The translations under genes were made by a program, and so were the position numbers. A stretch of DNA of 64,000 nucleotides from an uncultured Atopobiaceae bacterium (lineage in GTDB: Bacteria > Actinomycetota > Coriobacteriia > Coriobacteriales > Atopobiaceae). Under the pieces are notes generated by a model. It saw only the letters and a list, made by a program, of their open reading frames with translations. It was not told where the DNA came from and did not search any database. Numbering within the stretch: position 1 is the stretch's first letter; the number at the start of each line of letters is the position of its first letter. Below are positions 1-64,000 of the stretch, piece by piece. Where the stretch lies: positions 1 through 64,000 of the forward strand of contig CALUHH010000002.1 in assembly GCA_944320385.1 (NCBI GenBank), in the 5' to 3' direction.

Positions 1-568
1 CGTCCTTGTGCTCCTGGGCCCAGGCCTCGGCGACCTTGCCCACGGACTGGGCGGCGTTCTCGGCGCACTCGAAGACGCGCGCAAAGCCCTCGACCATCTC
101 GTCGTAGTGGTCATAGCCCTCGACCTGCTGCAGGATCTCCAGCGCCACGGCGATGGCATAGCCCATCTTCTCGGTCTTGGCGGCGTAGTTGGCCTCGAAG
201 CCGTGGACAATCACGTGGTCGACGCCCTTGGTGAGCGCGGAGCCGGCGGCGTGGGTGATGGCCACGACGGGGGCGCCGGCGGCCTTGGCGACCTTGTTGG
301 CCTCGACGGTCTCGGGGGTGCCGCCGCCGAGCGAGCAGGTGATCACGAAGGTGTTGGGGCCGAGCCAGGCGGGCGTGTCGTAGTTGAACTCGTTGGCCGT
401 GAAGATCTGGACGTTGAGCGTCTTGGTGTTGTTGGCGAGGAAGTACTTGGCCGGGTAGAGCTCGGACATCGAGGCGCCGCAGCCGACGAAGGCGACGGAG
501 TCGATCTGGTGGTTGGCCAGGACGTCGGCGACAATCTGCTTGGGCTGGTTGAGGTCGATCTCGTACAT
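1..568 (-). CDS. SIS-domain sugar-phosphate isomerase/deglycase, FrlB/GfrF-like (partial, 3' end outside window)
   Basis: The reading frame begins at an ATG with a GGGAAG ribosome site and runs off the left edge, so about 189 N-terminal residues are visible. The start (MYEIDLNQPKQI) leads into a SIS fold: VGCGASMSELYPA near residue 28, then a sugar-phosphate loop VITCSLGGGTPETVEA near residue 75. This matches the family of fructoselysine-6-phosphate and glucoselysine-6-phosphate deglycases, relatives of the GlmS isomerase domain, which split a phosphorylated Amadori compound into hexose-6-phosphate and an amino acid. It lies about 100 bp downstream of PTS IIB in the same direction, so it probably acts on the incoming phosphorylated substrate. 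The family is firm; the exact substrate is inferred from the FrlC-like neighbour. Another phosphosugar isomerase role is possible. Confidence 0.8.
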   Translation of the reverse strand, partial: MYEIDLNQPKQIVADVLANHQIDSVAFVGCGASMSELYPAKYFLANNTKTLNVQIFTANEFNYDTPAWLGPNTFVITCSLGGGTPETVEANKVAKAAGAPVVAITHAAGSALTKGVDHVIVHGFEANYAAKTEKMGYAIAVALEILQQVEGYDHYDEMVEGFARVFECAENAAQSVGKVAEAWAQEHKD

Positions 569-666
569 GTTCTTCCCTTTCTCTCGTTTTTTGCGCACAG
601 CTCCGCCAGCCGTCCGCTTATAACGGCTCTTGACGCGATGGAGATGCTGTTGGGGTGGCTTTGGCG

Positions 667-1134
667 CTAGACCGTCGTGATGTCGAGCTTGCGCTTGGAC
701 GGGGTCTGCTGGCTGTAGATCTTCACGCCCATCGCCAGAAGCTCGCGGGTATCGGCCTGCTCGGACTCGTCGAGGAAGACGCTCTCGTCAACCTGCTTCG
801 AGCCGTCCTTGTTGAAGGTCGCGCCATACTGGACCTCGCGGATCGCCGGGCACGCCTTGCAGACCGCAACGAGCGCGGCGGTGGTGCCAAAGACCATCAT
901 GATGTTCTCGTTGAGCTCGAGGATCTTGGGCATCTTGGCAATGGTCTTCTCGACCGTGAAGATGTTCAGGCGAATTCCTGCGGGCTTGGCGAGCTTGAGC
1001 GTCGCGGACTTCATCTCGTCGTTCGCGGCGTCATCGTCCACCAGGATGATGCGCTGGGCGCTCAGGTGGTTCACCCACGCCGCCAGAATCTGGCCGTGGA
1101 TGAGACGGTAGTCCAGCCTCACGAGCTTGATCAT
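667..1134 (-). CDS. PTS mannose/fructose/sorbose family, IIB component
   Basis: This 155-residue cytoplasmic protein begins MIKLVRLDYRLIHGQ, the standard opening of mannose-family EIIB. The histidine in RLIHGQ (residue 14) is the expected phosphorylation site that accepts phosphate from IIA and passes it to the sugar. Its length is typical. Its ATG overlaps the IIA stop codon by four bases (ATGA), so the two are translationally coupled. IIC and IID, the membrane partners, are encoded about 1.5 kb away in a separate transcription unit on the same strand. The specificity is probably a glycated amino acid, given the deglycase and epimerase genes nearby, but that is inference. Confidence 0.92.
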   Translation of the reverse strand: MIKLVRLDYRLIHGQILAAWVNHLSAQRIILVDDDAANDEMKSATLKLAKPAGIRLNIFTVEKTIAKMPKILELNENIMMVFGTTAALVAVCKACPAIREVQYGATFNKDGSKQVDESVFLDESEQADTRELLAMGVKIYSQQTPSKRKLDITTV

Positions 1135-1556
1135 AGGTCGTCCTCCTCTTCCTGCTGCGCCGCCGCCCTCATGAGCGCGGCGATGTTCTGGATTCCCGCC
1201 CTGCTCTGCTCGATAACCTCGGCGAGGGCCGCCTCGGACAGCGGCTCTTCGGAAAGGGCGATCTCGAGGGTCAGGGGCAGGTTCATGCCGGAGATGACGG
1301 TGACCTCGGGACGCTTTGCCTGCAGGGAGACCATCTGGTTGTTGACGCTGCTCCCCAGCATGTCCGTGAGGACGTAGACGGCGTCCGAGGGGTCGAAGGA
1401 GTCGATGAGGGCAAGCGCGCGGTCCTCGATCTGGTCCTTGTCGTCACGGGCGAGAGAGATCGTGTGGACGTTGGAGACGTCCCCGACGATCATGTCCAAG
1501 GTGTCGCGAGCCCCGTCGGCGAGGCCGCCGTGCGATGCGAGAACAATCTGGTTCAT
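1131..1556 (-). CDS. PTS mannose family, IIA component
   Basis: A 141-residue protein starting MNQIVLASHGGLADG. The histidine in SHGG (residue 9) is the EIIA phosphorylation site that receives phosphate from HPr. I chose the ATG preceded by GGAGGAGAG rather than an upstream in-frame ATG, because the upstream extension covers the operator-like sequence and does not resemble the family. It is the first gene of an IIA-IIB-deglycase unit transcribed away from the FrlC-like gene. The C-terminus ends in a run of Gln/Glu/Asp, which is not conserved in the family. Confidence 0.9.
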   Translation of the reverse strand: MNQIVLASHGGLADGARDTLDMIVGDVSNVHTISLARDDKDQIEDRALALIDSFDPSDAVYVLTDMLGSSVNNQMVSLQAKRPEVTVISGMNLPLTLEIALSEEPLSEAALAEVIEQSRAGIQNIAALMRAAAQQEEEDDL

Positions 1557-1594
1557 CTCTCCTCCAATCTGTACGCTCTTCGTATCTGTTACTG

Positions 1595-1743
1595 TCATCA
1601 TAGACGTTATATACAACATGGTCTAGAGATTCTTGTATTGAACCGCCCGCGGCCACATTTCTACCGTTCGCAGGCAATCGCTCAACCGCTGCTCCAACAC
1701 GTCTGCACTTCTCGAGATGTATATAACGTCTGTGACGTATAGT
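1595..1743. promoter_or_regulatory. Divergent control region with inverted operator-like 14-mers
   Basis: Between the divergent IIA and epimerase genes, AGACGTTATATACA (1602-1615) recurs as its exact reverse complement TGTATATAACGTCT (1718-1731). A further TGACGTATAG follows at 1733. One copy lies close to each gene start, as expected for one repressor controlling both directions. The AT-rich copies could overlap the -10 regions. TCATCATA directly precedes the left copy (1595-1602), and the same octamer recurs twice upstream of the IIC gene. The shape would suit a GntR-type regulator, but no regulator gene is in the window. Confidence 0.6.
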
Positions 1744-1775
1744 AATATCATCCATCTTCGACGTTAGGAGGGACC

Positions 1776-2633
1776 ATGCCTTCTCGGCAGCGCATCGAGC
1801 TGGCCTCGATGAACCACCACTACATGTTCTATGAGCTCGAGGAGTTCTTCTCCTCCGTGAGCGAGCTCGGCTACCCGTGCGTCGAGCTCTGGACGGCTCC
1901 CCAGCACTTCTTCATGGACTACCGTCAGAACGACCCCGTCGAGCGTCTCACGTCCCTTTCCGAGAGGTACGGCGTACGCATCATGGGCATCTGCCCCGAG
2001 CAGACCAACCCCAAGCCGCACAACATGGCGGCCAAGGACCCCGCCATCCAGGAGCGCGTCTTTGCCTACTTCACGAGGGCGGTCGACGTTGCCTCCGCAG
2101 TGGGAGCCACTCAGGTGCTCGTGACGAGCGGCTGGGCCTACTACAGCGAGCCTGTGGAGGCGGCGCGCGAGCGCAGCGCCGCAATGCTGCGCCGCGTTGC
2201 CGCCTACGCAGGCGAGAAGGGCATCAACCTTGCGATCGAGGCCCTGAGGAAGCCCGAGTCCCTCATCGCCAACTCCGCGGCGGACCTGCGCGTCCTTCTC
2301 GACATGGTGAACGAGCCGGCGCTCAAGGTCTGCCTCGACATCGGGGCCATGGTGGACGCGGGCGACACCATCCAGGACTACTTCGATACGTTTGGGGGCG
2401 ACGTCATCCACGCCCACTTTGTCGACTGCGGCCCCCGCTCGCTCCACCTCGCGCTGGGCGACGGGGAGCGCGACGTCGCCGAGGACATCAGAACCTTTGA
2501 GCGCAACGGATACCAGGGCGTCCTGTCCGTGGAGTGCACGGACTCCCTCACGCTCACCGACCCCATGGGCGCCGACGCGCGCTCCATGCGCACCTATCGC
2601 GCGGCATACGAACAAATCGAGGGCATGCGTTAA
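1776..2633 (+). CDS. Sugar-phosphate isomerase/epimerase, fructoselysine 3-epimerase (FrlC)-like
   Basis: This 285-residue TIM-barrel protein belongs to the xylose isomerase-like AP endonuclease 2 family. Blocks shared with E. coli FrlC, from memory, include the SELGY...ELW segment near residue 30, a GICPEQTNPKPHNMA segment near residue 70 (FrlC has a comparable TPE...YNM stretch), IEAL near residue 155, CLDIGAM near residue 190, HAHFVDC near residue 217 and SVECTDS near residue 254. The acidic and histidine residues in these blocks are the usual metal ligands. The ATG at 1776 is preceded by AGGAGGGACC. FrlC interconverts psicoselysine and fructoselysine, which would feed the deglycase. It is transcribed alone, divergently from the PTS genes, and ends at a clear terminator. 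Confidence 0.75.
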   Translation: MPSRQRIELASMNHHYMFYELEEFFSSVSELGYPCVELWTAPQHFFMDYRQNDPVERLTSLSERYGVRIMGICPEQTNPKPHNMAAKDPAIQERVFAYFTRAVDVASAVGATQVLVTSGWAYYSEPVEAARERSAAMLRRVAAYAGEKGINLAIEALRKPESLIANSAADLRVLLDMVNEPALKVCLDIGAMVDAGDTIQDYFDTFGGDVIHAHFVDCGPRSLHLALGDGERDVAEDIRTFERNGYQGVLSVECTDSLTLTDPMGADARSMRTYRAAYEQIEGMR

Positions 2634-2656
2634 GACACTCGCTCCCACGCAAGCAA

Positions 2657-2686
2657 GACGGGCGGCCCCAAACGAGGCCGCCCGTC
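2657..2686 (+). terminator. Rho-independent terminator after the FrlC-like gene
   Basis: An 11-bp GC-rich stem (GACGGGCGGCC paired with GGCCGCCCGTC, 8-nt loop) is followed by ATTTTG, 24 bp after the epimerase stop codon. Confidence 0.8.
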
Positions 2687-2723
2687 ATTTTGCGCGCCGA
2701 GGGGGATGGACGCGCCGCGAAAA

Positions 2724-2747
2724 GGGCCCCGACAAAGGTCGGGGCCC
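2724..2747 (-). terminator. Terminator for the IIC-IID unit
   Basis: A 10-bp perfect stem (GGGCCCCGAC with GTCGGGGCCC, 4-nt loop) is followed on the minus strand by a short T run (AAAA on the plus strand). It lies just past the IID stop, so the two convergent units each have their own terminator. Confidence 0.75.
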
Positions 2748-2768
2748 CAAGAAGGAGGAACGTCTTTG

Positions 2769-3644
2769 CTACGCGAGGATGCCGAAGAAGCTGCAGACGA
2801 GGCTGACGACGATGCCACCGAGGAGCAGCACGCCCAGGCTGACCTTCTTCTTGAGCAGCCAGTAGAAGAGCATGGCGATCGCAAACGGGATCATCGAGGG
2901 GAAGATGCCGTCGAGAACGTCCTGGAGCACGACCGCGCCGTCCTGGAACTGCAGCGGGGTAGTGATGCCGACCATGGTCGCAATCATCGCGCCGACGGTC
3001 ATCAGGCCCACGACGCCTGCGACGTACATGACCTTGTCCATAATGCCGCCCTGGAGCTGCTTCACGTAGTCGGTGCCCAGGGTGTAGCCGAGCTTGCCGC
3101 CAAACCACGTGATGAGCGCCTTGGGAATGCCCGAGATGAGCAGCGCGAGGATGGGGCCGAGGATCGAGCCCTGCGCCGCGAGGGAGGCGCCGAGGCCAAA
3201 GGAGATGATGCGCAGCGTGCCCTCGAGCAGGGAGTCGCCGATGCCGGAGAGCGGTCCCATCAGGGAGACCTTGAGGTTGTTGATGACCTCGGGGTTGAAC
3301 TCCTTGGGGTTCCTGCCGTACTCCTCCTCCATGGACGCGGCGATGCCCAGGACAAAGCTGTTGAGCTGCTGCGTGATGTTATAGAGGGCGGTGTGGCGGT
3401 GGTAGGCCTCCTTCTTACGCTCGAGAATCTCCGGGTCGGAGTCATCGGCGTAGATGCGGTCGAGCGTGGGGGCGATGCTGTAGAGGAAGCCAAGGTTCAT
3501 CTGGCCCTCATAGTTCCAGGAGGCCTGGATCGCCCAGGTGCGCCAGAAGAACTGCCAGAGGCGCTTCTTCTCCGAAACGGGCTGCGGCTCGAGGCTCTTG
3601 AGCTCCTTGACCTCGGGAGCGGCGCCCTGAATGTCCTGCGTCAT
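2769..3644 (-). CDS. PTS mannose family, IID membrane component
   Basis: A 291-residue protein with the EIID hallmarks SWNYEGQMNLGF near residue 42 and MGPLSGIGDSL near residue 127. The N-terminal 25 residues are charged and cytoplasmic. Hydrophobic segments dominate the second half, ending in a C-terminal membrane helix. With IIC it forms the sugar-translocating channel. It follows IIC by 18 bp with its own GAGGAG ribosome site. IIC-IID lie apart from IIA-IIB, with the epimerase gene between them on the other strand. This is a rearranged order compared with the usual IIA/IIB-IIC-IID operons. Confidence 0.92.
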   Translation of the reverse strand: MTQDIQGAAPEVKELKSLEPQPVSEKKRLWQFFWRTWAIQASWNYEGQMNLGFLYSIAPTLDRIYADDSDPEILERKKEAYHRHTALYNITQQLNSFVLGIAASMEEEYGRNPKEFNPEVINNLKVSLMGPLSGIGDSLLEGTLRIISFGLGASLAAQGSILGPILALLISGIPKALITWFGGKLGYTLGTDYVKQLQGGIMDKVMYVAGVVGLMTVGAMIATMVGITTPLQFQDGAVVLQDVLDGIFPSMIPFAIAMLFYWLLKKKVSLGVLLLGGIVVSLVCSFFGILA

Positions 3645-3662
3645 GTGAGTGGCTCCTCTCTG

Positions 3663-4463
3663 TTAGTCGTCGTCCTCGAGCGGGTCATAGTCGTCGGAGG
3701 CCTGCGCGGCAAGCTGGCCGCTGCCAGAGTCGCGGAACTTCAGGCCCACGAGCAGCAGGGCGAGAAGAACGGCGAACACGGCCATGGCGGTCACGTTGAG
3801 GCCCAGGAAGGCGGCGCCGAAGAAGCCCATCAGGAAGAAGATCGTCATGCTCTTGGTGAGCATGATGTTGAGCAGCAGCGCCATACCGAGGGCGGTGAGG
3901 ACGTTGCCGGCGAGCGTGAGGCCGTTGGTCACCCAGGCGGGGATCGCGTTGACGATCTGCTGGACGAGGTCGGTGCCGGCATAGATGGCGATGAAGATGG
4001 GCACGAAGTACATCAGAGCATAGAGCACGTTGCCCCAGATGATGTGCAGGTGAAGCGCCTGCTTGAACTTGCCCTGGTCGATGAGGGCATCGGTCTTGTG
4101 GCTAAAGGCAGCGAGCACCATGCGGATGGCGAGGCCGAGCGCCTGACCGAGAACGGCAACGGGAACCGCGATCGTAAGTGCGGCCTCCGGGCCCGCGCCC
4201 GTGAGGATGACGAACGCCGTTGCCACGATCGAGCCCATGTTCATGTCGGGAATCATGGCGGCGCCAACGTTGATGAGGCCGATGCTCATGAGCTCGAGCG
4301 TAGCGCCCGCCGCCAGGGCGGTGGGGACGTCGCCCAGGACGATGCCGACCATGGTGGCGCCGATGAGCGGACGCTCGACGCTGAGGCGGCCCAGCATGCG
4401 CGAGTCCATGATGCAGATGACTCCGACCAGGCCCACGACTATAGCCGCGTAGAGCTGATTCAT
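3663..4463 (-). CDS. PTS mannose family, IIC membrane component
   Basis: A 266-residue, strongly hydrophobic protein opening MNQLYAAIVVGLVGVICIMD, with several membrane helices and the EIIC-type segments ERPLIGATMVGIVLGD near residue 30 and GATLELMSIGLINVGAA near residue 54. Glycine-rich loops such as these line the transport path in this family. The C-terminus is an acidic cytoplasmic tail (DDYDPLEDDD). ATG with GGAGACGG upstream. It is first in its unit. The promoter region carries the same TCATCATA and GACGTTATAT blocks as the IIA/epimerase region, so the two parts of the transporter are probably co-regulated. Confidence 0.92.
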   Translation of the reverse strand: MNQLYAAIVVGLVGVICIMDSRMLGRLSVERPLIGATMVGIVLGDVPTALAAGATLELMSIGLINVGAAMIPDMNMGSIVATAFVILTGAGPEAALTIAVPVAVLGQALGLAIRMVLAAFSHKTDALIDQGKFKQALHLHIIWGNVLYALMYFVPIFIAIYAGTDLVQQIVNAIPAWVTNGLTLAGNVLTALGMALLLNIMLTKSMTIFFLMGFFGAAFLGLNVTAMAVFAVLLALLLVGLKFRDSGSGQLAAQASDDYDPLEDDD

Positions 4464-4558
4464 TACCGTCTCCTTTCCTTCTTTTCAGTGGGGCGCAGAG
4501 CAGCCCCGGCAGAACGGGGCCGACTCCGGATTCGACCCCTGTTCTCTTTTGGTATTAG

Positions 4559-4722
4559 TCATCATATACGTCTCATACCTATTTGTCAGCATTTCTTGTA
4601 GGCAGGGTGTGGGCGGTCGTTATTTCCGGGTGAGTGGCGCGGATGACATTCTGAATGACTTCAGATTCAGGCGCTTGGCAGGTATGGTTTTTTCATCATA
4701 GTCGTCTATGACGTTATATGGA
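4559..4722. promoter_or_regulatory. Control region upstream of IIC, divergent from the YitT-like gene
   Basis: TCATCATA occurs at 4559-4566 and 4693-4700. Each copy is followed by operator-like bases: ATACGTCTCATA near 4565, and TGACGTTATAT at 4709-4719. GACGTTATAT is identical to the core of the 14-mer at 1602. This supports a common regulator for the whole cluster. I cannot place the -35/-10 boxes with confidence. Confidence 0.5.
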
Positions 4723-4749
4723 GACAGCACGTCTTGGAAAGAAGAGGTC

Positions 4750-5780
4750 ATGAAGGGCGCAAAGAGAGGGGCGTCAGAGCCGAGAAGAACGGCGAACGAG
4801 GAGGAGCTCGCGGAGGCGCGGGTCGACCCTGACCACGCGGCGCCCGCCTATGAGGGCCATGCCGTGCTCCAGGGCGAGGCGCTGGTCAGCGAGGACGAGG
4901 AGGAGGCCAGCCTCCGCAAGCTGCGCAAGCGCGACCAGCCGAGCCTCGCGCGGCTCGTGGTGTCACTCAACGTGGGCGCCCTGCTCTGCGCCTTTGCCTA
5001 CGTGGCATTCAGGCGCCCAACAACTTTGCCATCGGCGGCGCCTCGGGCTTCTCGATTGTGCTCTCCACGCTCGTGCCGGCGCTTCCCAACGACGTGTCGC
5101 TCTGGGTCGTCAATGTAGCCCTGGTGGTCGTGGGCCTGCTTCTCGTGGAGAAGAAAGCCGTCTTCTGGAGCGTGGTGGCATCCATCGCCATTCCGGCCTA
5201 CACCTCAATTCTCCAGGCAATCATGCCCGTGACGGGGTCGCTCACGGGGGACATGTGGATTGACCTCTGCTGCACGGTCCTGCTCGTCGCCCTGGGCAAC
5301 GCCGTTGCCTACAACGCCGGCGCCTCGACCGGCGGGACGGAGATCTTGGTCATGGCCCTCACGCGGCACACGAGCCTGCCGGTGGGGCACGCCGTAGCCG
5401 CAGCAAACGCCGTGGTTGCCGCCTCGGGCGTCGTGCTCTACGGGCCGCGCGTGGGCGTCTACTGCATCGTTGGCCTAATCTTGCAGACCGTCATCGTGAA
5501 CGGCGTGCTCGAGGACCTCAAGTGCCACAAGGTCTGCACCGTCATCTGCCGGCAGCCCGCGCGCGTGGAGGAGTTCGTCGTGCGCGAGCTCTGTCGCACC
5601 GCGACGGTGAGCTATGGGTACGGGGCATATTCGGGTCGACGCGTGGCGAAGGTCATGACCGTGCTCACGCGCGCCGAGGCGCTGCGGCTGCAGCGCTACG
5701 TCCGCAGCCTGGACGAGAACGCCTTCATCACGTACGTCACCACGTCGGAGATCACCGGCCGCGGCTTCAGGTGGGTGTAG
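4750..5780 (+). pseudogene. YitT-family (DUF161/DUF2179) membrane protein with a frameshift
   Basis: The protein is split over two frames. From ATG 4750 (GAAGAGG upstream) the first frame gives a charged 70-residue N-terminus and the start of a membrane helix (LNVGALLCAFAYVAF). The next expected block, PNNFAIGGASGF, is in another frame, and the rest (membrane helices, then a DUF2179 domain ending GRGFRWV) is intact to the stop. Inserting one G in the GG at 5012-5013 would restore a continuous YitT protein of about 340 residues. The break is therefore a single-base loss in a short G run: a true pseudogene, a programmed shift or a sequencing error. YitT proteins are poorly characterised membrane proteins with a cytoplasmic C-terminal domain. 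Confidence 0.75.
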
Positions 5781-5833
5781 GCGCGCGTGCGCCAGACGGT
5801 GCACCATGCATGCTTGAAGCACATCGCCCAAAG

Positions 5834-5898
5834 TGGGACGGAAACCTCCGGGGTATCTGTCCCAAAGTGGGACAGATACCCCGGAGGTTTCCGTCCCA
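5834..5898. repeat. Perfect 31-bp palindrome with 3-nt loop
   Basis: The arm TGGGACGGAAACCTCCGGGG... (5834-5864) is matched exactly by its reverse complement at 5868-5898, with AAG as the loop. It lies between the convergent YitT-like and mfd genes. It could end transcription from either side, though it lacks a T run. The core around the centre, TGTCCCAAAGTGGGACA, resembles the GGGAC...GTCCC cores of other palindromes in the window. Confidence 0.9.
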
Positions 5899-5928
5899 AG
5901 CGCCGAAATCCCGGACGGGACGCGATTG

Positions 5929-8900
5929 TTACTCGTCGACCTCGTCGTCGCCGCCGACCTCCTCGAGAACGCCGAGCGCGGCCGGCATGACCTCCTCCTC
6001 GCTGCGGTGGAACGGGTAAGCCACCTTCTTCGTCTTGGGGTACACCAGCGCGCCGCGCTCCTTGAGCTTGAGAGCCACCGGCCGCGCGACCTCAAGCCCC
6101 TGATACATCAGGCGGCCGTTTGCCAGGCTCACCGACGAGCAGCCCAGGCGCTGCGCGCGAATGCGCACGCGGGCGCGATCGAAGAGGTTGCGCCCGGCAA
6201 GCGGCAGCGCGCCGAAGTCCTTCTCGCACTCCTGCTGGAGCTCGTCGACCTCGGCCAGGTCGACCGCCGCGGCGAGGCGGCGATACGCCAGCACGCGCTT
6301 GTCCACGTCGGGCAGGTACTCCTCGGCCAGGAAGAAGTCAGCCGGGAGGTTGATCGTGACCTCGGCCTGCTCGACCTCGCGGGTCTCGCCGCGCGCCTCG
6401 GCCACGGCCTCGCCGAGCATCTGCGTGAACAGGTCAAAGCCCACGCTCGAGAGGTTGCCGTGCTGCTCGGCACCCATGAGCGAGCCCGCGCCACGGATCT
6501 CGAGGTCGCGCATCGCGATCTTCATGCCGCTGCCCAGGTCCTGGTACTCGTTGATGGCCGTGAGGCGGTCGGTGGCCTCGGGCGTGAGCGAGACCTCGCC
6601 CGGGAACATGAAGTAGGCGTAGGCCTGCACCCGCCCGCGACCCACGCGGCCCTTGAGCTGGTAGAGCTGAGCCAGGCCCAGGCGCTGGGAGTCCTCGATG
6701 ATGAGCGTGTTGGTGCGCGGGTTGTCGATGCCGCTCTCGATGATCGTGGTGGCCACCAGCACGTCGACCTCGTGCTCCTGGAAGCGCAGCATCACGTCCT
6801 CGACCTCGCGCGCGCTCATCTTGCCGTGCGCCACCCCCACGCGGGCCTCGGGCGCGGCCTCCATCACGCGCTCGACCGCCTCGTCGATGGTGTGGACGCG
6901 GTTTGAGACGTAGTAGACCTGGCCCTTGCGTGCGAGCTCCTCGCGGATGGCGGCCGAGACCAGGTCCGGATCCCATTCGCCCACCGTCACCTTGACGGGC
7001 AGGCGCCCGGGCGGCGGCGTCATGATGAGGCTCATGTCGCGCACGCCGCTCATGGCCATCTGCATCGTGCGCGGGATGGGCGTCGCGGAGAGCGTGAGCA
7101 CGTCGACCTGCTCGCGCATGTTCTTGAGCTGCTCCTTGTGCTGCACGCCAAAGCGCTGCTCCTCGTCGATGATAACGAGGCCCAGGTCATAGGGGTTGAC
7201 GTCGGCCGAGAGCAGGCGGTGCGTGCCAATGAGCACGTCGACCGAACCGTCCGCAAAGCCCTCGAGCGCGCGGCGCTGCTGGGCCGGCGTCACAAAGCGG
7301 GAGAGCACGGCGACCTTGAGGTCAAAGGGGGCAAAGCGCGAGAAGAACGTCTCGAAGTGCTGCTGCGCCAGGATGGTGGTGGGGCAGAGCACCATGACCT
7401 GCTTGGCGTCCTGGCAGCACTTGAACGCCGCCCGCAGCGCCACCTCGGTCTTGCCAAAGCCCACGTCGCCGCAGAGCAGACGGTCCATCGGGCGGCGCGC
7501 CTCCATGTCCGCCTTGATGTCGGCGATCGCGGAGCGCTGGTCCGGCGTGAGCTCGTAGGAGAAGCTCGCCTCCATCTCCTCCTGGACGGGGGTGTCCTGC
7601 GAGAAGGCGTAGCCCGGGACGGAGCTGCGGCGCGTGTAGAGGTCCACCAGGTCGAACGCGAGCTTCTTGGCCGAGCGACGCGCCTTGCCGGTGGCGCGGC
7701 TCCAGTCCGCGGTGTTGAGGCGCGTGAGGCGCGGGCTCGCGCCGTCCGGGCCCACGTAGCGCGTGATGCGGTCGACCTGCTCGAAGGGCACGTAGAGCTT
7801 GTCGCCGCCGGCGTACTCCAGCAGGAAGTAGTCGCGCTCGCGCCCGGCGACCTCCTGGCGCACGATCTCGGCGAACAGGGCGATGCCGTGCGTAGCGTGG
7901 ACCACGTAGTCGCCGGGCTTGAACGGGAAGGTCACGCTCGTGGGGTCCACGCGCCGCGCGCGGCGGCGGTTCTTTGCGGTGCGGGCGGAGAGGTCGGAGA
8001 CCGAGAAGACCGCGAGGCTCGCCGTTGGGATCACGATGCCGGCGGGCACCGGCGCGTCGATGAAGGTGACGCGTCCGCGCTCCAGGGGCGGTACCTGCGG
8101 GTCGTTGTTCTCGGGCGCCGTGCCGAGCGACTCCACCACGGGGACGGCCTCGTCGGTGAAGCGCAGCTCGAGGGCCTCGCGCGCGGCGCGGTCGGGCACC
8201 GCGAAGAGCACCGCGGAACGGTCCGCGACGAGCTGGCGCACGCGCCCGAGCAGCTTTGCGTCGGAGCCGGCGATCTGGGGCTGACGCACGGCGAGCTCGG
8301 CGGTGGTCGTACCCGCCCCCGCGCGAAGAATGGACGAGAAGGACAGGCGCTGCTGGCAGCCAAAGTCCATCTCGCGCGGCGAGGTATAGAGGCCGTCCAG
8401 CGAAACGCGGGCCGAGCCCGCCGCGACGGAGAGCTCGTCGTAGGCGCGCATGCAGTCGTCGAAGAGGGCACGCGGCTCGGCGAGCACCACGAGGGTCTGC
8501 TGGCTGATGTGCTCGAGCGGGCTCGCGGTGGCGCCGTAGAGCTGCTGGAGGTAGCGCTCGAGGCTGGGGTCTGCCGCACGCTGACGGATGAGCTCGAGGT
8601 CGGCTGCCACCTTGCTCGACTCCTGGGCCGGCTTGAAGAGCGCGCGCTCGGCGCGGGCGACCGTCTCGTCCGTGAAGGCCATCTCGCGACAGGGGGCGAC
8701 GGTCACCGAGCGCAGCTCGCCGATGGTCTGGCCCGTCGAGGCGACCATGCGGCGCACGCGGTCGATCTCGTCGCCAAAGAACTCGATGCGGACAGGGCTC
8801 GCCGCCTGCGCGGGAAAGACGTCGACCGTGTCTCCGTGCACGTGGAATGAGCCGGGCGCGTCGACCTCGCCGTTGTCGGCGTAGCCCATGCCCACGAGCA

Positions 8901-9366
8901 GCGTAGGCACGTCCTCAAAGGGGACCTCCTCCCCCACGGAGAAGGTGCTCGAGGCGAAGTAGCCGCTCCCCTTGGGCGGGACGCGGCGCAGCAGGGCGTG
9001 GGCGGATGCCACGACCACGCACTTCTCGCCCTCGGCCAGGCGCGAGACGGCCCGGCAGCGCGCGCCGATCACGGCGTCGTCGGGGGCGGCGTCCGCCCAG
9101 GGGCGGTCCCGGCGCTCGGGGTAGCGCGCGACGACGTCCTGGCCGAGCCACGCGGCGAGCGCGCGGGCCGTGCGGTCAGCCGCCTCCTCGCCGGAGACCA
9201 CGAGCAGGCACGGGCGCGGGTCGCGCGCCCAGAGCGCCGCGAGCGCGAGCGGGCGGGCCGACTGCGCGACGGCGAGCGTAACGTCGTGTCCGGCCGCGAG
9301 CTCGCGCAGGAGCGGCGACAGCTCGGGGGCGGAGAGCAGTTGGCGAGAGACGCGATCGATGAGCAT
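5929..9366 (-). CDS. mfd: Transcription-repair coupling factor Mfd
   Basis: A 1145-residue Mfd from the ATG with GGGAGCC upstream. An upstream in-frame start would add 33 non-conserved residues. Visible parts in order: the UvrB-like N-terminal module; the RNA-polymerase-interacting region beginning around the DPTSVTFPFKPGDYVVHATHG stretch; the RecG-like helicase with Walker A GDVGFGKTEVA near residue 640, the DEEQRFG box near 733 and SATPIPRTMQ near 755; then the TRCF C-terminal domain. It displaces stalled RNA polymerase from lesions and recruits UvrA. The length is normal and the motifs are intact. Upstream lies the repeat-array region; the downstream neighbour is convergent. Confidence 0.98.
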   Translation of the reverse strand: MLIDRVSRQLLSAPELSPLLRELAAGHDVTLAVAQSARPLALAALWARDPRPCLLVVSGEEAADRTARALAAWLGQDVVARYPERRDRPWADAAPDDAVIGARCRAVSRLAEGEKCVVVASAHALLRRVPPKGSGYFASSTFSVGEEVPFEDVPTLLVGMGYADNGEVDAPGSFHVHGDTVDVFPAQAASPVRIEFFGDEIDRVRRMVASTGQTIGELRSVTVAPCREMAFTDETVARAERALFKPAQESSKVAADLELIRQRAADPSLERYLQQLYGATASPLEHISQQTLVVLAEPRALFDDCMRAYDELSVAAGSARVSLDGLYTSPREMDFGCQQRLSFSSILRAGAGTTTAELAVRQPQIAGSDAKLLGRVRQLVADRSAVLFAVPDRAAREALELRFTDEAVPVVESLGTAPENNDPQVPPLERGRVTFIDAPVPAGIVIPTASLAVFSVSDLSARTAKNRRRARRVDPTSVTFPFKPGDYVVHATHGIALFAEIVRQEVAGRERDYFLLEYAGGDKLYVPFEQVDRITRYVGPDGASPRLTRLNTADWSRATGKARRSAKKLAFDLVDLYTRRSSVPGYAFSQDTPVQEEMEASFSYELTPDQRSAIADIKADMEARRPMDRLLCGDVGFGKTEVALRAAFKCCQDAKQVMVLCPTTILAQQHFETFFSRFAPFDLKVAVLSRFVTPAQQRRALEGFADGSVDVLIGTHRLLSADVNPYDLGLVIIDEEQRFGVQHKEQLKNMREQVDVLTLSATPIPRTMQMAMSGVRDMSLIMTPPPGRLPVKVTVGEWDPDLVSAAIREELARKGQVYYVSNRVHTIDEAVERVMEAAPEARVGVAHGKMSAREVEDVMLRFQEHEVDVLVATTIIESGIDNPRTNTLIIEDSQRLGLAQLYQLKGRVGRGRVQAYAYFMFPGEVSLTPEATDRLTAINEYQDLGSGMKIAMRDLEIRGAGSLMGAEQHGNLSSVGFDLFTQMLGEAVAEARGETREVEQAEVTINLPADFFLAEEYLPDVDKRVLAYRRLAAAVDLAEVDELQQECEKDFGALPLAGRNLFDRARVRIRAQRLGCSSVSLANGRLMYQGLEVARPVALKLKERGALVYPKTKKVAYPFHRSEEEVMPAALGVLEEVGGDDEVDE

Positions 9367-9425
9367 GAGGCTCCCTTTGCATGGCTTTTGGCCGACGTCC
9401 GCTGGGACGCCGGCTGCGACGGGTG

Positions 9426-9477
9426 GTTCTTCTCGCCTATTGTAGCGGGCGGGCGGGGCGCTCACAGGTTCTTCTCG
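9426..9477. repeat. Two copies of the decamer GTTCTTCTCG, 42 bp apart
   Basis: Copies at 9426-9435 and 9468-9477 lie in the gap upstream of mfd. The second copy is mirrored by CGAGAAGAAC at 9837-9846, which is equally far from the centre of the repeat array at about 9658. The spacing between the two copies is close to the 41-bp array period. Confidence 0.7.
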
Positions 9478-9494
9478 GCAGCGACCGCAAGCAC

Positions 9495-9820
9495 GCTTAA
9501 TTATTTGCCGTGCATCCTGTAATCGCGCTCTGCCACGCTTAAAAATCGCGGCCCATCCAAGAAATCCGCCCCATCGTGCTTAAACATTGCCTCCTGTCTG
9601 GCCCGCCGCCGGCAACGGCGCTTAAACATTGCCGCGCATCCGGCGGCGATGCCCCCTCCGTTCACGTGAAGCCCCAGATGGGAGGCAATCTTTATGCGCG
9701 GGCATCCGTTTCTCCCGGATGAGAGGCGATCTTTAAGCAGCAGGGGGCACGCGGGCCAGACGCGCGGCGATGTTTAAGCACACAAGAAGCGCCCTGCCGG
9801 ATGGGTGCCAAACCCTAAGC
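9495..9820. repeat. Left mirror-symmetric array of 41-bp repeats (4 inward + 4 outward units)
   Basis: Four units begin GCTTA at 9495, 9537, 9578 and 9620. Then the orientation flips and four units end TAAGC or TATGC at 9697, 9738, 9779 and 9820. Spacing is 41 bp (42 at two steps). Each unit is about 24 conserved bases (reverse form GCTTAAANATTGCC then CCCATCCGG) plus about 17 variable bases. Matching pairs are equidistant from 9658, so the whole block is a large imperfect palindrome that could fold as DNA or RNA. No coding sequence explains it. Its right end is only 29 bp past the stop codon of the gene at 9850. Confidence 0.85.
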
Positions 9821-9849
9821 GCGCTCGAAGCCAAAACGAGAAGAACGGG

Positions 9850-10938
9850 TCAGTCGAGACCGTACACCTCGATAGGGACCTCCTCGTACGCCCAATCTGC
9901 CTCGTTGCCCTTCTCGGCAGCGCCCTCCCTCAGCCGAGCTCGCTTCAGCCCGTCCCACGTGACGCCGTCGATGGCGTCGAGCTCCTTGCGCAGCTCGTCG
10001 CGGGCCTCCCTTCTCTTCCTTGCCGTCGCCCGCGTCATCCCGATGCGCGGGTAGCCGAGCTCGTCACGGATGATCCGCACCAGACCGTCCATGTAGTCAA
10101 GGTCGTCATAGTGCTCCTTGCGAATCTGATACTCGCTGACCCCCATTGCCTTGAGCTCATTGGTCCGGTTGGCATCCTGGACCAGCCGCACATGCTCGTC
10201 GTGCTTGCTGCCAAGGTACTCGAGGGCAGCGACGAGCCTGCCGTCCGGGGACGCAATCAGGATGTCCGGCCTGCGCACCCCCTTACTCATTCCGTCGCAG
10301 ATGCGCTGCACTTCCGTTGGCTCGTTCAAGGACAAGACGTTGAGGTTGTAGCCCCCAAGCCCAGGCCTGAGACCAAGTCGCAGCGCAAGCTTGGTTTCTC
10401 GCGGGGAGCCCGACCGCACGCAGGCCAGGGCAAGTGCACGCCGCACCATACCCGTGCCCGCGCATCTTCCCAGCTTCCCCAAATGCCTGAGGATGCGGTC
10501 GGGCGTGGTCAGAGGCTCATCTCGCTGAAACATGCCGTCTTCCATGGCATCGTTGACGGCATACGTCCCCATGAGCTCCGAGAGCAGGTACGCGAGCTCA
10601 ATCACCGTAAGGTGCGGGGCGAGCTGAACGACGACGTGCTCGGGCGAGCAGCACAGCACGCCCTCGGAAAGGGAGATCGCGGACTCGTCGGGAAGCGGGC
10701 CGCTTTGGAGGTGCGCGTGAATCGTCGGCGTCTCGAGAGCGGCCCGCCTGTCTGAGACGAGAGCGTGAAGCGGCTTTGCAAGGCCGTCGAGAAGCGACCC
10801 CATGGCAAACGGCACATCACCCTCGTCCACGCGCGAGGGCACGACCGCGGCACAGCGCTGTCCCCTCGCGAGGCGCTTGCGAAGGTCCCATCTGCGCAGC
10901 GCCTCAAGAGCCGTGGTATGTGAGAGAAGAATGCTCAT
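9850..10938 (-). CDS. Hypothetical protein with C-terminal VSR/DUF559-like nuclease fold (tentative)
   Basis: I do not recognise the whole 362-residue protein. The N-terminal two-thirds has no motif I can name, although it opens like a DNA-binding or antitoxin-type region (MSILLSHTTALEALRRWDLR) and is rich in Arg and Leu. The last third resembles DUF559/VSR-type PD-(D/E)XK nucleases: RRPDILIASPDG near residue 224, AALEYLGSKHD near 238, then QDANRTNELKAMGV and a short strand. The Asp in PDIL and the Glu in LEY could be metal ligands. There is no strong ribosome site before the ATG. It is a lone gene enclosed by the two 41-bp arrays, and CGAGAAGAAC lies 3 bp beyond its stop. A defence or selfish function would fit but is not shown. 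Confidence 0.6.
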   Translation of the reverse strand: MSILLSHTTALEALRRWDLRKRLARGQRCAAVVPSRVDEGDVPFAMGSLLDGLAKPLHALVSDRRAALETPTIHAHLQSGPLPDESAISLSEGVLCCSPEHVVVQLAPHLTVIELAYLLSELMGTYAVNDAMEDGMFQRDEPLTTPDRILRHLGKLGRCAGTGMVRRALALACVRSGSPRETKLALRLGLRPGLGGYNLNVLSLNEPTEVQRICDGMSKGVRRPDILIASPDGRLVAALEYLGSKHDEHVRLVQDANRTNELKAMGVSEYQIRKEHYDDLDYMDGLVRIIRDELGYPRIGMTRATARKRREARDELRKELDAIDGVTWDGLKRARLREGAAEKGNEADWAYEEVPIEVYGLD

Positions 10939-11197
10939 GCCATCAACGATAGGCCGGGCAAGGGCGATTTGCCATCTCGTTGGGAATTTCGCCGAAGGGA
11001 GGTTGCGCGAAGCTGCAACGAATCTTGAAATTGCAGCGTTTGCGCAGCTCAGCTGGTTACTACCAGCCTGTTTCTACATAAAAGATTCGCGATTGCGCCC
11101 CTCGCTCGGAGGCGTGTTTGCCGCCGCTCGCCGACCATCGCCGAAAGGGCGCGATTTCTTGTCACTATTTGTCTCGAGGCGGGTCCGATCCATGGGC
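10939..11197. other. Upstream gap of the nuclease-like gene
   Basis: This 259-bp gap leads into the right array. It contains AT-richer stretches (near 11040 and 11080) that could hold the gene's promoter. GATTTCTTGTC at 11153-11163 lies at about the mirror position of the CGAGAAGAAC at 11626 and looks like a decayed copy of the decamer. I see no open reading frame with a family resemblance. Confidence 0.4.
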
Positions 11198-11594
11198 GCT
11201 TAGGGACTGCGGCCCATCCTCGATATTCGTCTCATGGCGCTTAGGGATCGCGGCCCATCCGACGAGACAGCCCAAGCGCGCTTAGAAAACTCGTCTTATC
11301 CGGCAAACGCGTCAGGGCGTGCTTAACATTTGCGGCCCGTCCGGGCGTGACGCCCCCAGGTCGCTTAGAGATCGCGGCCCATCCGAGCGGAACGCGCTCA
11401 TGGCCGTCTGATAGGGGGCAATCTTTAAGCGAAAAGGAGCGCTCGGGCCGGACGGGAGGCAATCCTTAAGCAAAATGGAGCGCTCGGGCCGGATGGGAGG
11501 CAATCCTTAAGCACGGGCACCCGTTCTTTCCGGATGAGAGGCAATCTTTAAGCAGCAGGGGGCGCGCAGGCCGGACGCGCGGCAATGGTTAAGC
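11198..11594. repeat. Right mirror-symmetric array of 41-bp repeats (5 inward + 5 outward units)
   Basis: Units begin GCTTA at 11198, 11239, 11280, 11321 and 11363, then end TTAAGC at 11430, 11471, 11512, 11553 and 11594. Steps are 41 bp (one of 42). All five pairs are centred on 11396. The outward units read CCGGATGGGAGGCAATC then CTTAAGC, with 17-bp spacers. Two adjacent spacers (11431 and 11472) are nearly identical to each other, and others match spacers in the left array. CGAGAAGAAC at 11626-11635 follows the block. Confidence 0.85.
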
Positions 11595-11674
11595 ATGACG
11601 GAGCACCGCGGCCTGAGTGCGGAGACGAGAAGAACGCGCCGCCGCGGCGTGGGCTCGTCGCGGCGGCGCGGTGC

Positions 11675-14600
11675 CTACTTGAGTGCCCGGCCGCTCTTCT
11701 CGGCCAGGTCGCGCAGGCGCTCGGACGCGGCGTCGACGTCGGCCCAGTCGGCCTGCCAGGACCAGTTGCCCTCGGCGACGCCGGGCACGTTCATCCGCGC
11801 GTCGTCATCCAGCCCCAAGACGTCCTGGAGCGGCATGATGACCACGTCGGCGTCGGACGCCAGCGCCTTGCGCGCGAGCTCGTCGGCCAGCACCACGGCC
11901 TCGTCGCCCTCGACGCCAAAGCGACTCTCGCAGAAGCCCACGAACGTCTGGTTGTCGTGCGTGCCCGTGTAGCAGACGGTCTCCGGACGCGGCGCGTAGC
12001 CGTCGCGCACGTCGTTGTCGGCGAACTGGACCACGTCCATGCCCGGGATGCCCGTCGCACAGACGAGCGCTCGCACGGCCGGGGTGATGGCGCCGAGGTC
12101 CTCCGCGATGAAGGGCAGCGGGCCAAACTGGCGATGCGCCGCCTCGAAGAGCTCCATGCCCGGGCCAAAGGAGTACGACCCCTCGGTCGCGGGCTTTCCC
12201 GCGGGGACCGAGAAGTACGAAGAGAACCCGATGAAGTGGTCGAGGCGCACGTAGTCGTAGAGCGCGAGCGCGCGGCTGAAGCGGCGCAGCCACCAGCCGA
12301 AGTTCTGCTCGCGCAGGATGTCCCAGCGATAGGTGGGGTTGCCCCAGACCTGGCCCTCGGGCGCGAAGGCGTCGCCGGGGGCGCCGGCCATGCGGCGCGC
12401 GTACCCATATTCGTCAAGATCGAAGATGTCGGGCTCGCTCCACACGTCGGAGGAGTCGCCCGAGACGTACATCGGCATGTCGCCGACGATCTGGACGCCG
12501 CGCTCGCGCGCGTACTCGCGCAGCTCGTTCCACTCGCGGTCGAACTCGTACTGCAGGCGCCGGTGGTTCTCGGCCGCCGCCGCGATGCGCGGGTTGCGCG
12601 TGTGACTGGGGCTGTAGTGGCGGTAGCGCGCAGGCCAGCACTGCCACGGGGCCCCGCCCAGCACCTCCTTGATGGCGCTGAAGATCGCGTAGGGCGTCAG
12701 CCAGTAGTCGTTCTCGCTGCAGAACTGGAGGTAGTCCTCGTTGTTGCCGATCTTCTCGAGGCGCTTGAGGACCGTCTCGACGTCATCCTCGAGCAGCGCG
12801 ACGTTGCCCGCGAACGCCGAGACGCCCGCATACGGGGAGCCGTACTCGTCGGTGGGGTTGACGGGCAGGACCTGCCAGTAGGTCTGGCCGCCCGCGGCGA
12901 GCCAGTCCACGAAGCGCCTGGCCGGCGCACCGAGCGTTCCGGGCTTGCCGTCGTTGGGGATGGAGGTGATGTGGCAGAGCACGCCCATGCCGCGGTCGAG
13001 CGGCTGCTGGAGGCGCTCGGGACGATGGAAGTGCAGCACCGCCGTGCCGAGCGGCCAGAGGAAGATCTCGGCCTGTCCGCCGCTCACCTTGGGCGTCTGC
13101 CCGGAGATGACGTCTGCGACGGCGTCGCCGACCATGGGGACCTTGACGGTGTGGGCGTTGGCGAGGCTGCCGTTGGCGAGCACGCAGACCGCCTCGTCCT
13201 TGTCGCGACGCCAGAAGCCAAAGATGTCCTCGCCGGAGGCGAAGGGCTCGAACTCGCCGTCCACGAACAGCGACAGCGTCTTGCGCACGGCGATGGCGTT
13301 GCGATAGATGTTGACGCAGTCCGCGCGGCCGCCGTCCCAGGGGAAGGGCGCGCGGTTGTACGGGTCGCGGAAGCCCTCGACGCCGCGCTCGTCACCGTAG
13401 TAGACGCACGGGACGCCCGGCAGCGTCATCTGCAGCAGAGCGACGACCCACAGACGCGCCATGGCAAGACCCGCCTGGTCGTCGCTCAGACGAAACGTCG
13501 CGCGCTCGCCCTCGGGCACGGAGTCGGGGTCGGGCGCGCCGCCGAGCATGGTGAACAGGCGCTCGCGGTCGTGGCTGCCGATGAGGTTGAGCGCGGAGTA
13601 GAAGTTGTCGCGCGGGTAGTTCTCGCGCAGCTGCTCGAGGCGGGCGGCAAGCTCGGACGCCCCGATCTCGCCGCGAATGAAGGCGAGAAGTCCCGTGCGA
13701 AGCGGGTAGTTCATCGTGCCGTCGAGCTCGGCCCCCTGGAAGTACTGGCGCAGCTTGCCGTAGGCGAGCTTGTTGGACGCGTCCTCCCAGACCTCGCCGA
13801 TGAGCACGCCGTCGGGCTTCTCGGCGAGAAGGGCGCGCTTGATCTGGGCGATGAACTCGTCGGTGAGCTCGTCGGCAACGTCCAGGCGCCAGCCACGGGC
13901 GCCGGAGCGCAGCCACCGGCGTATGACGCCGTCGCGCCCGCACACGAGCTCGTGGAACGGCGCGCAGTCGGCGCGGAAGCTCGGGAGGTTCTGGTCGCCC
14001 CACCAGCCGGCGTAGGTGCCGTCCTCGTTGAAGGTGAACCAGTCGCGATACGGCGAGCGCTCGCCCTGCCAGGCGCCGGGCTCGCGATAGGTGCCGAAGC
14101 GATTGAAGTAGCGCGAGTCGGCGCCGCAGTGGTTGAAGACGCCGTCCAAGATGACGGAGATGCCGTGCTCGGCCGCGTCAACGCACAGGGCGCGGAAGCT
14201 CTGCTCGTCGCCGAGCATGGGGTCGATGCGCAGGTAGTCGGCCGTATCGTAGCGATGGTTGCTCGCGGCCTCGAAGACGGGGTTGAGGTAGAGCACCGTC
14301 ACGCCGAGGCTCTCCAGGTAGTCCAGCCTCTCGCGGATGCCCTCGAGCGTGCCGCCGTAGAAGTCCCAGTACGCGATGCCGCCGTCCTCGGTCCGGGCGT
14401 AGGTCGGAGGGGTGTCCCAGTCCTCGACCAGCTCGCGGCCGGGGCCGCCCTTGCGCCTGATCGCCAGCGAGGCTTCGACGCGATCCCTCCAGTCGTCGCC
14501 GCGGGCAAAGCGGTCCGGAAAGATCTGGTAGACCACGCCCTCGCGGTACCAGCGGGGCTGGTTGGGCCGCGGCTGGTAGACTGTGATCTGAAACGACGGC

Positions 14601-14935
14601 GGGTCGCCATAGGTGAAGGCGCCCTCGCCGGTGGTCCAGCCCTCGCGCGCGCCGTAGCGCCACACGGCGCCGTCGCGCGCCTCGATGTCGAAGTTGTACC
14701 AGACGACGCCGGTCTCGACCGGCCTGTAGCTCGCCGTGAAGCGCAGATGGTCGCCCTCGTTGGTGCCGCGCATGTCGATGAGCTGCTCGCCGTGAGCGTC
14801 GGTCCAGACGCGCAGCGTGCAGAAGACGACGTCGTCGCCCCACACGTCTATGCTCAGCGAAACGGTGCCGCCCAACTGGACGGCACCGAAAGGACTTCTG
14901 TACTCCGGCTCTGAAGTGACGTGACGTGCTTTCAA
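11675..14935 (-). CDS. Bifunctional GH13 alpha-glucan hydrolase fused to GH77 4-alpha-glucanotransferase
   Basis: One 1086-residue frame holds two enzymes. Residues about 1-110 form a beta-rich N-terminal domain as in neopullulanases. The GH13 barrel follows with GWRLDVADEL (nucleophile Asp), VLIGEVWED (acid/base Glu) and NLIGSHDRER (transition-state Asp). From about residue 640 (GMGVLCHITSIPND) the protein is MalQ-like: VRLDHFIGF, PFIAEDLG and YTGTHDNQTF carry the GH77 catalytic acids. Together they would trim and rearrange maltodextrins released from glycogen. The start is TTG, 3 bp after the glgA stop, with AAGAGATAGGT upstream; the first Met lies well inside the N-terminal domain. It is the last gene of the glycogen operon. 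CGAGAAGAAC lies about 40 bp beyond its stop. Confidence 0.93.
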   Translation of the reverse strand: MKARHVTSEPEYRSPFGAVQLGGTVSLSIDVWGDDVVFCTLRVWTDAHGEQLIDMRGTNEGDHLRFTASYRPVETGVVWYNFDIEARDGAVWRYGAREGWTTGEGAFTYGDPPSFQITVYQPRPNQPRWYREGVVYQIFPDRFARGDDWRDRVEASLAIRRKGGPGRELVEDWDTPPTYARTEDGGIAYWDFYGGTLEGIRERLDYLESLGVTVLYLNPVFEAASNHRYDTADYLRIDPMLGDEQSFRALCVDAAEHGISVILDGVFNHCGADSRYFNRFGTYREPGAWQGERSPYRDWFTFNEDGTYAGWWGDQNLPSFRADCAPFHELVCGRDGVIRRWLRSGARGWRLDVADELTDEFIAQIKRALLAEKPDGVLIGEVWEDASNKLAYGKLRQYFQGAELDGTMNYPLRTGLLAFIRGEIGASELAARLEQLRENYPRDNFYSALNLIGSHDRERLFTMLGGAPDPDSVPEGERATFRLSDDQAGLAMARLWVVALLQMTLPGVPCVYYGDERGVEGFRDPYNRAPFPWDGGRADCVNIYRNAIAVRKTLSLFVDGEFEPFASGEDIFGFWRRDKDEAVCVLANGSLANAHTVKVPMVGDAVADVISGQTPKVSGGQAEIFLWPLGTAVLHFHRPERLQQPLDRGMGVLCHITSIPNDGKPGTLGAPARRFVDWLAAGGQTYWQVLPVNPTDEYGSPYAGVSAFAGNVALLEDDVETVLKRLEKIGNNEDYLQFCSENDYWLTPYAIFSAIKEVLGGAPWQCWPARYRHYSPSHTRNPRIAAAAENHRRLQYEFDREWNELREYARERGVQIVGDMPMYVSGDSSDVWSEPDIFDLDEYGYARRMAGAPGDAFAPEGQVWGNPTYRWDILREQNFGWWLRRFSRALALYDYVRLDHFIGFSSYFSVPAGKPATEGSYSFGPGMELFEAAHRQFGPLPFIAEDLGAITPAVRALVCATGIPGMDVVQFADNDVRDGYAPRPETVCYTGTHDNQTFVGFCESRFGVEGDEAVVLADELARKALASDADVVIMPLQDVLGLDDDARMNVPGVAEGNWSWQADWADVDAASERLRDLAEKSGRALK

Positions 14936-14938
14936 GCG

Positions 14939-16444
14939 CTACCTATCTCTTCTTTTGTTGTACCTGATGATCTCCGGGTGAAGACCATGGTAGATGTCCA
15001 TGTAGTCATTCGCGGCGCGGCGCCAGCTGAAGTCGGCGTCCATTGCCTGAAGCTGAAGCTTATGCCAAGTCTCCGGCTCCGTCCAGAAGATCTCGCAGGC
15101 ACCGAGGAGCGTGTCCGCCATCTCGTCGGCGTTCATGTTGGCGAACGAGAAGCCCGTGCCCTCGCCGGTGTACTTGTTGAACGGGATGACCGAGTCGCGC
15201 AGGCCGCCGGTCTCGCGCACGAGCGGCAGGGTGCCGTAGCGCATGGCGATCATCTGGGAGAGACCGCACGGTTCGAACTCGGACGGCATGATGAGGATGT
15301 CGCCGCCGGCGTACATGCGGTGCGAGAGGGCGTTGTCAAACGCGATGCGCGCGCACATCTGGTCGCCGTACTTGGCGTCGAAGTAGCGGAACGCGTCCTC
15401 GTGGTCCTTGTCGCCCGTGCCCAGGATGGCGACCTGCACGCCGCGCTGCATGAGGTGGTCCATCGCATAGCGCACCAGGCCCAGGCCCTTCTGGTCCGTG
15501 AGGCGCCCGATGGAGACGACGAGCGGGCGCGTGGGATCTTGGGCGAGGCCCAGTTCCTCCTGAAGCGCGCGCTTGCACTCGGCCTTGTTCTCGAGCTCCT
15601 TGGCGGAGTAGTTGGCCGGGATCATCGGGTCGGTCGTGGGGTTCCAGATGGACTGGTCGATGCCGTTGAGGATGCCGTGCAGGACGTCGCAGCGACGGCG
15701 GAAGATGCCGTCGAGGCCCTCGCCGTAGAAGGGCATCTGCAGCTCGCTGGCATAGCTCGGGCTCACCGTGGTGAGGCAGTCGGCGTAGCAGAGGGCGCCC
15801 TTCATGTAGTTGATGGAGTCACGGTCGCAGTAGAGCTGGTCGCGGGCTGCGGGGATGTGGGCCATCCCCAGAACCTCCTCGAGGACCTTGTCGCTGTACT
15901 GACCCTGGAACTTGACGTTGTGCACGGTGAAGATCGTCTTGACGTTGGCGCACTGCGGGATCTCCTGGTAGAACTCGCGCAGGAAGACGCAGCACAGGGC
16001 GGTCTGCCAGTCGTTGCAGTGCAGGACGTCGCACTCGAGCTCGGGAACCTTGGCGATGGCCTCGCAGATGGCCTTCGAGAAGAACGCAAAGCGCTCGCCG
16101 TCGTCAAAGTAGCCGTAGAGGCCGTCGCGCTTGAAGTAGGCCTCGTTGTCGATGAAGTAGAAGTCGAGGTCCTGGAGCGCGAGCTTCTCGATGCCGCAGT
16201 ACTCGTTGCGCCACGCGAGCGGCACGTAGAAGTCTGCGACGTGCTTCATCTGGTCCTTGTACTCCTGCGGGATGCTGGCGTACTTGGGCATGATGACGGC
16301 GGCGCGGGCGCCGGCGTGCTTGAGGGCGCGGGGAAGCGAGCCCGCAACGTCGCCCAGGCCGCCCGTCTTGGCAAACGGGACCGCCTCGGAGGACGCAAAG
16401 AGCACGCGAATCTTCCTGCGCTTGGCTTGTGTGGCCACGTTCAT
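14939..16444 (-). CDS. glgA: Glycogen synthase (ADP-glucose, GT5)
   Basis: A 501-residue GT5 enzyme. The N-terminal KTGGLGDVAGSLPRAL motif (near residue 26) binds the ADP-glucose phosphates, and the C-terminal half has PSEFEPCGLSQMIAMRYG with the GT-B catalytic Glu. It extends alpha-1,4-glucan chains using ADP-glucose from GlgC/GlgD, encoded just upstream. GAGGGG precedes the ATG. The gap to glgD is about 10 bp. Length and motifs are normal. Confidence 0.97.
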   Translation of the reverse strand: MNVATQAKRRKIRVLFASSEAVPFAKTGGLGDVAGSLPRALKHAGARAAVIMPKYASIPQEYKDQMKHVADFYVPLAWRNEYCGIEKLALQDLDFYFIDNEAYFKRDGLYGYFDDGERFAFFSKAICEAIAKVPELECDVLHCNDWQTALCCVFLREFYQEIPQCANVKTIFTVHNVKFQGQYSDKVLEEVLGMAHIPAARDQLYCDRDSINYMKGALCYADCLTTVSPSYASELQMPFYGEGLDGIFRRRCDVLHGILNGIDQSIWNPTTDPMIPANYSAKELENKAECKRALQEELGLAQDPTRPLVVSIGRLTDQKGLGLVRYAMDHLMQRGVQVAILGTGDKDHEDAFRYFDAKYGDQMCARIAFDNALSHRMYAGGDILIMPSEFEPCGLSQMIAMRYGTLPLVRETGGLRDSVIPFNKYTGEGTGFSFANMNADEMADTLLGACEIFWTEPETWHKLQLQAMDADFSWRRAANDYMDIYHGLHPEIIRYNKRRDR

Positions 16445-16454
16445 CCCCTCGATC

Positions 16455-17549
16455 CTAGTCGCGAGCCTTTTCCTTGATCAGCACGTCCTCGGGGGTGCCC
16501 CTGAGCTCGGTGCCGGCGGGAACGACGTTGCCGCGGTCGACGATGGCGTTCTCGACGCGCGCGCCGCTCTTGACGACGCAGCCCTGCATCACGATGGAGT
16601 TGCGCACCGTGGCGCCGGCCTCGACGATGACGTTGCGGCCCAGGATGGAGTCGCTGACGTTGCCGTAGATGCGGTCGCCGGAGGCGACGGCGGAGTGGCA
16701 CACGTGGCTGCCGACCTCGAACTTGGCGGGGGCGGTGTCGTGCGTCTTGGTCTTGATGAAGCGCTCCTCCACGAAGAGCTCGCCCGTGATGCGCGGGTCG
16801 AGCAGGTCCATGTTGGCACGGAAGTAGGCGCGCTTGTTGAAGATCGGCGCGACGTAGCCGTCGAAGTCGTAGGTGCGGATGTTCACGCGGCCGAAGTCGC
16901 CGGACATGGCCTCGAAGAGGTCGAGGTAGTCCGTCGCGGCGTACCAGTCGAACATGTCGAGCAGCAGGTGACGGTTGATCACGAAGCAGTCGAGGAACAT
17001 GGTCTCGCCGAAGGCGGTGCCGTGGTGGACGCCGCAGACGCGGCCGTCCTCGACGTCGAAGGCGGTGACGTCGGGGTCCTTCTCGGACGCGGTCTTGGTG
17101 AGGACGGTGATGTCCGCGCCGGAGGCCTTGTGGGCCTCGTAGACCTTGTCGAGGTCGATGTTGTACACGAAGTTGGCCGTCGAGAAGAACACGGCGTCAG
17201 AGGTGCTGCGCGTGAAGTAGGCCTTGTTGTGAACCAGATCGCGGAGCAGGAAGCGGGCGCCGGTGCGGGAGGTGCCGAAGGCGGAGCCGGGCAGGATGAA
17301 CAGGCCGCCGTTCTTGCGGTCGAGGTCCCAGTCCTTGCCGGAGCCCACGTGGTCGATGATCGAGCGGTAGTTGTACGGCATGACCATGCCCACGGTGCGA
17401 ATGCCGCAGTTCACGAAGTTGGAGAGCGCAAAGTCGACGAGGCGGTAGCGGCCGAAGTAGGGCAGCGACGCCATCGGGCGGCTCTCGTTGAGCGGGCTGG
17501 ACTCCTTGGCGGAGTAGTTGCAGGTAATAAGGCCGATGACCTTTTCCAT
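16455..17549 (-). CDS. glgD: GlgD, regulatory paralogue of ADP-glucose pyrophosphorylase
   Basis: A 364-residue nucleotidyltransferase-like protein. The N-terminus (VIGLITCNYSAKESSPLNE) lacks the GGQGSRL signature loop seen in the neighbouring GlgC, as expected for the non-catalytic GlgD subunit. The fold otherwise follows GlgC, with a C-terminal left-handed beta helix (NVSDSILGRNVIVEAGATV). In Bacillus-type systems GlgD forms a heteromer with GlgC and raises its activity. It starts 2 bp after the glgC stop, so the two are probably made together. Confidence 0.93.
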   Translation of the reverse strand: MEKVIGLITCNYSAKESSPLNESRPMASLPYFGRYRLVDFALSNFVNCGIRTVGMVMPYNYRSIIDHVGSGKDWDLDRKNGGLFILPGSAFGTSRTGARFLLRDLVHNKAYFTRSTSDAVFFSTANFVYNIDLDKVYEAHKASGADITVLTKTASEKDPDVTAFDVEDGRVCGVHHGTAFGETMFLDCFVINRHLLLDMFDWYAATDYLDLFEAMSGDFGRVNIRTYDFDGYVAPIFNKRAYFRANMDLLDPRITGELFVEERFIKTKTHDTAPAKFEVGSHVCHSAVASGDRIYGNVSDSILGRNVIVEAGATVRNSIVMQGCVVKSGARVENAIVDRGNVVPAGTELRGTPEDVLIKEKARD

Positions 17550-17551
17550 GA

Positions 17552-18700
17552 TTAGTTCTCCCCCTTCCCGACAACCACGTCGTTGCCGATGACGGCGGTG
17601 TCCTTGGTGGTGTCGACGCTGCCGACGCTGACGTTCTCCTCGACGGTGGAGTTCTCGCCCAGGATCGCGCGCACGACGTTTGCCCCGTCCTTGACGACGG
17701 CGCCCGGGAGCAGCACGGAGTCGATGACGGTGGCGCGCTCGCCCACGTAGGCGTCGGTCGAGAGGATCGAGTGCTTGACGGTGCCGTAGACCTGGCAGCC
17801 GTTGGCGATGAGGCTGTCGTCGATCGTGGCGTCCTTGCCCACGAACGCCGGCGGGCGCGTGGAGGAGTTGCTCATGATCGGGAACGTGGTGCTGAAGATG
17901 TCAAAGGCGGGGTTGGGGCCCAGCAGGTCCATGCTCGTCTCGTGGTAGCTCGAGATGGTGCCGACGTCGCGCCAGAAGCCCTCGAACTTGTAGGTGAACA
18001 GGCGCTTGCCGTCAGCCAGGAGCTTGGGGATGATGTCGCCGCCGAAGTCGTGGCTGGAGTTCTGGTCGTTGGCGTCCTCCTTCAGCGTCTCGACGAGAAG
18101 GTCGGCGTTGAAGATGTAGATGCCCATGGAGGCGAGGTTTGAATCGGGCTTCTTGGGCTTCTCGGAGAACTTGGTGATGCGGCCGTCGTCCTCGGCGGTC
18201 AGGATGCCGAAGCGGGAGGCCTCCTCCCAGGGCACGGGCATGACCGCGATGGTGAGGTCGGCGTTGTTCTTCTTGTGGGTCTCGAGCATGTCGTCATAGT
18301 CCATGCGGTAGAGCTGGTCGCCGGAGAGGATGAGGACGTACTCGGGGTCGTTGGTCTCGATGTAGCCGAGGTTCTGGGTCACGGCGTCGGCCGTGCCCTC
18401 GTACCAGGCGCCGCCGGTCTGGGTGGCGTAGGGCGGCAGGATCGAGACGCCGCCGCCGCGCTCGTCGAGGTTCCACGCCTCGCCGGTGCCGATGTAGCTG
18501 TGCAGCAGGTAGGGGCGGTACTGCGTCAGGACGCCCACCGTCGTGATGCCCGAGTTCGCGCAGTTGGAAAGCGCGAAGTCGATGATGCGGAACTTGCCGC
18601 CGAACGAGACCGCCGGCTTGGCGACGTTGCTCGTCAGCGCACCGAGCCTGCTGCCCTGACCACCTGCCAGGAGCATTGCGATGCACTCTTTCTTGCTCAT
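17552..18700 (-). CDS. glgC: Glucose-1-phosphate adenylyltransferase
   Basis: A 382-residue enzyme with the signature [16 protein letters not shown] at residue 8, [19 protein letters not shown], the substrate loop near [15 protein letters not shown], and FSEKPKKP. The C-terminus is a hexapeptide-repeat beta helix. It makes ADP-glucose from glucose-1-phosphate and ATP, the committed step of glycogen synthesis. Pgi, encoded elsewhere in the window, provides the link to glucose-6-phosphate. A hairpin (18729-18747) lies between it and glgP. Confidence 0.97.
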
Positions 18701-18728
18701 TCCCCCACTCCTTTCACAGCCATTGCAT

Positions 18729-18747
18729 GGGGGGCCGTCGGGCCCCC
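18729..18747 (-). other. Intercistronic hairpin between glgP and glgC
   Basis: GGGGGGCC and GGGCCCCC form a stable stem with a short loop and no T run. It is probably an mRNA-stabilising or attenuating stem that sets the ratio of GlgP to downstream products, rather than a full terminator. Confidence 0.45.
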
Positions 18748-18758
18748 AACACGTACAC

Positions 18759-21191
18759 CTAAATGTGCCAGATGTCAGTCATGTACTCACGGATTGTTCG
18801 GTCAGAAGAGAAGTATCCGGCCTTGGCGGTATTGTGGAGCGCCGCCTTGTTCCACGCGGCACGGTCGCCGTAGAACTCGGTCAGCTCGTTCCACGCCTGG
18901 ACGTAGGAGTGGAAGTCGCGCATGACCAGATCCGGGTCGTTGTCGACCATGAGGTAGTCGTGGATGCTGTCGAAGTTGCCCGAGAGGCGCGCCAGCGAGC
19001 CGTCGGTGAGCATGTCGACGATGCGACCGAGGCGGTCGCGGTCGCCGTTGTACATGTCCCAGGCGTAGTAGCGGCCGGAGGCGCGCAGCGCCTCGACCTC
19101 GTCGGCGTGCAGGCCGAAGATCTTGATGTTCTCGGGGCCCACGAGCTCGGAGATCTCGATGTTGGCGCCGTCAAGGGTGCCGAGGGTGATCGCGGCGTTC
19201 ATCATGAGCTTCATGTTGGAGGTGCCGGAGGCCTCGGCGCCGGCCACGCTGATCTGCTCGGAGATCTCGGCCGCGGAGTAGATGAGCTGCGCGTTGGACA
19301 CCGCGAAGTTGGGCACGAAGGCGACCTTGATCTTGTCGTTCACGCGCTCGTCGCTGTTGATGACGTCGGCCACCGAGTTGATGAGGCGGATGACCTCCTT
19401 GGCGAAGGTGTAGCTCTGGGCGGCCTTGCCGGAGAAGATGAACGCCGTCGGGCGCGGGCTGTAGCTCGGGTTGCTGATGAGGCGGTTGTAGATGTCGAGC
19501 ACCTTGAAGACGTTGAGGAGCTGGCGCTTGTAGGCGTGGAAGCGCTTGACCTGCACGTCAAAGACCATGTTGGTGTCGAGCACGACGCCGGAGGTCTCCT
19601 TGACGTAGGCCGCCAGGCGCTCCTTGTCGGCCTTCTTGGCGACCTCCATGCCCTCGAGGAACGCGCTGTCCTGCTCGAACGGCACGAGCTTCTCGAGCTC
19701 CATGGCGTCATCGAGCCAGCCGTCGCCGATGGCCTCGGTGATGAGCTTGGAGTAGGACGGGTTGGCCTCGCACAGGAAGCGGCGGTGCGTCACGCCGTTG
19801 GTCTTGTTGTTGAAGCGGTGCGGCATCATGTCGTAGAACTCGTGGAAGACCGTGTCCTTGAGGATCTGCGTGTGCAGCGCGGAGACGCCGTTGATCGAGT
19901 GCGAGAAGATGATCGAGAGGTTGGCCATGCGGACCTGGCCGTCCCACAGGATGGCGGTCTTCTCGAGGACGCTGGTCCAGTTGCCGTCGTTGGGCGAGAG
20001 GTGCGTGGAGAGGTTGTCGCGGTAGCGGCGGTCGATCTCGTCGATGAACATGTAGAGGCGCGGCAGGAGGTTGCGGAAGGTGTTGATCGGCCACTTCTCC
20101 AGCGCCTCGGGCATGACGGTGTGGTTGGTGAAGGAGATGGTCTCCTTGCAGATCTTGTAGGCCTCGTCAAAGCCCACGCCCTTCTCGTCAACGAGGATGC
20201 GCATGAGCTCGGGGCCGCACATGGCGGGGTGCGTGTCGTTGGTGTGGATGGAGACGCGCTTGCCGAGGTTCTCCCAGTCCTGGCCGAACTCGCGCTCGTA
20301 GGTGCGCAGGATGGTCTGCAGGCCCGCGGAGACGAAGAGGTACTCCTGCTTGAGGCGCAGCATGCGGCCGTGCTCGCCGGCGTCGTTGGGATAGAGAATC
20401 GTGGAGATGGCCTCGACGTCGGAGCGGAACTTGTTGGCGCGGGCGTAGTCGCCGGCGTTGAAGGCGTCGAGGTCGAAGTCCTCGGTGTAGGGCTCGGCCG
20501 ACCACAGGCGCAGCTTGTTCACGACCTTGCCGCCAAAGCCGACGATGGGCACGTCGTAGGGCACGGCGCGGACGATCTCGCCGCCCTCCTGCGTGAACCA
20601 GAAGTGGCCGTTCTCCTCGTGGCGCACGACCTGACCGCCAAAGCGCACCAGCACCGAGCTGCCGTCCTTGCGGGTCTCCCAGGGGAATCCGTTGGCGAGC
20701 CAGTTGTCGGTACGCTCGACCTGACGGCCGCCCTCGATGTACTGGCGGAAGAGGCCGTAGCGGTAGCGCATGCCGTTGCCGTAGCCGGCGATGCCCTCGT
20801 GGGCCATGGAGTCGAGGAAGCACGCGGCCAGGCGGCCCAGGCCGCCGTTGCCCAGGCCCGGGTCGACCTCCTGGCGGCAAATCTCCTCGAGGTTGGCGCC
20901 CATGGACTCGACGCCCTTGGCCACGAGGTCGCGGATGCCGAAGTTGATCAGATAGTTGTCGAGCAGCGGGCCGATGAGGAACTCGAGGGAGAAGTAGTAG
21001 ACCTTCTTCTCGTCCTTGGTGTGGGAGCTCGTCTGGATGGCGCGCGCCTTGCTCGCGATGAGCTCGGCCAGGACGTAGAACTGCTCCTGGCTGCTGCACT
21101 CCTCGAACTTGGAGCCGTACTTCGTCATGCAGGCCTCGCGATACTGCTCGATGAAGTCCTGCTCGTTCTCAAAGATCTTCTCGGTAGCCAA
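18759..21191 (-). CDS. glgP: Glycogen/starch phosphorylase
   Basis: An 810-residue GT35 enzyme. The PLP-binding region [16 protein letters not shown] lies near residue 660, and the glucan-site motif [19 protein letters not shown] near residue 110. It releases glucose-1-phosphate from glycogen. The start is TTG with GAGGAGATG upstream; an ATG four bases upstream is out of frame. It is second in the operon after glgB, so synthesis and breakdown genes are transcribed together. Confidence 0.97.
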
Positions 21192-21283
21192 AACATCTCC
21201 TCGGATCGGGCGACAAGGACATGGGGCGCGCGACTGGGGCGCCGCGCGAGAGGCCGTCGTCGCGGGCCGGCCTCTTGAGGTGT

Positions 21284-21307
21284 GGGGCCGCCCGGCTGGG
21301 CGGCCCC
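21284..21307 (-). other. Intercistronic hairpin between glgB and glgP
   Basis: GGGGCCGCCC and GGGCGGCCCC form a 10-bp perfect stem with a 4-nt loop. No T run follows, so a processing or stability role within the operon is likelier than termination. Confidence 0.45.
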
Positions 21308-21326
21308 GTTAAGCTTACTACTCCGG

Positions 21327-23447
21327 TTACTCCTCCGAAGCCTTCTTACGCGCTCCTGACTTCTGCGCGGACGCCTTCTTGGCCGCGGGCTTCTTCGTGG
21401 AGGTCTTGGTCGCCGCGGTCTTGGTCGCCGTCTTGGCCGCGGTCGTCTTTGCCGCGGTCTTCTTGGCCGGGCGGCGCAGGGCGCCGGTGCGCTTGAGAAT
21501 CATGCCGGCCAGCGGCGGGACGCGCACGACGATGGACTGCTCGCGGCCGTTCCACGGCTCGTCCTGGCACTTGATCTTGCCGGTGTTGATGACGCCGGAG
21601 CCTCCGAAGCGCTCCTCGTCGGAGTTGAAGAGCTCCTCGTAGACGCCCCACTCGGGCACCCCCATGCGGAAGTCCTCGCGCGCGTTGACGTCAAAGTTGA
21701 TGAGGATGACGAGCTCGTCGCCGGGCTTGTCGCCCTTGCGGACGAAGGTGACGATCGACTGGTCGGTGTTGTCGGCGTCGATCCACTCGAAGCCCTCGGA
21801 CTCGAAGGCGCGCTGCCACAGCGCCGGGTGCTCGTTGTAGAAGCGGTTGAGCGCGCGCACGTAGGTCTGCTGGTGGCGGTGGGTCTCGTACTGCTCCGCG
21901 AGGAAGTACTGGATGGCCTCGTAGTAGCGCCACTCGATGAACTGCGCGATCTCGTTGCCCATGAAGTTGAGCTTGCCGCCGGCGTGCGTCATCTGGTAGA
22001 AGGCGAGGGCCCTCATGCCGGCGAACTGACGCCAGTAGTCGCCGGGCATGCGCGTGATCAGCGAGCACTTGCCGTTGACGACCTCGTCGTGGGAGAGCGG
22101 CAGGATGAAGTTCTCGTTGAACTGGTACATCGTGGAGAACGTGAGCATGCGATGGTTGCCGGGGCGCCACGGGAAGTCGGTCTGCATGTAGTGCAGGGTG
22201 TCGTTCATCCAGCCCATGTCCCACTTGAAGTGGAAGCCCAGGCCGCCGTTCTCGGGCGGGTAGGTCACGAGCGGCCATGCCGTGGACTCCTCGGCGATCA
22301 TCATGACGTCGGGGTAGAACTTGCCCATCGCGGCGTTGGTCTGGCGGATGAACGCGGAGGCGTTGAGGTCCTCCTCGGTGCCCTTCTCGTTGAAGCGCTT
22401 CTGACCCGGGTCGTCAATGCCGAAGTTCATGTAGAGCATGCTCGAGACGCCGTCCATGCGGATGCCGTCGGCGTGGAAGCGCTCGGCCCAGTACAGGGCG
22501 TTGGAGACGAGGAAGCTTCTGACCTCGCCGCGCGAGTAGTCGAACTGGTGGGTGTTCCAGTTGGGGTGAATCTTGTGCTCGTAGAGCATCTCGCCGTTGA
22601 AGGTGGCGAGGCCCTCGGAGTTGGCGCAGAAGCCGCCCGGCACCCAGTCGAGGATCACGCCGATGCCGGCCTTGTGGCAGGCGTCGATGAAGTGCATGAA
22701 CTGCTTGGGGTTGCCGTAGCGCGAGGTCGCCGCGAAGTAGCCCGTGGGCTGATAGCCCCAGGAGCCGTCGAAGGGGTGCTCGTTGACCGGCATGACCTCG
22801 ATGTGGGAGTAGCCCATGTCCTTGACGTAGGCCACGAGCTCCTCGGCGAGGTCGTCATAGGAGTAGACGACGCCGCGCTGCGCGGGGAACGGGTCGCCGG
22901 GGCCGGGGTAGGTGCCGTCCGGGCGGGGGTCGCCCTGGGGCTCGTCGCCGTGGCGGCGCCAGCTGCCCAGGTGCACCTCAAAGATGTTGAGCGGCTCCTT
23001 GAACATGTTGCGGTCGGCGCGCTTCTTCATGTAGGCGCCGTCGCCCCACTTGTAGCCGGCGAGGTCGAAGGTGCGCGACGCCGTGCCCGGGATCTTCTCG
23101 GCGTAGAAGCCGTAGGGGTCTGCCTTGTAGAGCTTCTCGCCCTTGGCGGAGACGATCAGGTACTTGTAGAGGCACTCGCCCTCGATGCCGGGGACGAAGC
23201 CCTCCCAGACGCCGCCGGTCTCGGTCTGGGTGAGCGGGGTCGCCGCCTCGTCCCAGCCGTTGAAGTCACCGATGACATGAACGCTCTGCACGTCAGGGGC
23301 CCAGACGGCAAAGTGATAGCCCTTCGTGCCGTCGTCCGTCTGAGCGGGGTGCGCGCCCATCTTCTCGTAGCTGCGGTACCACTCGCCGCGAGCGAACAGG
23401 AACAGGTCGTCGTTGCTCAGGTAGAGCGTGCTGTCGAGAGCTTCCAT
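21327..23447 (-). CDS. glgB: 1,4-alpha-glucan branching enzyme with Lys/Ala-rich C-terminal tail
   Basis: A 706-residue GH13 branching enzyme. After an N-terminal CBM48-type domain (GYHFAVWAPDVQSVHVIGDF) the barrel carries RMDGVSSMLY near residue 333 (nucleophile Asp), MIAEESTAWP near 385 (Glu) and LPLSHDEVV near 453 (Asp). The enzyme itself ends around residue 655. The last 50 residues are almost only Lys, Ala, Thr and Ser with repeated AAKT and KK units, like histone H1 or the tails of actinobacterial HU proteins. Such a tail is unusual on GlgB and could bind DNA, RNA or polyanions. It is the first gene of the glycogen operon. Confidence 0.96.
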   Translation of the reverse strand: MEALDSTLYLSNDDLFLFARGEWYRSYEKMGAHPAQTDDGTKGYHFAVWAPDVQSVHVIGDFNGWDEAATPLTQTETGGVWEGFVPGIEGECLYKYLIVSAKGEKLYKADPYGFYAEKIPGTASRTFDLAGYKWGDGAYMKKRADRNMFKEPLNIFEVHLGSWRRHGDEPQGDPRPDGTYPGPGDPFPAQRGVVYSYDDLAEELVAYVKDMGYSHIEVMPVNEHPFDGSWGYQPTGYFAATSRYGNPKQFMHFIDACHKAGIGVILDWVPGGFCANSEGLATFNGEMLYEHKIHPNWNTHQFDYSRGEVRSFLVSNALYWAERFHADGIRMDGVSSMLYMNFGIDDPGQKRFNEKGTEEDLNASAFIRQTNAAMGKFYPDVMMIAEESTAWPLVTYPPENGGLGFHFKWDMGWMNDTLHYMQTDFPWRPGNHRMLTFSTMYQFNENFILPLSHDEVVNGKCSLITRMPGDYWRQFAGMRALAFYQMTHAGGKLNFMGNEIAQFIEWRYYEAIQYFLAEQYETHRHQQTYVRALNRFYNEHPALWQRAFESEGFEWIDADNTDQSIVTFVRKGDKPGDELVILINFDVNAREDFRMGVPEWGVYEELFNSDEERFGGSGVINTGKIKCQDEPWNGREQSIVVRVPPLAGMILKRTGALRRPAKKTAAKTTAAKTATKTAATKTSTKKPAAKKASAQKSGARKKASEE

Positions 23448-23651
23448 GTCTCACTCCTCGAAGGTCTTGGCGCCGCGCCCCGTGCGCGGGCATTCCGACG
23501 CGATAGCAGAAGCGCGCAGAACAACACCCATTGTGCCAATTACGTCAATCCACTGTCCACGAAAAAACCGCGAGTGCGAGCAATGCAGCCGCGAGCAGGC
23601 GGTGATTGAGCGGAGGTGTGAGCACGGGCGGCCCTCTCGGCACGAGCGGCC

Positions 23652-23742
23652 CTGAACGCGTGGGGCCCGCCGGCCTGCTAAGCGAGAGTTTCGCGAAGCG
23701 CGCTCTCGCGTGCAGGCCGGCGGGCCCTCCCCGCGCGTTCAG
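23652..23742. terminator. Long GC-rich inverted repeat downstream of rubrerythrin
   Basis: CTGAACGCG pairs with CGCGTTCAG and GGGCCCGCCGGCCTGC with GCAGGCCGGCGGGCCC, with GCGAGAG/CTCTCGC inside. It begins 10 bp past the rubrerythrin stop and probably ends that transcript. The rest of the 300-bp gap (23448-23651) should contain the glgB promoter. TTGACG is readable on the minus strand near 23545, but I cannot find a convincing -10 box. Confidence 0.6.
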
Positions 23743-23751
23743 CTGAGGGTG

Positions 23752-24297
23752 CTAGTAGTTGATCGCCTGCTCCTCGAAGTAGGCACGCGGGTGGTTGCAG
23801 ACGGGGCAGACCTCGGGGGCCTCGGCGCCCACGTGCAGGTGGCCGCAGTTGAGGCACTTCCAGACCTTGACGCCCTCGCGGGCGAAGACCTCGCCCTTCT
23901 CGATGCGCTCGGCGAGCTTGTTGTAGCGCTCCTCGTGGTGCTTCTCGACCTCGCCGACCATGCGGAACTTGGCGGCGATCTCGGTGAAGCCCTCGGCCTC
24001 GGCGGTCTCGGCAAAGCCCTTGTACATGTCGGTCCACTCGTAGTTCTCGCCGGCGGCAGCGTCATGGATGTTGGTCAGGGTGTCGGGCACCTCGCCGCCG
24101 TGGAGGTACTTGAACCAGAGCTTGGCGTGCTCGCGCTCGTTGCCGGAGGTCTCGGTGAAGATGTTGGAGATCTGGACGTAGCCCTCCTTCTTGGCCTTGC
24201 TCGCGTAGTAGGCGTACTTGTTGGTGGCCTGGGACTCGCCGGCAAAGGCTGCCTCGAGGTTCTTCTTTGTCTGCGAGCTCTCGAAGTCAACGGCCAT
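23752..24297 (-). CDS. Rubrerythrin
   Basis: A 181-residue protein with an N-terminal ferritin-like four-helix domain ([25 protein letters not shown] and VEKHHEERY provide the di-iron ligands) and a C-terminal rubredoxin-like domain with CLNCG and CPVC. It reduces hydrogen peroxide in anaerobes using electrons from rubredoxin or NADH. GAGGAG precedes the ATG. Upstream on the same strand are a MutY-like glycosylase and an Rrf2 regulator, which suggests a small oxidative-stress group. Confidence 0.96.
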
Positions 24298-24376
24298 GTG
24301 AGGCTCCTCTCCCGTCCCCGCGGGGACGTCTCTTGTGCCGGGCGCCCTGCCCGACCTTATTGATACAGTGTATCAC

Positions 24377-25264
24377 TTAGACGCACCAGCCGCCAGGTTC
24401 TTCTCGGCAGAACCCCTCGCGGGCGAGCTCCCTCAGAAGTGCCTGGACGTCGGCGGCCTTGACCTCACTTCTACCCGATTTTCTCTCCGCCGATGCCAGC
24501 TCCGCGGCGACCGTCCCCAAATCGACGCCGCCCGGCGCGTCCTCGCGGTGCGCCAGGAGGATCCGCAGCAGCTCGGCGCGCTTCTGGCGATGCGAGCCCT
24601 CGAAGCGGGACTGACGCGCGTGGCCGCTCGAGCGGCGGCTCGGGTTGGGGACGGTGCGCTTGAGGTAGGCGCCGTAGTCAAGCAGCGCGTAGTACCAGGT
24701 GCGCGGGTCGTCGCCCGGGTCGCTCGCATCCGGGGGACAGGTGGCACGCACCAGGGGCACGAGCGTGCGGTCCGAGACGCCCTCCTCGTTGGGAAAGAGC
24801 TCGTGGAGAAAGACGGCGCGCACGTTGGTCTCCAGGTAGACGCCGGGCAGGTCGAAGGCGAAGGCGCAGATGCCCGCCGCGGTGGCGGGGCCTATGCCGG
24901 GCAGCGCCTCGAGCGCGCGGGCGTCCGCGGGGAGCTCCCCTCCCGCCTCGGCGAGCGCCCGGGCGGCCCTGTGCAGCGCGAGGGCGCGGCGGTTGTAGCC
25001 CATCCCCTGCCACTCCGCGAGCACGTCCGCCGGCTCGGCGCCCGCAAGGGCCAGGACCGTGGGAAAGCGGCTCAGCCAGCGCTGCCAGCGCCCGTCCACG
25101 CGCGTGGTCTGGGTCTGCTGCAGCATGACCTCAGAGATCCATATCTCGTACGGGTCGCGCGTCCGGCGCCACGGGAGGTCTCGGTAGAGCTCTGCCCCGC
25201 GGGCCAGGACCTTTGTCCTAAAGGCCGCGAGCTCGTCGGCGCTGCGGCCGGCGACGTCGCTCAT
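24377..25264 (-). CDS. MutY-like HhH-GPD DNA glycosylase lacking the Fe-S cluster
   Basis: A 295-residue protein. DPYEIWISEVMLQQTQTTRV near residue 37 contains the catalytic Glu of MutY, and ALPGIGPATAAGICAFAF near residue 120 is the helix-hairpin-helix. The following block reads VYLETNVRAVF where MutY has LDGNVKRV, so the position of the usual catalytic Asp is Glu. No C-X6-C-X2-C-X5-C iron-sulfur motif follows, and there is no C-terminal NUDIX-like 8-oxoG domain; a short basic linker and a winged-helix-like end take their place. The role is probably removal of a base from mispairs, but the specificity is uncertain. The ATG overlaps the Rrf2 stop by four bases. Confidence 0.8.
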   Translation of the reverse strand: MSDVAGRSADELAAFRTKVLARGAELYRDLPWRRTRDPYEIWISEVMLQQTQTTRVDGRWQRWLSRFPTVLALAGAEPADVLAEWQGMGYNRRALALHRAARALAEAGGELPADARALEALPGIGPATAAGICAFAFDLPGVYLETNVRAVFLHELFPNEEGVSDRTLVPLVRATCPPDASDPGDDPRTWYYALLDYGAYLKRTVPNPSRRSSGHARQSRFEGSHRQKRAELLRILLAHREDAPGGVDLGTVAAELASAERKSGRSEVKAADVQALLRELAREGFCREEPGGWCV

Positions 25265-25752
25265 GCGAGCTCCCGACCGGCCGCCGCCGCTCGCGCTCTC
25301 TGCTCGTCAACGAGCTCGAACGACCCCTCAAAGATCGGGGAGAGGCCCTCCGCCACGAGCTGATGCAGCGTGACCGACGAGAAGAACGAGCGGAGCAGCC
25401 GCTCCGCGTTGCACCACACCGGCGAGAAGTGGCAGGTCGGGCGGTTGGGGCACGGCACGCCGTCACCCGCGGGGTTGGCGCAGCACGAGACGGCCACCGA
25501 GCCCTGGAGGGCCTCGACCACCTGCAGCAGCGTCGTCTCACACGGGTCGACGGCGAGGCGCATGCCGCCGTTTGCCCCGCGGGTGTTCTCGACGATCCCC
25601 GCAACGGCGAGGTCGTGCTGGATCGAGCGGGCAAACGAGTAGGGTACGCCGTTGTCGCGCGCCGCGGTGCGCACCGAGATGATCCCGTCGGGATCTGCGA
25701 TGAGCGCCGACAGCATGCGCAGCGCGTAGTCGGTCTTTCTTGATATGTCCAT
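25261..25752 (-). CDS. Rrf2-family transcriptional regulator
   Basis: A 163-residue winged-helix protein starting MDISRKTDYALRMLSAL, the typical Rrf2 opening. RGANGGMRLA lies in the wing. Several cysteines follow (SCCANPAGDGVPCPNRPTC and VWC), at more positions than the three of IscR, so an Fe-S or redox sensor is likely. It is coupled to the MutY-like gene downstream and starts directly after the HAD phosphatase gene. Its targets are unknown. Confidence 0.88.
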   Translation of the reverse strand: MDISRKTDYALRMLSALIADPDGIISVRTAARDNGVPYSFARSIQHDLAVAGIVENTRGANGGMRLAVDPCETTLLQVVEALQGSVAVSCCANPAGDGVPCPNRPTCHFSPVWCNAERLLRSFFSSVTLHQLVAEGLSPIFEGSFELVDEQRARAAAAGRELA

Positions 25753-25753
25753 G

Positions 25754-26467
25754 TCAGCTCCCCCCCGGCGCCGGCTCGGCATCCCAGTCCAGAATCGGCC
25801 ACCCGTTCTTCCTCGCGACGGCGGACAGCGTCTTGCCCGGGCAGACCGCACAGGCACGGCGCGCGCGGGCGAGAAGGTCGACGTCGGTGTGGTGGTCGCC
25901 ATAGGCGGCCTCCAGTGACCAGTCGCCGGGCCCGAGATGCTCGTCGCACCAGCGTGCGACGGCACGGTACTTCTCGGCCCCCGCCACGACCGGACCCTCG
26001 ACGCAGCCCGTATAGCCCCCCGTCGCATCGCGCTTCATGCGCGTCGCGGCGAACCCGTCCGCCCCCATCGTCTTTGCCCCGAGCGCGGCGATCGGCTCGA
26101 AGGTCGCGGAGACAAGAAGGACGACGAGGCCCCGCTCGTGGCAGCGCCTGACCTCCTCGAGCGCGCGCGGGCGGTAGAGGGGCGCGAGCACCTCGTCGTG
26201 GAAGCGCTCCATGAGGGCGTCGACCTCACGGGCGCTCATCCCCTCGAGCGCCCCAAAGACGAGCTCGCGCGCCTCGCCCTGGCGATAGGGGAGGTGCAGC
26301 TCGTAGCGCACTCCCCACCAGATCAGGCGCACGAGGCTCCGCAGGGACATGATGTGGCTCCTGAAGAGGTAGCGCGTGAAGAGCGACCCCGACTGCCCGT
26401 CGATGGAGGTGCCGTCGAAGTCAAAGACCGCCACGCCGTGAACCTTGCGCTCTTGGATGGGCTGCAT
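25754..26467 (-). CDS. HAD-superfamily (subfamily IB, SerB-like) phosphatase
   Basis: A 237-residue protein from the second candidate ATG (MQPIQERKV). The N-terminal extension given by an earlier start is not HAD-like. Motif I is FDFDGTSID near residue 16, motif II LLVSATFEP near 121, and motif III YGDHHTDVDLL near 196, giving a complete catalytic set. A basic hydrophobic insert (SLRSLVRLIWWGVRYEL) forms the cap. HAD-IB enzymes dephosphorylate small molecules such as phosphoserine or lipid-linked phosphates; the substrate cannot be told here. Confidence 0.85.
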   Translation of the reverse strand: MQPIQERKVHGVAVFDFDGTSIDGQSGSLFTRYLFRSHIMSLRSLVRLIWWGVRYELHLPYRQGEARELVFGALEGMSAREVDALMERFHDEVLAPLYRPRALEEVRRCHERGLVVLLVSATFEPIAALGAKTMGADGFAATRMKRDATGGYTGCVEGPVVAGAEKYRAVARWCDEHLGPGDWSLEAAYGDHHTDVDLLARARRACAVCPGKTLSAVARKNGWPILDWDAEPAPGGS

Positions 26468-26569
26468 GGGAGTCCCGTCGTCGCACGAATGGTACGGGGA
26501 TATGATACCCCGACGTGAGCAATTGGGACGTAAGGAGAGCGCAAGAGCATGGAGCGGCGTCATGAAAAA

Positions 26570-26588
26570 GGGGCCCCGAAGGGCCCCC
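26570..26588 (-). terminator. Terminator after tRNA-Asp
   Basis: GGGGCCCC and GGGCCCCC form a short GC stem. On the minus strand it is followed by a T run (GAAAAAG on the plus strand), 12 bp past the tRNA 3' end. Confidence 0.75.
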
Positions 26589-26599
26589 AGTCAGTGCAA

Positions 26600-26676
26600 T
26601 GGCGGGATGTAAGGGACTCGAACCCTCGACCTCCGACGTGACAGGCCGGCGCTCTAACCAGCTGAGCTAACACCCC
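26600..26676 (-). tRNA. tRNA-Asp (GTC)
   Basis: A 77-nt cloverleaf with the acceptor GGGGTGT paired to ACATCCC, anticodon loop CTGTCAC (anticodon GTC), T arm GAGGGTTCGAGTCCC and an encoded CCA end. The G at the wobble position is the site where queuosine is inserted. gluQ and queT, which act in queuosine metabolism, are also in this window. Confidence 0.97.
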
Positions 26677-26696
26677 GTTCGCCTTGCGCGAGGGTT

Positions 26697-26726
26697 ATTC
26701 TGACATACAACCCATCCTCTGCGCAA
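26697..26726 (-). promoter_or_regulatory. Candidate promoter of tRNA-Asp
   Basis: Read on the minus strand, TTGCGC and CAGAAT are 18 bp apart and lie about 20 bp upstream of the tRNA. The boxes are moderate matches to the consensus. Confidence 0.4.
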
Positions 26727-26769
26727 GGGGGAATTTCAAAAAAGTTTTTCCGCCGCGCGAGGGCCGCAA

Positions 26770-27570
26770 CTAGACGAGAGAGACCTCGTGGGCGGCCCCC
26801 GCGGCGTCGGTCACCACGATCGAGGTCCCCTGAAGCTCGGCGGACGCAGCCTCGCCCTCGCCGCCCGCGACAGAGCCGCTCTCGTCAACGACGTAGGTCG
26901 CGGACCCCTGGCCGTTGATCACGTAGCACACGACGTCCCAGCCGCCGCCACGGTTCTCGGGGATGAGGATGGTGTCGGCCATGCGCGCCAGGGCGATGGG
27001 CTCGCCCTCGATGAGAAACAGCGTCGAGCTCGCCCCCGAGGCGCTCGTGCAGACGAGCTCCCACGTGCCGTCGTCGCCCTGCACCAGGGCATAGGCGTCT
27101 CCGGCGTAGTGGACGGACTCGCCCACCGCCACCTGCTCGCTGCCGGCGTCGTTGGCCAGCTGCTGCTCCTGGAGCTGCTGCTCCTGCTCGGTGAGCTGCA
27201 AGGTCTGCGTGGGCGCGTCGTCCTTCTCGCCCGAACCGCTGACCAGGCCCGTCACGCAGCTTCCGACGACGAACACGATGGCCAGAGCCAGAATCGCCAT
27301 GATGACGAGAAGCACGACGTTCCTGCCGCTGCGAGCGGGGCCGACGTCGGACGCCTTGGCCTCGGGGTGACGCTCGAAGTAGCGCTTCTCTGCCTTCTTG
27401 CGGGCCTTGTCGGCCACCTCGGCGGCGTTCTTGCGCGTGGTGACGCGGGCGCCCTGACCCGAGCGGATGGTGGAGATGCCCTCGTCGGCACCAGACGTGC
27501 GGGCCCGGCTCCCCGTGCGCGGCGCGGCGTGGGACGGGCGCGCGGCGTGCCTTCTCTTCTCGTCTGCCAT
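26770..27570 (-). CDS. Membrane-anchored hypothetical protein
   Basis: A 266-residue protein from the ATG preceded by GGAGGAACC. The first 80 residues are basic and polar (MADEKRRHAARPS..., then a Lys-rich stretch KARKKAEKRYFERHP). One membrane helix (NVVLLVIMAILALAIVFVV, about residues 84-103) follows. The remainder is extracytoplasmic, with a Gln-rich segment and a beta-rich domain of about 130 residues. I recognise no family. It is the last gene of the dnaX-ybaB-recR group, 20 bp after recR, and may be a coriobacterial envelope protein. Confidence 0.75.
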   Translation of the reverse strand: MADEKRRHAARPSHAAPRTGSRARTSGADEGISTIRSGQGARVTTRKNAAEVADKARKKAEKRYFERHPEAKASDVGPARSGRNVVLLVIMAILALAIVFVVGSCVTGLVSGSGEKDDAPTQTLQLTEQEQQLQEQQLANDAGSEQVAVGESVHYAGDAYALVQGDDGTWELVCTSASGASSTLFLIEGEPIALARMADTILIPENRGGGWDVVCYVINGQGSATYVVDESGSVAGGEGEAASAELQGTSIVVTDAAGAAHEVSLV

Positions 27571-27590
27571 AGCGGTTCCTCCTTGCCTTG

Positions 27591-28199
27591 CTAAACCTCT
27601 CGCCGCTCCTCGATGGCGCGGCCGAGGGTGATCTCGTCGGCGTACTCCAGGTCCCCGCCCACGGGCAGGCCGCTCGCGAGGCGCGAGGTCCTCACCCCGA
27701 GCGGGCGGATGACGCGGGCGAGGTAGGTCGCCGTGGTCTCGCCCTCGACGTCGGGGTTGGTGGCGAGAATGACCTCGTGCACCTCGCCGTCCGCCAGGCG
27801 CGCGAGCAGCTCGCGAACGTGCAGCTGCTCGGGGCCGATCTTGTCCATCGGGCTGATGACGCCCCCCAGCACGTGGTAGAGCCCGTGATAGGCACCGGTG
27901 CGCTCGATCGCGGTGACGTCGCGCGGCTCTGAGACCACGCAGATCGAGCTGCGGTCCCGGCCGGCGTCCGCGCAGACGTCGCAGGTGTCGCGCGTCGCGT
28001 AGCTGAAGCATACCGGGCAGAAGTGCACCTGCTGCTTGACCTCCAGAATCGCCTGGGCGAGACGGCGCGCCTCCTCGGCGTCGGCCTCGAGCAGGTGGTA
28101 TGCGATTCGCTGTGCCGACTTGGGGCCGATGCCGGGCAGCCTGCCGAGCTCGTCGAGGAGCCGTTGGAGCGCGCGCCCGTCGTTGACGGAGAAGTCCAT
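27591..28199 (-). CDS. recR: Recombination protein RecR
   Basis: A 202-residue RecR: helix-hairpin-helix [17 protein letters not shown] near residue 21, a zinc finger with CPVC and CDVC near residues 61-76, then a Toprim domain ([32 protein letters not shown]). It acts with RecF and RecO in loading RecA at gaps. Its position after dnaX and ybaB is the classic conserved order. Confidence 0.97.
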
Positions 28200-28208
28200 C
28201 CCGTGCCC

Positions 28209-28544
28209 CTAGAAGAGCCCCGGGATGTTGAGGCCGCCCGTCACGGAGCCCATCTGCTGGCTCGCCATCTGCTCGGCGGACTCGAGCGCGTCGTTGACGG
28301 CGGCGAGGATCATGTCCTGCAGCATCTCAACGTCCTCGGGATCCAGGGCCTCGGGGTCGATGGTGAGCGAGGTGAGGCGCATGCCGCCCGTGGCAGTGAC
28401 CTTCACGGCGCCGCCGCCGGCGCTCGCCGACACCTCTGTCGAGGCGACCTTCTGCTGCACGGCGATGAGCTGCTCCTGCATCTTGCGCGCCTGCGCGATC
28501 ATCTGGTTGCGGTTCATGCCGCCCATGTTGTATCCCCTGGCCAT
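28209..28544 (-). CDS. YbaB/EbfC-family nucleoid-associated protein
   Basis: A 111-residue protein (NQMIAQARKMQEQLIAVQQKV, then VKVTATGGMRLTSLTIDPEAL) with the family's helix-strand-helix shape and a disordered end. YbaB proteins dimerise as tweezers on DNA. It sits between dnaX and recR as in most bacteria. Start ATG, with AAAGGAACCGC upstream. Confidence 0.94.
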   Translation of the reverse strand: MARGYNMGGMNRNQMIAQARKMQEQLIAVQQKVASTEVSASAGGGAVKVTATGGMRLTSLTIDPEALDPEDVEMLQDMILAAVNDALESAEQMASQQMGSVTGGLNIPGLF

Positions 28545-28566
28545 TGCGGTTCCTTTCGTTCGTTTC

Positions 28567-30873
28567 CTAATCGTCGTCCTCGTCGTCGACGGGCTCGTCG
28601 GTAAAGCCCATCTCGGAGGCGTCGTCGTCCATTGCGAGCTCCTCCGCCGCATCCTCGTCGGAGGTCGTAGCCGCGCTCTCCACGCTCACCGACAGCGGCT
28701 GCCCGAACGCCTCGGCCAACATGGAGGCGATGCTCGCGAACTCGGGGGTGAGGCCGTCCCCGCTCCCGACCCCGACGGGGCCTCCCCCGTCCGCTCGGCG
28801 CTCGTCGCTGCGCTCCTCGCTCGCTTCGTGACTCGCGACGGGGGAGGCCCCGTCGGGGTCGGGAGCGGGGACGGGCCCCGGGTCCGCCGGCATGGGGGCG
28901 GGAAGGTCGGGCTCGTAGACTTCTTCGTAGACCGCCACGTCGGCGTCGGTGTAGGGGACGACGTCGTCGTCCGGGGCGGGCTCGTCCCATGGCATCGGGT
29001 AGGCGGGCTTCTCGGGCTCTGCGGGTGCCGCGGGCGCGGCGGGCTGAGGCTGGGGCTCCGGAGCAGGTGTCGGGGCCGGCTTCGGGGCAGGGGCTGGAGC
29101 CTGGGTCCGCTCGGCGCGGGCGATGTTGGCGCCCGCGAGGCTCGACTCCACGTAGACCACCTGACGCGGGCCGAAGGCGGCGGCGATCACCGGGTCCACG
29201 CTCGCTCGGACGTCGGAGCGCTCGAGCATGCGCGCGGCGAAGTGCGAGCCCTTGGGCAGCGACACCATAAGCTTCTCGCCGTCATCGGAGACCGCCGTGG
29301 ACGAGAGGAGCAGCGACCCCTTCGCCGGCACCTGCGCCACGAGCCGGTCGACGACCTGCTTCCAGAGGCGCTGGAGGTTGCCGTTTGTGACGCCCCCGCC
29401 GCCGCGCCGGGCTCCCCCATCCGCTCGGCGCTCCTCGCTGCGCTCGTCGCTCGCTTCGCGACTCGCGATGGGGGAGCCCGGGGCGGCGGCGGGGGCACTC
29501 GGCACCGGAGGCTCCTCGGGTGCGGGGGTCGTCGGCCGCTCGGGCGCGGGGGCAGGCGACGGGGTTGCGGCCCTCTCGGCGGTCGGCTCCGTGACGTGCT
29601 CCTCCGGGGAGGGTTGGGGGTGGGAGGGTGACTCGGGTTGGGGCGTTGACGGAGATGAGGGCATCTGCTCGAGGGTCTTCTCGATAATGGGGGCGGCGCT
29701 TGCGAGGGCGCCGGGGATGGCGAGGATGGCAACCTGGCGCTCGAGGTCGGCGACGCGCTCCGCGAGGGAGTCGAGCGTGAGGTCGGAGGCCGGGCGGGCG
29801 ATGCGCGTGAGGGCGATCTCGAGAGCGAGGCGCTGGTTGGTGGCCGTGCGCATCTCGCTCGAGGCGTCGCCCAGGATGGTGAGCACGCGGGAGAGGCGAT
29901 CGGTCGAGCCGTACGCGGCGGCCTCGGCGCGCAGGGCGTCGAGCTCGTCTCCGCGCGCGGCCACCACGTCCTCGGCGCTCGGAACGGCAGCGACGACGTA
30001 GACGTCGCGCACGTGGGCCGAGAGCTCCCGGGTGAACTGAAGCAGGTCGCGGCCGGCGTCCGCCAGCTCCGCGACCTCCGCGAAGAGCGCGCCGACGTCG
30101 CGGTGCGCCATCGCGCGGGACACCTTGCCCAAGGTGGAGCCGGAGACCTCGCCGAGGAAGTCCGTGGCCGCGGCTACGTCGATGGTGCCCGCGCCAAAGA
30201 CCGAGAGCTGCTCGAGCGAGGTCAGCGCGTCGCGCATGCCTCCGCGCGCGTGGCGCACGATCAGCTCGAGCGCGGCCTCGTCATAGGAGAACCCCTCCTG
30301 CTTGCACACGAAGGCGAGGTGGGCCTGCATCTCGTCGTTGCCGATGGCGTGGAAGTCAAAGCGCTGCACGCGCGAGAGGATCGTGGCCAGGATCTTCTGC
30401 GGGTCGGTCGTGCACATGATGAAGACCACGTGCTCGGGAGGCTCCTCGAGCGTCTTGAGCAGCGCGTTGAACGCCGCCGTCGTGAGCATGTGGACCTCGT
30501 CGATGATGTAGACCTTGCAGCGGCCCATGGCCGGCGCGTAGCTCACGCGGCTGATGATCTCCTCGCGGACGTTGTCCACGCCGGTGCGCGACGCCGCGTC
30601 GAGCTCGATCACGTCGGGGTGCTCGCCGGCGGCGATGAGACGGCACTGCTCGCAGCTGCCGTCGGGCAGGGCCGCCGGGCCCTTCTCGCACATGAGGGCC
30701 TTGGCGAGGATGCGCGCCATCGTGGTCTTGCCGGTGCCGCGCGGGCCGCAGAAGAGGTAGGCATGGCTCGTGCGCCCCTCGAGCACGGCTCGCTTGAGGG
30801 TCTCGACTACGTGGGCCTGCCCCACGACCTGCTCAAAGGTCTGCGGGCGGTACTTGGTGTAGAGCGATTCCAT
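28567..30873 (-). CDS. dnaX: DNA polymerase III subunits gamma/tau, carrying two palindromic insertions
   Basis: A 768-residue protein from MESLYTKYRPQTFEQVVGQ. The AAA+ clamp-loader domain has Walker A GPRGTGKTT near residue 43, four zinc-binding cysteines, the DEVHML Walker B near 125 and the sensor-1 region. Domain III follows to about residue 360. The rest is a long Pro/Ala/Glu linker ending in an acidic tail. Two near-identical peptides, EASDERSEERRADGG near residue 475 and EASEERSDERRADGG near residue 690, are encoded by the loops of inverted repeats. They sit in the disordered region, so they probably do not harm function. The gene is in the conserved SRP RNA-dnaX-ybaB-recR neighbourhood. 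Confidence 0.96.
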   Translation of the reverse strand: MESLYTKYRPQTFEQVVGQAHVVETLKRAVLEGRTSHAYLFCGPRGTGKTTMARILAKALMCEKGPAALPDGSCEQCRLIAAGEHPDVIELDAASRTGVDNVREEIISRVSYAPAMGRCKVYIIDEVHMLTTAAFNALLKTLEEPPEHVVFIMCTTDPQKILATILSRVQRFDFHAIGNDEMQAHLAFVCKQEGFSYDEAALELIVRHARGGMRDALTSLEQLSVFGAGTIDVAAATDFLGEVSGSTLGKVSRAMAHRDVGALFAEVAELADAGRDLLQFTRELSAHVRDVYVVAAVPSAEDVVAARGDELDALRAEAAAYGSTDRLSRVLTILGDASSEMRTATNQRLALEIALTRIARPASDLTLDSLAERVADLERQVAILAIPGALASAAPIIEKTLEQMPSSPSTPQPESPSHPQPSPEEHVTEPTAERAATPSPAPAPERPTTPAPEEPPVPSAPAAAPGSPIASREASDERSEERRADGGARRGGGGVTNGNLQRLWKQVVDRLVAQVPAKGSLLLSSTAVSDDGEKLMVSLPKGSHFAARMLERSDVRASVDPVIAAAFGPRQVVYVESSLAGANIARAERTQAPAPAPKPAPTPAPEPQPQPAAPAAPAEPEKPAYPMPWDEPAPDDDVVPYTDADVAVYEEVYEPDLPAPMPADPGPVPAPDPDGASPVASHEASEERSDERRADGGGPVGVGSGDGLTPEFASIASMLAEAFGQPLSVSVESAATTSDEDAAEELAMDDDASEMGFTDEPVDDEDDD
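28756..28872. repeat. Palindromic insertion 1 within dnaX (36-bp perfect arms)
   Basis: The arm GTCCCCGCTCCCGACCCCGA... (28756-28791) is repeated exactly, inverted, at 28837-28872. The 45-bp loop is nearly identical to the loop of the second dnaX palindrome. Both are read in the same frame, so the element adds a charged peptide without breaking dnaX. Confidence 0.9.
29392..29496. repeat. Palindromic insertion 2 within dnaX (29-bp arms)
   Basis: GCCCCCGCCGCCGCGCCGGG... (29392-29420) is inverted at 29468-29496 with one mismatch. The 47-bp loop (29421-29467) differs from that of the first element at about three positions. The outer arms differ from those of the first element except for the shared CTCCCCC next to the loop. 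Confidence 0.9.
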
Positions 30874-30998
30874 GCGGCCTCCCGGCAACGTGACCTACGG
30901 CCTTCCAGTATACCCGCGACGGGCGCGCGACGGCCAACGCCCACAGGTTCTTCTCGCGCGGGCGATACGGACGCGGGGTCGCGGGCCCCGCCGTCCGG

Positions 30999-31124
30999 AA
31001 CTCCCAAACTTCTGTACTTTGGGAGTGCACTTAAAATCGGGGCTTTGCGTTTGCGCAGGTAGACAGGTCGACCGTTCTTCTTGCCCCGGTAGGTGCGTCT
31101 GTAAAGCACAGAAGTTTGGGAGTT
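30999..31124. repeat. 126-bp palindromic element, family A copy 1
   Basis: AACTCCCAAACTTCTGTAC (from 30999) is repeated inverted, with one mismatch, at the right end (31104-31124). The interior contains GGTCGACCGTTCTTCTTGCC. A second copy with the same arms and a related interior lies at 52108-52234. It fills most of the gap between dnaX and the PH-domain gene. GTTCTTCTCG lies to its left (30947) and CGAGAAGGAC to its right (31147). Confidence 0.8.
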
Positions 31125-31165
31125 TGTGGCGGCGGAACGAGCCGGGCGAGAAGGACGTGCGCCCG

Positions 31166-32764
31166 TTACCCGCGGGGGCGAAACCACGCAAGGAGCTCGT
31201 CCGCGGCGTCGGCGGGCAGGTCGCGCAGCTCAAGACCGTCGGAGGTCCCGGCGGCGGTGCGCACGGAGAGGCTCGCGACCCCGGCGCGGCGCTGGAAGGG
31301 GCTGGCAGCGAGCTCCATGCGCTGCAGGCGGGCGCGCGGCACGACCGTGGTCAGGCGCGTGAGGCCGCCGGTGACCAGCACCAGCTCGCGGCGGGTGTGG
31401 CCAAAACGGGCGTGGCGGCAGGCGCGCAGCGCGTTGGCGACGAGGCCGACGAGCAGCGCGACGCTCAGCGCGACAGCGGCCACGAGCAGGGGGCGCAGCA
31501 GCCACGTGGCGCTGTCGAGCAGGCCCGAGAGGCCAAAGAGCCAGAGCGCACCCGCGTTGAGCGCGGCGGCAAATGGCCACCAGATCGCCGCGCGCACCAC
31601 AGCGCGACGCCGCGCGACGGGCTCCAGGCGCCCCAGCGCCACGCCGCCCAAGACACCCGCATACTCGGGCAGGACCTCGGCGAGAAACGCGTCGAGGTCG
31701 CCCCTGCGGATGAACGGGTGAAGGAGCACGCTGCCCGAGGGCTCGCCGTCCTTCTCGCCTGGCGCGGCAACCACCTGCGCCGTCACCTCGGCATACCCGA
31801 TGAGCTGGCGAATGATGCCCTGGCGCACGGCCACGAACTGGACCCGGCCCTCCACGAGCGTGCACGAGGAGCGTGAGAGCAGGCCGTGCTCCACGATCAC
31901 GCGATCTTCGTAGCGCTCCACGCGGTAGCCGCCGTAGCGCACGAGGTTCACGACAAACGAGACGACCGCGCCCAGCACGAGCACCGCGACCACAAACCCA
32001 GCCACCAGCGGGATGAGCGCCGGGATCGCCGCGGCGATGAGCTCGTCGCCTGCGCCCTCGAGGTCGAGCGCACCCCACTCGATGAGGTTGTTGAGCCAGT
32101 TGGCCAGAAGTATCACGAGCGCCACGGCCTGGCCGCCGGCGCTCACCTGGGACACGGCCGCCAGAAGAAGGTCGCGGCCGGCGAGCGTGAAGACGGCAAG
32201 CGGTCGATCCTCGGCAGGGGCGGCCGCGGAGCCCGCGTCCTTCTCGTCCGACGCCGGCGCGCCGCCCCTGCGGCGGAAGAGCTCCGCCCGCAGCGTCTCG
32301 GCCTCTACCTCGCGCAGGCCGCAGATCTTGGACGCATCGCCCTCCGAGGCCGCGGCACCCGTGTCGAGGTCCAGCGTCACGAGGCCGAAAACGCGCTCGA
32401 ACAGCGTCGAGCTCATCGAGACCGTGTGGATGTGGTCATAGGGGATGGTGATGCTTCGGCGGCTGAACGGGCCCCAGCCCAGGCCCCAGCACACGTGGAC
32501 GCCGTCGTCGACGAGCTCCCAGGTGCGGGCGCGCCAGACGGCGAAGCTCAGGAGCAGGCAGGCTGCGAAGATGGCCGCAGCTGCGAGGGCGAGCTTGGCG
32601 AGCGCGCCGAGGTCGCCGCCAAAGAAGTCGGGCGCGAGCATGAACGCGGCAAGCGTCACCAGACCCGACGCCATCTTGAGCGCCTCGACGGGCACCGAGA
32701 GCGGGTTGGCGCGGCGCACGCCGGAAAGACCTTGGGCAGCGCGGTCCTTCTCGCCCGTGCTCAC
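31166..32764 (-). CDS. Membrane protein with bacterial PH (bPH2/DUF304) domains, YdbT-like
   Basis: A 532-residue protein from a GTG that overlaps the previous gene's stop (GTGTGA arrangement). It has paired hydrophobic helices near residues 25-65 and 190-255 and again near 380-430. Between and after them are beta-rich PH-like domains: WELVDDGVHVCWGLGWGPF with IPYDHIHTV, YRVERYEDRVIVEHGLLS with VEGRVQFVAVRQG, and a last one with ELVLVTGGL and VPRARLQRMEL. This is the architecture of B. subtilis YdbT, which acts with YdbS. The precise function of the pair is unclear. Confidence 0.85.
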   Translation of the reverse strand: MSTGEKDRAAQGLSGVRRANPLSVPVEALKMASGLVTLAAFMLAPDFFGGDLGALAKLALAAAAIFAACLLLSFAVWRARTWELVDDGVHVCWGLGWGPFSRRSITIPYDHIHTVSMSSTLFERVFGLVTLDLDTGAAASEGDASKICGLREVEAETLRAELFRRRGGAPASDEKDAGSAAAPAEDRPLAVFTLAGRDLLLAAVSQVSAGGQAVALVILLANWLNNLIEWGALDLEGAGDELIAAAIPALIPLVAGFVVAVLVLGAVVSFVVNLVRYGGYRVERYEDRVIVEHGLLSRSSCTLVEGRVQFVAVRQGIIRQLIGYAEVTAQVVAAPGEKDGEPSGSVLLHPFIRRGDLDAFLAEVLPEYAGVLGGVALGRLEPVARRRAVVRAAIWWPFAAALNAGALWLFGLSGLLDSATWLLRPLLVAAVALSVALLVGLVANALRACRHARFGHTRRELVLVTGGLTRLTTVVPRARLQRMELAASPFQRRAGVASLSVRTAAGTSDGLELRDLPADAADELLAWFRPRG

Positions 32765-33240
32765 ACGTCCTCCTTGGCGAGGCGCGCGAGCTCGGCCACG
32801 CGGTCGCGCAGCTCGTTGGCATCCGCCTCCGCGAGGCCCGGGATCTCGAAGCTCTCGCCCGCCGTGGAGACGGTCACCGTGGCCAGGCCGTGGGCGCGCA
32901 GGATGGGTCCCTGCTTGGTCTGCACGTGCTGGACGCGCACGAGGGGCACGAGCACGCGCTTCTTGACGAAGACGCCGTGGTAGAGGTCGACGTCGGTGGG
33001 GGTGACGTCGTAGCGCCAGGTAGCGTACTCGATGGGCGGCGAGATCAGCAGATCGCCCACGCAGATTGCCTCGACGACGCCGCCGACGAGGTAGACCCAG
33101 AAGACGTCGCCGCCGAGATGGCGCACGATGAGCCAGGCGACCACGGTCAGCGCGGCCACCACGACGATGCCGACCACGTCGGAGATGCGCCACACGCGCA
33201 GCATGCGCGGGTCAAGGCGGTGAGCGGGAAGCTGGGTCAC
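32761..33240 (-). CDS. PH-domain membrane protein, YdbS-like
   Basis: A 159-residue protein starting at GTG with GAGGAGACCCCCC upstream. Two membrane helices (VVGIVVVAALTVVAWLIV and WVYLVGGVVEAICVGDLL) are followed by one bPH2 domain (YDVTPTDVDLYHGVFVKKRVL, PLVRVQHVQTKQGP). It is coupled to the larger YdbT-like gene downstream. The small-plus-large PH pair matches ydbS-ydbT. It begins 28 bp after the SRP RNA 3' end. Confidence 0.88.
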   Translation of the reverse strand: MTQLPAHRLDPRMLRVWRISDVVGIVVVAALTVVAWLIVRHLGGDVFWVYLVGGVVEAICVGDLLISPPIEYATWRYDVTPTDVDLYHGVFVKKRVLVPLVRVQHVQTKQGPILRAHGLATVTVSTAGESFEIPGLAEADANELRDRVAELARLAKEDV

Positions 33241-33267
33241 GGGGGGTCTCCTCTGGGCATGAAAAAA

Positions 33268-33373
33268 GCGCGCTCGATGGGATCGGGTGCCCGCCAGAGG
33301 CCCCTTATGGCTGCTGCCTCCCGGCCCTGACCAGGTTCGAGGTGTTGCGTCACCCGAACCCATCGAACGCGCT
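33268..33373 (-). ncRNA. ffs: Signal recognition particle RNA (4.5S type)
   Basis: On the minus strand the apical domain reads GGTCAGGGCCGGGAGGCAGC then AGCC, the conserved Ffh-binding loop. Long flanking arms pair (GCGCGTTCGATGGG with CCCATCGAGCGCGC). A T run (33262-33267) follows the last stem and ends transcription. At about 106 nt it is the short bacterial form without an Alu domain. It lies upstream of the dnaX group, as in many Firmicutes. Confidence 0.95.
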
Positions 33374-33404
33374 CGGCAAGAGTGTAGCAGAAGCCGCCGG
33401 AGTA

Positions 33405-33498
33405 GCGGTGTACATTGGCCCACCGCGCATACCTCCCATTTTGGAGGGTAATTCTCTTCAAAAACGGGAGGTATGCGCGGTGGGCAAAAGTACACCGC
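33405..33498. repeat. Palindrome upstream of ade and SRP RNA
   Basis: GCGGTGTAC (33405) pairs with GTACACCGC (33490), and GCCCACCGCGCATACCTCCC (33418-33437) pairs exactly with 33466-33485. A smaller internal hairpin (CCTCCCATTTTGGAGG) lies near the centre. It sits between the divergent SRP RNA and adenine deaminase genes, so it overlaps or abuts both promoters. Confidence 0.8.
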
Positions 33499-33567
33499 CT
33501 GCCGACCGCGCCTCGCGGCGCGCCACGCACGCGCTACCCTTGTCAAAACGTCGACCGAGGAGGCCTC

Positions 33568-35382
33568 ATGCGCAACAACTTCTGCAAGACGCCGCTCTGG
33601 GAGTGCAACGACGAGCTCGTGCGCGTGGCGCAGGGCGAGAAGCCCGCGGAGCTCGTGATCCGCCACGCGAGCCTCGTGAGCGTGGCGACGCACGAGGTCC
33701 TCCCCGACGTGGACATCGCCGTGGCCTGCGGGCGCGTGGCCTACCTCGGCCTGGGCGGGCACACCGCCGAGCATTGCATTGGCCCGGACACGCAGGTCGT
33801 TGACGCGACCGGGCTCTTTGCCGCCCCCGGGTTCATGGACAGCCACATCCATGTGGAGAGCGCCATGATCGGCGTCGCGGAGTACGCGCGCGCCGTCGTT
33901 CCGCACGGGACCACGGGAATCTTCTGCGACCCGCACGAGGTCGGCAACGTCGCCGGCATGGAGGGCGTGCGCGCGATGTTCGAGGACGCGCGGCGCGTAC
34001 CCCTCAAGGCCATGATGACCCCGCCGTCGTGCGTGCCGGCCGTCACGGGCGTGGAGGACACCGGTGCCGCCATCACCGCCGCCGACATCAGAGACGCCAT
34101 GGGCTGGGACAACGTCGTCGCGCTCGGCGAGATGATGAACTTCCCCGGAATCCTGGCGTGCGAGCCCAACGCGATCGACGAGGTGCGCGAGACGCTCGCC
34201 GCCGACCGCGTGGTCACGGGCCACTTCCCCTCCCCCGACCGCGACCGCGGCCTCAACGCCTACGTGGCGTCGGGCGTCTCGTCGTGCCACGAGTCGGGCA
34301 GCTTCGACGAGGTGCTCGCGAAGCTGCGCCTTGGCATGTGGGTGCAGCTGCGCCAGGGCTCGGCCTGGCTCAACCTGCCCGGCTACCTGCCGCAGCTCGT
34401 GGAGAGCGGCGTGGACACGCGCCACTGCCTGCTCTGCTCGGACGACAACCACCCGCACACCCTCGTCGACGAGGGCCACATGGACCGCATCCTGCGCACG
34501 GCCGTCGAGCTGGGACTCGATCCCGTGACGGCCATCCAGATGGCGACCATCAACTGCGCCGAGTACTTTGGCCTCGCGCAGGACCTGGGCTCGATCGCAC
34601 CGGGCAAGTGCGCCGACATCGTGCTGCTCGACGACCTCTCCAGCTTCTTCGCGCGCAAGGTGTTCGTCGACGGCGGGCTCGTCGCCGAGGACGGGCGCGC
34701 GCTCTTCTCGCCCGAGCCCTACGCCTGGCCCGACTGGATGACCCACACGATGAACCTGGGCCTCGAGCCCACGGCCGAGACCTTCCGCTTTGACGCGCCC
34801 GGCCGCGCGGACGGCGCCGCGCGCGTCCGCGCGATGGGCATCGAACCCGGAGACACCCTCACCCGCGACATCGTGGTGGAGGTCCCCGTCCGCGACGGCG
34901 CCCTTCTCGCCGACCCGGAGCACGACGTCCTCAAGGTGTGCGTCTTCGACCGCCACCACGGCGCGGAGGGCACGCACTCCCAGGGCTTTGTCACCGGCTT
35001 TGGCATCCACGGCGCGCTCGCGCAGACCGTCTCCCACGACGCCCACAACCTCCTCGTGATGGGCGACAACGACGAGGACATGGCGCTCGCCGCCCGTACG
35101 CTCGTGGCATGCGGCGGCGGCGAGATCGCCGTCGCGGACGGCCAGGTGCTAGCCCTCGTGGAGCTGCCCGTATGCGGTCTCATGAGCACCGAGCGCGTGG
35201 AGGTCGTGGCCGAGAAGGTCGCGGGGGCGAGAAGGGCCTGGGAGCAGATGGGCTGCACGATGCCCTCGCCGTTCATGACGATGGGCGTCATGTCGCTCGC
35301 CTGCGTGCCCGAGCTGCGCCTCACCAACCGCGGCTACGTGAACTGCCTCACCTTTGAGATGGAGGACCTGCTCGTGGAGTAG
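33568..35382 (+). CDS. ade: Adenine deaminase
   Basis: A 604-residue amidohydrolase-superfamily enzyme. GFMDSHIHVESAM near residue 90 and GTTGIFCDPHEVGNVAG near 115 are metal-binding motifs; GHFPSPD, SSCHESG and CSDDNHPHTL follow. The C-terminal Ade-specific region (RDIVVEVPVRDGALL, GIHGALAQTVSHDAHNLLV) is complete. It converts adenine to hypoxanthine and ammonia, for purine salvage together with the hydrolase encoded at 38389. GAGGAGGCCTC precedes the ATG. A short GC hairpin follows. Confidence 0.95.
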   Translation: MRNNFCKTPLWECNDELVRVAQGEKPAELVIRHASLVSVATHEVLPDVDIAVACGRVAYLGLGGHTAEHCIGPDTQVVDATGLFAAPGFMDSHIHVESAMIGVAEYARAVVPHGTTGIFCDPHEVGNVAGMEGVRAMFEDARRVPLKAMMTPPSCVPAVTGVEDTGAAITAADIRDAMGWDNVVALGEMMNFPGILACEPNAIDEVRETLAADRVVTGHFPSPDRDRGLNAYVASGVSSCHESGSFDEVLAKLRLGMWVQLRQGSAWLNLPGYLPQLVESGVDTRHCLLCSDDNHPHTLVDEGHMDRILRTAVELGLDPVTAIQMATINCAEYFGLAQDLGSIAPGKCADIVLLDDLSSFFARKVFVDGGLVAEDGRALFSPEPYAWPDWMTHTMNLGLEPTAETFRFDAPGRADGAARVRAMGIEPGDTLTRDIVVEVPVRDGALLADPEHDVLKVCVFDRHHGAEGTHSQGFVTGFGIHGALAQTVSHDAHNLLVMGDNDEDMALAARTLVACGGGEIAVADGQVLALVELPVCGLMSTERVEVVAEKVAGARRAWEQMGCTMPSPFMTMGVMSLACVPELRLTNRGYVNCLTFEMEDLLVE

Positions 35383-35408
35383 GCCACCGTCTCACCCAGA
35401 CATGGACA

Positions 35409-35439
35409 GGGGCCCGTCGCGCTCATGCGCCCGGGCCCC
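35409..35439 (+). terminator. Possible terminator after ade; rest of the 276-bp gap
   Basis: GGGGCCCG and CGGGCCCC can pair 26 bp past the ade stop, without a T run. Further on, GTCGAGCGGCCGC occurs twice (35498 and 35547), followed by a hairpin GGCGAACGGCGCC...CGCCGG near 35565 and CATCCGGATG near 35537. No further gene is apparent before 35659. Confidence 0.45.
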
Positions 35440-35658
35440 CACTTTGGCAGCTGCCAAGCTGTTAAGCTCTACAGTGCGGCGACACGCGACGTCTGCCGTC
35501 GAGCGGCCGCTCCCTGCACGACGAGTATCATTCCCCATCCGGATGGGTCGAGCGGCCGCACTCCGGCGAACGGCGCCTTTCGCCGGGCGAACACATCAAC
35601 CTAACAAGTCCTCCACATGCGCTAGGATGGGTCGGGTACCCGAGCCGAAGGAGATTCC

Positions 35659-36225
35659 ATGGCCAAGAAGTCCGCCGCGCGCCGCCGGGAGCAGAGCGCG
35701 CAGAGCCTTTTCGACGATAGCAAGTACGAGGGCGTTCGCGTCTCGGCGACCTTCGAGTACAACGAGCTCTCCCTCTCGCGCGCCGCCGAGCAGCTCGCGC
35801 CGCGACTCAAGAGCTCGATGGTGTTTCTCAACCTGGCCTCGCTGCTTGCGCTCGTGGCCTCCGCCGTACTCCTGCCCGACCTCTCCGCGCTGCTCATCGC
35901 CCTGTTCGTGGTCGCGGTGATCATGATGTACGTCCAGTACAACTGGAACAAGCTCGCCGCCAGCTACGCGCGCACCACCACGCTCGACCCCGCCGCCCAC
36001 GAGGGCAGCGTCCACGTCGTCGCGTGCGACGACGCGCTCCACCTCGAGGACGCCGGCGGGACGCAAGAGCACTACGACTACGCTGACCTGCGCGTCGTTT
36101 ATCCCACCTCAGAGTTTGTGGTCGCTGGCTTTGGGAAGAAGCGCTACGTCTACGTGCCGCGCAGCGCCCTCTCCGAGGGCCGCTTCCGCGAGCTCGTCCG
36201 CCTGCTCGACGAGCACTGCAAGTAG
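35659..36225 (+). CDS. Small membrane protein, YcxB-like PH-type domain
   Basis: A 188-residue protein: basic N-terminus (MAKKSAARRREQ), a beta strand segment (YEGVRVSATFEYNELSL), two membrane helices (about residues 53-95), then a PH-like C-terminal half (HVVACDDALHLEDAGG, HYDYADLRVVYPTSEFVVAGFGKKRYVYVPRSAL). The pattern resembles YcxB-like proteins, whose function is unknown. AAGGAGATTCC precedes the ATG. It stands alone ahead of the esterase genes. Confidence 0.75.
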   Translation: MAKKSAARRREQSAQSLFDDSKYEGVRVSATFEYNELSLSRAAEQLAPRLKSSMVFLNLASLLALVASAVLLPDLSALLIALFVVAVIMMYVQYNWNKLAASYARTTTLDPAAHEGSVHVVACDDALHLEDAGGTQEHYDYADLRVVYPTSEFVVAGFGKKRYVYVPRSALSEGRFRELVRLLDEHCK

Positions 36226-36300
36226 GGCCCCACACGCCCGTCCCATCGCGAGACAGACCGCACCTGCGAGGTTCTTCTCGCCTGACCCAAGGAGGCCCTC

Positions 36301-37158
36301 ATGGCTCTTATCAGCGTCGACTACTTCTCCTCCAGCCTCATGCGCACCACCACGCTCGAGGTCATCCTCCCCTTTGACAACCAGGGCGAGGCCTACGCCA
36401 CCGACTCCGTGATGCGCCGCGAGGGTGGCGACCTCGAGCGCGACCTCAAGGCCTGGGAGTCGCGCCCCTACCCGCCCAAGCAGGCTCCGTACAAGACGCT
36501 CTTCCTGCTGCACGGCATCTCCGGCAACCACGCCGACTGGATCTCCGAGACGCGCATCCGCCACTGGGCCGAGAGCCGCGGCATCGCCGTGGTCATGCCG
36601 TCCGGCTACAACGCCTTCTACCTCGACCAGCCCGAGGTGCACAACTACTACGGACGCTACGTGGGCCAGGAGCTCGTCGAGGTGGCGCGCCGCATGTTCC
36701 CGCTCTCCGATCGACGCGAGGACACCTTCATCGGCGGCATCTCGATGGGCGCCTACGGCGCGCTGCGCAACGGCCTCAAGTACTGCGAGACCTTCGGCTC
36801 GATCGTGGCCCTCTCCTCCGCCATGGTCATCGATGGCTTTGAGCAGATCGTCTCGGACGACCTGTTCTTCCTCTCGCGCCCGTTCCTCGAGCGCACCTTC
36901 GGCGACCTCTCGCACGTGCGCGGCTCCGACAAGGACCCGGCGCGTCTGGCGGCCGACCTCGTCTACTGCGACCGCCCGCGCCCGCGCATCTTCATGAGCT
37001 GCGGCAACCAGGACCCGCTTGCCGAGCCCAACCGGGTACTTGCCCGTCGCATGCGCGACACGGGGCTCGACGTCACCTATCATGAGATGAACGGCGGCCA
37101 CGACTGGGAGTTCTGGAACTCCGCCCTGCCCGAGGCCCTCAACTGGCTCGTGCGCTAG
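36301..37158 (+). CDS. Alpha/beta-hydrolase esterase (EstA/tributyrin esterase family), copy 1
   Basis: A 285-residue cytosolic hydrolase. The oxyanion-hole motif FLLHGISGNHADW near residue 75, the nucleophile elbow GGISMGAYG (Ser near 147), an Asp in SCGNQDPLAE and GGHDWEFWN near the end complete the Ser-Asp-His triad. The family cleaves short acyl esters, often acetylated sugars. A second gene of the same family follows 63 bp downstream. GTTCTTCTCG lies in the preceding gap (36271). Confidence 0.88.
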   Translation: MALISVDYFSSSLMRTTTLEVILPFDNQGEAYATDSVMRREGGDLERDLKAWESRPYPPKQAPYKTLFLLHGISGNHADWISETRIRHWAESRGIAVVMPSGYNAFYLDQPEVHNYYGRYVGQELVEVARRMFPLSDRREDTFIGGISMGAYGALRNGLKYCETFGSIVALSSAMVIDGFEQIVSDDLFFLSRPFLERTFGDLSHVRGSDKDPARLAADLVYCDRPRPRIFMSCGNQDPLAEPNRVLARRMRDTGLDVTYHEMNGGHDWEFWNSALPEALNWLVR

Positions 37159-37221
37159 GCGTCCGGCTCCCGGCGGCAATGCCGGGCACATCCATCCGAC
37201 CTCACGGGGAGGGACGCGAGA

Positions 37222-38088
37222 ATGGCACTGCTCAGAGTCGACTTCTACTCCCACTACCTCGAGCGCAACGTGGTTCTCACCGCGGTGATCCCGGCCGACA
37301 AGATGGACGGCAACAAGCTCGCCAAGAAGCGGCGCGGCCCCTATCGCACGGTCTACCTGCTTCACGGCCTCTTTGGCCGCGACTACGACTGGATCGACAA
37401 GACCCACGTGGTCGAGACCGCCGAGGCGCGCGACATCGCGCTGATCATGCCCTCCGGCGAGGACGGCCTCTACCTCAACAAGCCCGAGATCAACGAGTGG
37501 CACGGGAAGTTCATCAGCGAGGAGCTGGTGGACTTCACGCGCCGCCTCTTCCCGCTCTCGACCAAGCGCGAGGACACGGCACTTGCCGGCATCTCCATCG
37601 GAGCGTACACCGCGCTGATCAACGGGCTTCTGCGCCCGGATCGCTTTGGCGACATCATCATCCTCTCGGGCGCCTTCATGCGCGACCGCGTGCTCGACGC
37701 CGTGGAGTCGCGCTCTCCGCGCAAGCGCAAGTACTACGAGCGCTTCTTCGGCGACATCGACACGGTGATTGGCTCCGACAAGGACTACGTGGCCCTGATC
37801 GACAAGTTCAGGCAGGACCCCGAGCTGCCCAAGCCGCGGTTCTACTCTGCCTGCGGCCTGCACGACAACCTCTGCGAGAACAACCGCGACCTCGTGAGGC
37901 TGCTGCGCGACGCCGACTTTGACGTGACGTACTGGGAGCCCGACATCGGCGCGCACGAGTGGCCGTTCTGGAACGCGTGGATCGACTGTGCGCTCGACTG
38001 GTACGCGCCCGGCCCGATGAAGCCGTCAACCGTCCCCGTGGACTACTCGGCCCTCACCGAGCTGCGTCCGCCCGAGGGCCAGAAGTAG
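37222..38088 (+). CDS. Alpha/beta-hydrolase esterase (EstA family), copy 2
   Basis: A 288-residue paralogue of the previous gene: YLLHGLFGRDYDWIDKT, AGISIGAYTALINGL (Ser near residue 125), ACGLHDNLCENN and GAHEWPFWNAWID. It lacks the roughly 20-residue insert found after residue 30 in copy 1. Tandem copies with divergent loops suggest different ester substrates. The stop codon is followed at once by a 47-bp perfect palindrome. Confidence 0.88.
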   Translation: MALLRVDFYSHYLERNVVLTAVIPADKMDGNKLAKKRRGPYRTVYLLHGLFGRDYDWIDKTHVVETAEARDIALIMPSGEDGLYLNKPEINEWHGKFISEELVDFTRRLFPLSTKREDTALAGISIGAYTALINGLLRPDRFGDIIILSGAFMRDRVLDAVESRSPRKRKYYERFFGDIDTVIGSDKDYVALIDKFRQDPELPKPRFYSACGLHDNLCENNRDLVRLLRDADFDVTYWEPDIGAHEWPFWNAWIDCALDWYAPGPMKPSTVPVDYSALTELRPPEGQK

Positions 38089-38196
38089 GGCCTCGCAAAA
38101 GGGGACAGGTACAGAAGCCCAGATAAAACCTGCCAGAAGTTCTCACTTTTGGCAGGTTTTATCTGGGCTTCTGTACCTGTCCCCTTTTGCGAGGCC
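38089..38196. repeat. 47-bp perfect palindrome with 14-nt loop, adjacent to a stop codon
   Basis: Left arm 38089-38135 (begins GGCCTCGCAAAAGGGGACAG) is matched without error by 38150-38196. The loop is GAAGTTCTCACTTT. The arm starts on the base after the esterase TAG. It includes GGGGACAGGTACAGAAGCCC, a sequence type common in palindromic repeats of anaerobes. It could terminate transcription from both converging genes. Confidence 0.92.
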
Positions 38197-38248
38197 CCTT
38201 TTGCAGGACACGCCAGCGCGCGCTCCAAGGCGAGCGGGCGCTGCTGGC

Positions 38249-38349
38249 CCAAACGTCACAGCTAGTGGTACGTACCACCAGTAGAGTGTGGAGTTCTTAT
38301 CGGTAGCGTATAATTTATTTTTTCTAGTGAGACTACCTGTGACGTTTGG
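38249..38349. repeat. 101-bp AT-rich element with 13-bp perfect terminal inverted repeats
   Basis: CCAAACGTCACAG (38249-38261) is inverted at 38337-38349. Inside is the perfect palindrome GTGGTACGTACCAC (38265-38278) and an AT-rich stretch (TATAATTTATTTTTT near 38310) unlike the surrounding GC-rich DNA. No reading frame. It resembles a small non-autonomous insertion (MITE-like), but no target-site duplication is obvious. Confidence 0.6.
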
Positions 38350-38388
38350 CGGGCGGGCAAACCGGCGGAGCGGTCCTTCGGCGGCGCC

Positions 38389-39345
38389 TCACGCCAGCGC
38401 GCGCTCCACGCGGGCGAGAAACCCCTCGAGGAAGCGCGGGGCGTCCACGGTGAGCGCGACCTCGCAGTTCTTCTGGGCGTCGCGCAGGCGATCGGGGTCG
38501 CAGACGGTGCGGCCCCGCGTGGCGCCGTCGAGGTCCACGCGCAGGTTCGCCGCATGGCAGCCTACCAAAGAGGGGTCGATGGCGGCTGCCACGGCCAGCG
38601 GGTCGTGCAGCGCGCAGCCGCCCATGTGGGGGTTGTTCGTCTCGTAGATGCCGATGTAGTGGTCGGTCATGTCGGCGAAGAAGCGGCCAGCGGGGGTGCC
38701 CAGGGCACGCCAGCACGCCGTCTCCGCGCGCGTGAGGACGACCTGATGCGTGACGTCGAGGCCAATCATGCGCGTGGGGAGGCCCGAGCGCAGCACGGCA
38801 TCGGCGGCCTCGGGGTCGTTGCGGATGTTGGCCTCGGCGCAGGGCGTGACGTTTCCGGGCACCGTAAGCGCGCCGCCCATGAAGGTCGCGCGCGGCAGGG
38901 CACTGGCATCCGCCGACGTGGCACGGAGCGCGAGGGCAAGGTTAGTGAGCGGGCCCGTGGGCACGTAGCGCAGGTCCTCACTCGCGGCGTCCAGCGCCCC
39001 CGCGAGATAATCGACGCCGTTTCGCGGGGCAGCGTAGCACCAGCCGGAGAGCTCCTGCCCGCCGAGCCCGTTCTCGCCGTGGATGCGCACGACGCCGGCC
39101 GGCGGCTCAAACGCCGCCTTCGCGTCGAGGGCGCGGTCGGCGCCGCGATAGACCGGAACCTCGGGGTGGCCGAGCAGGCGAAGCAGCGCGAGGGTGTTTC
39201 TCGTCGCCGTGTCCACCGTCACGTTGCCGTAGCTGCACACCACGGCCGCGAGCTCGACCTCCGGGCTGCCGAGCGCATAGGCCAGCGCCAGGGCGTCGTC
39301 GATGCCGGTGTCGAGGTCGAGAATCAGCTTGATGGGAGCGCTCAT
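38389..39345 (-). CDS. Inosine/uridine-preferring nucleoside hydrolase
   Basis: A 318-residue protein opening with the Ca-binding motif LILDLDTGIDDALAL. Other blocks are FMGGALTVPGNVTP, AEANIRNDPEAADAVL and CALHDPLAVAAA, which supply ribose and metal ligands. It splits ribonucleosides into base and ribose. Its ATG overlaps the stop of rbsK by four bases, so ribose release and ribose phosphorylation are coupled. I began at MSAPIKL; the longer upstream frame is not family-like. Confidence 0.92.
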   Translation of the reverse strand: MSAPIKLILDLDTGIDDALALAYALGSPEVELAAVVCSYGNVTVDTATRNTLALLRLLGHPEVPVYRGADRALDAKAAFEPPAGVVRIHGENGLGGQELSGWCYAAPRNGVDYLAGALDAASEDLRYVPTGPLTNLALALRATSADASALPRATFMGGALTVPGNVTPCAEANIRNDPEAADAVLRSGLPTRMIGLDVTHQVVLTRAETACWRALGTPAGRFFADMTDHYIGIYETNNPHMGGCALHDPLAVAAAIDPSLVGCHAANLRVDLDGATRGRTVCDPDRLRDAQKNCEVALTVDAPRFLEGFLARVERALA

Positions 39346-40256
39346 AGCGCGGCCTCCACTTCTTCGGCGGTGGGAATGGACTGCTGGGCACCGAGTCGGC
39401 TCACGGAGAGAGCGGCCGCGGCGGCACCCCAGACCATGGAATCCTCGAGCGAGAGCCCGCGGAGGCGCCCGGCAACGAGCCCGCCGATGAAGGTGTCGCC
39501 GGCGCCCGTGGTGTCCACGACCTCCGGCGGCCGCGCCGCCGGAATCCGCAGCGCCACGCCGTCCGCGCCCAGGCCGAAGGAGCCCGCCGCGCCGAGCGTG
39601 ATCGCCACGGCGCCCGCACCCTTGGCGCGCAGCAGCCGCGCCGCCTCGAGGCACGTCTCGTCATCAGAGGGCAGCACGCCGCAGACGATCTGGCACTCGG
39701 TCTCATTGAGGCAGACCAGGTCGACGGACGCCCAGAGGTCGTCGGGAGCGGGGCGCGCCGGCGCGGGGTTGTAGACGGTGTAGAGGCCCAGGTCGTGCGC
39801 GACGCGCAGGGCGGCCTCGGTGGCCGCGGGGTCGCACTCGCCCTGAGTCAGGAAGACGTCGCCCCTCTCTGCAACGCGCCGCAGGTCAGCGATGACGTCG
39901 TCCGCGGCCAGCGCGTGGTTGGCGCCCGCCGAGAGCACGATGCGGTTCTCGCCGGCAACGCGCACGATGACCGCGACGCCCGTCGACACGCCCTCGAGGC
40001 GCCGCACGAGCCCGCAGTCGACCCCCGCCGCCTCGAGCCCGGCAACGAGCTCGCGACCAAAGGCGTCGGCGCCCACCGCAGCGATCATGTGCGTGGCGGC
40101 GCCGAGCCGGGCGGAGGCGACCGCCTGGTTGGCGCCCTTGCCGCCGGCATTGGTGAGGAAGCCGGAGCCGGAAAGGGTCTCCCCCGCCGCGGGCATGCGC
40201 GGCGCGTCGATGGACAGGTCCATGTTCATGCTGCCAAATATGACGACCTTGGGCAT
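39342..40256 (-). CDS. rbsK: Ribokinase
   Basis: A 304-residue PfkB-family kinase: VVIFGSMNMDLSIDAPRMP at the start, NAGGKGANQAVASARLG near residue 36, and DTTGAGDTFIGGLVAG near 248 with the catalytic Asp. It phosphorylates ribose, here probably that released by the nucleoside hydrolase translated from the same mRNA. There is no ribose transporter nearby, which supports a nucleoside source. Confidence 0.92.
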   Translation of the reverse strand: MPKVVIFGSMNMDLSIDAPRMPAAGETLSGSGFLTNAGGKGANQAVASARLGAATHMIAAVGADAFGRELVAGLEAAGVDCGLVRRLEGVSTGVAVIVRVAGENRIVLSAGANHALAADDVIADLRRVAERGDVFLTQGECDPAATEAALRVAHDLGLYTVYNPAPARPAPDDLWASVDLVCLNETECQIVCGVLPSDDETCLEAARLLRAKGAGAVAITLGAAGSFGLGADGVALRIPAARPPEVVDTTGAGDTFIGGLVAGRLRGLSLEDSMVWGAAAAALSVSRLGAQQSIPTAEEVEAAL

Positions 40257-40280
40257 GGGGCCTCCCTCACTCAGAATGAG

Positions 40281-40305
40281 TCAAAAGGGGTCTGTCCCCT
40301 TTTGA
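40281..40305. repeat. Palindrome TCAAAAGGGG...CCCCTTTTGA near a stop codon
   Basis: Ten-base arms with loop TCTGT. CCCCTTTTGA is repeated once more directly after it (40307-40316), abutting the stop of the DUF362 gene. It probably terminates that transcript. Confidence 0.7.
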
Positions 40306-40316
40306 CCCCTTTTGAA

Positions 40317-41501
40317 TCACTTGACCTCGACGAGCTCGTAGACGCTCGTGCCCAGCCCGATCTTCTCAGCGTGCTCGATCATGGAGCGCCAGTTGGTGTC
40401 CGGGTGCGTCATGTTGAAGTGGTCGTGCGCGCAGCGCTCCGGGATGCCGCCCGCGGCCTCGAGCTTGGTGCGCATGTCGGTGAGCTCGGAGTCAGGCAGC
40501 GCCGGCGCGGCGAGCGCCATGTCGATGGCGGCCTGGTCGATGGCCACCGGGTCAAAGCTCGCGAACATCCCCAGATCGGGCACGATCGGCGTGTCGTTCT
40601 CGGGATGGCAGTCGCAGTTGGGGCTGATGTCGGTGGCGATGGAGATGTGGAAGTGCGGGCGGTCCTGCACGACGGCCTGCGCGTACTCGGCAATCTTGCA
40701 GTTGAGCTCGTCGACGGCGGAGTCGGAGCCCGCGACGACGGCGTCCTGGTTGCAGGCGCCGATGCAGCGGCCGCAGCCCACGCAGCGGTCATGGTCGATG
40801 CGCGCCACGGGCACGGTGACGACCTTGCCGCTCTTGAGCTCGCGCTCGCGGGTCTGGTCAAAGCTGACGGCACCGTGCGCGCAGATGCGCTCGCACGCGC
40901 GGCAGCCGATGCACTTCTCGGTGCGCACGTTGGGCTTGCCGGCCGCGTGCTGCTCCATCTTGCCCGCGCGCGAGCCGCCGCCCATGCCCAGGTTCTTCAT
41001 GCAGCCGCCAAAGCCGGCCTGCTCGTGACCCTTGAAGTGCGTGAGCGAGATCACGATGTCCGCGTCCATGAGGGCGTGGCCGATCTTGGCCTCCTTGACG
41101 TACTCGCCGTTTTTCACGGGCACGAGCGTCTCGTCGGTGCCCTTGAGGCCGTCGGCGATGATCACCTGGCAGCCGGTCGCATAGGGCGTAAATCCGTTCT
41201 GGTACGCGCAGTCGAGGTGCTCGAGCGCGTTCTTGCGGCTGCCCACGTAGAGCGTGTTGCAGTCCGTGAGGAAGGGCTTGCCGCCCAGCTCCTTGATCAC
41301 GTCGACGACGGCGCGTGCGTAGTTGGGGCGCAGGAAGCTCAGGTTTCCCAGCTCGCCAAAGTGAATCTTGATGGCTACGAACTTGTTCTCAAAGTCGATC
41401 TGCTCGATGCCGGCGCGGCGGATGAGGCGCTTGAGCTTGTCGAGCTGGCTCTCGCGCGCGTAGGTGCGCAGATTGGTGTAGTAGACCTTGGCGGTGTCCA
41501 T
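40317..41501 (-). CDS. DUF362 protein with two 4Fe-4S clusters
   Basis: A 394-residue protein. The N-terminal DUF362 region (FVAIKIHFGELGNLSFLRPNY, DIVISLTHFKGHEQAGFGG) is followed by a ferredoxin-like insert with CIGCRACERIC near residue 198 and CVGCGRCIGAC near residue 243, then a C-terminal DUF362 part. It is cytosolic. Members occur in anaerobes and are thought to be redox proteins; no reaction is established. It is a single gene bounded by palindromes on both sides. Confidence 0.88.
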   Translation of the reverse strand: MDTAKVYYTNLRTYARESQLDKLKRLIRRAGIEQIDFENKFVAIKIHFGELGNLSFLRPNYARAVVDVIKELGGKPFLTDCNTLYVGSRKNALEHLDCAYQNGFTPYATGCQVIIADGLKGTDETLVPVKNGEYVKEAKIGHALMDADIVISLTHFKGHEQAGFGGCMKNLGMGGGSRAGKMEQHAAGKPNVRTEKCIGCRACERICAHGAVSFDQTRERELKSGKVVTVPVARIDHDRCVGCGRCIGACNQDAVVAGSDSAVDELNCKIAEYAQAVVQDRPHFHISIATDISPNCDCHPENDTPIVPDLGMFASFDPVAIDQAAIDMALAAPALPDSELTDMRTKLEAAGGIPERCAHDHFNMTHPDTNWRSMIEHAEKIGLGTSVYELVEVK

Positions 41502-41563
41502 GCGGCCCCTCTCCTCAAAAGACGTCCCCTTGAGATTCTACGCCCCCCTCGCGGCAATATGTA

Positions 41564-41584
41564 AATTGGGGACTGTCCCCAATT
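41564..41584. repeat. Palindrome AATTGGGGAC-T-GTCCCCAATT
   Basis: Perfect 10-bp arms around a single T. It has the same GGGGACTGTCCCC core as the next palindrome but different outer bases. It lies upstream of the DUF362 gene. Confidence 0.75.
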
Positions 41585-41591
41585 AACAGAA

Positions 41592-41620
41592 GGGCCGCCG
41601 GGCGAGAAACCCGGCGGCCC
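41592..41620 (-). terminator. Hairpin downstream of pgi
   Basis: GGGCCGCCGGG and CCCGGCGGCCC form an 11-bp perfect stem (loop CGAGAAA), 34 bp past the pgi stop. No strong T run. Confidence 0.6.
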
Positions 41621-41629
41621 GAATGAGTC

Positions 41630-41650
41630 AAAAGGGGACTGTCCCCTTTT
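41630..41650. repeat. Palindrome AAAAGGGGAC-T-GTCCCCTTTT next to the pgi stop
   Basis: Perfect 10-bp arms. On the minus strand the T run lies just after the stem, 4 bp past the pgi stop codon, so it can act as a terminator. Confidence 0.75.
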
Positions 41651-41653
41651 GGC

Positions 41654-43348
<1,695 letters not shown>

Positions 43349-43430
43349 GGGAGCTCCTTCCCCGAACTGCAACAGATGGGTCTAGGATACCGCTCGCCGC
43401 GACGGGCGTCCGTCAGGGAACGGCAATCGT

Positions 43431-43985
43431 TTAGAACGGCTCACCCAGCGGCGGAATCCGCTTGAGCCGCGCCCACATGACCTGCTTCTCGTGGGGGTCG
43501 GCGAGGGCGGCGGCAAAGCCGCCCAGATTGAGGACGCGCATGCCCAGCACGTACGCGATCGCCCCGGGAGTGAGAAGGGCCTCGTCCAGCGACTCGAGCG
43601 CCGCGAGCTCGTCGGCATAGGCCTCGCGCAGGAGCGCGGCGGCGGCCTCGTCGCAGCAGACCAGCGTGGCGGGGTCGAGCGCGCACACCGCCTCGCGCAT
43701 CAGGGTCGCGTCCAGGGGCTCGTCCGCCGCGTCCACGGCGAGCAGCCACTCCCAGTCCTCGGGCGGGTAGCCCAGACGCTCGAGGGAGGCCCTGAGCGCC
43801 GCGCCGTCCGCGCCCGAGAAGGCGGGCTCGCCGCTCTTCTCGGCCTCCGAGAGCTCCCCCTTGACGAGAAGGACCGCGGAGAACGCGTTTCCGCCCATGC
43901 GCACGCCTCGCGCGGTCAGCGCGTCGATCTCCGTCGCGGCCTTGTCGAGATACGCGCGCCTGCGCGCGTCGCGCTCCGATGCCAT
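43431..43985 (-). CDS. Hypothetical protein, possible uracil-DNA-glycosylase-like fold
   Basis: A 184-residue protein I cannot assign firmly. The block SGEPAFSGADGAALRASLERLGY near residue 50 and LDPATLVCCDEAAAALLREAY near 105 are spaced like the GEAPG.../GPAG loop and the DP-x-x-IV-LG block of family 4/5 uracil-DNA glycosylases. It has no cysteines for an Fe-S cluster and no clear catalytic motif. The end (MWARLKRIPPLGEPF) would fit a structural relative. It could be inactive or unrelated. A lone gene with GAGGCCCC before its ATG. Confidence 0.6.
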   Translation of the reverse strand: MASERDARRRAYLDKAATEIDALTARGVRMGGNAFSAVLLVKGELSEAEKSGEPAFSGADGAALRASLERLGYPPEDWEWLLAVDAADEPLDATLMREAVCALDPATLVCCDEAAAALLREAYADELAALESLDEALLTPGAIAYVLGMRVLNLGGFAAALADPHEKQVMWARLKRIPPLGEPF

Positions 43986-44027
43986 GGGGCCTCCCCGCCT
44001 CAAGTGCTACCGACTCTATAACATTTT

Positions 44028-44055
44028 TTGACACGTCCGTATGAACCAGTGTAAA
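44028..44055 (+). promoter_or_regulatory. Promoter of trxA
   Basis: TTGACA and TGTAAA with a 16-bp spacer, about 50 bp upstream of the thioredoxin ATG. The -35 box is a perfect consensus match. Confidence 0.6.
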
Positions 44056-44103
44056 TCGGGCATAAGTCCAAGCAAGAAGAGATTCCGACTACGGGAGGTT
44101 CCC

Positions 44104-44421
44104 ATGGCCAAGGCAATCACCGGCTCCGACTTCGACGCCGTCGTCACCGGCTCCGACAAGCCCGTCCTCGTTGACTTCTGGGCGCCGTGGTGCGGCCCGT
44201 GCCGCGCGCTCGGCCCCGTCATCGACCAGGTCTCCCAGGAGATGTCCGACCGCCTCGCCGTCTACAAGTGCAACGTCGACGATGAGGCCGACCTGGCCAC
44301 GCGGTTCCGCATCGTCTCCATCCCCACGCTCATCCTCTTCAAGGGCGGCGAGCCCGTCCACACCATCGTGGGCAGCATGCCCAAGCCCGCGCTCGTCGCC
44401 GAGCTCGAGGCCAACCTCTAG
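44104..44421 (+). CDS. trxA: Thioredoxin
   Basis: A 105-residue thioredoxin with the active site WAPWCGPCR at residues 26-34 and the cis-Pro segment VSIPTLILFKGG. It reduces protein disulfides in the cytosol. CGGGAGG precedes the ATG. The stop codon TAG is followed after one base by the ATG of the PAP2 gene, so both are on one message. Confidence 0.97.
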   Translation: MAKAITGSDFDAVVTGSDKPVLVDFWAPWCGPCRALGPVIDQVSQEMSDRLAVYKCNVDDEADLATRFRIVSIPTLILFKGGEPVHTIVGSMPKPALVAELEANL

Positions 44422-44422
44422 C

Positions 44423-45142
44423 ATGGCCGGCAGCGACGTCGATCCCGCCCAGGGCGCCCGGGGACCTCTCCGCGGCGCCCTGTCGCTTGTGCGGCACAAC
44501 CTGCGCCTGCTCGTGCTTCTCGTCTGCACGGTCGTGTTTCTCGCCCTGCTGGGGGAGGTGCTCGAGGGGGAGATCTTGCGCCTCGACGTCATGGCCTACG
44601 ACCTCTTTGTCGAGCGGCTGCGCTCCGACGCGCTCACGCCGGTCGTGCAGGCGGTGACCTCGCTCGCCTCGGTGGTGGTGCTCGCCGTCCTGGCGGCCGT
44701 CATCGCGGCCCTCGCCCCGGGCAAGGCGCCGGGATGGTGCGTCTCGGTCAACCTCGCCTGCGTCGTGGCGCTCAACGCACTGCTGAAGGCCATCGTGCAG
44801 CGTCCTCGCCCGGAGGGGTTCCGCCTGGTCGCGGAGAGCGGCTACAGCTTTCCGTCCGGCCACTCCATGGTGGCGACGGCCTTCTTCGGCCTGCTCATCT
44901 GGATGATCTGGCGCTATCACAAGCGCGACGCCATGCGCGTCGTCTGGTGCGCCTTCTTTGGCCTCGTCATTGTGGCGGTGGGGCTGAGCCGCATCTATCT
45001 GGGCGTGCACTACGCCTCGGACGTGCTGGCGGGCTTCTGCGTCTCGCTCGCGTGGCTGGCCTTCTACACCAAGGCCGTGGCGCCGATCTTCGTCGCGGCC
45101 GACGCGCCGCGTGAGGCGGGCGCGGGCGACGGGGACGCCTGA
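44423..45142 (+). CDS. PAP2-family membrane phosphatase
   Basis: A 239-residue membrane protein with about six helices. The three phosphatase motifs are present: KAIVQRPRP near residue 121, PSGHS near 143 and SRIYLGVHYASD near 188, with the acid-base and nucleophile histidines. Likely substrates are undecaprenyl pyrophosphate or phosphatidylglycerol phosphate at the outer membrane face. It is translated right after trxA. Confidence 0.9.
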   Translation: MAGSDVDPAQGARGPLRGALSLVRHNLRLLVLLVCTVVFLALLGEVLEGEILRLDVMAYDLFVERLRSDALTPVVQAVTSLASVVVLAVLAAVIAALAPGKAPGWCVSVNLACVVALNALLKAIVQRPRPEGFRLVAESGYSFPSGHSMVATAFFGLLIWMIWRYHKRDAMRVVWCAFFGLVIVAVGLSRIYLGVHYASDVLAGFCVSLAWLAFYTKAVAPIFVAADAPREAGAGDGDA

Positions 45143-45162
45143 GGGCGCGTTCGCCGCCGCCC

Positions 45163-45621
45163 CTAGCCCAGCGTGATGATCTGCGCGTCGACGACCTCGC
45201 CCTCTTCGCAGATGATGCGGCCCATCGAGGGGCGGGAGCGGCGCGGGTAGGTGGGGCTGCCGGGGTTCATCACGAGGGTGTGGGTCCACTCGTCGCGCTC
45301 GATGACGGGCGTGTGGGTGTGCCCAAAGATGGCGATGTCGCTCTTGAGCAGGTTGAGGCGCTTGCGATAGTGCGTGACCTGCCACCTGAGGCCGCTGCCC
45401 ACGAAGATCTTGCGGTCCTTGACCATGGGGCCGTAGTCGTAGGCCCAGTCGTTGTTGCCGAGGCACATCTGGACGCGCGCGATGTCGCTCAGGGTGCGGT
45501 AGTCGGACGGCGAGCAGATGTCTCCAGCATGCACGATGACGTCCGCCCCCTGAAGCTGCTCGAGCAGCTCGGGCGAGAGGTAGCCGTGCGTGTCGGAGAT
45601 GATGTCGTACCTGGTTGTCAC
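45163..45621 (-). CDS. YfcE/MJ0936-type metallophosphoesterase
   Basis: A 152-residue calcineurin-like phosphoesterase with DIISDTHGYLSPE, VIVHAGDICSP, LGNNDWA, VTHYRKR and FGHTHTP, the five metal-binding motifs of the family. The start is a GTG (MTTRYD). It hydrolyses phosphodiesters in vitro in homologues; the cellular substrate is unknown. It ends 20 bp from the convergent PAP2 gene. It follows the LytTR regulator gene by 8 bp and is probably in the same transcript. Confidence 0.9.
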   Translation of the reverse strand: MTTRYDIISDTHGYLSPELLEQLQGADVIVHAGDICSPSDYRTLSDIARVQMCLGNNDWAYDYGPMVKDRKIFVGSGLRWQVTHYRKRLNLLKSDIAIFGHTHTPVIERDEWTHTLVMNPGSPTYPRRSRPSMGRIICEEGEVVDAQIITLG

Positions 45622-45629
45622 AGCCGTCC

Positions 45630-46346
45630 CTAGAGGCCGAGGGCCCGCTTGAGCGCGACGACGCGGCGACGCGAGACGGAGATCTTCTTGCCCTCGATGC
45701 CGTTGATACCGAGCTGCAGGATGCCCGAGGAGATGACCTCGACGTCCTCCACGTACTCGAGGTTCACGATGTAGCCGCGGTGCACGCGGAAGAAGCCGTA
45801 CGGCGCGAGCTTCTGCTCGAGCTTGGCGAGCGAGATCGTGGAGAGGAACCGGTCATCGGCCGTGTAGATGCAGGAATAGTCGTCCTTGGCCTCGATGTAG
45901 CGAATCTGGTCGATGGGCACGAGCACCTTGCGGCCGCTCTTGACCACCGGGATGCGCTCCACGGAGGAGTGGCTCTGGGGCTGGGGCTTGGAGTGCGCCT
46001 GGACCTTGTCGAGCGCCTGCGCCAGGCGCTCGGGGTCGACGGGCTTCATCAGGTAGTCGATGGCGTCGACCTCAAAGGCCTCGAGCGCGTACTCGCTGTA
46101 GGCCGTCACAAAGACGATGGCGGGCGGGTTCTTGAGGCGGTGGAGCGCCTCGGCGAGCTGCATGCCCGAGGTCTTGGGCATCTGAATGTCCAGGAACATG
46201 ACGTCGGCCTTGGCCTCCATCAGCTTCTCGACCGCCTCACGAGCGCTCGACGCCTCCATGATGGCGTCGACCCGGCCCGTCTCCTCGAGCAGAAACCTCA
46301 GCTCGGAGCGGGCAGGTGCCTCGTCGTCTACGATCATCGCGCGCAT
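45630..46346 (-). CDS. LytTR-family response regulator
   Basis: A 238-residue regulator. The receiver domain has VDDEAPAR near residue 6, MFLDIQMPKTSG with the phospho-acceptor Asp near residue 52, and TAYSEYALEAFEVDAIDYLMKPV with the switch residues. The LytTR DNA-binding domain (IRYIEAKDDYSCIYTADDRF, FFRVHRGYIVNLEYV) fills the C-terminus. It pairs with the LytS-type kinase encoded directly upstream. Confidence 0.93.
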   Translation of the reverse strand: MRAMIVDDEAPARSELRFLLEETGRVDAIMEASSAREAVEKLMEAKADVMFLDIQMPKTSGMQLAEALHRLKNPPAIVFVTAYSEYALEAFEVDAIDYLMKPVDPERLAQALDKVQAHSKPQPQSHSSVERIPVVKSGRKVLVPIDQIRYIEAKDDYSCIYTADDRFLSTISLAKLEQKLAPYGFFRVHRGYIVNLEYVEDVEVISSGILQLGINGIEGKKISVSRRRVVALKRALGL

Positions 46347-46388
46347 TGCTTCCCTTTCACGTCCGCGGCGGAACCGCCATCACACAGT

Positions 46389-47753
46389 CTATTCTTTTCC
46401 GCGCCGTCCCGCACGCGCGAGTCTTCTGCGCGCGCCAACGAGCCGCAGCGTCACGCAGGTGCCCTCGCCCGGCTTCGAGACGATCTCGACGCCCGAGCCC
46501 ACGCCAAAGAACCGCTCCACTCGCTCCGCGACGTTGCGCAGCGCCATGCCCGTGCCGGCGCTCTTGTCGCCCGAGCGGGACGAACGCGCCTCGGTCGCCC
46601 CGGCGAGCAGCCGGTCGGCCGCCGCCTTGTCCATGCCAAGACCGTCGTCGGCGACGGCAATAAGAATATCATCCCCGTCGCTGGCAACCTGAACGTCTAC
46701 GTGAAGCGGGCCCTCGTCGCGCATGGCGTGGCGCACCGCGTTCTCAACGATCGGCTGAATGAGGAACGACGGCACGGAAAGCTCTCCGCAGCTCGGCTCG
46801 ACGTGCTCCGTCTCGACGATGCGCTCCTCGCCAAAGCGCGCCTTCTCGATCTTGAGGTAGCGCCTCGTCTGCTCGAGCTCCTGCGAGAGCGGGATGAGGG
46901 TCTTCTCCGAGCTCTCCAGCGTGCGGCGATAGAAGGTCGAGAACTCACGGAGCAGGTCGCGGGCCTTGGTGGGATTGGTGCGCGTGAACGACGCGATCGT
47001 GTTGAGCGTGTTGAAGAGGAAGTGCGGGTTGATCTGGGCCTGCAGCGCCTTGACCTCGGCGCGGGCGGTGAGCTCCGCCTGCTTGTCGAGCTCGTAGGAG
47101 GAGAGCTGCGTGGAGAGCAGCGACCCCAGGCCCTGGGCGATGGCGAGCTGCGTGCGGTCGATGTCGATGTCGCGACGGTAGTAGAACTTGATGGCGCCGA
47201 CCGCGCGGTCCTGGACGAGCAGCGGCACGATGATGCCGAAGGCATGCCCCTCCTGGCGGCTGCCCATGGAGAAGCCGCGCACGTCCTGGCTGTCCTCGTC
47301 AACGGAGACAAAGGTCTCCATGCGCCCGCTCTCGAGCACCTCGAGCGTGGGGCGCGCGTTGGCGGTCCCCGCCACGAAGGGCGTCTTGATCGAGCCCTCG
47401 TAGGCGAGGACCTTGGCGCGGTCGGTGATGGCGATGCCGTCCGCGCTCGTCTCGGGCAGAAGAAGCGCGCAGATCGCGCGGGCGTTCTCAACCGTGAGGC
47501 CCCCGCGCAGGTGGCTCAGCGTGTTGGTCGCCACGCGCAGGGTGCGCTCGGTCGCCTCGGAGCGCGTGTTGGCCGGCGCCACGGAGAGCGCGCCGCCCCA
47601 CACGATCACGGCGGCCAGGCCGCAGCCGGCGATCATCGAGGCCACGACCAGGCCGTCGCTGATGCTCCACGTGAGCAGCACGGAGAGAAGGGCCGCGCAG
47701 ATGACGAGAAGAACCCCGATGACGCGACGGGGCACGGCAGGGCGCTCTCTCAT
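46389..47753 (-). CDS. LytS-type sensor histidine kinase with GAF-like domain
   Basis: A 454-residue kinase. Two N-terminal membrane helices (residues about 10-55) are followed by a GAF-like domain (about 75-215), then the His_kinase domain with QAQINPHFLFNTLNTI (His near residue 246) and an HATPase domain (PIVENAVRHAM near 340, DDGLGM and GTGMALRNV). It lacks the 5TM-LYT sensor of classical LytS. The ATG overlaps the stop of the glycosyltransferase gene (ATGA), with GGAGGAGCT as ribosome site. Confidence 0.92.
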   Translation of the reverse strand: MRERPAVPRRVIGVLLVICAALLSVLLTWSISDGLVVASMIAGCGLAAVIVWGGALSVAPANTRSEATERTLRVATNTLSHLRGGLTVENARAICALLLPETSADGIAITDRAKVLAYEGSIKTPFVAGTANARPTLEVLESGRMETFVSVDEDSQDVRGFSMGSRQEGHAFGIIVPLLVQDRAVGAIKFYYRRDIDIDRTQLAIAQGLGSLLSTQLSSYELDKQAELTARAEVKALQAQINPHFLFNTLNTIASFTRTNPTKARDLLREFSTFYRRTLESSEKTLIPLSQELEQTRRYLKIEKARFGEERIVETEHVEPSCGELSVPSFLIQPIVENAVRHAMRDEGPLHVDVQVASDGDDILIAVADDGLGMDKAAADRLLAGATEARSSRSGDKSAGTGMALRNVAERVERFFGVGSGVEIVSKPGEGTCVTLRLVGARRRLARAGRRGKE

Positions 47754-49042
47754 AGCTCCTCCCCCGGAAGGTCCATGCGGATGGCGCCCGTGTCGTCGGC
47801 ACCCGAACCCGAGAGGTCGGCCCCCGTCGCTACGAGCGGGCGCACCTCCCCGGTCTTTCTCAGCGCCCCCTGGAGAAGACGGTCTCCCCACAGCGCCAAG
47901 ACGATGGTGGGCCAGACCATGGCAAACGACAGGTAGCGCGTGCTCGCCGACTGGGCAAAGCGGTCGGCCTCATAGCGTCCGCGCGTAAGGATGCGCAGGT
48001 AGGGCAGGCGATCGGGCCCCACGAGGAGCCTCCTCAGCGCGGTCTGGAACACGCGGCGGCGCACGTCGTGCGAGAGCCAGTTGCCCGGGTAGGGCTTGAG
48101 CGACTCCGACGTGATGGTGTGCAGGTCGCGACGGGAGTTGAGGGCGTCGAGCTTGCGGTACTCGTAGAGCCAGCGATGGACGTCCTGCATGAAGATCGAG
48201 GGCGTGGGCGCCGTCTCCTCGGGCGGCCGCAGCCGCACGTACCAGGCGTTGTCAAACCACACGTCCATGCCCATGGCTCGAACGTTGAGAACGTAGTCCA
48301 GGTCCTCGCCGCGCGTGATGTAGGGGTCGAACGGGACGCGCGACCAGGCGGCGGCGTGCAGCGCGCAGCAGCCCCCGCACAGGTGGTTGGAGCGGGTGAT
48401 GCGCGAGGCCGACGTCTGGGCGCGCTCCATGACGCGGTTGAAGTCGGCGGCCTTTGACCAGTACTTCTCGCTCCACTCCTCGGACGGCTCGGCGTAGGGG
48501 CTGTCAAAGCTGTCTATGAAGAAGCCGCTCTTGACGAGTATCTGCAGGTTCTGGCGGGTGAGGGAGCCCAGGCCGTAGACGGCGTTGATGAGGAAGTCCT
48601 CGTCGAGCACCACCTCGTCGTCGTCCAGGAAGACCACGACGTCGTGGCCAAAGACCGCGGCGACGGCGAGCCCCATGTTCTTGATGGCGCCGTAGCCCCG
48701 AAGCGAGACCGTCTCGCCGGTGACGTGGTGGGCCATCCGCCCCACGGCGCGCTCGATGTGGGCGGCCTCCTGCGCGCCAATGACGAGGGTGTCGAGCACG
48801 GGATGAGCCCGGCAGATGCTCTCGACGCGGGCGCGGGCGGACGAGGCGCACTCCGGCGGCGCCACCACGAGCACGATGACGCGAATCACGCCCCGAACCC
48901 GCTCCAGGGAGGAGAGGCAGCTCTCGAGCTCGGGAAGCGGCTTGTCGATGGGCGTCGTGTAGTCGTAGACGCCGCGCTCCCCGAGGGCTCCGGGCTGGTC
49001 CCCCTCCGCCCAGTAGGAGGGTATGACGATTGCGGGGCTCAA
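47750..49042 (-). CDS. Family-2-type glycosyltransferase
   Basis: A 430-residue protein starting TTG with GGAGGTGCG upstream. The N-terminus (IVIPSYWAEGD) and VVFLDDDEVVLDEDFL near residue 140 form a GT-A nucleotide and metal site. ITRSNHLCGGCCALH and ITRGEDLDYVLNVRAMG follow, as in galactofuranosyl or rhamnan-type transferases. The C-terminus is rich in Asp, Ser and Gly. It is first in an operon with a LytS/LytR pair, so an envelope polysaccharide is the likely product. The acceptor is unknown. Confidence 0.82.
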   Translation of the reverse strand: MSPAIVIPSYWAEGDQPGALGERGVYDYTTPIDKPLPELESCLSSLERVRGVIRVIVLVVAPPECASSARARVESICRAHPVLDTLVIGAQEAAHIERAVGRMAHHVTGETVSLRGYGAIKNMGLAVAAVFGHDVVVFLDDDEVVLDEDFLINAVYGLGSLTRQNLQILVKSGFFIDSFDSPYAEPSEEWSEKYWSKAADFNRVMERAQTSASRITRSNHLCGGCCALHAAAWSRVPFDPYITRGEDLDYVLNVRAMGMDVWFDNAWYVRLRPPEETAPTPSIFMQDVHRWLYEYRKLDALNSRRDLHTITSESLKPYPGNWLSHDVRRRVFQTALRRLLVGPDRLPYLRILTRGRYEADRFAQSASTRYLSFAMVWPTIVLALWGDRLLQGALRKTGEVRPLVATGADLSGSGADDTGAIRMDLPGEEL

Positions 49043-49051
49043 CGCACCTCC

Positions 49052-49669
49052 CTAGTCCTCGGGACCTTCCGCGCCCAGCTGCCGCGGGAGCGACGTCTTG
49101 GCGAGGGAGCGCGCGAGCGGCAGCCCGAGCGCGTACATGACGACCGCCTCGCCGATGCCGGTCGCGAGCAGGCCGAAGGCATACATCGCGGGGTAGGCGC
49201 CGTCGATGGCGATGTTGGTGAACGGGATGGTGTAGTAGCCGATGCCCTGGAGCATGAGCGGGAGGTAGGCGGGCACGATGAGCGCGTTGGCGATCACGGG
49301 GCCGAGCAGGGCGAGCGCGGGGCGGCGGCGGTTGCGCCAGGTGAACCAGGCGCCGAGGGCCGTGGCGAGCGTGCCGAAGACGACGTCGAGCATGCCCAGC
49401 ATGCCCGTGCCGGAGAGCACGATGTTGGCGAGGTTGGCGATGGCGCAGCCAAGCGCCAGGCCGGGCACGGCGTCGGCCGTGAAGAGGGCGAGGACGCACA
49501 GGGCCTCCGAGACCCTAAACTGCACGGGACCCCACGCGAGGGTGCTCAGGAAGAGCAGGGCGGCGAGGGTGAGGGCCGCGTAGGCGGCGGCGATCATGCC
49601 CACGCGGACGGTTCTTCTCGCACGGTCCTCGGGGGCTGCGGCGGCACGGTACATGCTGGACTGCTTCAT
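49052..49669 (-). CDS. queT: QueT-family queuosine-precursor transporter (ECF S component)
   Basis: A 205-residue membrane protein. After a charged N-terminus come helices and the blocks FRVSEALCVLALFTADAVPGLALGC and LSGTGMLGMLDVVFGTLATAL, which match the QueT family (COG4708). It captures preQ1 or a related base for the shared ECF transport module, which is not in this window. I looked for a preQ1 riboswitch in the 5' region (49670-49790) and found none of the known class signatures; there is only a GACGCCCGTCTGGGCGT hairpin. gluQ and tRNA-Asp in the same window fit the queuosine role. Confidence 0.85.
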   Translation of the reverse strand: MKQSSMYRAAAAPEDRARRTVRVGMIAAAYAALTLAALLFLSTLAWGPVQFRVSEALCVLALFTADAVPGLALGCAIANLANIVLSGTGMLGMLDVVFGTLATALGAWFTWRNRRRPALALLGPVIANALIVPAYLPLMLQGIGYYTIPFTNIAIDGAYPAMYAFGLLATGIGEAVVMYALGLPLARSLAKTSLPRQLGAEGPED

Positions 49670-49824
49670 GGCTTCTCTTCTCTCTTTGGAGGGCTTTTCT
49701 GGACGCCCGTCTGGGCGTGACGAGCCCACGACCAGCGGGATCCCGGTGGAAAGCACTCCAAAAGAAGCATCCCCGTGGGCACGACAGGACTGATACTAGC
49801 AGAGTTGGGGACGCTACCCCGACC

Positions 49825-49856
49825 TTGACGTCCGCGTCCCGCCCGCATGCTAGTAT
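49825..49856 (+). promoter_or_regulatory. Candidate promoter of murT-gatD
   Basis: TTGACG is followed by an extended -10 (TGC-TAGTAT) with a spacer of 20 bp, longer than usual. It lies about 35 bp upstream of the ATG. Confidence 0.35.
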
Positions 49857-49888
49857 TGCTGCGACGGGACATGGCGGAAGGAGCCCAG

Positions 49889-52036
49889 ATGAATCCGCGC
49901 GTGAGAATCGCCTGCCTCGCGGCCGACGCCGCGCGCTGGGGGACGACGCAGCTGCTGCACCGCGGCGGCGGAAACGCCCCGGGCGCCGTGGCGCTCAAGC
50001 TCGACCCGGGCATCATCGGCTCTTTGGGCGACGCCCTGGAGCGCTCCGTCGTCGTCACCGGCACCAACGGCAAGACCACGACCACGGGCCTCGCCGCCGA
50101 CGCGCTGGGCGCTCGGGGCGAGAGGGTCGTGTGCAACCGCGCCGGCAACAACATGGAGTCGGGCATCGCCGCGGCGCTCGTGGAGGCGCGCAGGCAGCGG
50201 CCGCGCGTGGGCTGCTTCGAGTGCGACGAGCTCTACACCGTGCGCGTGCTGCCCCGGCTGAGGCCGCGGGCGCTCGTCCTTCTCAACCTGTTCCGCGACC
50301 AGCTCGACCGCTACGGAGAGATCGACCACACGCAGGACGTGATCGCCGAGGCGCTGCGCCGCTCGCCCGAGACCGCCTTGGCCTTCAACGCGGACGACCC
50401 GCTGTGCGCCGCGATCGCCGCGCGCGTGGACAACCCCGGCGTTCCGTTTGGCATCGACGAGCCCACCGACCTCGAGGCGGACCGCATCTCCGACAGCCGC
50501 TTCTGCGCCCGGTGCAACGCGCCGCTCGACTACGCGTACGTGCACTACGGGCAGCTCGGGAAGTACCGCTGCCCGAGCTGCGGCTGGGAGCGTCCCGAGC
50601 TCGCGTTTGCCGCGGTCAACGTGAGCCTCACCTGCGGCGGGTACGAGTTCGACGTCGAGGACCGCCGGGGCGAGAAGGTCGAGCGCCACCACGTGAGCAC
50701 CCGCTACAGCGGCCTCTACATGGTGTACAACGTGATGGCCGCGCTGGTGGCGTGCGTGCTCGGCGGGGGCAGCGTCGAGCACTTCCAGGAGGTGCTCGAT
50801 GCCTACGAGCCCGCCAGCGGGCGCGGGAAGACCTACGAGCTCGACGGCGGCTACGCGGTCGTGAGCAACCTCGCGAAGAACCCCACCGGCTTCAACCGCA
50901 TGATTCAGCAGGTGCGGGCTGAGGACGGCCGCTACGTTGCCCTCTTCCTCAACGACAACGATGCCGACGGTCACGACGTCTCGTGGATCTGGGACATCGA
51001 CCTCGAGCGCCTGCGCGACCTCTCCGACCTGCGCTGCGTCTGCGTGGGCGGCACGCGACGCGAGGATATGGCCGTGCGCGTGAAGTACGCGGAGCTCGGC
51101 GCGCCCATCGAGCTGATAGACGGCGTGGAGGACGCGCTGCGCTTCGTGGACGCGGGCGAGAAGCTCCATGTCATCGCCAACTACACGGCGTTCCCGCCCG
51201 TGGTGGCGGAGCTCGGGCGGCTCGAGGAGTCCTGGCGTGCCCCGGCCGCGGCCGCCTCGGCCGAAGGCGTCTCCCTCATCGAGCACGAGAAGACTGCGCG
51301 CGCGGCGCTGGATCGGCCGCTGCGCATCGTGCACCTCTACCCGGACGCGCTCAACCTCTACGGCGACGGCGGCAACATCGCCTCGCTCTCCAAGCGATGC
51401 GCCTGGCGCGGCATTCCCTGCCGCGTGGACCAGGTCCTCATGGGCGAGGAGCTCGACCTCTCCGACGCCGACGTCGTGCTGCTGGGTGGCGGCGCCGACC
51501 GCGACCAGCTCGCCGTGTGCCACGAGCTCCAGGGCCAGCGGGAGAAGCTCGCGGCCTACGTTGCCGACGGCGGCGCCCTTCTCGCCATCTGTGGCGGCTA
51601 CCAGCTACTCGGCCACTACTACATGATGGGCGACCAGCGCGTGGAGGGCCTGCACGTGCTCGACATCGAGACCACGGCGGGCAGCACCCGCCTCATCGGC
51701 AACGTTGCCATTGAATCCGACATCTGCGACCAGCCGATCGTTGGTTTTGAGAACCACGCGGGACGCACGCAGCTGGGCGTGGGCGAGAAGCCCCTGGGGC
51801 GCGCCCTGGTGAGCGGCACCGGCAACAACGGCGATGACGGGGGCGAGGGCGTGCTTCACGACGGCGTGGTGGGCACGTACCTGCACGGGCCGATTCTCCC
51901 CAAGAACCCCGGCGTCACCGACTGGCTGATCGAACACGCTCTGAGGCGTCGCGGGGTAGACCTTGAGCTCACGCCGCTTCCCGACGACCTCGAGAAGCTT
52001 GCCCACGACGTGGCCCTGAAGATCGCGACGCACTAG
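49889..52036 (+). CDS. Fused lipid II isoglutaminyl synthase MurT-GatD
   Basis: A single 715-residue protein. The first 440 residues are MurT: Mur-ligase P-loop VVVTGTNGKTTTTGL near residue 57, a zinc ribbon (CARCNAPLD near 206, CPSCGWE near 227) and the DUF1727 C-terminal domain with NLAKNPTGFNRM. After a short linker (about 455-478) comes GatD, a class I glutamine amidotransferase: HLYPDALNLYGDGGNI, the nucleophile in LLAICGGYQLLG near 568 and the catalytic His in GTYLHGPILPKNP. Together they amidate the D-Glu of lipid II to D-isoglutamine. In S. aureus the two are separate genes. GGAAGGAG precedes the ATG; earlier starts add non-conserved residues. Confidence 0.94.
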   Translation: MNPRVRIACLAADAARWGTTQLLHRGGGNAPGAVALKLDPGIIGSLGDALERSVVVTGTNGKTTTTGLAADALGARGERVVCNRAGNNMESGIAAALVEARRQRPRVGCFECDELYTVRVLPRLRPRALVLLNLFRDQLDRYGEIDHTQDVIAEALRRSPETALAFNADDPLCAAIAARVDNPGVPFGIDEPTDLEADRISDSRFCARCNAPLDYAYVHYGQLGKYRCPSCGWERPELAFAAVNVSLTCGGYEFDVEDRRGEKVERHHVSTRYSGLYMVYNVMAALVACVLGGGSVEHFQEVLDAYEPASGRGKTYELDGGYAVVSNLAKNPTGFNRMIQQVRAEDGRYVALFLNDNDADGHDVSWIWDIDLERLRDLSDLRCVCVGGTRREDMAVRVKYAELGAPIELIDGVEDALRFVDAGEKLHVIANYTAFPPVVAELGRLEESWRAPAAAASAEGVSLIEHEKTARAALDRPLRIVHLYPDALNLYGDGGNIASLSKRCAWRGIPCRVDQVLMGEELDLSDADVVLLGGGADRDQLAVCHELQGQREKLAAYVADGGALLAICGGYQLLGHYYMMGDQRVEGLHVLDIETTAGSTRLIGNVAIESDICDQPIVGFENHAGRTQLGVGEKPLGRALVSGTGNNGDDGGEGVLHDGVVGTYLHGPILPKNPGVTDWLIEHALRRRGVDLELTPLPDDLEKLAHDVALKIATH

Positions 52037-52107
52037 GGGGCTTCTCGCCGCGCGCAAGCCGTGCCCGGCCGCCGGGATCCCCGACTGCTCGGAATCCCCT
52101 GCCGCTG

Positions 52108-52234
52108 GAAACCCCAAACTTCTGCACATTGCGCGGGACCCTCAAATGGGGGCCCGCGTTTTCCCAGCTCACGGGTTCGACCGTTTTTCTCGCCCATCGT
52201 GTGGCGGCAACAATGTACAGAAGTTTGGGGTTTC
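52108..52234. repeat. 127-bp palindromic element, family A copy 2
   Basis: GAAACCCCAAACTTCTGCAC (from 52108) is repeated inverted with one mismatch at 52211-52234. The inner sequence GGTTCGACCGTTTTTCTCGCC corresponds to that of the copy at 30999. Its arms share CCCAAACTTCTG with the first copy. It lies between the convergent murT-gatD and nifJ genes, with CTTCTCG to the left (52042) and CGAGAAGGAC to the right (52303). Confidence 0.8.
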
Positions 52235-52254
52235 GGCGGCGGCGCGACACGAAA

Positions 52255-52280
52255 GGGCCCCCGGCCGAAGCCGGGGGCCC
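52255..52280 (-). terminator. Terminator of nifJ
   Basis: GGGCCCCCGGC and GCCGGGGGCCC form an 11-bp stem with loop CGAA. GAAA on the plus strand gives a short T run on the nifJ strand. It lies about 40 bp past the stop. Confidence 0.6.
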
Positions 52281-52318
52281 TGCGCTCACGCTATGAGCTC
52301 AGCGAGAAGGACCCGTGA

Positions 52319-55855
<3,537 letters not shown>

Positions 55856-56056
55856 ATCCTCTCCTTCGTCGTGTGACGGATGGCAGGGGGCGTCCGCCCC
55901 CAGCGTGCGCTCACTCACAAGGCGCATGACTGAGCCGGGCCATGGGCCCACGCATGATGACAGTGTACCCCCACGCCCGGGTTTCGGACCGTGGCTCTCA
56001 AACCAATTTCGCCGAGCGCGCGGATTTTGGGACGGAGTGCGCATGCTAACAAAATG

Positions 56057-56077
56057 CTGATAAATGCCGCTTATCAG
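56057..56077. promoter_or_regulatory. Operator-like palindrome between nifJ and the C39 lipoprotein gene
   Basis: CTGATAA and TTATCAG are separated by 7 bp, in an AT-rich stretch about 200 bp upstream of nifJ and 70 bp upstream of the lipoprotein. It looks like a dimeric repressor site. The rest of the 288-bp gap shows nothing I can name. Confidence 0.4.
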
Positions 56078-56143
56078 TAGGAATTAGGAGCGCGCCGGGC
56101 GGCGTGATAGAATCCACGCCATGGTTGCGGGGAGGGGGCGGAC

Positions 56144-56827
56144 ATGAGGCCGAGGCTAGGGCGCCCGTCATGGGCTATGGGACTGGTGCTCGCGGTCCTT
56201 CTCGCCGCCTGTGCGCTCTGTGGATGCGAGAAGGGCCAGGAGGAGCCCCCGCCCGCCTCCGACCCCGTCGAGATAGCTCACGCCGACGAGGCACAGGTCG
56301 AGAGCACCCCGCGCGACCAGTGGCGCAAGGGCGAGATGCCCTACCTCTACCAGATAGACCCCGCCTGGTCCGAGACGGACTACGCCGGCGGGAGGTTTGC
56401 CAAGACCGGCTGCGGCCCCACCGCGCTCTCGATGGTCTACATCTGCCTCACGGGCAACACAGATCTTGACCCCGCGCAGATGGGCCAGTTCAGCACGCAG
56501 AACGGCTACGCCGCCGACGGCGAGGGGACCATGTGGTCCCTCATGAGCGACGGCGCGGCCCAGCTCGGGCTCACGGGCACGATGGTAAGCCTCGACCCGG
56601 CCGTCCTGCAGGAGGAGCTCGAGGCGGGCAGGCCCGTCATCTGCGTCATGAATCCCGGGACCTTCACCGACATAGGCCACTTCATCGTCCTCGAGCGCTT
56701 GGGCGCCGACGGCAAGGCGGTCGTCCACGACCCCAACAGCGTGGGGCGCAGCATGCGCACCTGGGACCTCGAGCTCATCTGCGCGGAGGCGGCGGGCGCG
56801 TGGTCCTTCTCGGCTGCCGAGGGCTAG
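56144..56827 (+). CDS. Lipoprotein with C39-like cysteine peptidase domain
   Basis: A 227-residue exported protein. The signal peptide (basic start, hydrophobic core MGLVLAVLLAAC) ends in a lipobox LAAC, so Cys23 is the likely lipid anchor. The mature part carries a peptidase_C39_2 fold: FAKTGCGPTALSMVYICL (Cys near residue 90), IGHFIVLERL (His near 180) and VHDPNSVGRS. These are the catalytic triad positions. It may cleave peptides or peptidoglycan cross-links outside the cell. GGGGAGGGGGCGG precedes the ATG. Confidence 0.85.
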   Translation: MRPRLGRPSWAMGLVLAVLLAACALCGCEKGQEEPPPASDPVEIAHADEAQVESTPRDQWRKGEMPYLYQIDPAWSETDYAGGRFAKTGCGPTALSMVYICLTGNTDLDPAQMGQFSTQNGYAADGEGTMWSLMSDGAAQLGLTGTMVSLDPAVLQEELEAGRPVICVMNPGTFTDIGHFIVLERLGADGKAVVHDPNSVGRSMRTWDLELICAEAAGAWSFSAAEG

Positions 56828-56914
56828 CGGCACGGAGCGCGGGGGCGCCGCGGGGAGCGGATGCTTAGCTTTTGCGTCCCGTCCGGGGTTTCGGGGCCGC
56901 CGCGAGGTCTGCGC

Positions 56915-57565
56915 CTATGCGCCAAACGGCCGCCGCGACGCCTTCTCGAGCAGCGTGGCGTAGCCCTGGGCGAGGCGCCGCGCGAGCTCGTCGTCGCAGC
57001 CGGCGGCGGGAACCACGCCATGCTCGTCCGAGACGAGAAGAACATGGGCGCCGTCGGCCTCGCCCGCCGCGACGGCCTCGGCCAGGCGAGGCCCGCGGGT
57101 CACGGCGACCCCCAGCGTACGAGCGAGGTCGAGCACCAGCGTCGCGGCTCCCGACGGAAGCTCCCCCTCCGCAGCGCCCCACACAAGTGCCCCGTCGCGC
57201 ACCGACCAGAGGGTCTCCGGGGCGACGCCCGTGGAGGCGGCCTCGCGCGCCGACGCGAGCGCGCGGGCGGCGAGGGAGAGCGGCTCGGTCTTGACGAGCG
57301 GCTCGTAGGGCCCCACGGTCATGGCGGCGCGGCCCGCCACGTCCACGACGACCATGAGGACGCCGTCGGGGTGCTGCGTCGCGCCGTCCGCGAGCGTCCA
57401 CTCGATATGCTGCTTTGCCCAGGCCACGAGGCCCGTCGTCACGGACGCGCCGTTCACGTGGCGCTGGCTCAGCGCGCGCAGGTGGCGGTTCTCGAGCGGC
57501 AGCGTGCGGGCCGCGAGGCGCCAGCGGCACACCAGCGCGGGCGTCCCCAGCTCAAACTCCTCCAT
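56915..57565 (-). CDS. Hypothetical protein, possible aminotransferase class IV relative
   Basis: A 216-residue protein not clearly assignable. The C-terminal half reads like the PabC/IlvE end domain: TLWSVRDGALVWG near residue 118, SGAATLVLDLARTLGVAV near 137, then a late strand HVLLVSDEHGVVPA near 175. The N-terminal half lacks a recognisable PLP lysine. It could be a degenerate class IV aminotransferase or aminodeoxychorismate lyase. It stands alone between a lipoprotein gene and purH. Confidence 0.6.
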   Translation of the reverse strand: MEEFELGTPALVCRWRLAARTLPLENRHLRALSQRHVNGASVTTGLVAWAKQHIEWTLADGATQHPDGVLMVVVDVAGRAAMTVGPYEPLVKTEPLSLAARALASAREAASTGVAPETLWSVRDGALVWGAAEGELPSGAATLVLDLARTLGVAVTRGPRLAEAVAAGEADGAHVLLVSDEHGVVPAAGCDDELARRLAQGYATLLEKASRRPFGA

Positions 57566-57601
57566 GGTCCTCCTTTGCCTCGCGGCAGACCCCCGGCAAG
57601 A

Positions 57602-57637
57602 GGCGCCCCGGCGAACCTTGTCTGTCGCCGGGGCGCC
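57602..57637 (-). terminator. Hairpin downstream of purH
   Basis: GGCGCCCCGGCGA and TCGCCGGGGCGCC form a 13-bp perfect stem with a 10-nt loop, 32 bp past the purH stop. Confidence 0.65.
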
Positions 57638-57642
57638 CCGAT

Positions 57643-57669
57643 GATACGAAGGGACTGTCCCTTCGTATC
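57643..57669. repeat. Palindrome GATACGAAGGGAC-T-GTCCCTTCGTATC abutting the purH stop
   Basis: Perfect 13-bp arms around one T. It shares the GGGACTGTCCC core with the palindromes at 41564 and 41630 but has different outer arms. Its right end touches the stop codon of purH. Confidence 0.8.
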
Positions 57670-59301
57670 CTAGTGACGGAAGTGGCGGTTGCCGGTGAAG
57701 ACCATCGCGATGCCGTGCTCGTTGCAGGCCTCGATGGACTCGTCGTCGCGCTTGGAGCCGCCGGGCTGGATGATGCAGGTCACGCCGTGCTCGGCGAGCA
57801 CGTCGACGTTGTCACGGAACGGGAAGAACGCGTCGGAGGCGCAGGCATAGCCGCCCTTCTCGACGCCCATGCGCTCGCAGGCCTCGTCGGCGCGCTGGCA
57901 GGCGAGCAGCGCGGAGTCAACGCGGTTGGGCTGGCCCGGGCCCATGCCGATGCCGGCCTTGTCCTTGGAGACCAGGATCGCGTTGGACTTCACTCCCTTG
58001 CAGACGCGCCACGCGAACATGAGCTCCTCCATCTCGGCGTCCGTGGGCTTGCGCTCCGTGGGGCAGATGAAGGTTGCCGGGTCCTCGGCGACGGTGTCGA
58101 CGTTCTGGACGAGCACGCCGCCGTCAACGGTGCGCAGCTCAAAGCGGGCGTGGCCCTCGGCGCCGCCCGTGGCGAGCACGCGCAGGTTGGGGCGCTTTGC
58201 CATGCGCTCGAGCGCCTCGGCCGTGTAGCTCGGGGCAATGATGACCTCGACGAACTGGCCGTTCTCGTCGAAGGCGTGCTCCACCAGCTCGAAGGGCACC
58301 TCACGGTTGCAGGCGATGATGCCGCCGAAGGCGCTCTTGGGGTCGCAGGCGAAGGCGCGGTCGTAGGCACAGGTGATGTCCTCGGCCACGGCGGAGCCGC
58401 AGGGGTTCTGGTGCTTGAGGATCACGCAGGCCGGGCCGTCGAACTCGCGCACGAGGTTCCACGCGGCATCGGCGTCGAGGTAGTTGTTGTATGAGAGGGG
58501 CTTGCCCTGAACCTGCTCCGCGCCCACGAGGGGGCTTGCGGAGGAGAAGGCGTCGGCCGCCTCGTCGGCAAAGCGGTAGACCGCGGCGGACTGCTGGGGG
58601 TTCTCGCCGTAGCGCAGGTCGTCGACCTTCTCGAGATAGAACCCAAGCTCCTCGGGCAGGGCGGGGTCGTCGTCGCACTCGTCGTCGGCGAAGTCCTCGT
58701 CATAGCGGTCGGCGAGCCACATCGCGATGGCGGCGTCGTAGTTGGCGGTGGTCTCGTAGACCTTCAGCTGCAGGTAGCGACGCAGCTCGAGGGAGGTGCA
58801 GCCGTCGTTTGCGCGCATCTCCTCGAGGACCTCGTCGTAGTCGGCCGGGTCGGAGACCACGGTGACCGAGGCGGCGTTCTTGGCGGCGGAGCGCAGCATG
58901 GAGGGGCCGCCGATGTCGATGTGCTCGATGGCGTCGTCAAAGGTGACGTCGGGGTTGGCCACGGTCTTCTCGAACTCGTAGAGGTTCACGCACACCAGGT
59001 CGATCATGCCGATGCCGTGCTCGGCCGCCTCGGCCATGTGCGCGGGGTTGTCGCGACGGGCGAGCAGGCCGCCGTGCACCTTGGGGTGCAGCGTCTTCAC
59101 GCGGCCGTCCATCATCTCGGGGAAGCCCGTGTACTGCTCGATGGGCACAACGTGGACGCCGGCCTCCTCGAGCACGCGCGCGGTGCCGCCCGTCGAGATG
59201 ACCTCGACGCCGAACTCGTCCTCGAGCGCCTTGACGAAGTCGACCACGCCGGTCTTGTCCGTGACCGAGACGAGCGCCCGCTTGATGGGAGTGTCTGCCA
59301 T
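57670..59301 (-). CDS. purH: Bifunctional AICAR formyltransferase / IMP cyclohydrolase
   Basis: A 543-residue PurH. The N-terminal MGS-like domain ([37 protein letters not shown]-type [15 protein letters not shown]) is the cyclohydrolase. The AICARFT domain has [36 protein letters not shown] and the [15 protein letters not shown] stretch. It carries out the last two steps to IMP. GGAGGGCAT precedes the ATG. The upstream gap is only 69 bp, shared with the divergent acetyltransferase gene. Confidence 0.97.
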
Positions 59302-59370
59302 ATGCCCTCCTTGGGTTTGACGACGACATGTTGTACCGTCTCTCTTACGATACCGCAGCTGGAGGACAAG

Positions 59371-60021
59371 ATGGCCCAAATCGATGCTGAGTTGACCTTT
59401 AGGCCCTTTGACGAGAAGGACTTCGAGCGCCTGGCGGAGCTCGTGGGCAGGACGTGGCTCGCGGACTTTCCCTCCCGCGCGCAGATGGCGGCGGGCCGCG
59501 TCGAGCTCGCCCACTACCTCGCACAGTCCACGTGGTCGCTCGTGGCGGAGCGCGGGGACGCCCTGATGGGCGCCGTGCTGCTGGCCGAGCGCGGCGGCGA
59601 GCCCGTTCCGGGCGCGTGGGCCGCGCTCGAGGAGCGCCTCGCGACGGGGGCCGAGAAGGACCCGGAGCTCTCCGAGGCGATTCGCACGGAGATGAGCGGC
59701 GTCGAGGAGGAGGCCGCGCTCGAGGCCGAGTACGCGGCCACGGGGGCGCCTGGCACCGCCGCCGCGGTCAAGCTGCTCATCGTCTCGCCCGACGCCAAGG
59801 GCCTGGGCATCGGCGGCAGGCTCTTCTCGGCAGCGCTCGAACATCTGCGCGAGGTCGGCGCGACGGGCTACCACCTGCTCACCGACGATGCCTGCGACGT
59901 GAGCTTCTACGAGCACAAGGGGCTCACCCGCGCGATGCGCCGCCGTTCGCGGGCGTACTGGCCGGGGGCCGACCCCACGACTGACGACTTCCACGTCTAT
60001 GTGTACGAGCAGGAGCTCTGA
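59371..60021 (+). CDS. GNAT-family N-acetyltransferase
   Basis: A 216-residue protein. The acetyl-CoA binding block VKLLIVSPDAKGLGIGGRLFSAALEHLREVG near residue 130 contains the Q/RxxGxG-type loop (KGLGIGG). A late segment YHLLTDDACDVSFYEHKGL fits the family. An acidic helical insert (residues 70-120) is unusual in length. GGAGGACAAG precedes the ATG. The substrate is unknown. Confidence 0.85.
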   Translation: MAQIDAELTFRPFDEKDFERLAELVGRTWLADFPSRAQMAAGRVELAHYLAQSTWSLVAERGDALMGAVLLAERGGEPVPGAWAALEERLATGAEKDPELSEAIRTEMSGVEEEAALEAEYAATGAPGTAAAVKLLIVSPDAKGLGIGGRLFSAALEHLREVGATGYHLLTDDACDVSFYEHKGLTRAMRRRSRAYWPGADPTTDDFHVYVYEQEL

Positions 60022-60080
60022 GAGGAAGCTCCCTGAATCGGATTTCTGGTTCCCCAGGACTCGGACTCCTGTACTCAATA

Positions 60081-60118
60081 GATTCGGATTTTAGGTAATA
60101 TTAGATTCGGATTTTAGG
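60081..60118. repeat. Direct repeats GATTCGGATTTTAGG upstream of the AAA/DUF4143 gene
   Basis: Two identical 15-mers at 60081 and 60104 (23-bp spacing), with a weaker copy GAATCGGATTTCTGG near 60036. The stretch is AT-rich for this genome and looks like a set of operator sites just upstream of the next gene. Confidence 0.55.
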
Positions 60119-60149
60119 ATTCTCCATCAACGGTCAATTTGGAGCAAGC

Positions 60150-61448
60150 ATGCATGCCACCTCGGCGCGTCCGGAAGCCTATCGGCCCCGCATCGTCGAC
60201 GCACAGATCGAGCGCTACCTCACCTTGTTCGGGGCAATCGAGATATGCGGGGCCAAGTGGTGTGGAAAGACCTGGTCGTCCCTAGCCCATGCAAACAGCA
60301 TCACGTATGTTGACCGCGGCGCCAACCTGCCCATCTCCCAGGCCGACCCGTCCTATCCCCTCGTTGGCGAGAAGCCTCATGTCGTCAACGAGTGGCAGTG
60401 CGTTCCCGCCGTCTGGGACGCCGTCCGGCATGCTGTCGACGCAGGCGCCAACGCGCCGGGCGGCTGGATCCTCACCGGGTCGTCCGCCCCGCGTCAAGAC
60501 CAGACTGCCCACAGCGGCGCGGGAAGAATAGGCCGGGTGAGGATGCACCCGATGACGTTGGCGGAGTCGGGAGAGTCAAACGCGAAGGTGAGCCTCGCGG
60601 GGCTCTTTGACGGGAACTTCTCTCCCTGCCAGTGCCCAACGGGCATCGCGCGGCTCGCGGAGATCACATGTCGGGGCGGCTGGCCCGCCACCATAGAGAG
60701 ATCGTCCGCGGACGCGCAGACTGTTGCGCGCGACTACCTCGCATCATTTCACGGGCAGAGCATCCCGCGGCTCGGGGGCAAGGAGCTCGTCAGCAGACGT
60801 CTTTGCCTCGCCCTGGCCCGCAGCCTTGGGCAGCTTGTCACCAATACGACCCTCGCACGTGAAGTCTATGCGCACGATGACACCAGCCCGTCCGACACGG
60901 AGCTTCGAGAGATCGCCTCCCACCTCGACCTGCTCGTCCGCTCCTATCTCATCGACGAGGTGCCCGGATGGGTCCCCGCGTCGCGCTCCCCCAAGCGCAT
61001 GCGACTCAGGCCCAGACGCTATTTCGCAGACCCCTCCCTGCCCGTAGCTCTCTTGGGGTTGTCCGCAGAGTCCCTTCTTCAGGACTGGCAGACATTCGGC
61101 ATGGTCTTTGAGAATCTCTGCATGAGAGACCTCGACGTTTACGCGCGCGCCCTCCCCGACTCCCCCGCCCAGCCGCTGAGGTATTACCACGACGACTCCG
61201 ACCTCGAGGTCGATGCGATCGTCGAGCGGACGGACGGCAGCTGGGGCGCTTTTGAAATTAAGCTCGGCGAGCAGAAGGTGCCCGAGGCCGCCTCAAGCCT
61301 CATCCGTATGCGAGACAAGCTCATGCGGGACGACCTTGGGAGAACCGCCCCGCCCTCCTTCCTCGCAGTGCTCCTCGGCACGGGCGAGGCGGCGTATCAA
61401 CGGCCCGACGGAGTGTACGTTATTCCCGTCCGCTCGCTGGGAGCATAG
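60150..61448 (+). CDS. AAA ATPase with DUF4143 domain
   Basis: A 432-residue protein. AAA_14-type ATPase at the N-terminus (EICGAKWCGKTWSS near residue 31, then VNEWQCVPAVWDAV as Walker B). The DUF4143 domain follows, ending in a nuclease-like core with EVDAIVER and FEIKLGE, a D...ExK-type arrangement. The family is common, often mobile, and of unknown role. Codon use is more mixed and the promoter region more AT-rich than in neighbouring genes, so transfer is likely. It ends 2 bp before gluQ. Confidence 0.88.
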   Translation: MHATSARPEAYRPRIVDAQIERYLTLFGAIEICGAKWCGKTWSSLAHANSITYVDRGANLPISQADPSYPLVGEKPHVVNEWQCVPAVWDAVRHAVDAGANAPGGWILTGSSAPRQDQTAHSGAGRIGRVRMHPMTLAESGESNAKVSLAGLFDGNFSPCQCPTGIARLAEITCRGGWPATIERSSADAQTVARDYLASFHGQSIPRLGGKELVSRRLCLALARSLGQLVTNTTLAREVYAHDDTSPSDTELREIASHLDLLVRSYLIDEVPGWVPASRSPKRMRLRPRRYFADPSLPVALLGLSAESLLQDWQTFGMVFENLCMRDLDVYARALPDSPAQPLRYYHDDSDLEVDAIVERTDGSWGAFEIKLGEQKVPEAASSLIRMRDKLMRDDLGRTAPPSFLAVLLGTGEAAYQRPDGVYVIPVRSLGA

Positions 61449-61450
61449 CT

Positions 61451-62422
61451 ATGGGCGAGAGGGACATCCCCGTGCGCGGGCGGTTTGCGCCGACGCCCTC
61501 CGGGCGCATGCACCTGGGCAACGTGTTCTCCGCGCTCGTGGCCTGGCTCTCGGCGCGGGCGGCCGGGGGTTCGATGGTGCTGCGCATCGAGGACCTGGAC
61601 CCGCGGGCCCAGCACCCCGGCGTGGCGCAGACGCTGATCGAGGACCTCGCGTGGCTCGGGCTCACCTGGGACGAGGGCCCCTACTGGCAGAGCGAGCGCG
61701 CCGACGTCTACGCCGAGGCGCTCGCGCGGCTGGACGCGGCGGGGCTGCTCTACCCCTGCTTCTGCACGCGCGCTGACCTGCGCGCGGCGTCGGCGCCGCA
61801 CGCCTCGGACGGGGCGCTCGTGTACCCGGGCACCTGCCGCGGTCTCTGCGCCGAGGAGGTGGCGCGCCGCTCGGCCGTCCGCCCGCCATCGGTGCGCCTG
61901 CGCGTGCCAGACGCGGATGACCCGGCGGGCACGATCGAGTTCGTAGACCTGGCGTACGGCCCGCATCGAGAGAACCTGGCACGCGACTGCGGCGACTTCC
62001 TCGTGCGGCGCAGCGACGGCGTGGTGGCCTACCAGCTTGCCGTGGTGGTCGACGACGCGCTCATGGGCGTGACGCAGGTGGTGCGCGGCCACGACCTGCT
62101 GCCTTCGTGCGCGCGTCAGACCTACGTTGCGCGGCTGCTGGGCTGGGAGCCACCTCGCTACGGGCACGTCCCGCTGCTCGTGGCGCCAGACGGCAGACGC
62201 CTTGCCAAGCGCGACCAAGACCTCGACCTCGGGGCGCTTCGCGAGCGCGGCGTTTCGGCGGAGCGCATCGTCGGCACGCTTGCGGCGGCAGCGGGCCTTG
62301 CCGACGCAGGCTGCGAGGCACGTCCGGAGGAGCTCGTCACCGCCTTCTCCTGGGACAACATCGCCGCACACCGCGACGACATCGTCGTGGACGAGGTTTT
62401 TCTCGGCGCGCTCTTGCGTTGA
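61451..62422 (+). CDS. gluQ: Glutamyl-queuosine tRNA(Asp) synthetase
   Basis: A 323-residue GluRS-like catalytic domain without the anticodon-binding domain, the usual GluQ-RS form. RFAPTPSGRMHLGNV near residue 10 is the HIGH motif. A zinc site includes CFCTR near 105 and YPGTCRGLC near 125. LAKRDQDLDL near 251 is the KMSKS-like loop. It attaches glutamate to queuosine 34 of tRNA-Asp. The start follows the preceding stop after two bases with no obvious ribosome site, so translation may depend on the upstream gene. Confidence 0.93.
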   Translation: MGERDIPVRGRFAPTPSGRMHLGNVFSALVAWLSARAAGGSMVLRIEDLDPRAQHPGVAQTLIEDLAWLGLTWDEGPYWQSERADVYAEALARLDAAGLLYPCFCTRADLRAASAPHASDGALVYPGTCRGLCAEEVARRSAVRPPSVRLRVPDADDPAGTIEFVDLAYGPHRENLARDCGDFLVRRSDGVVAYQLAVVVDDALMGVTQVVRGHDLLPSCARQTYVARLLGWEPPRYGHVPLLVAPDGRRLAKRDQDLDLGALRERGVSAERIVGTLAAAAGLADAGCEARPEELVTAFSWDNIAAHRDDIVVDEVFLGALLR

Positions 62423-62424
62423 AG

Positions 62425-62453
62425 TTGTGAGTTGCGCCGTTGTGGGGTATCAT
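62425..62453 (+). promoter_or_regulatory. Promoter of tRNA-Ser
   Basis: TTGTGA and TATCAT separated by 17 bp, about 17 bp upstream of the tRNA. It begins directly after the gluQ stop. Confidence 0.55.
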
Positions 62454-62470
62454 TCTCTCGCACCATCCAC

Positions 62471-62562
62471 GGAGAGCTGACCGAGAGGCCGAAGGTGCTC
62501 GCCTGCTAAGCGAGTATAGGATGCAAATCCTATCTGGGGTTCGAATCCCCAGCTCTCCGCCA
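62471..62562 (+). tRNA. tRNA-Ser (GCT)
   Basis: A 92-nt tRNA with acceptor GGAGAGC paired to GCTCTCC, anticodon loop CTGCTAA (anticodon GCT), a long variable arm (TATAGGATGCAAATCCTA) typical of serine tRNAs, T arm GGGGTTCGAATCCCC and encoded CCA. Confidence 0.97.
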
Positions 62563-62649
62563 GACAGCTCAGGGCCCGTCCCGTCGCACGCGGGGCGGGC
62601 CCTTCTCGTCGGCCCTTCCCCACATCTCCAACATTTTTTGGATTCTCGC

Positions 62650-62678
62650 TTGACGGGCGCGGGACCACGTGGCATTAT
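62650..62678 (+). promoter_or_regulatory. Promoter of tRNA-Arg
   Basis: TTGACG and CATTAT with a 17-bp spacer, ending 12 bp before the tRNA. Confidence 0.65.
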
Positions 62679-62690
62679 TCTCAACTGCAC

Positions 62691-62767
62691 GCGGCGTTAC
62701 CTCAGCTGGATAGAGGACCTGACTACGAATCAGGGCGTCATAGGTTCGAATCCTATACGCCGCACCA
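62691..62767 (+). tRNA. tRNA-Arg (ACG)
   Basis: A 77-nt cloverleaf: acceptor GCGGCGT/ACGCCGC, D arm with CTCAGCTGGATAGAG, anticodon stem CTGA with loop CTACGAA (anticodon ACG, wobble A normally edited to inosine), T arm TAGGTTCGAATCCTA, encoded CCA. Confidence 0.97.
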
Positions 62768-62775
62768 CGCAAACT

Positions 62776-62801
62776 AAGGGGCTCCTTCGGGGGCCCCTTT
62801 T
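62776..62801 (+). terminator. Terminator of tRNA-Arg
   Basis: AAGGGGCTCC and GGGGGCCCCTT form a stem with a TTCG tetraloop, followed by a T run. Confidence 0.85.
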
Positions 62802-62876
62802 GCGTTTTGCGTCTCGGGCCCCGCGCGCAGCCCGCGGGGCGGGGCTCAGGACGAGAAGAACGGCGCGGGAGCGGGG

Positions 62877-63743
62877 CTACGCCAGGCCAAAGTCCCTCAG
62901 GCAGGCGTCGAGGTCCTCCTCGAAGGTGCCGAGCTCGATGCCCGCGGCCTGAATCTTCTCCGACGCCAGGCGGAAGTCGCGCGGGCGCTCGGCGTAGGTC
63001 TTCTCGTCTGGCAGGATGAGACGATCGAGCTCGGCGGCGGAACAGCCCAGCCGCTCGGCGACCAGACGCGCGGTCTCGTACGTGGTGCGGCCGTTCTGGC
63101 TGGCGAAGTGATACGCCCCGCTCGGCAGCGCGAGAATCTGCGGCAGCTGACTGGCAAAGCGCTGGGCGTAGGTCATGTTGCGGCGCTCGTGCACGCGGAA
63201 GGCGGCCGGCTCCCCCGAGCGCAGGGTCGCCATCACGTTGGTGAGGATGTTGGGAGAGGGCTTCACGCCCGGTAGGGCCAGCCCGAACATCCACGAGAAG
63301 CGCAGGATGAGGTAGTCGTCGACGTTCGCACGTATCCAGGCGTCGGCCTCCATCTTCTGCTGGCCGTAGCGCGTGGTCGACGCCTGCTCGTCGTCTTCCG
63401 AGAAGGGAGCCGTGCCCCCAGAGGCGTTGAAGCACTGCTCGGTGGAGATGAAGACGACGCGACGGCGGCGCTCGTGGCAGGCGCGCGCGATGGCGATCGC
63501 GGACTCCGTGTTCACGCGGTGCGTGCCCTCCGGGTCCTTCTCGCAGTGGGCCGTCGTGGCGTCGGCCGCCATGTGCAGGCAGACGTCAAAGTCGGCCGAG
63601 CGCACAAACTCCTCGACGCCCCTTGGGTCACGGAAGTCCACGTCCGTGTGCGACACGCGCACGAACTCGTAGCGCCCGGCGTTGTAGAGCTGCGCCAGGC
63701 TCGCAAGGTAGCCGCGGGCGCCCGTGATCAGAACTCGCTCCAT
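62877..63743 (-). CDS. RmlD-like sugar-nucleotide reductase (SDR family)
   Basis: A 288-residue extended SDR. VLITGARGYLASLAQLY is the NAD(P)-binding turn and YGQQKMEAD (near residue 125) holds the catalytic Tyr-Lys. STEQCFNASGGTAPFSEDDE follows the RmlD pattern (SxDxVF...G...Y.E), with Cys-Phe in place of the usual Val-Phe. It may reduce dTDP-4-keto-rhamnose or a similar sugar nucleotide, but no other rml genes are here. GAGGAGAGC precedes the ATG. The gap to manA upstream is 9 bp, so both are in one operon. Confidence 0.8.
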   Translation of the reverse strand: MERVLITGARGYLASLAQLYNAGRYEFVRVSHTDVDFRDPRGVEEFVRSADFDVCLHMAADATTAHCEKDPEGTHRVNTESAIAIARACHERRRRVVFISTEQCFNASGGTAPFSEDDEQASTTRYGQQKMEADAWIRANVDDYLILRFSWMFGLALPGVKPSPNILTNVMATLRSGEPAAFRVHERRNMTYAQRFASQLPQILALPSGAYHFASQNGRTTYETARLVAERLGCSAAELDRLILPDEKTYAERPRDFRLASEKIQAAGIELGTFEEDLDACLRDFGLA

Positions 63744-63752
63744 GCTCTCCTC

Positions 63753-64000
63753 CTAAGCGGCCTCGCCGGGGCGCGTGGCATAGCTGCGCAGCACCCGGCA
63801 GGTACCTTCGATGACGTACGACCCCGCGCTCGCGGGCATGAGCGCAGAGCGCGTGCGGGGCAGCTCGACCTCCCCCTCCGCCGTGCGCACCCGCGCGGTG
63901 CCCGCGACGCAGGAGAGCACCTCGTAGCGCCCGTGCATCCTATGCTCCCACGAACCGCGCACGTCCACGACGTCCGAGACAAACAGTCGATGGGTCACGC
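63753..64000 (-). CDS. manA: Mannose-6-phosphate isomerase, class I (C-terminal part; gene continues beyond the window)
   Basis: About 82 residues of a frame open at the right edge. They show a cupin end domain: EVLSCVAGTARVRTAEGEVEL, then SALMPASAGSYVIEGTCRVL, which parallels the C-terminus of B. subtilis-type ManA (from memory ILPAQ...IKGTC). An in-frame GTG at 63998 is more likely an internal Val than a start. It would convert fructose-6-P and mannose-6-P, feeding GDP-mannose or rhamnose-type sugars, which fits the SDR neighbour. Confidence 0.65.
   Translation of the reverse strand, partial: VTHRLFVSDVVDVRGSWEHRMHGRYEVLSCVAGTARVRTAEGEVELPRTRSALMPASAGSYVIEGTCRVLRSYATRPGEAA

Follow-up and report, generated by a model that had tools for sequence, protein, structure and literature searches.

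A putative VSR/DUF559-type nuclease gene bracketed by phased repeat arrays that recur across an uncultured Atopobiaceae genome

The window analysed here is a 64,000-nucleotide stretch of an uncultured Atopobiaceae genome of 2.24 Mb in 58 contigs. At 9850..10938, on the minus strand, it carries a gene for a 362-aa protein with the segments PDILI (residues 224–228), ALEYLGSKHD (238–247) and DANRTNELKAMG (255–266). The preliminary description had reported this reading frame between two arrays, and both the frame and its setting are confirmed. A nuclease-type domain (VSR/DUF559) is predicted at residues about 170–300, with E181, D225, E240, H246 and D255 as its candidate residues; the N-terminal part has no family assignment. 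To the left lies a minus-strand gene that we take to be mfd, the transcription-repair coupling factor (5929..9368), a neighbour of the module conserved across many congeners, and to the right, also on the minus strand, a conserved gene that is presumably amylase/4-alpha-glucanotransferase-like (11675..14935). Just downstream of mfd, at 5827–5899, is a partly palindromic tandem repeat with unit CCCAAAGTGGGACAGAAACCCCGGAGGTATCCGT.

Both arrays are intergenic and convergent, a run of direct units being followed by a run of inverted units with a period of 41 bp, and each unit consists of a 24–25 nt motif, YGCTTAARGATCGCNNCCCRTCCGG, and a variable spacer of 16–17 nt. The left array (9495..9820) has direct units at 9495, 9537, 9578 and 9620 and inverted units at 9674, 9715, 9756 and 9797; its core, 9537–9820, reads +++----, with one further direct unit at 9495. 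The right array (11198..11594) reads +++++-----, with direct units at 11198, 11239, 11280, 11321 and 11363 and inverted units at 11407, 11448, 11489, 11530 and 11571. It had been suggested that the protein may act on these arrays by cutting, copying or binding hairpins. Opposite spacers in window-type arrays are no more alike than non-opposite ones (40% versus 39%), which disfavours hairpin models, and the DNA fold of the arrays is unremarkable (z −1.63); we have rejected both RNA and DNA hairpins. A separate short element, GGTTCTTCTCG/CGAGAAGAACC, occurs at 9424–9490, 9836 and 11630, and recurs near array edges, within spacers and by the mfd promoter in many congeners. In arrays the density of GAGAAG/CTTCTC is about double that of the window (5.1 versus 2.3 per kb). 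As element ends, CTTCTCG/CGAGAAG proved too inconsistent, being present on both sides in 4 of 30 arrays (control 1%).

The window motif is widely dispersed. A pattern search returned 247 matches genome-wide and none with the reversed control pattern, and a profile search gave 363 matches in the fetched array loci and none in shuffled window sequence; the arrays are not due to chance. The genome holds at least 43 window-type arrays (about 45), with about 360 sites. All 43 have at least five units, direct units always stand ahead of inverted ones, and the commonest distances between the starts of the two inner units are 44 and 55 bp. By heuristic gene calls, all arrays fall outside genes, and divergent genes flank only 4 of 30. 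Searches of the arrays against phages and plasmids gave no match. Among the roughly 45 arrays, just the bracketing pair is accompanied by the gene. The spacers of dispersed copies are unrelated to one another, so these are not plain recent duplicates.

The protein had been described as an orphan, a label that does not hold: the genome has about ten paralogues, several genomes hold two or more close paralogues, and orthologues at 36–62% identity occur in nearly all congeners. The window protein alone gave no family match above the cut-off. Family members match Pfam DUF559 (6.8e-11) and the MTES_1575 REase (8.8e-8), which has been described as a Vsr-type REase domain (PMC3710099). The best PDB match of the family profile is I-Bth0305I (PDB 3r3p, E 4.2e-5), with weaker matches to the endonuclease-like 3hrl and to PvuRts1I. 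Five residues, S178, G196, D225, H246 and D255, do not vary among 42 diverse members, and three more, E181 (at least 90%), Y241 and R258, are almost as constant. These matches and invariant residues bear out the DUF559/VSR-like C-terminal nuclease domain that had been proposed, an assignment of fold that rests on sequence profiles, since an AlphaFold run with two sequences gave a pLDDT of 37.7. The residue order E181-D225-(E240)-H246-D255 fits the name of the EDxHD family of I-Bth0305I, members of which dimerise on a target of nearly 60 bp (PMC3943268), and the active site may be the same. Relatives of the protein were absent from viral contigs and phages, and plasmids gave one distant Collinsella record.

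Linkage of these genes to bracketing motifs was scored as the best 24-mer common to the left and right flank, with score and thresholds devised here. The linkage is systematic. The median score of 67 family members is 39.6, against 19.7 for flanks of different members, and 79% of them exceed 30, compared with 3.6% of 249 random blocks. Ordinary genes rarely reach such values: of 440, 3.0% exceed 30 and 0.9% exceed 34, and of the 106 that have intergenic DNA to both left and right, 4.7% and 2.8% do so. When remote members and re-called boundaries are included, the rates for 90 family genes are 61% (>30) and 57% (>34). Of 20 homologues belonging to other genera, families or orders, 7 score above 30; by this measure the remaining 13, like about one fifth of the members within the genus, lack a two-sided shared motif. 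At least four DUF559-like genes from distant actinobacterial families show the same anatomy, with matched spacings of 36/36, 40/40, 29/29 and 49/49 bp. Four unrelated control genes are also bracketed by palindromes, so bracketing alone is no proof of a cognate relation, and the case for one rests on the whole pattern. In another genome (G006, L168:5165-6598), copies of ACAGTGTCGTTTTCCTGTCGCGACATTGTCGCAAG stand on both sides of a Schlafen/AlbA_2-domain gene.

The preliminary description proposed to check whether homologues in other genomes lie next to GCTTAAA-type arrays. The arrays are there (the 79% above), and the motif is not: 60 relatives have hardly any copies of the window motif, because motifs differ between species and between paralogues. 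A motif-free search for any 41-bp periodicity found orthologues elsewhere bracketed by different motifs, and a looser pattern, GCTTA three times at 41–42 bp, is frequent in several congeners. A search confined to GCTTAAA would wrongly resemble a refutation, as arrays elsewhere carry gene-specific motifs.

Within the genome, too, different paralogues carry different motifs. In about 415 kb of sequence and in pattern searches, six other paralogues also have copies of their motifs at a distance from the gene, in inverted pairs or small arrays whose spacing is mostly that found beside the gene, such as 102 bp or 71 bp. The window itself holds two stand-alone inverted pairs (30999..31124 and 52109..52233) with the motif of paralogue G000:C6:6160-7320, the first spaced at 102 bp start to start, as at the gene, and one 71-bp pair (38252..38346) with the motif of G000:C1:176799-177914. 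One paralogue's motif has 21 sites in this genome and 0–7 in relatives. In another genome (G001), where two orthologues have two motifs, these motifs recur at dispersed positions 31 and 58 times; G010 also has many copies of each (22 and 33), and the remaining genomes searched have next to none. Motif similarity follows protein identity: it stays at background below 50% identity, whereas most pairs above 70% have similar motifs (Mantel r 0.26; largest of 2,000 permutations, 0.268). Same-strand spacings cluster at 30–31, 41–42, 62 and 83 bp, and the 10.5-bp phasing (R = 0.74, p about 4e-23) points to a protein bound on one face of the helix. In a further genome (G029) about 20 arrays carry a GCTTACGAAACC...GTTGCG motif (for example, G029:C22:54885-55162) that is absent from all three family genes fetched; the cognate gene may have been lost, left unassembled or not been among those fetched.

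The module often sits between mfd and the glucanotransferase-like gene, and between species the gene is 66–70% identical, against about 80%–88% for its neighbours. In one genome (G012) the mfd site is occupied by a lone array whose type is found on both sides of the gene elsewhere; other species have different palindromes, other genes or no such element there. In G018 (L216, G018:C1) an unrelated RHS-repeat/zinc-ribbon gene lies there between two copies of a GATTAACGCGCACAG palindrome, and in G016 (L217, G016:C3) one copy is present without a gene; the site looks like a hotspot for palindrome-bracketed cargo. The arrays seem to be rewritten quickly, with motif and phase kept, since in one well-aligned intergenic slot, whose flanks are 94% identical in two sister species, the motif type is the same and the spacers are essentially unrelated. 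Another slot is nearly identical in this genome and G016 (97.7% over the region), which indicates that the rate of rewriting varies or that this stretch was recently exchanged.

The reading that we favour, with a probability of roughly 0.6, is that each protein recognises its own arrays and that its nuclease drives their turnover and spread, following the logic of REPIN-RAYT systems with an unrelated enzyme. The gene product would bind DNA in a sequence-specific manner and carry a VSR/EDxHD-type nuclease domain; it would recognise a site of about 24 bp and occupy inverted pairs or convergent arrays as a helically phased multimer. Each paralogue and each species would have its own protein–motif pair, the two partners changing together. 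Most likely the nuclease would nick or cut at its own arrays, and the ensuing repair or recombination would extend, shrink, replace and occasionally spread them. Bracketing, the match of one gene to one motif, dispersal, phasing, fast turnover and conserved catalytic-type residues can be read from the sequences themselves. Recognition of its own arrays by the protein is strongly suggested; direct binding, cleavage and copying of arrays are what we infer. With its rapid evolution and its scattered matching repeats, the gene resembles part of a self-spreading DNA system.

The same conservation of motif and helical phase, with variable spacers, would be expected of protein-binding sites under selection, and all arrays are intergenic. 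The proteins might then form a non-mobile network that binds dispersed phased arrays and organises the chromosome or regulates genes, the brackets serving autoregulation or insulation and the nuclease domain serving binding only. We consider this unlikely, although it is the strongest of the alternatives: the catalytic-type residues are invariant, closely related species have different motifs, the gene changes far more quickly than the genes beside it, few arrays (4 of 30) lie between divergent genes, brackets stand on both sides of the gene, and the genome would have to maintain about ten orthogonal systems.

The lone array at the G012 mfd site, the relation of the domain to the EDxHD homing endonuclease I-Bth0305I and the close paralogues in several genomes could instead indicate a homing-like cassette, in which the protein targets the array, cleavage lets the gene recombine into a lone one to give array–gene–array, and lone arrays are empty or vacated targets. 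This is more doubtful still. Of the roughly 45 window-type arrays the gene is present at one bracketing pair, orthologues are mostly at one conserved site, sites survive insertion of the gene, and the arrays are so abundant and species-specific that a separate means of spread would be needed. The family and the EDxHD homing endonucleases share a related nuclease domain, with acidic and histidine residues in matching order. They differ in that the gene here is not in an intron or intein and is surrounded by many intact presumed sites, and in that its N-terminal part is unrelated by the searches made. Neither the gene nor an intron or intein of its own interrupts its target; the gene is intergenic, with intact sites flanking it.

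MTES_1575-type Vsr domains occur in proteins proposed for defence (PMC3710099), and an AbiEi/DUF559-like component of a defence or toxin–antitoxin system, with the palindromes as autoregulatory operators only, would be one such role. It is very improbable here, there being no PADLOC match and no partner toxin gene (the neighbours are mfd and the glucanotransferase-like gene in many species), and the sites being dispersed genome-wide with brackets on both sides. We reject as barely credible the view that the arrays belong, as REPINs, to a RAYT (Y1 transposase) encoded elsewhere and that the nuclease gene is a bystander: the genome does encode four Y1 proteins, but the flanks of the three Y1 loci read contradict the idea, having other palindromes (GGGGACAG type or similar) and no window-type motif, and across dozens of loci the matching two-sided motif is at family genes, not at Y1 genes.

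Under the favoured reading of self-recognised, nuclease-rewritten arrays, the closest parallel is REPIN-RAYT, in which REP doublets are associated with tyrosine transposases (PMC3116915, PMC2817692). In both, a distinct single-copy gene stands between inverted repeats of a class peculiar to it, inverted doublets or clusters of these repeats are scattered through extragenic DNA, and protein and repeat appear to co-evolve. The differences are these: RAYT is a Y1 HUH transposase and the enzyme here is predicted to be of VSR/DUF559 type, with no Y1 match for the protein or family in the searches made; the sites, set in helical phase, form pairs or convergent arrays of several units, their spacers vary, and there is no conserved hairpin; and protein and motif diverge much faster at a fixed locus. 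With another enzyme and no hairpin, this is not a REPIN-RAYT member. CRISPR arrays share short repeats, variable spacers and a fixed period, whereas the repeats here are degenerate and in both orientations, form about 45 small arrays per genome and, at the window locus, have no cas genes as neighbours. By homologue matches the C-terminal domain belongs with DUF559/REase_MTES_1575 proteins, for which bracketing and dispersed matching arrays were not found described in the open-access literature searched. No prior description of such a system was found there either; most subscription papers and preprints lay outside the search, so its novelty is provisional.

On a broader view, for which we see the chances as even, these would be Actinomycetota-wide elements, selfish or domesticated, whose VSR/DUF559-type nucleases spread their own arrays of paired sites and keep rewriting them, with about ten orthogonal nuclease–site pairs per genome, and they would amount to an independent invention of the REPIN-RAYT strategy. 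Such a conclusion would give a context to DUF559/MTES_1575-type proteins, which are recurrent in actinobacteria and mostly unassigned, would account for the species-specific intergenic repeats of this bacterial group, and would show that systems of a gene plus dispersed palindromes arose more than once with unrelated enzymes. It would also offer a large natural set of quickly changing protein–motif pairs, with a specificity of roughly 24 bp, useful for learning how proteins read DNA.

Other palindromes are present in the same window. Those of GGGGACAG type (CAAAAGGGGTCTGTCCCCTTTTG), at 40270–40316 and about 41570–41640, bracket a DUF362 ferredoxin gene, and similar ones flank the genome's Y1 (RAYT-like) genes (L236, L237, L238), for which reason they look like ordinary REPINs. 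A canonical REPIN-RAYT system, with palindromes of its own at the Y1 loci, thus seems to live beside the new one.

Follow-up and report, generated by a model that had tools for sequence, protein, structure and literature searches.

Tail-type tethers that tie a storage body to the chromosome are known, according to published accounts, for PHA and polyphosphate granules. In the phasin PhaF of Pseudomonas putida and in PhaM of Ralstonia eutropha, a basic C-terminal part is reported to bind DNA non-specifically and to set the position and inheritance of the granule, and the H1-like C-terminal domain of AlgP of Pseudomonas aeruginosa, composed of K/P/A repeats, is described as required for even spacing of the storage granule. 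In HBHA of Mycobacterium tuberculosis, a lysine-rich C-terminal region is described as needed for DNA binding and, separately, for the formation of lipid inclusions, and the protein is classed there as nucleoid-associated. Glycogen of E. coli, according to a published study, excludes nucleoid and polysomes, accumulates at the old cell pole and passes unequally to the daughter cells; the E. coli work calls for perturbations that break glycogen condensation but not synthesis. The available text of a review of tail-type tethers covers PhaM, PhaF and AlgP and does not mention glycogen. Storage tethers with H1-like tails are already known, while among the matches listed from open-licence papers neither a lysine-rich GlgB tail nor such a tail within any glycogen enzyme was met.

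The window considered here, i.e. the whole 64-kb stretch of DNA that was analysed, carries a glycogen operon in the order glgB-glgP-glgC-glgD-glgA plus a gene for a GH13+GH77 fusion, with the branching enzyme gene glgB standing first (Table 1); in a composition check, the five further proteins of the operon all end without a K/A tail (0/5). GlgB scores above three curated NCBIfam equivalog cut-offs (PRK05402, 795.3 versus 741; PRK12313, 793.1 versus 577; TIGR01515, 728.2 versus 464), and an alignment of 29 GlgB proteins shows no variation at D332, E386/E387 and D454, which we take to be the catalytic Asp/Glu/Asp. Judged by its sequence, the protein is a complete branching enzyme with intact catalytic motifs. 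The core ends at residue 652-654 in the NCBIfam and PDB alignments; the solved GlgB structures (5gqz/5gqu, 1m7x, 3k1d and others), which belong to the same enzyme family and cover GlgB residues 6-654, have alignments that stop at query residue 654 or earlier, and none aligns to the tail. Besides CBM48 and the alpha-amylase families, no other Pfam family was matched in GlgB at E<=0.001; the N-terminal part is CBM48 and GH13, and neither PF00216 (Bac_DNA_binding, the HU/HupB domain) nor a phasin- or AlgP-type N-terminal domain nor the HBHA N-terminal domain is among these matches. The closest named GlgB is that of Olsenella sp. An293 (96% in tblastn, 98% over the core), and Thermophilibacter provencensis is among the near relatives by GlgB, which places the window in Atopobiaceae.

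Table 1. Features of the glycogen operon and of a second tailed protein; coordinates are positions in the window unless a locus is named.
Feature	Coordinates	Strand	Description	Evidence
GlgB ORF	21327..23447	(-)	706 aa	open reading frame
GlgB catalytic core	21492..23447	(-)	residues 1-652: CBM48, GH13 alpha-amylase, alpha-amylase_C; net -33	domain matches, NCBIfam
GlgB C-terminal tail	21330..21491	(-)	K/A/T-rich, residues 653-706, 54 aa, net +15	composition, AlphaFold2, census of relatives
RRPAKK motif	21459..21476	(-)	residues 658-663, core/tail junction; proximal motif in most genus members	sequence comparison
glgB stop codon	21327..21329	(-)		
glgP	18759..21191	(-)	glycogen phosphorylase, next operon gene after glgB; without K/A tail	domain/family matches
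glgC	17552..18700	(-)	ADP-glucose pyrophosphorylase; without K/A tail	domain/family matches
glgD	16455..17549	(-)	GlgC-like subunit; without K/A tail	domain/family matches
glgA	14939..16444	(-)	glycogen synthase; without K/A tail	domain/family matches
GH13+GH77 fusion	11675..14935	(-)	debranching/amylomaltase type, 1086 aa, last in operon; without K/A tail	domain/family matches
PF00756 esterase-like protein P0002	L154:7681-8985	(-)	own genome contig C29	pattern screen, Pfam

The tail of GlgB (residues 653-706, RTGALRRPAKKTAAKTTAAKTATKTAATKTSTKKPAAKKASAQKSGARKKASEE) consists to 81% of K, A, T, S and P and to 24% of K. The window has 297 ORFs of 100 aa or more, which together yield 59,019 segments of 54 aa, and only segments overlapping the tail combine a KATSP share of 75% or more with a K share of 18% or more. 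The initial annotation had placed about 50 residues made 'almost solely' of K, A, T and S from position 21327 onwards; a K/A/T-rich tail is indeed located there, but that wording omits four Arg and a few G, Q, E, P and L, and the first three nucleotides are the stop codon, the tail proper occupying 21330-21491. The H1-like character attributed to it is borne out by composition, disorder and the preponderance of K over R. Lys codons are AAG throughout (13/13 in the tail, 26/26 in the core), and the tail has a GC3 of 0.91 versus 0.96 for the core, a likeness which argues that the tail is ordinary translated sequence. In an AlphaFold2 model run on 29 sequences (mean pLDDT 75.7, pTM 0.80), residues 663-706 have pLDDT <50 and are all coil, i.e. 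this part of the tail is predicted to be disordered.

A disordered Lys/Ala/Pro(Thr)-rich C-terminal domain, the mark of PhaF/AlgP-type tailed proteins, is present in GlgB as judged by composition and the AlphaFold2 model. Like PhaF and PhaM, GlgB acts in storage and ends in a basic region, but while these proteins are described with a granule-binding N-terminal part and act in PHA storage, GlgB has an enzyme core and acts in glycogen storage, and the likeness considered here is one of composition. AlgP shares the H1-like C-terminal domain, but belongs, as published, to polyphosphate granules and combines a 154-aa KPAA array with another N-terminal domain, whereas the GlgB tail is 54 aa long and T-rich. 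HBHA shares a lysine-rich C-terminal region but, in its published description, is no enzyme, serves also as a surface adhesin and has a different N-terminal domain. By analogy with these accounts, the closest functional analogues of the GlgB tail would be the H1-like tails of three proteins that all have to do with storage bodies, namely PhaF, AlgP and HBHA.

The tail might have been absent in all relatives and the product of a local repeat expansion, as the initial annotation had considered; instead, when sought in GlgB of related genera, it was found across genera of Atopobiaceae and Coriobacteriaceae. A K/A/T tail, defined as at least 30 aa with at least 65% KATSP and at least 20% K+R, is present in 141 of the 160 complete glycogen-operon GlgB orthologues, which come from these two families and, in one case, from another. 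For this census the 3' ends of 164 orthologues were read (121 from the family of the window, f1, 42 from family f10 and one from f2), of which four were dropped as they ran off the contig or the stretch examined; f1 matches ending before the 3' end, G112, and the f10 matches G212, G245, G251, G267 and G278 are omitted. GlgB itself, with the paralogue counted in, is matched at E<=1e-100 in 136/140 genomes of the window's family and in 102/197 drawn from the order. The 141 tails are 33-200 residues long and carry a net charge of +8 to +43 (median +21), with a mean composition of 28.7% A, 25.0% K, 12.2% T, 8.7% P, 7.2% S and 5.0% R. The 19 orthologues below the cut-off comprise nine with a mixed tail of 35-99 aa and ten with 9-29 aa; several of them are short yet basic, and L198, L222 and L318 have K/A tails just under the cut-off. 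The tail is apparently missing in L266/L082 (Atopobium fossor), L037, L270 and L325, which suggests that it is dispensable in some lineages.

The GlgB paralogues of the same families, 31-38% identical to the core in the window over the matched part, end 0-10 aa past the core and none of the 20 examined has a K/A tail (Fisher p 4e-16 against the orthologues, the sequences being only in part independent), so that the tail belongs to one enzyme and is no habit of the fold. This contrast by itself says nothing on the ligand; DNA, RNA and polyphosphate are indistinguishable by sequence.

Among 80 named loci, of which L061 reaches its contig end within the tail and L095 is truncated within the core, the Coriobacteriales GlgBs have K/A/T tails of 34-201 aa with the exception of Atopobium fossor (L082), while most Bacillota GlgBs end at most 36 aa past the core without such a tail; the clostridial GlgBs L104 and L108, together with L102 just under the cut-off, carry K/A tails of 54-79 aa. 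On a GlgB tree of 80 rows (79 named loci and the window, L095 being left out; a quick tree with a midpoint root only), the tail label requires four changes by parsimony versus 26.8 with shuffled labels, and the tailed loci form one Coriobacteriales clade besides the separate clostridial cases L104 and L108. Similar tails appear to have arisen separately in a few Clostridia. On the same quick, midpoint-rooted tree the Coriobacteriales glycogen-operon GlgB branches beside tail-less Oscillospiraceae GlgBs, an adjacency which suggests transfer between phyla.

With respect to selection, dN/dS over 45 non-overlapping close pairs is 0.25 for the tail and 0.11 for the last 150 core residues. Within the tails of these pairs, K<->E occurs at 9/602 sites and K<->R at 12/602, whereas A<->T occurs at 86/912, in counts that treat the sequences as independent, which is true only in part; A<->T and K<->E both need A<->G at codon position 1, and lysines of the core change more often (51/247) than those of the tail (47/602). 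Overall, both lysine exchanges are less frequent than A<->T by a factor of about 5-12. As misalignment between repeats could inflate A<->T, strict DNA-aligned blocks were scored as well (33 pairs; K<->E 6/433 and K<->R 3/433 versus A<->T 51/670; p 1.2e-6 and 1.2e-8). The contrast persists in these blocks and also with identity-only scoring (K<->E 7/577 and K<->R 11/577 versus A<->T 74/873), and the only seven gap-free pairs point in the same direction without reaching significance (K<->E 1/110 versus A<->T 7/172, p 0.16; K<->R 3/110, p 0.75). Rare lysine changes next to frequent A<->T exchanges suggest that tail length and the A/T/S/P filler drift while lysine number is held; on these substitution patterns, the tail is kept by selection, with constraint on lysine.

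The DNA of the tail contains imperfect tandem repeats of 12, 15 and 27 bp, 63-83% matched, which makes repeat slippage plausible as a mutational source and shows how length can change. A nearly neutral, low-complexity extension that grows and shrinks by slippage without function would agree with these repeats, with the length range of 33-200 aa and with the fast drift of the A/T/S/P positions, but is improbable in view of the tail dN/dS of 0.25, of the retention of lysine while Ala and Thr are freely exchanged by an A<->G change of the same kind, and of the presence of the tail in 141/160 orthologues versus 0/20 paralogues.

The main rival to a tether is electrostatic scaffolding on acidic proteins, in which the tail would bind acidic surfaces of GlgB or of other glycogen enzymes with nucleic acid uninvolved, either holding the synthetic machinery together or keeping a strongly acidic core soluble. 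The GlgB core in the window has a charge of -33 versus +15 for the tail, core and tail charge are correlated at r -0.56 over 42 named loci with basic tails, and tailed cores, with a median charge of -37 (n=42), exceed untailed ones (-17, n=36) in acidity. Within Coriobacteriales, however, core and tail charge are only loosely correlated (Spearman -0.30, p 0.066, n=39), the tail-less Atopobium fossor core is equally acidic at -40, tail length varies over 33-200 aa with no charge compensation to match (net sum -37 to 0) and a similar tail is found on an unrelated protein, the PF00756 esterase-like protein. Such scaffolding is rather unlikely on this balance.

It is likewise unlikely that the polyanion is other than the chromosome, with GlgB docking on RNA/polysomes or polyphosphate, so that glycogen would be made close to ribosomes or within bodies of polyP and glycogen together. 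The affinity of H1-like tails for any polyanion speaks for such a target, as do the published precedent of AlgP, a polyP-granule protein, a MAG contig (L061) on which the GlgB tail reads on into a MetRS-type tRNA-binding domain, and a putative GatB of G032 with a K/A tail; but L061 stands alone and its junction lies at the end of a contig, and 0/30 loci with that domain match GlgB. The G032 protein (L138:1-2208), which we take to be GatB (Asp/Glu-tRNA amidotransferase subunit B), has a very long K/A-rich tail.

In L061 (4960-5236), the K/A tail of GlgB runs in frame into the start of the MetRS-type C-terminal tRNA-binding domain (TIGR00399, E 9e-10), within which the contig ends. This domain gives 54 matches in 52/140 genomes of the window's family, and a six-frame GlgB BLAST of 30 of these loci, in only some of which the neighbouring domain was read, found GlgB beside it in none; among the other 24 matches, G112:C2:2-172 looks like the L061 contig itself. 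A GlgB-tRNA-binding fusion was set aside as a single case at a contig end with no recurrence in the 30 loci, and L061 is probably an assembly join, the fusion being unproven. A MetRS linker as the source of the L061 end finds no support either: the PF01588 matches in Atopobiaceae looked like PheT, and the DNA of the L061 end matches only itself among the loci compared.

That the tail acts at the surface or after secretion, as a moonlighting adhesin for heparin/glycosaminoglycan or mucin in the manner of HBHA, is very improbable, although the lysine-rich C-terminal repeat of HBHA is described with adhesin, lipid-body and DNA-binding roles and several of the tailed strains are, by their record titles, of gut or rumen origin: the gene sits in a cytoplasmic glycogen operon, and the GlgB family matches begin close to the N-terminus, where no extra domain precedes them.

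A second protein with an H1-like tail and an unrelated fold, the PF00756 esterase-like P0002 (G000 contig C29), was found by pattern screen. The pattern KK[SPTA]3KK, a narrow screen, matches GlgB, the esterase-like protein and a PRC-barrel-like protein in G000, while the reversed pattern has 0 matches in 8 genomes; in the own genome, the GlgB tail alone (E<=10) matched just itself and the pattern KKxAKK has 0 matches. The third of these proteins (L147:640-1629; own genome contig C2 near 169332), presumably of PRC-barrel type, has a short basic K/A-rich stretch near the C-terminus. The esterase-like protein is matched in 33/60 relatives, and in the 30 loci examined (L326-L355) all 28 complete ones are tailed (121-249 aa, net +19 to +48). 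Its nucleophile elbow GxSxG is changed to GxDxG in 29/29 genus members, with Ser in two copies from other genera. Asp nucleophiles are known in some alpha/beta-hydrolases, so that GxDxG alone is no proof of lost activity, and the protein is a candidate either for a pseudo-enzyme turned nucleoid protein or for an Asp-nucleophile hydrolase.

The HU/IHF family (PF00216) was matched at E<=0.01 in 0/60 Coriobacteriales genomes (G000-G059), whereas 10/14 control genomes match. A tailed GlgB and a tailed esterase-like protein where no HU was found are a reason to look at H1-like tails as possible nucleoid elements of the order. A wider proposal, which we regard as doubtful, is that Atopobiaceae and Coriobacteriaceae, in which HU was not found, use H1-like tails grafted onto GlgB and onto a Ser->Asp esterase-derived protein as nucleoid-binding elements, and that the GlgB tail would keep glycogen intermixed with the nucleoid and let both be passed on together, contrary to E. 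coli, where the glycogen phase excludes the nucleoid.

The reading to which we lean, although tentatively and without treating it as established, is that GlgB is an intact acidic branching enzyme with a selected, disordered H1-like tail which tethers nascent glycogen to a cellular polyanion. The cationic tail would bind this polyanion without sequence specificity, nucleoid DNA being the likeliest and RNA/polysomes or polyphosphate possible, and as GlgB is bound to nascent glycogen, the tail would tie the glycogen particles to it. Tethering to nucleoid, RNA or polyphosphate is plausible by analogy with the published roles of H1-like tails; GlgB would be the glycogen counterpart of PhaF/PhaM in PHA storage or of AlgP in polyphosphate storage, except that here a biosynthetic enzyme itself carries the anchor. 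Such a tether would counter the exclusion between glycogen and nucleoid, and many small, spread glycogen particles with even inheritance would be expected rather than a polar nucleoid-excluding condensate as in E. coli.

By the same analogy, gut bacteria of the Olsenella and Collinsella type may tie their glycogen to the chromosome via the GlgB tail. A conserved cationic GlgB tail would make glycogen positioning genetically separable from synthesis, as removal of some 50 codons should spare branching and alter only the position, size or inheritance of glycogen.
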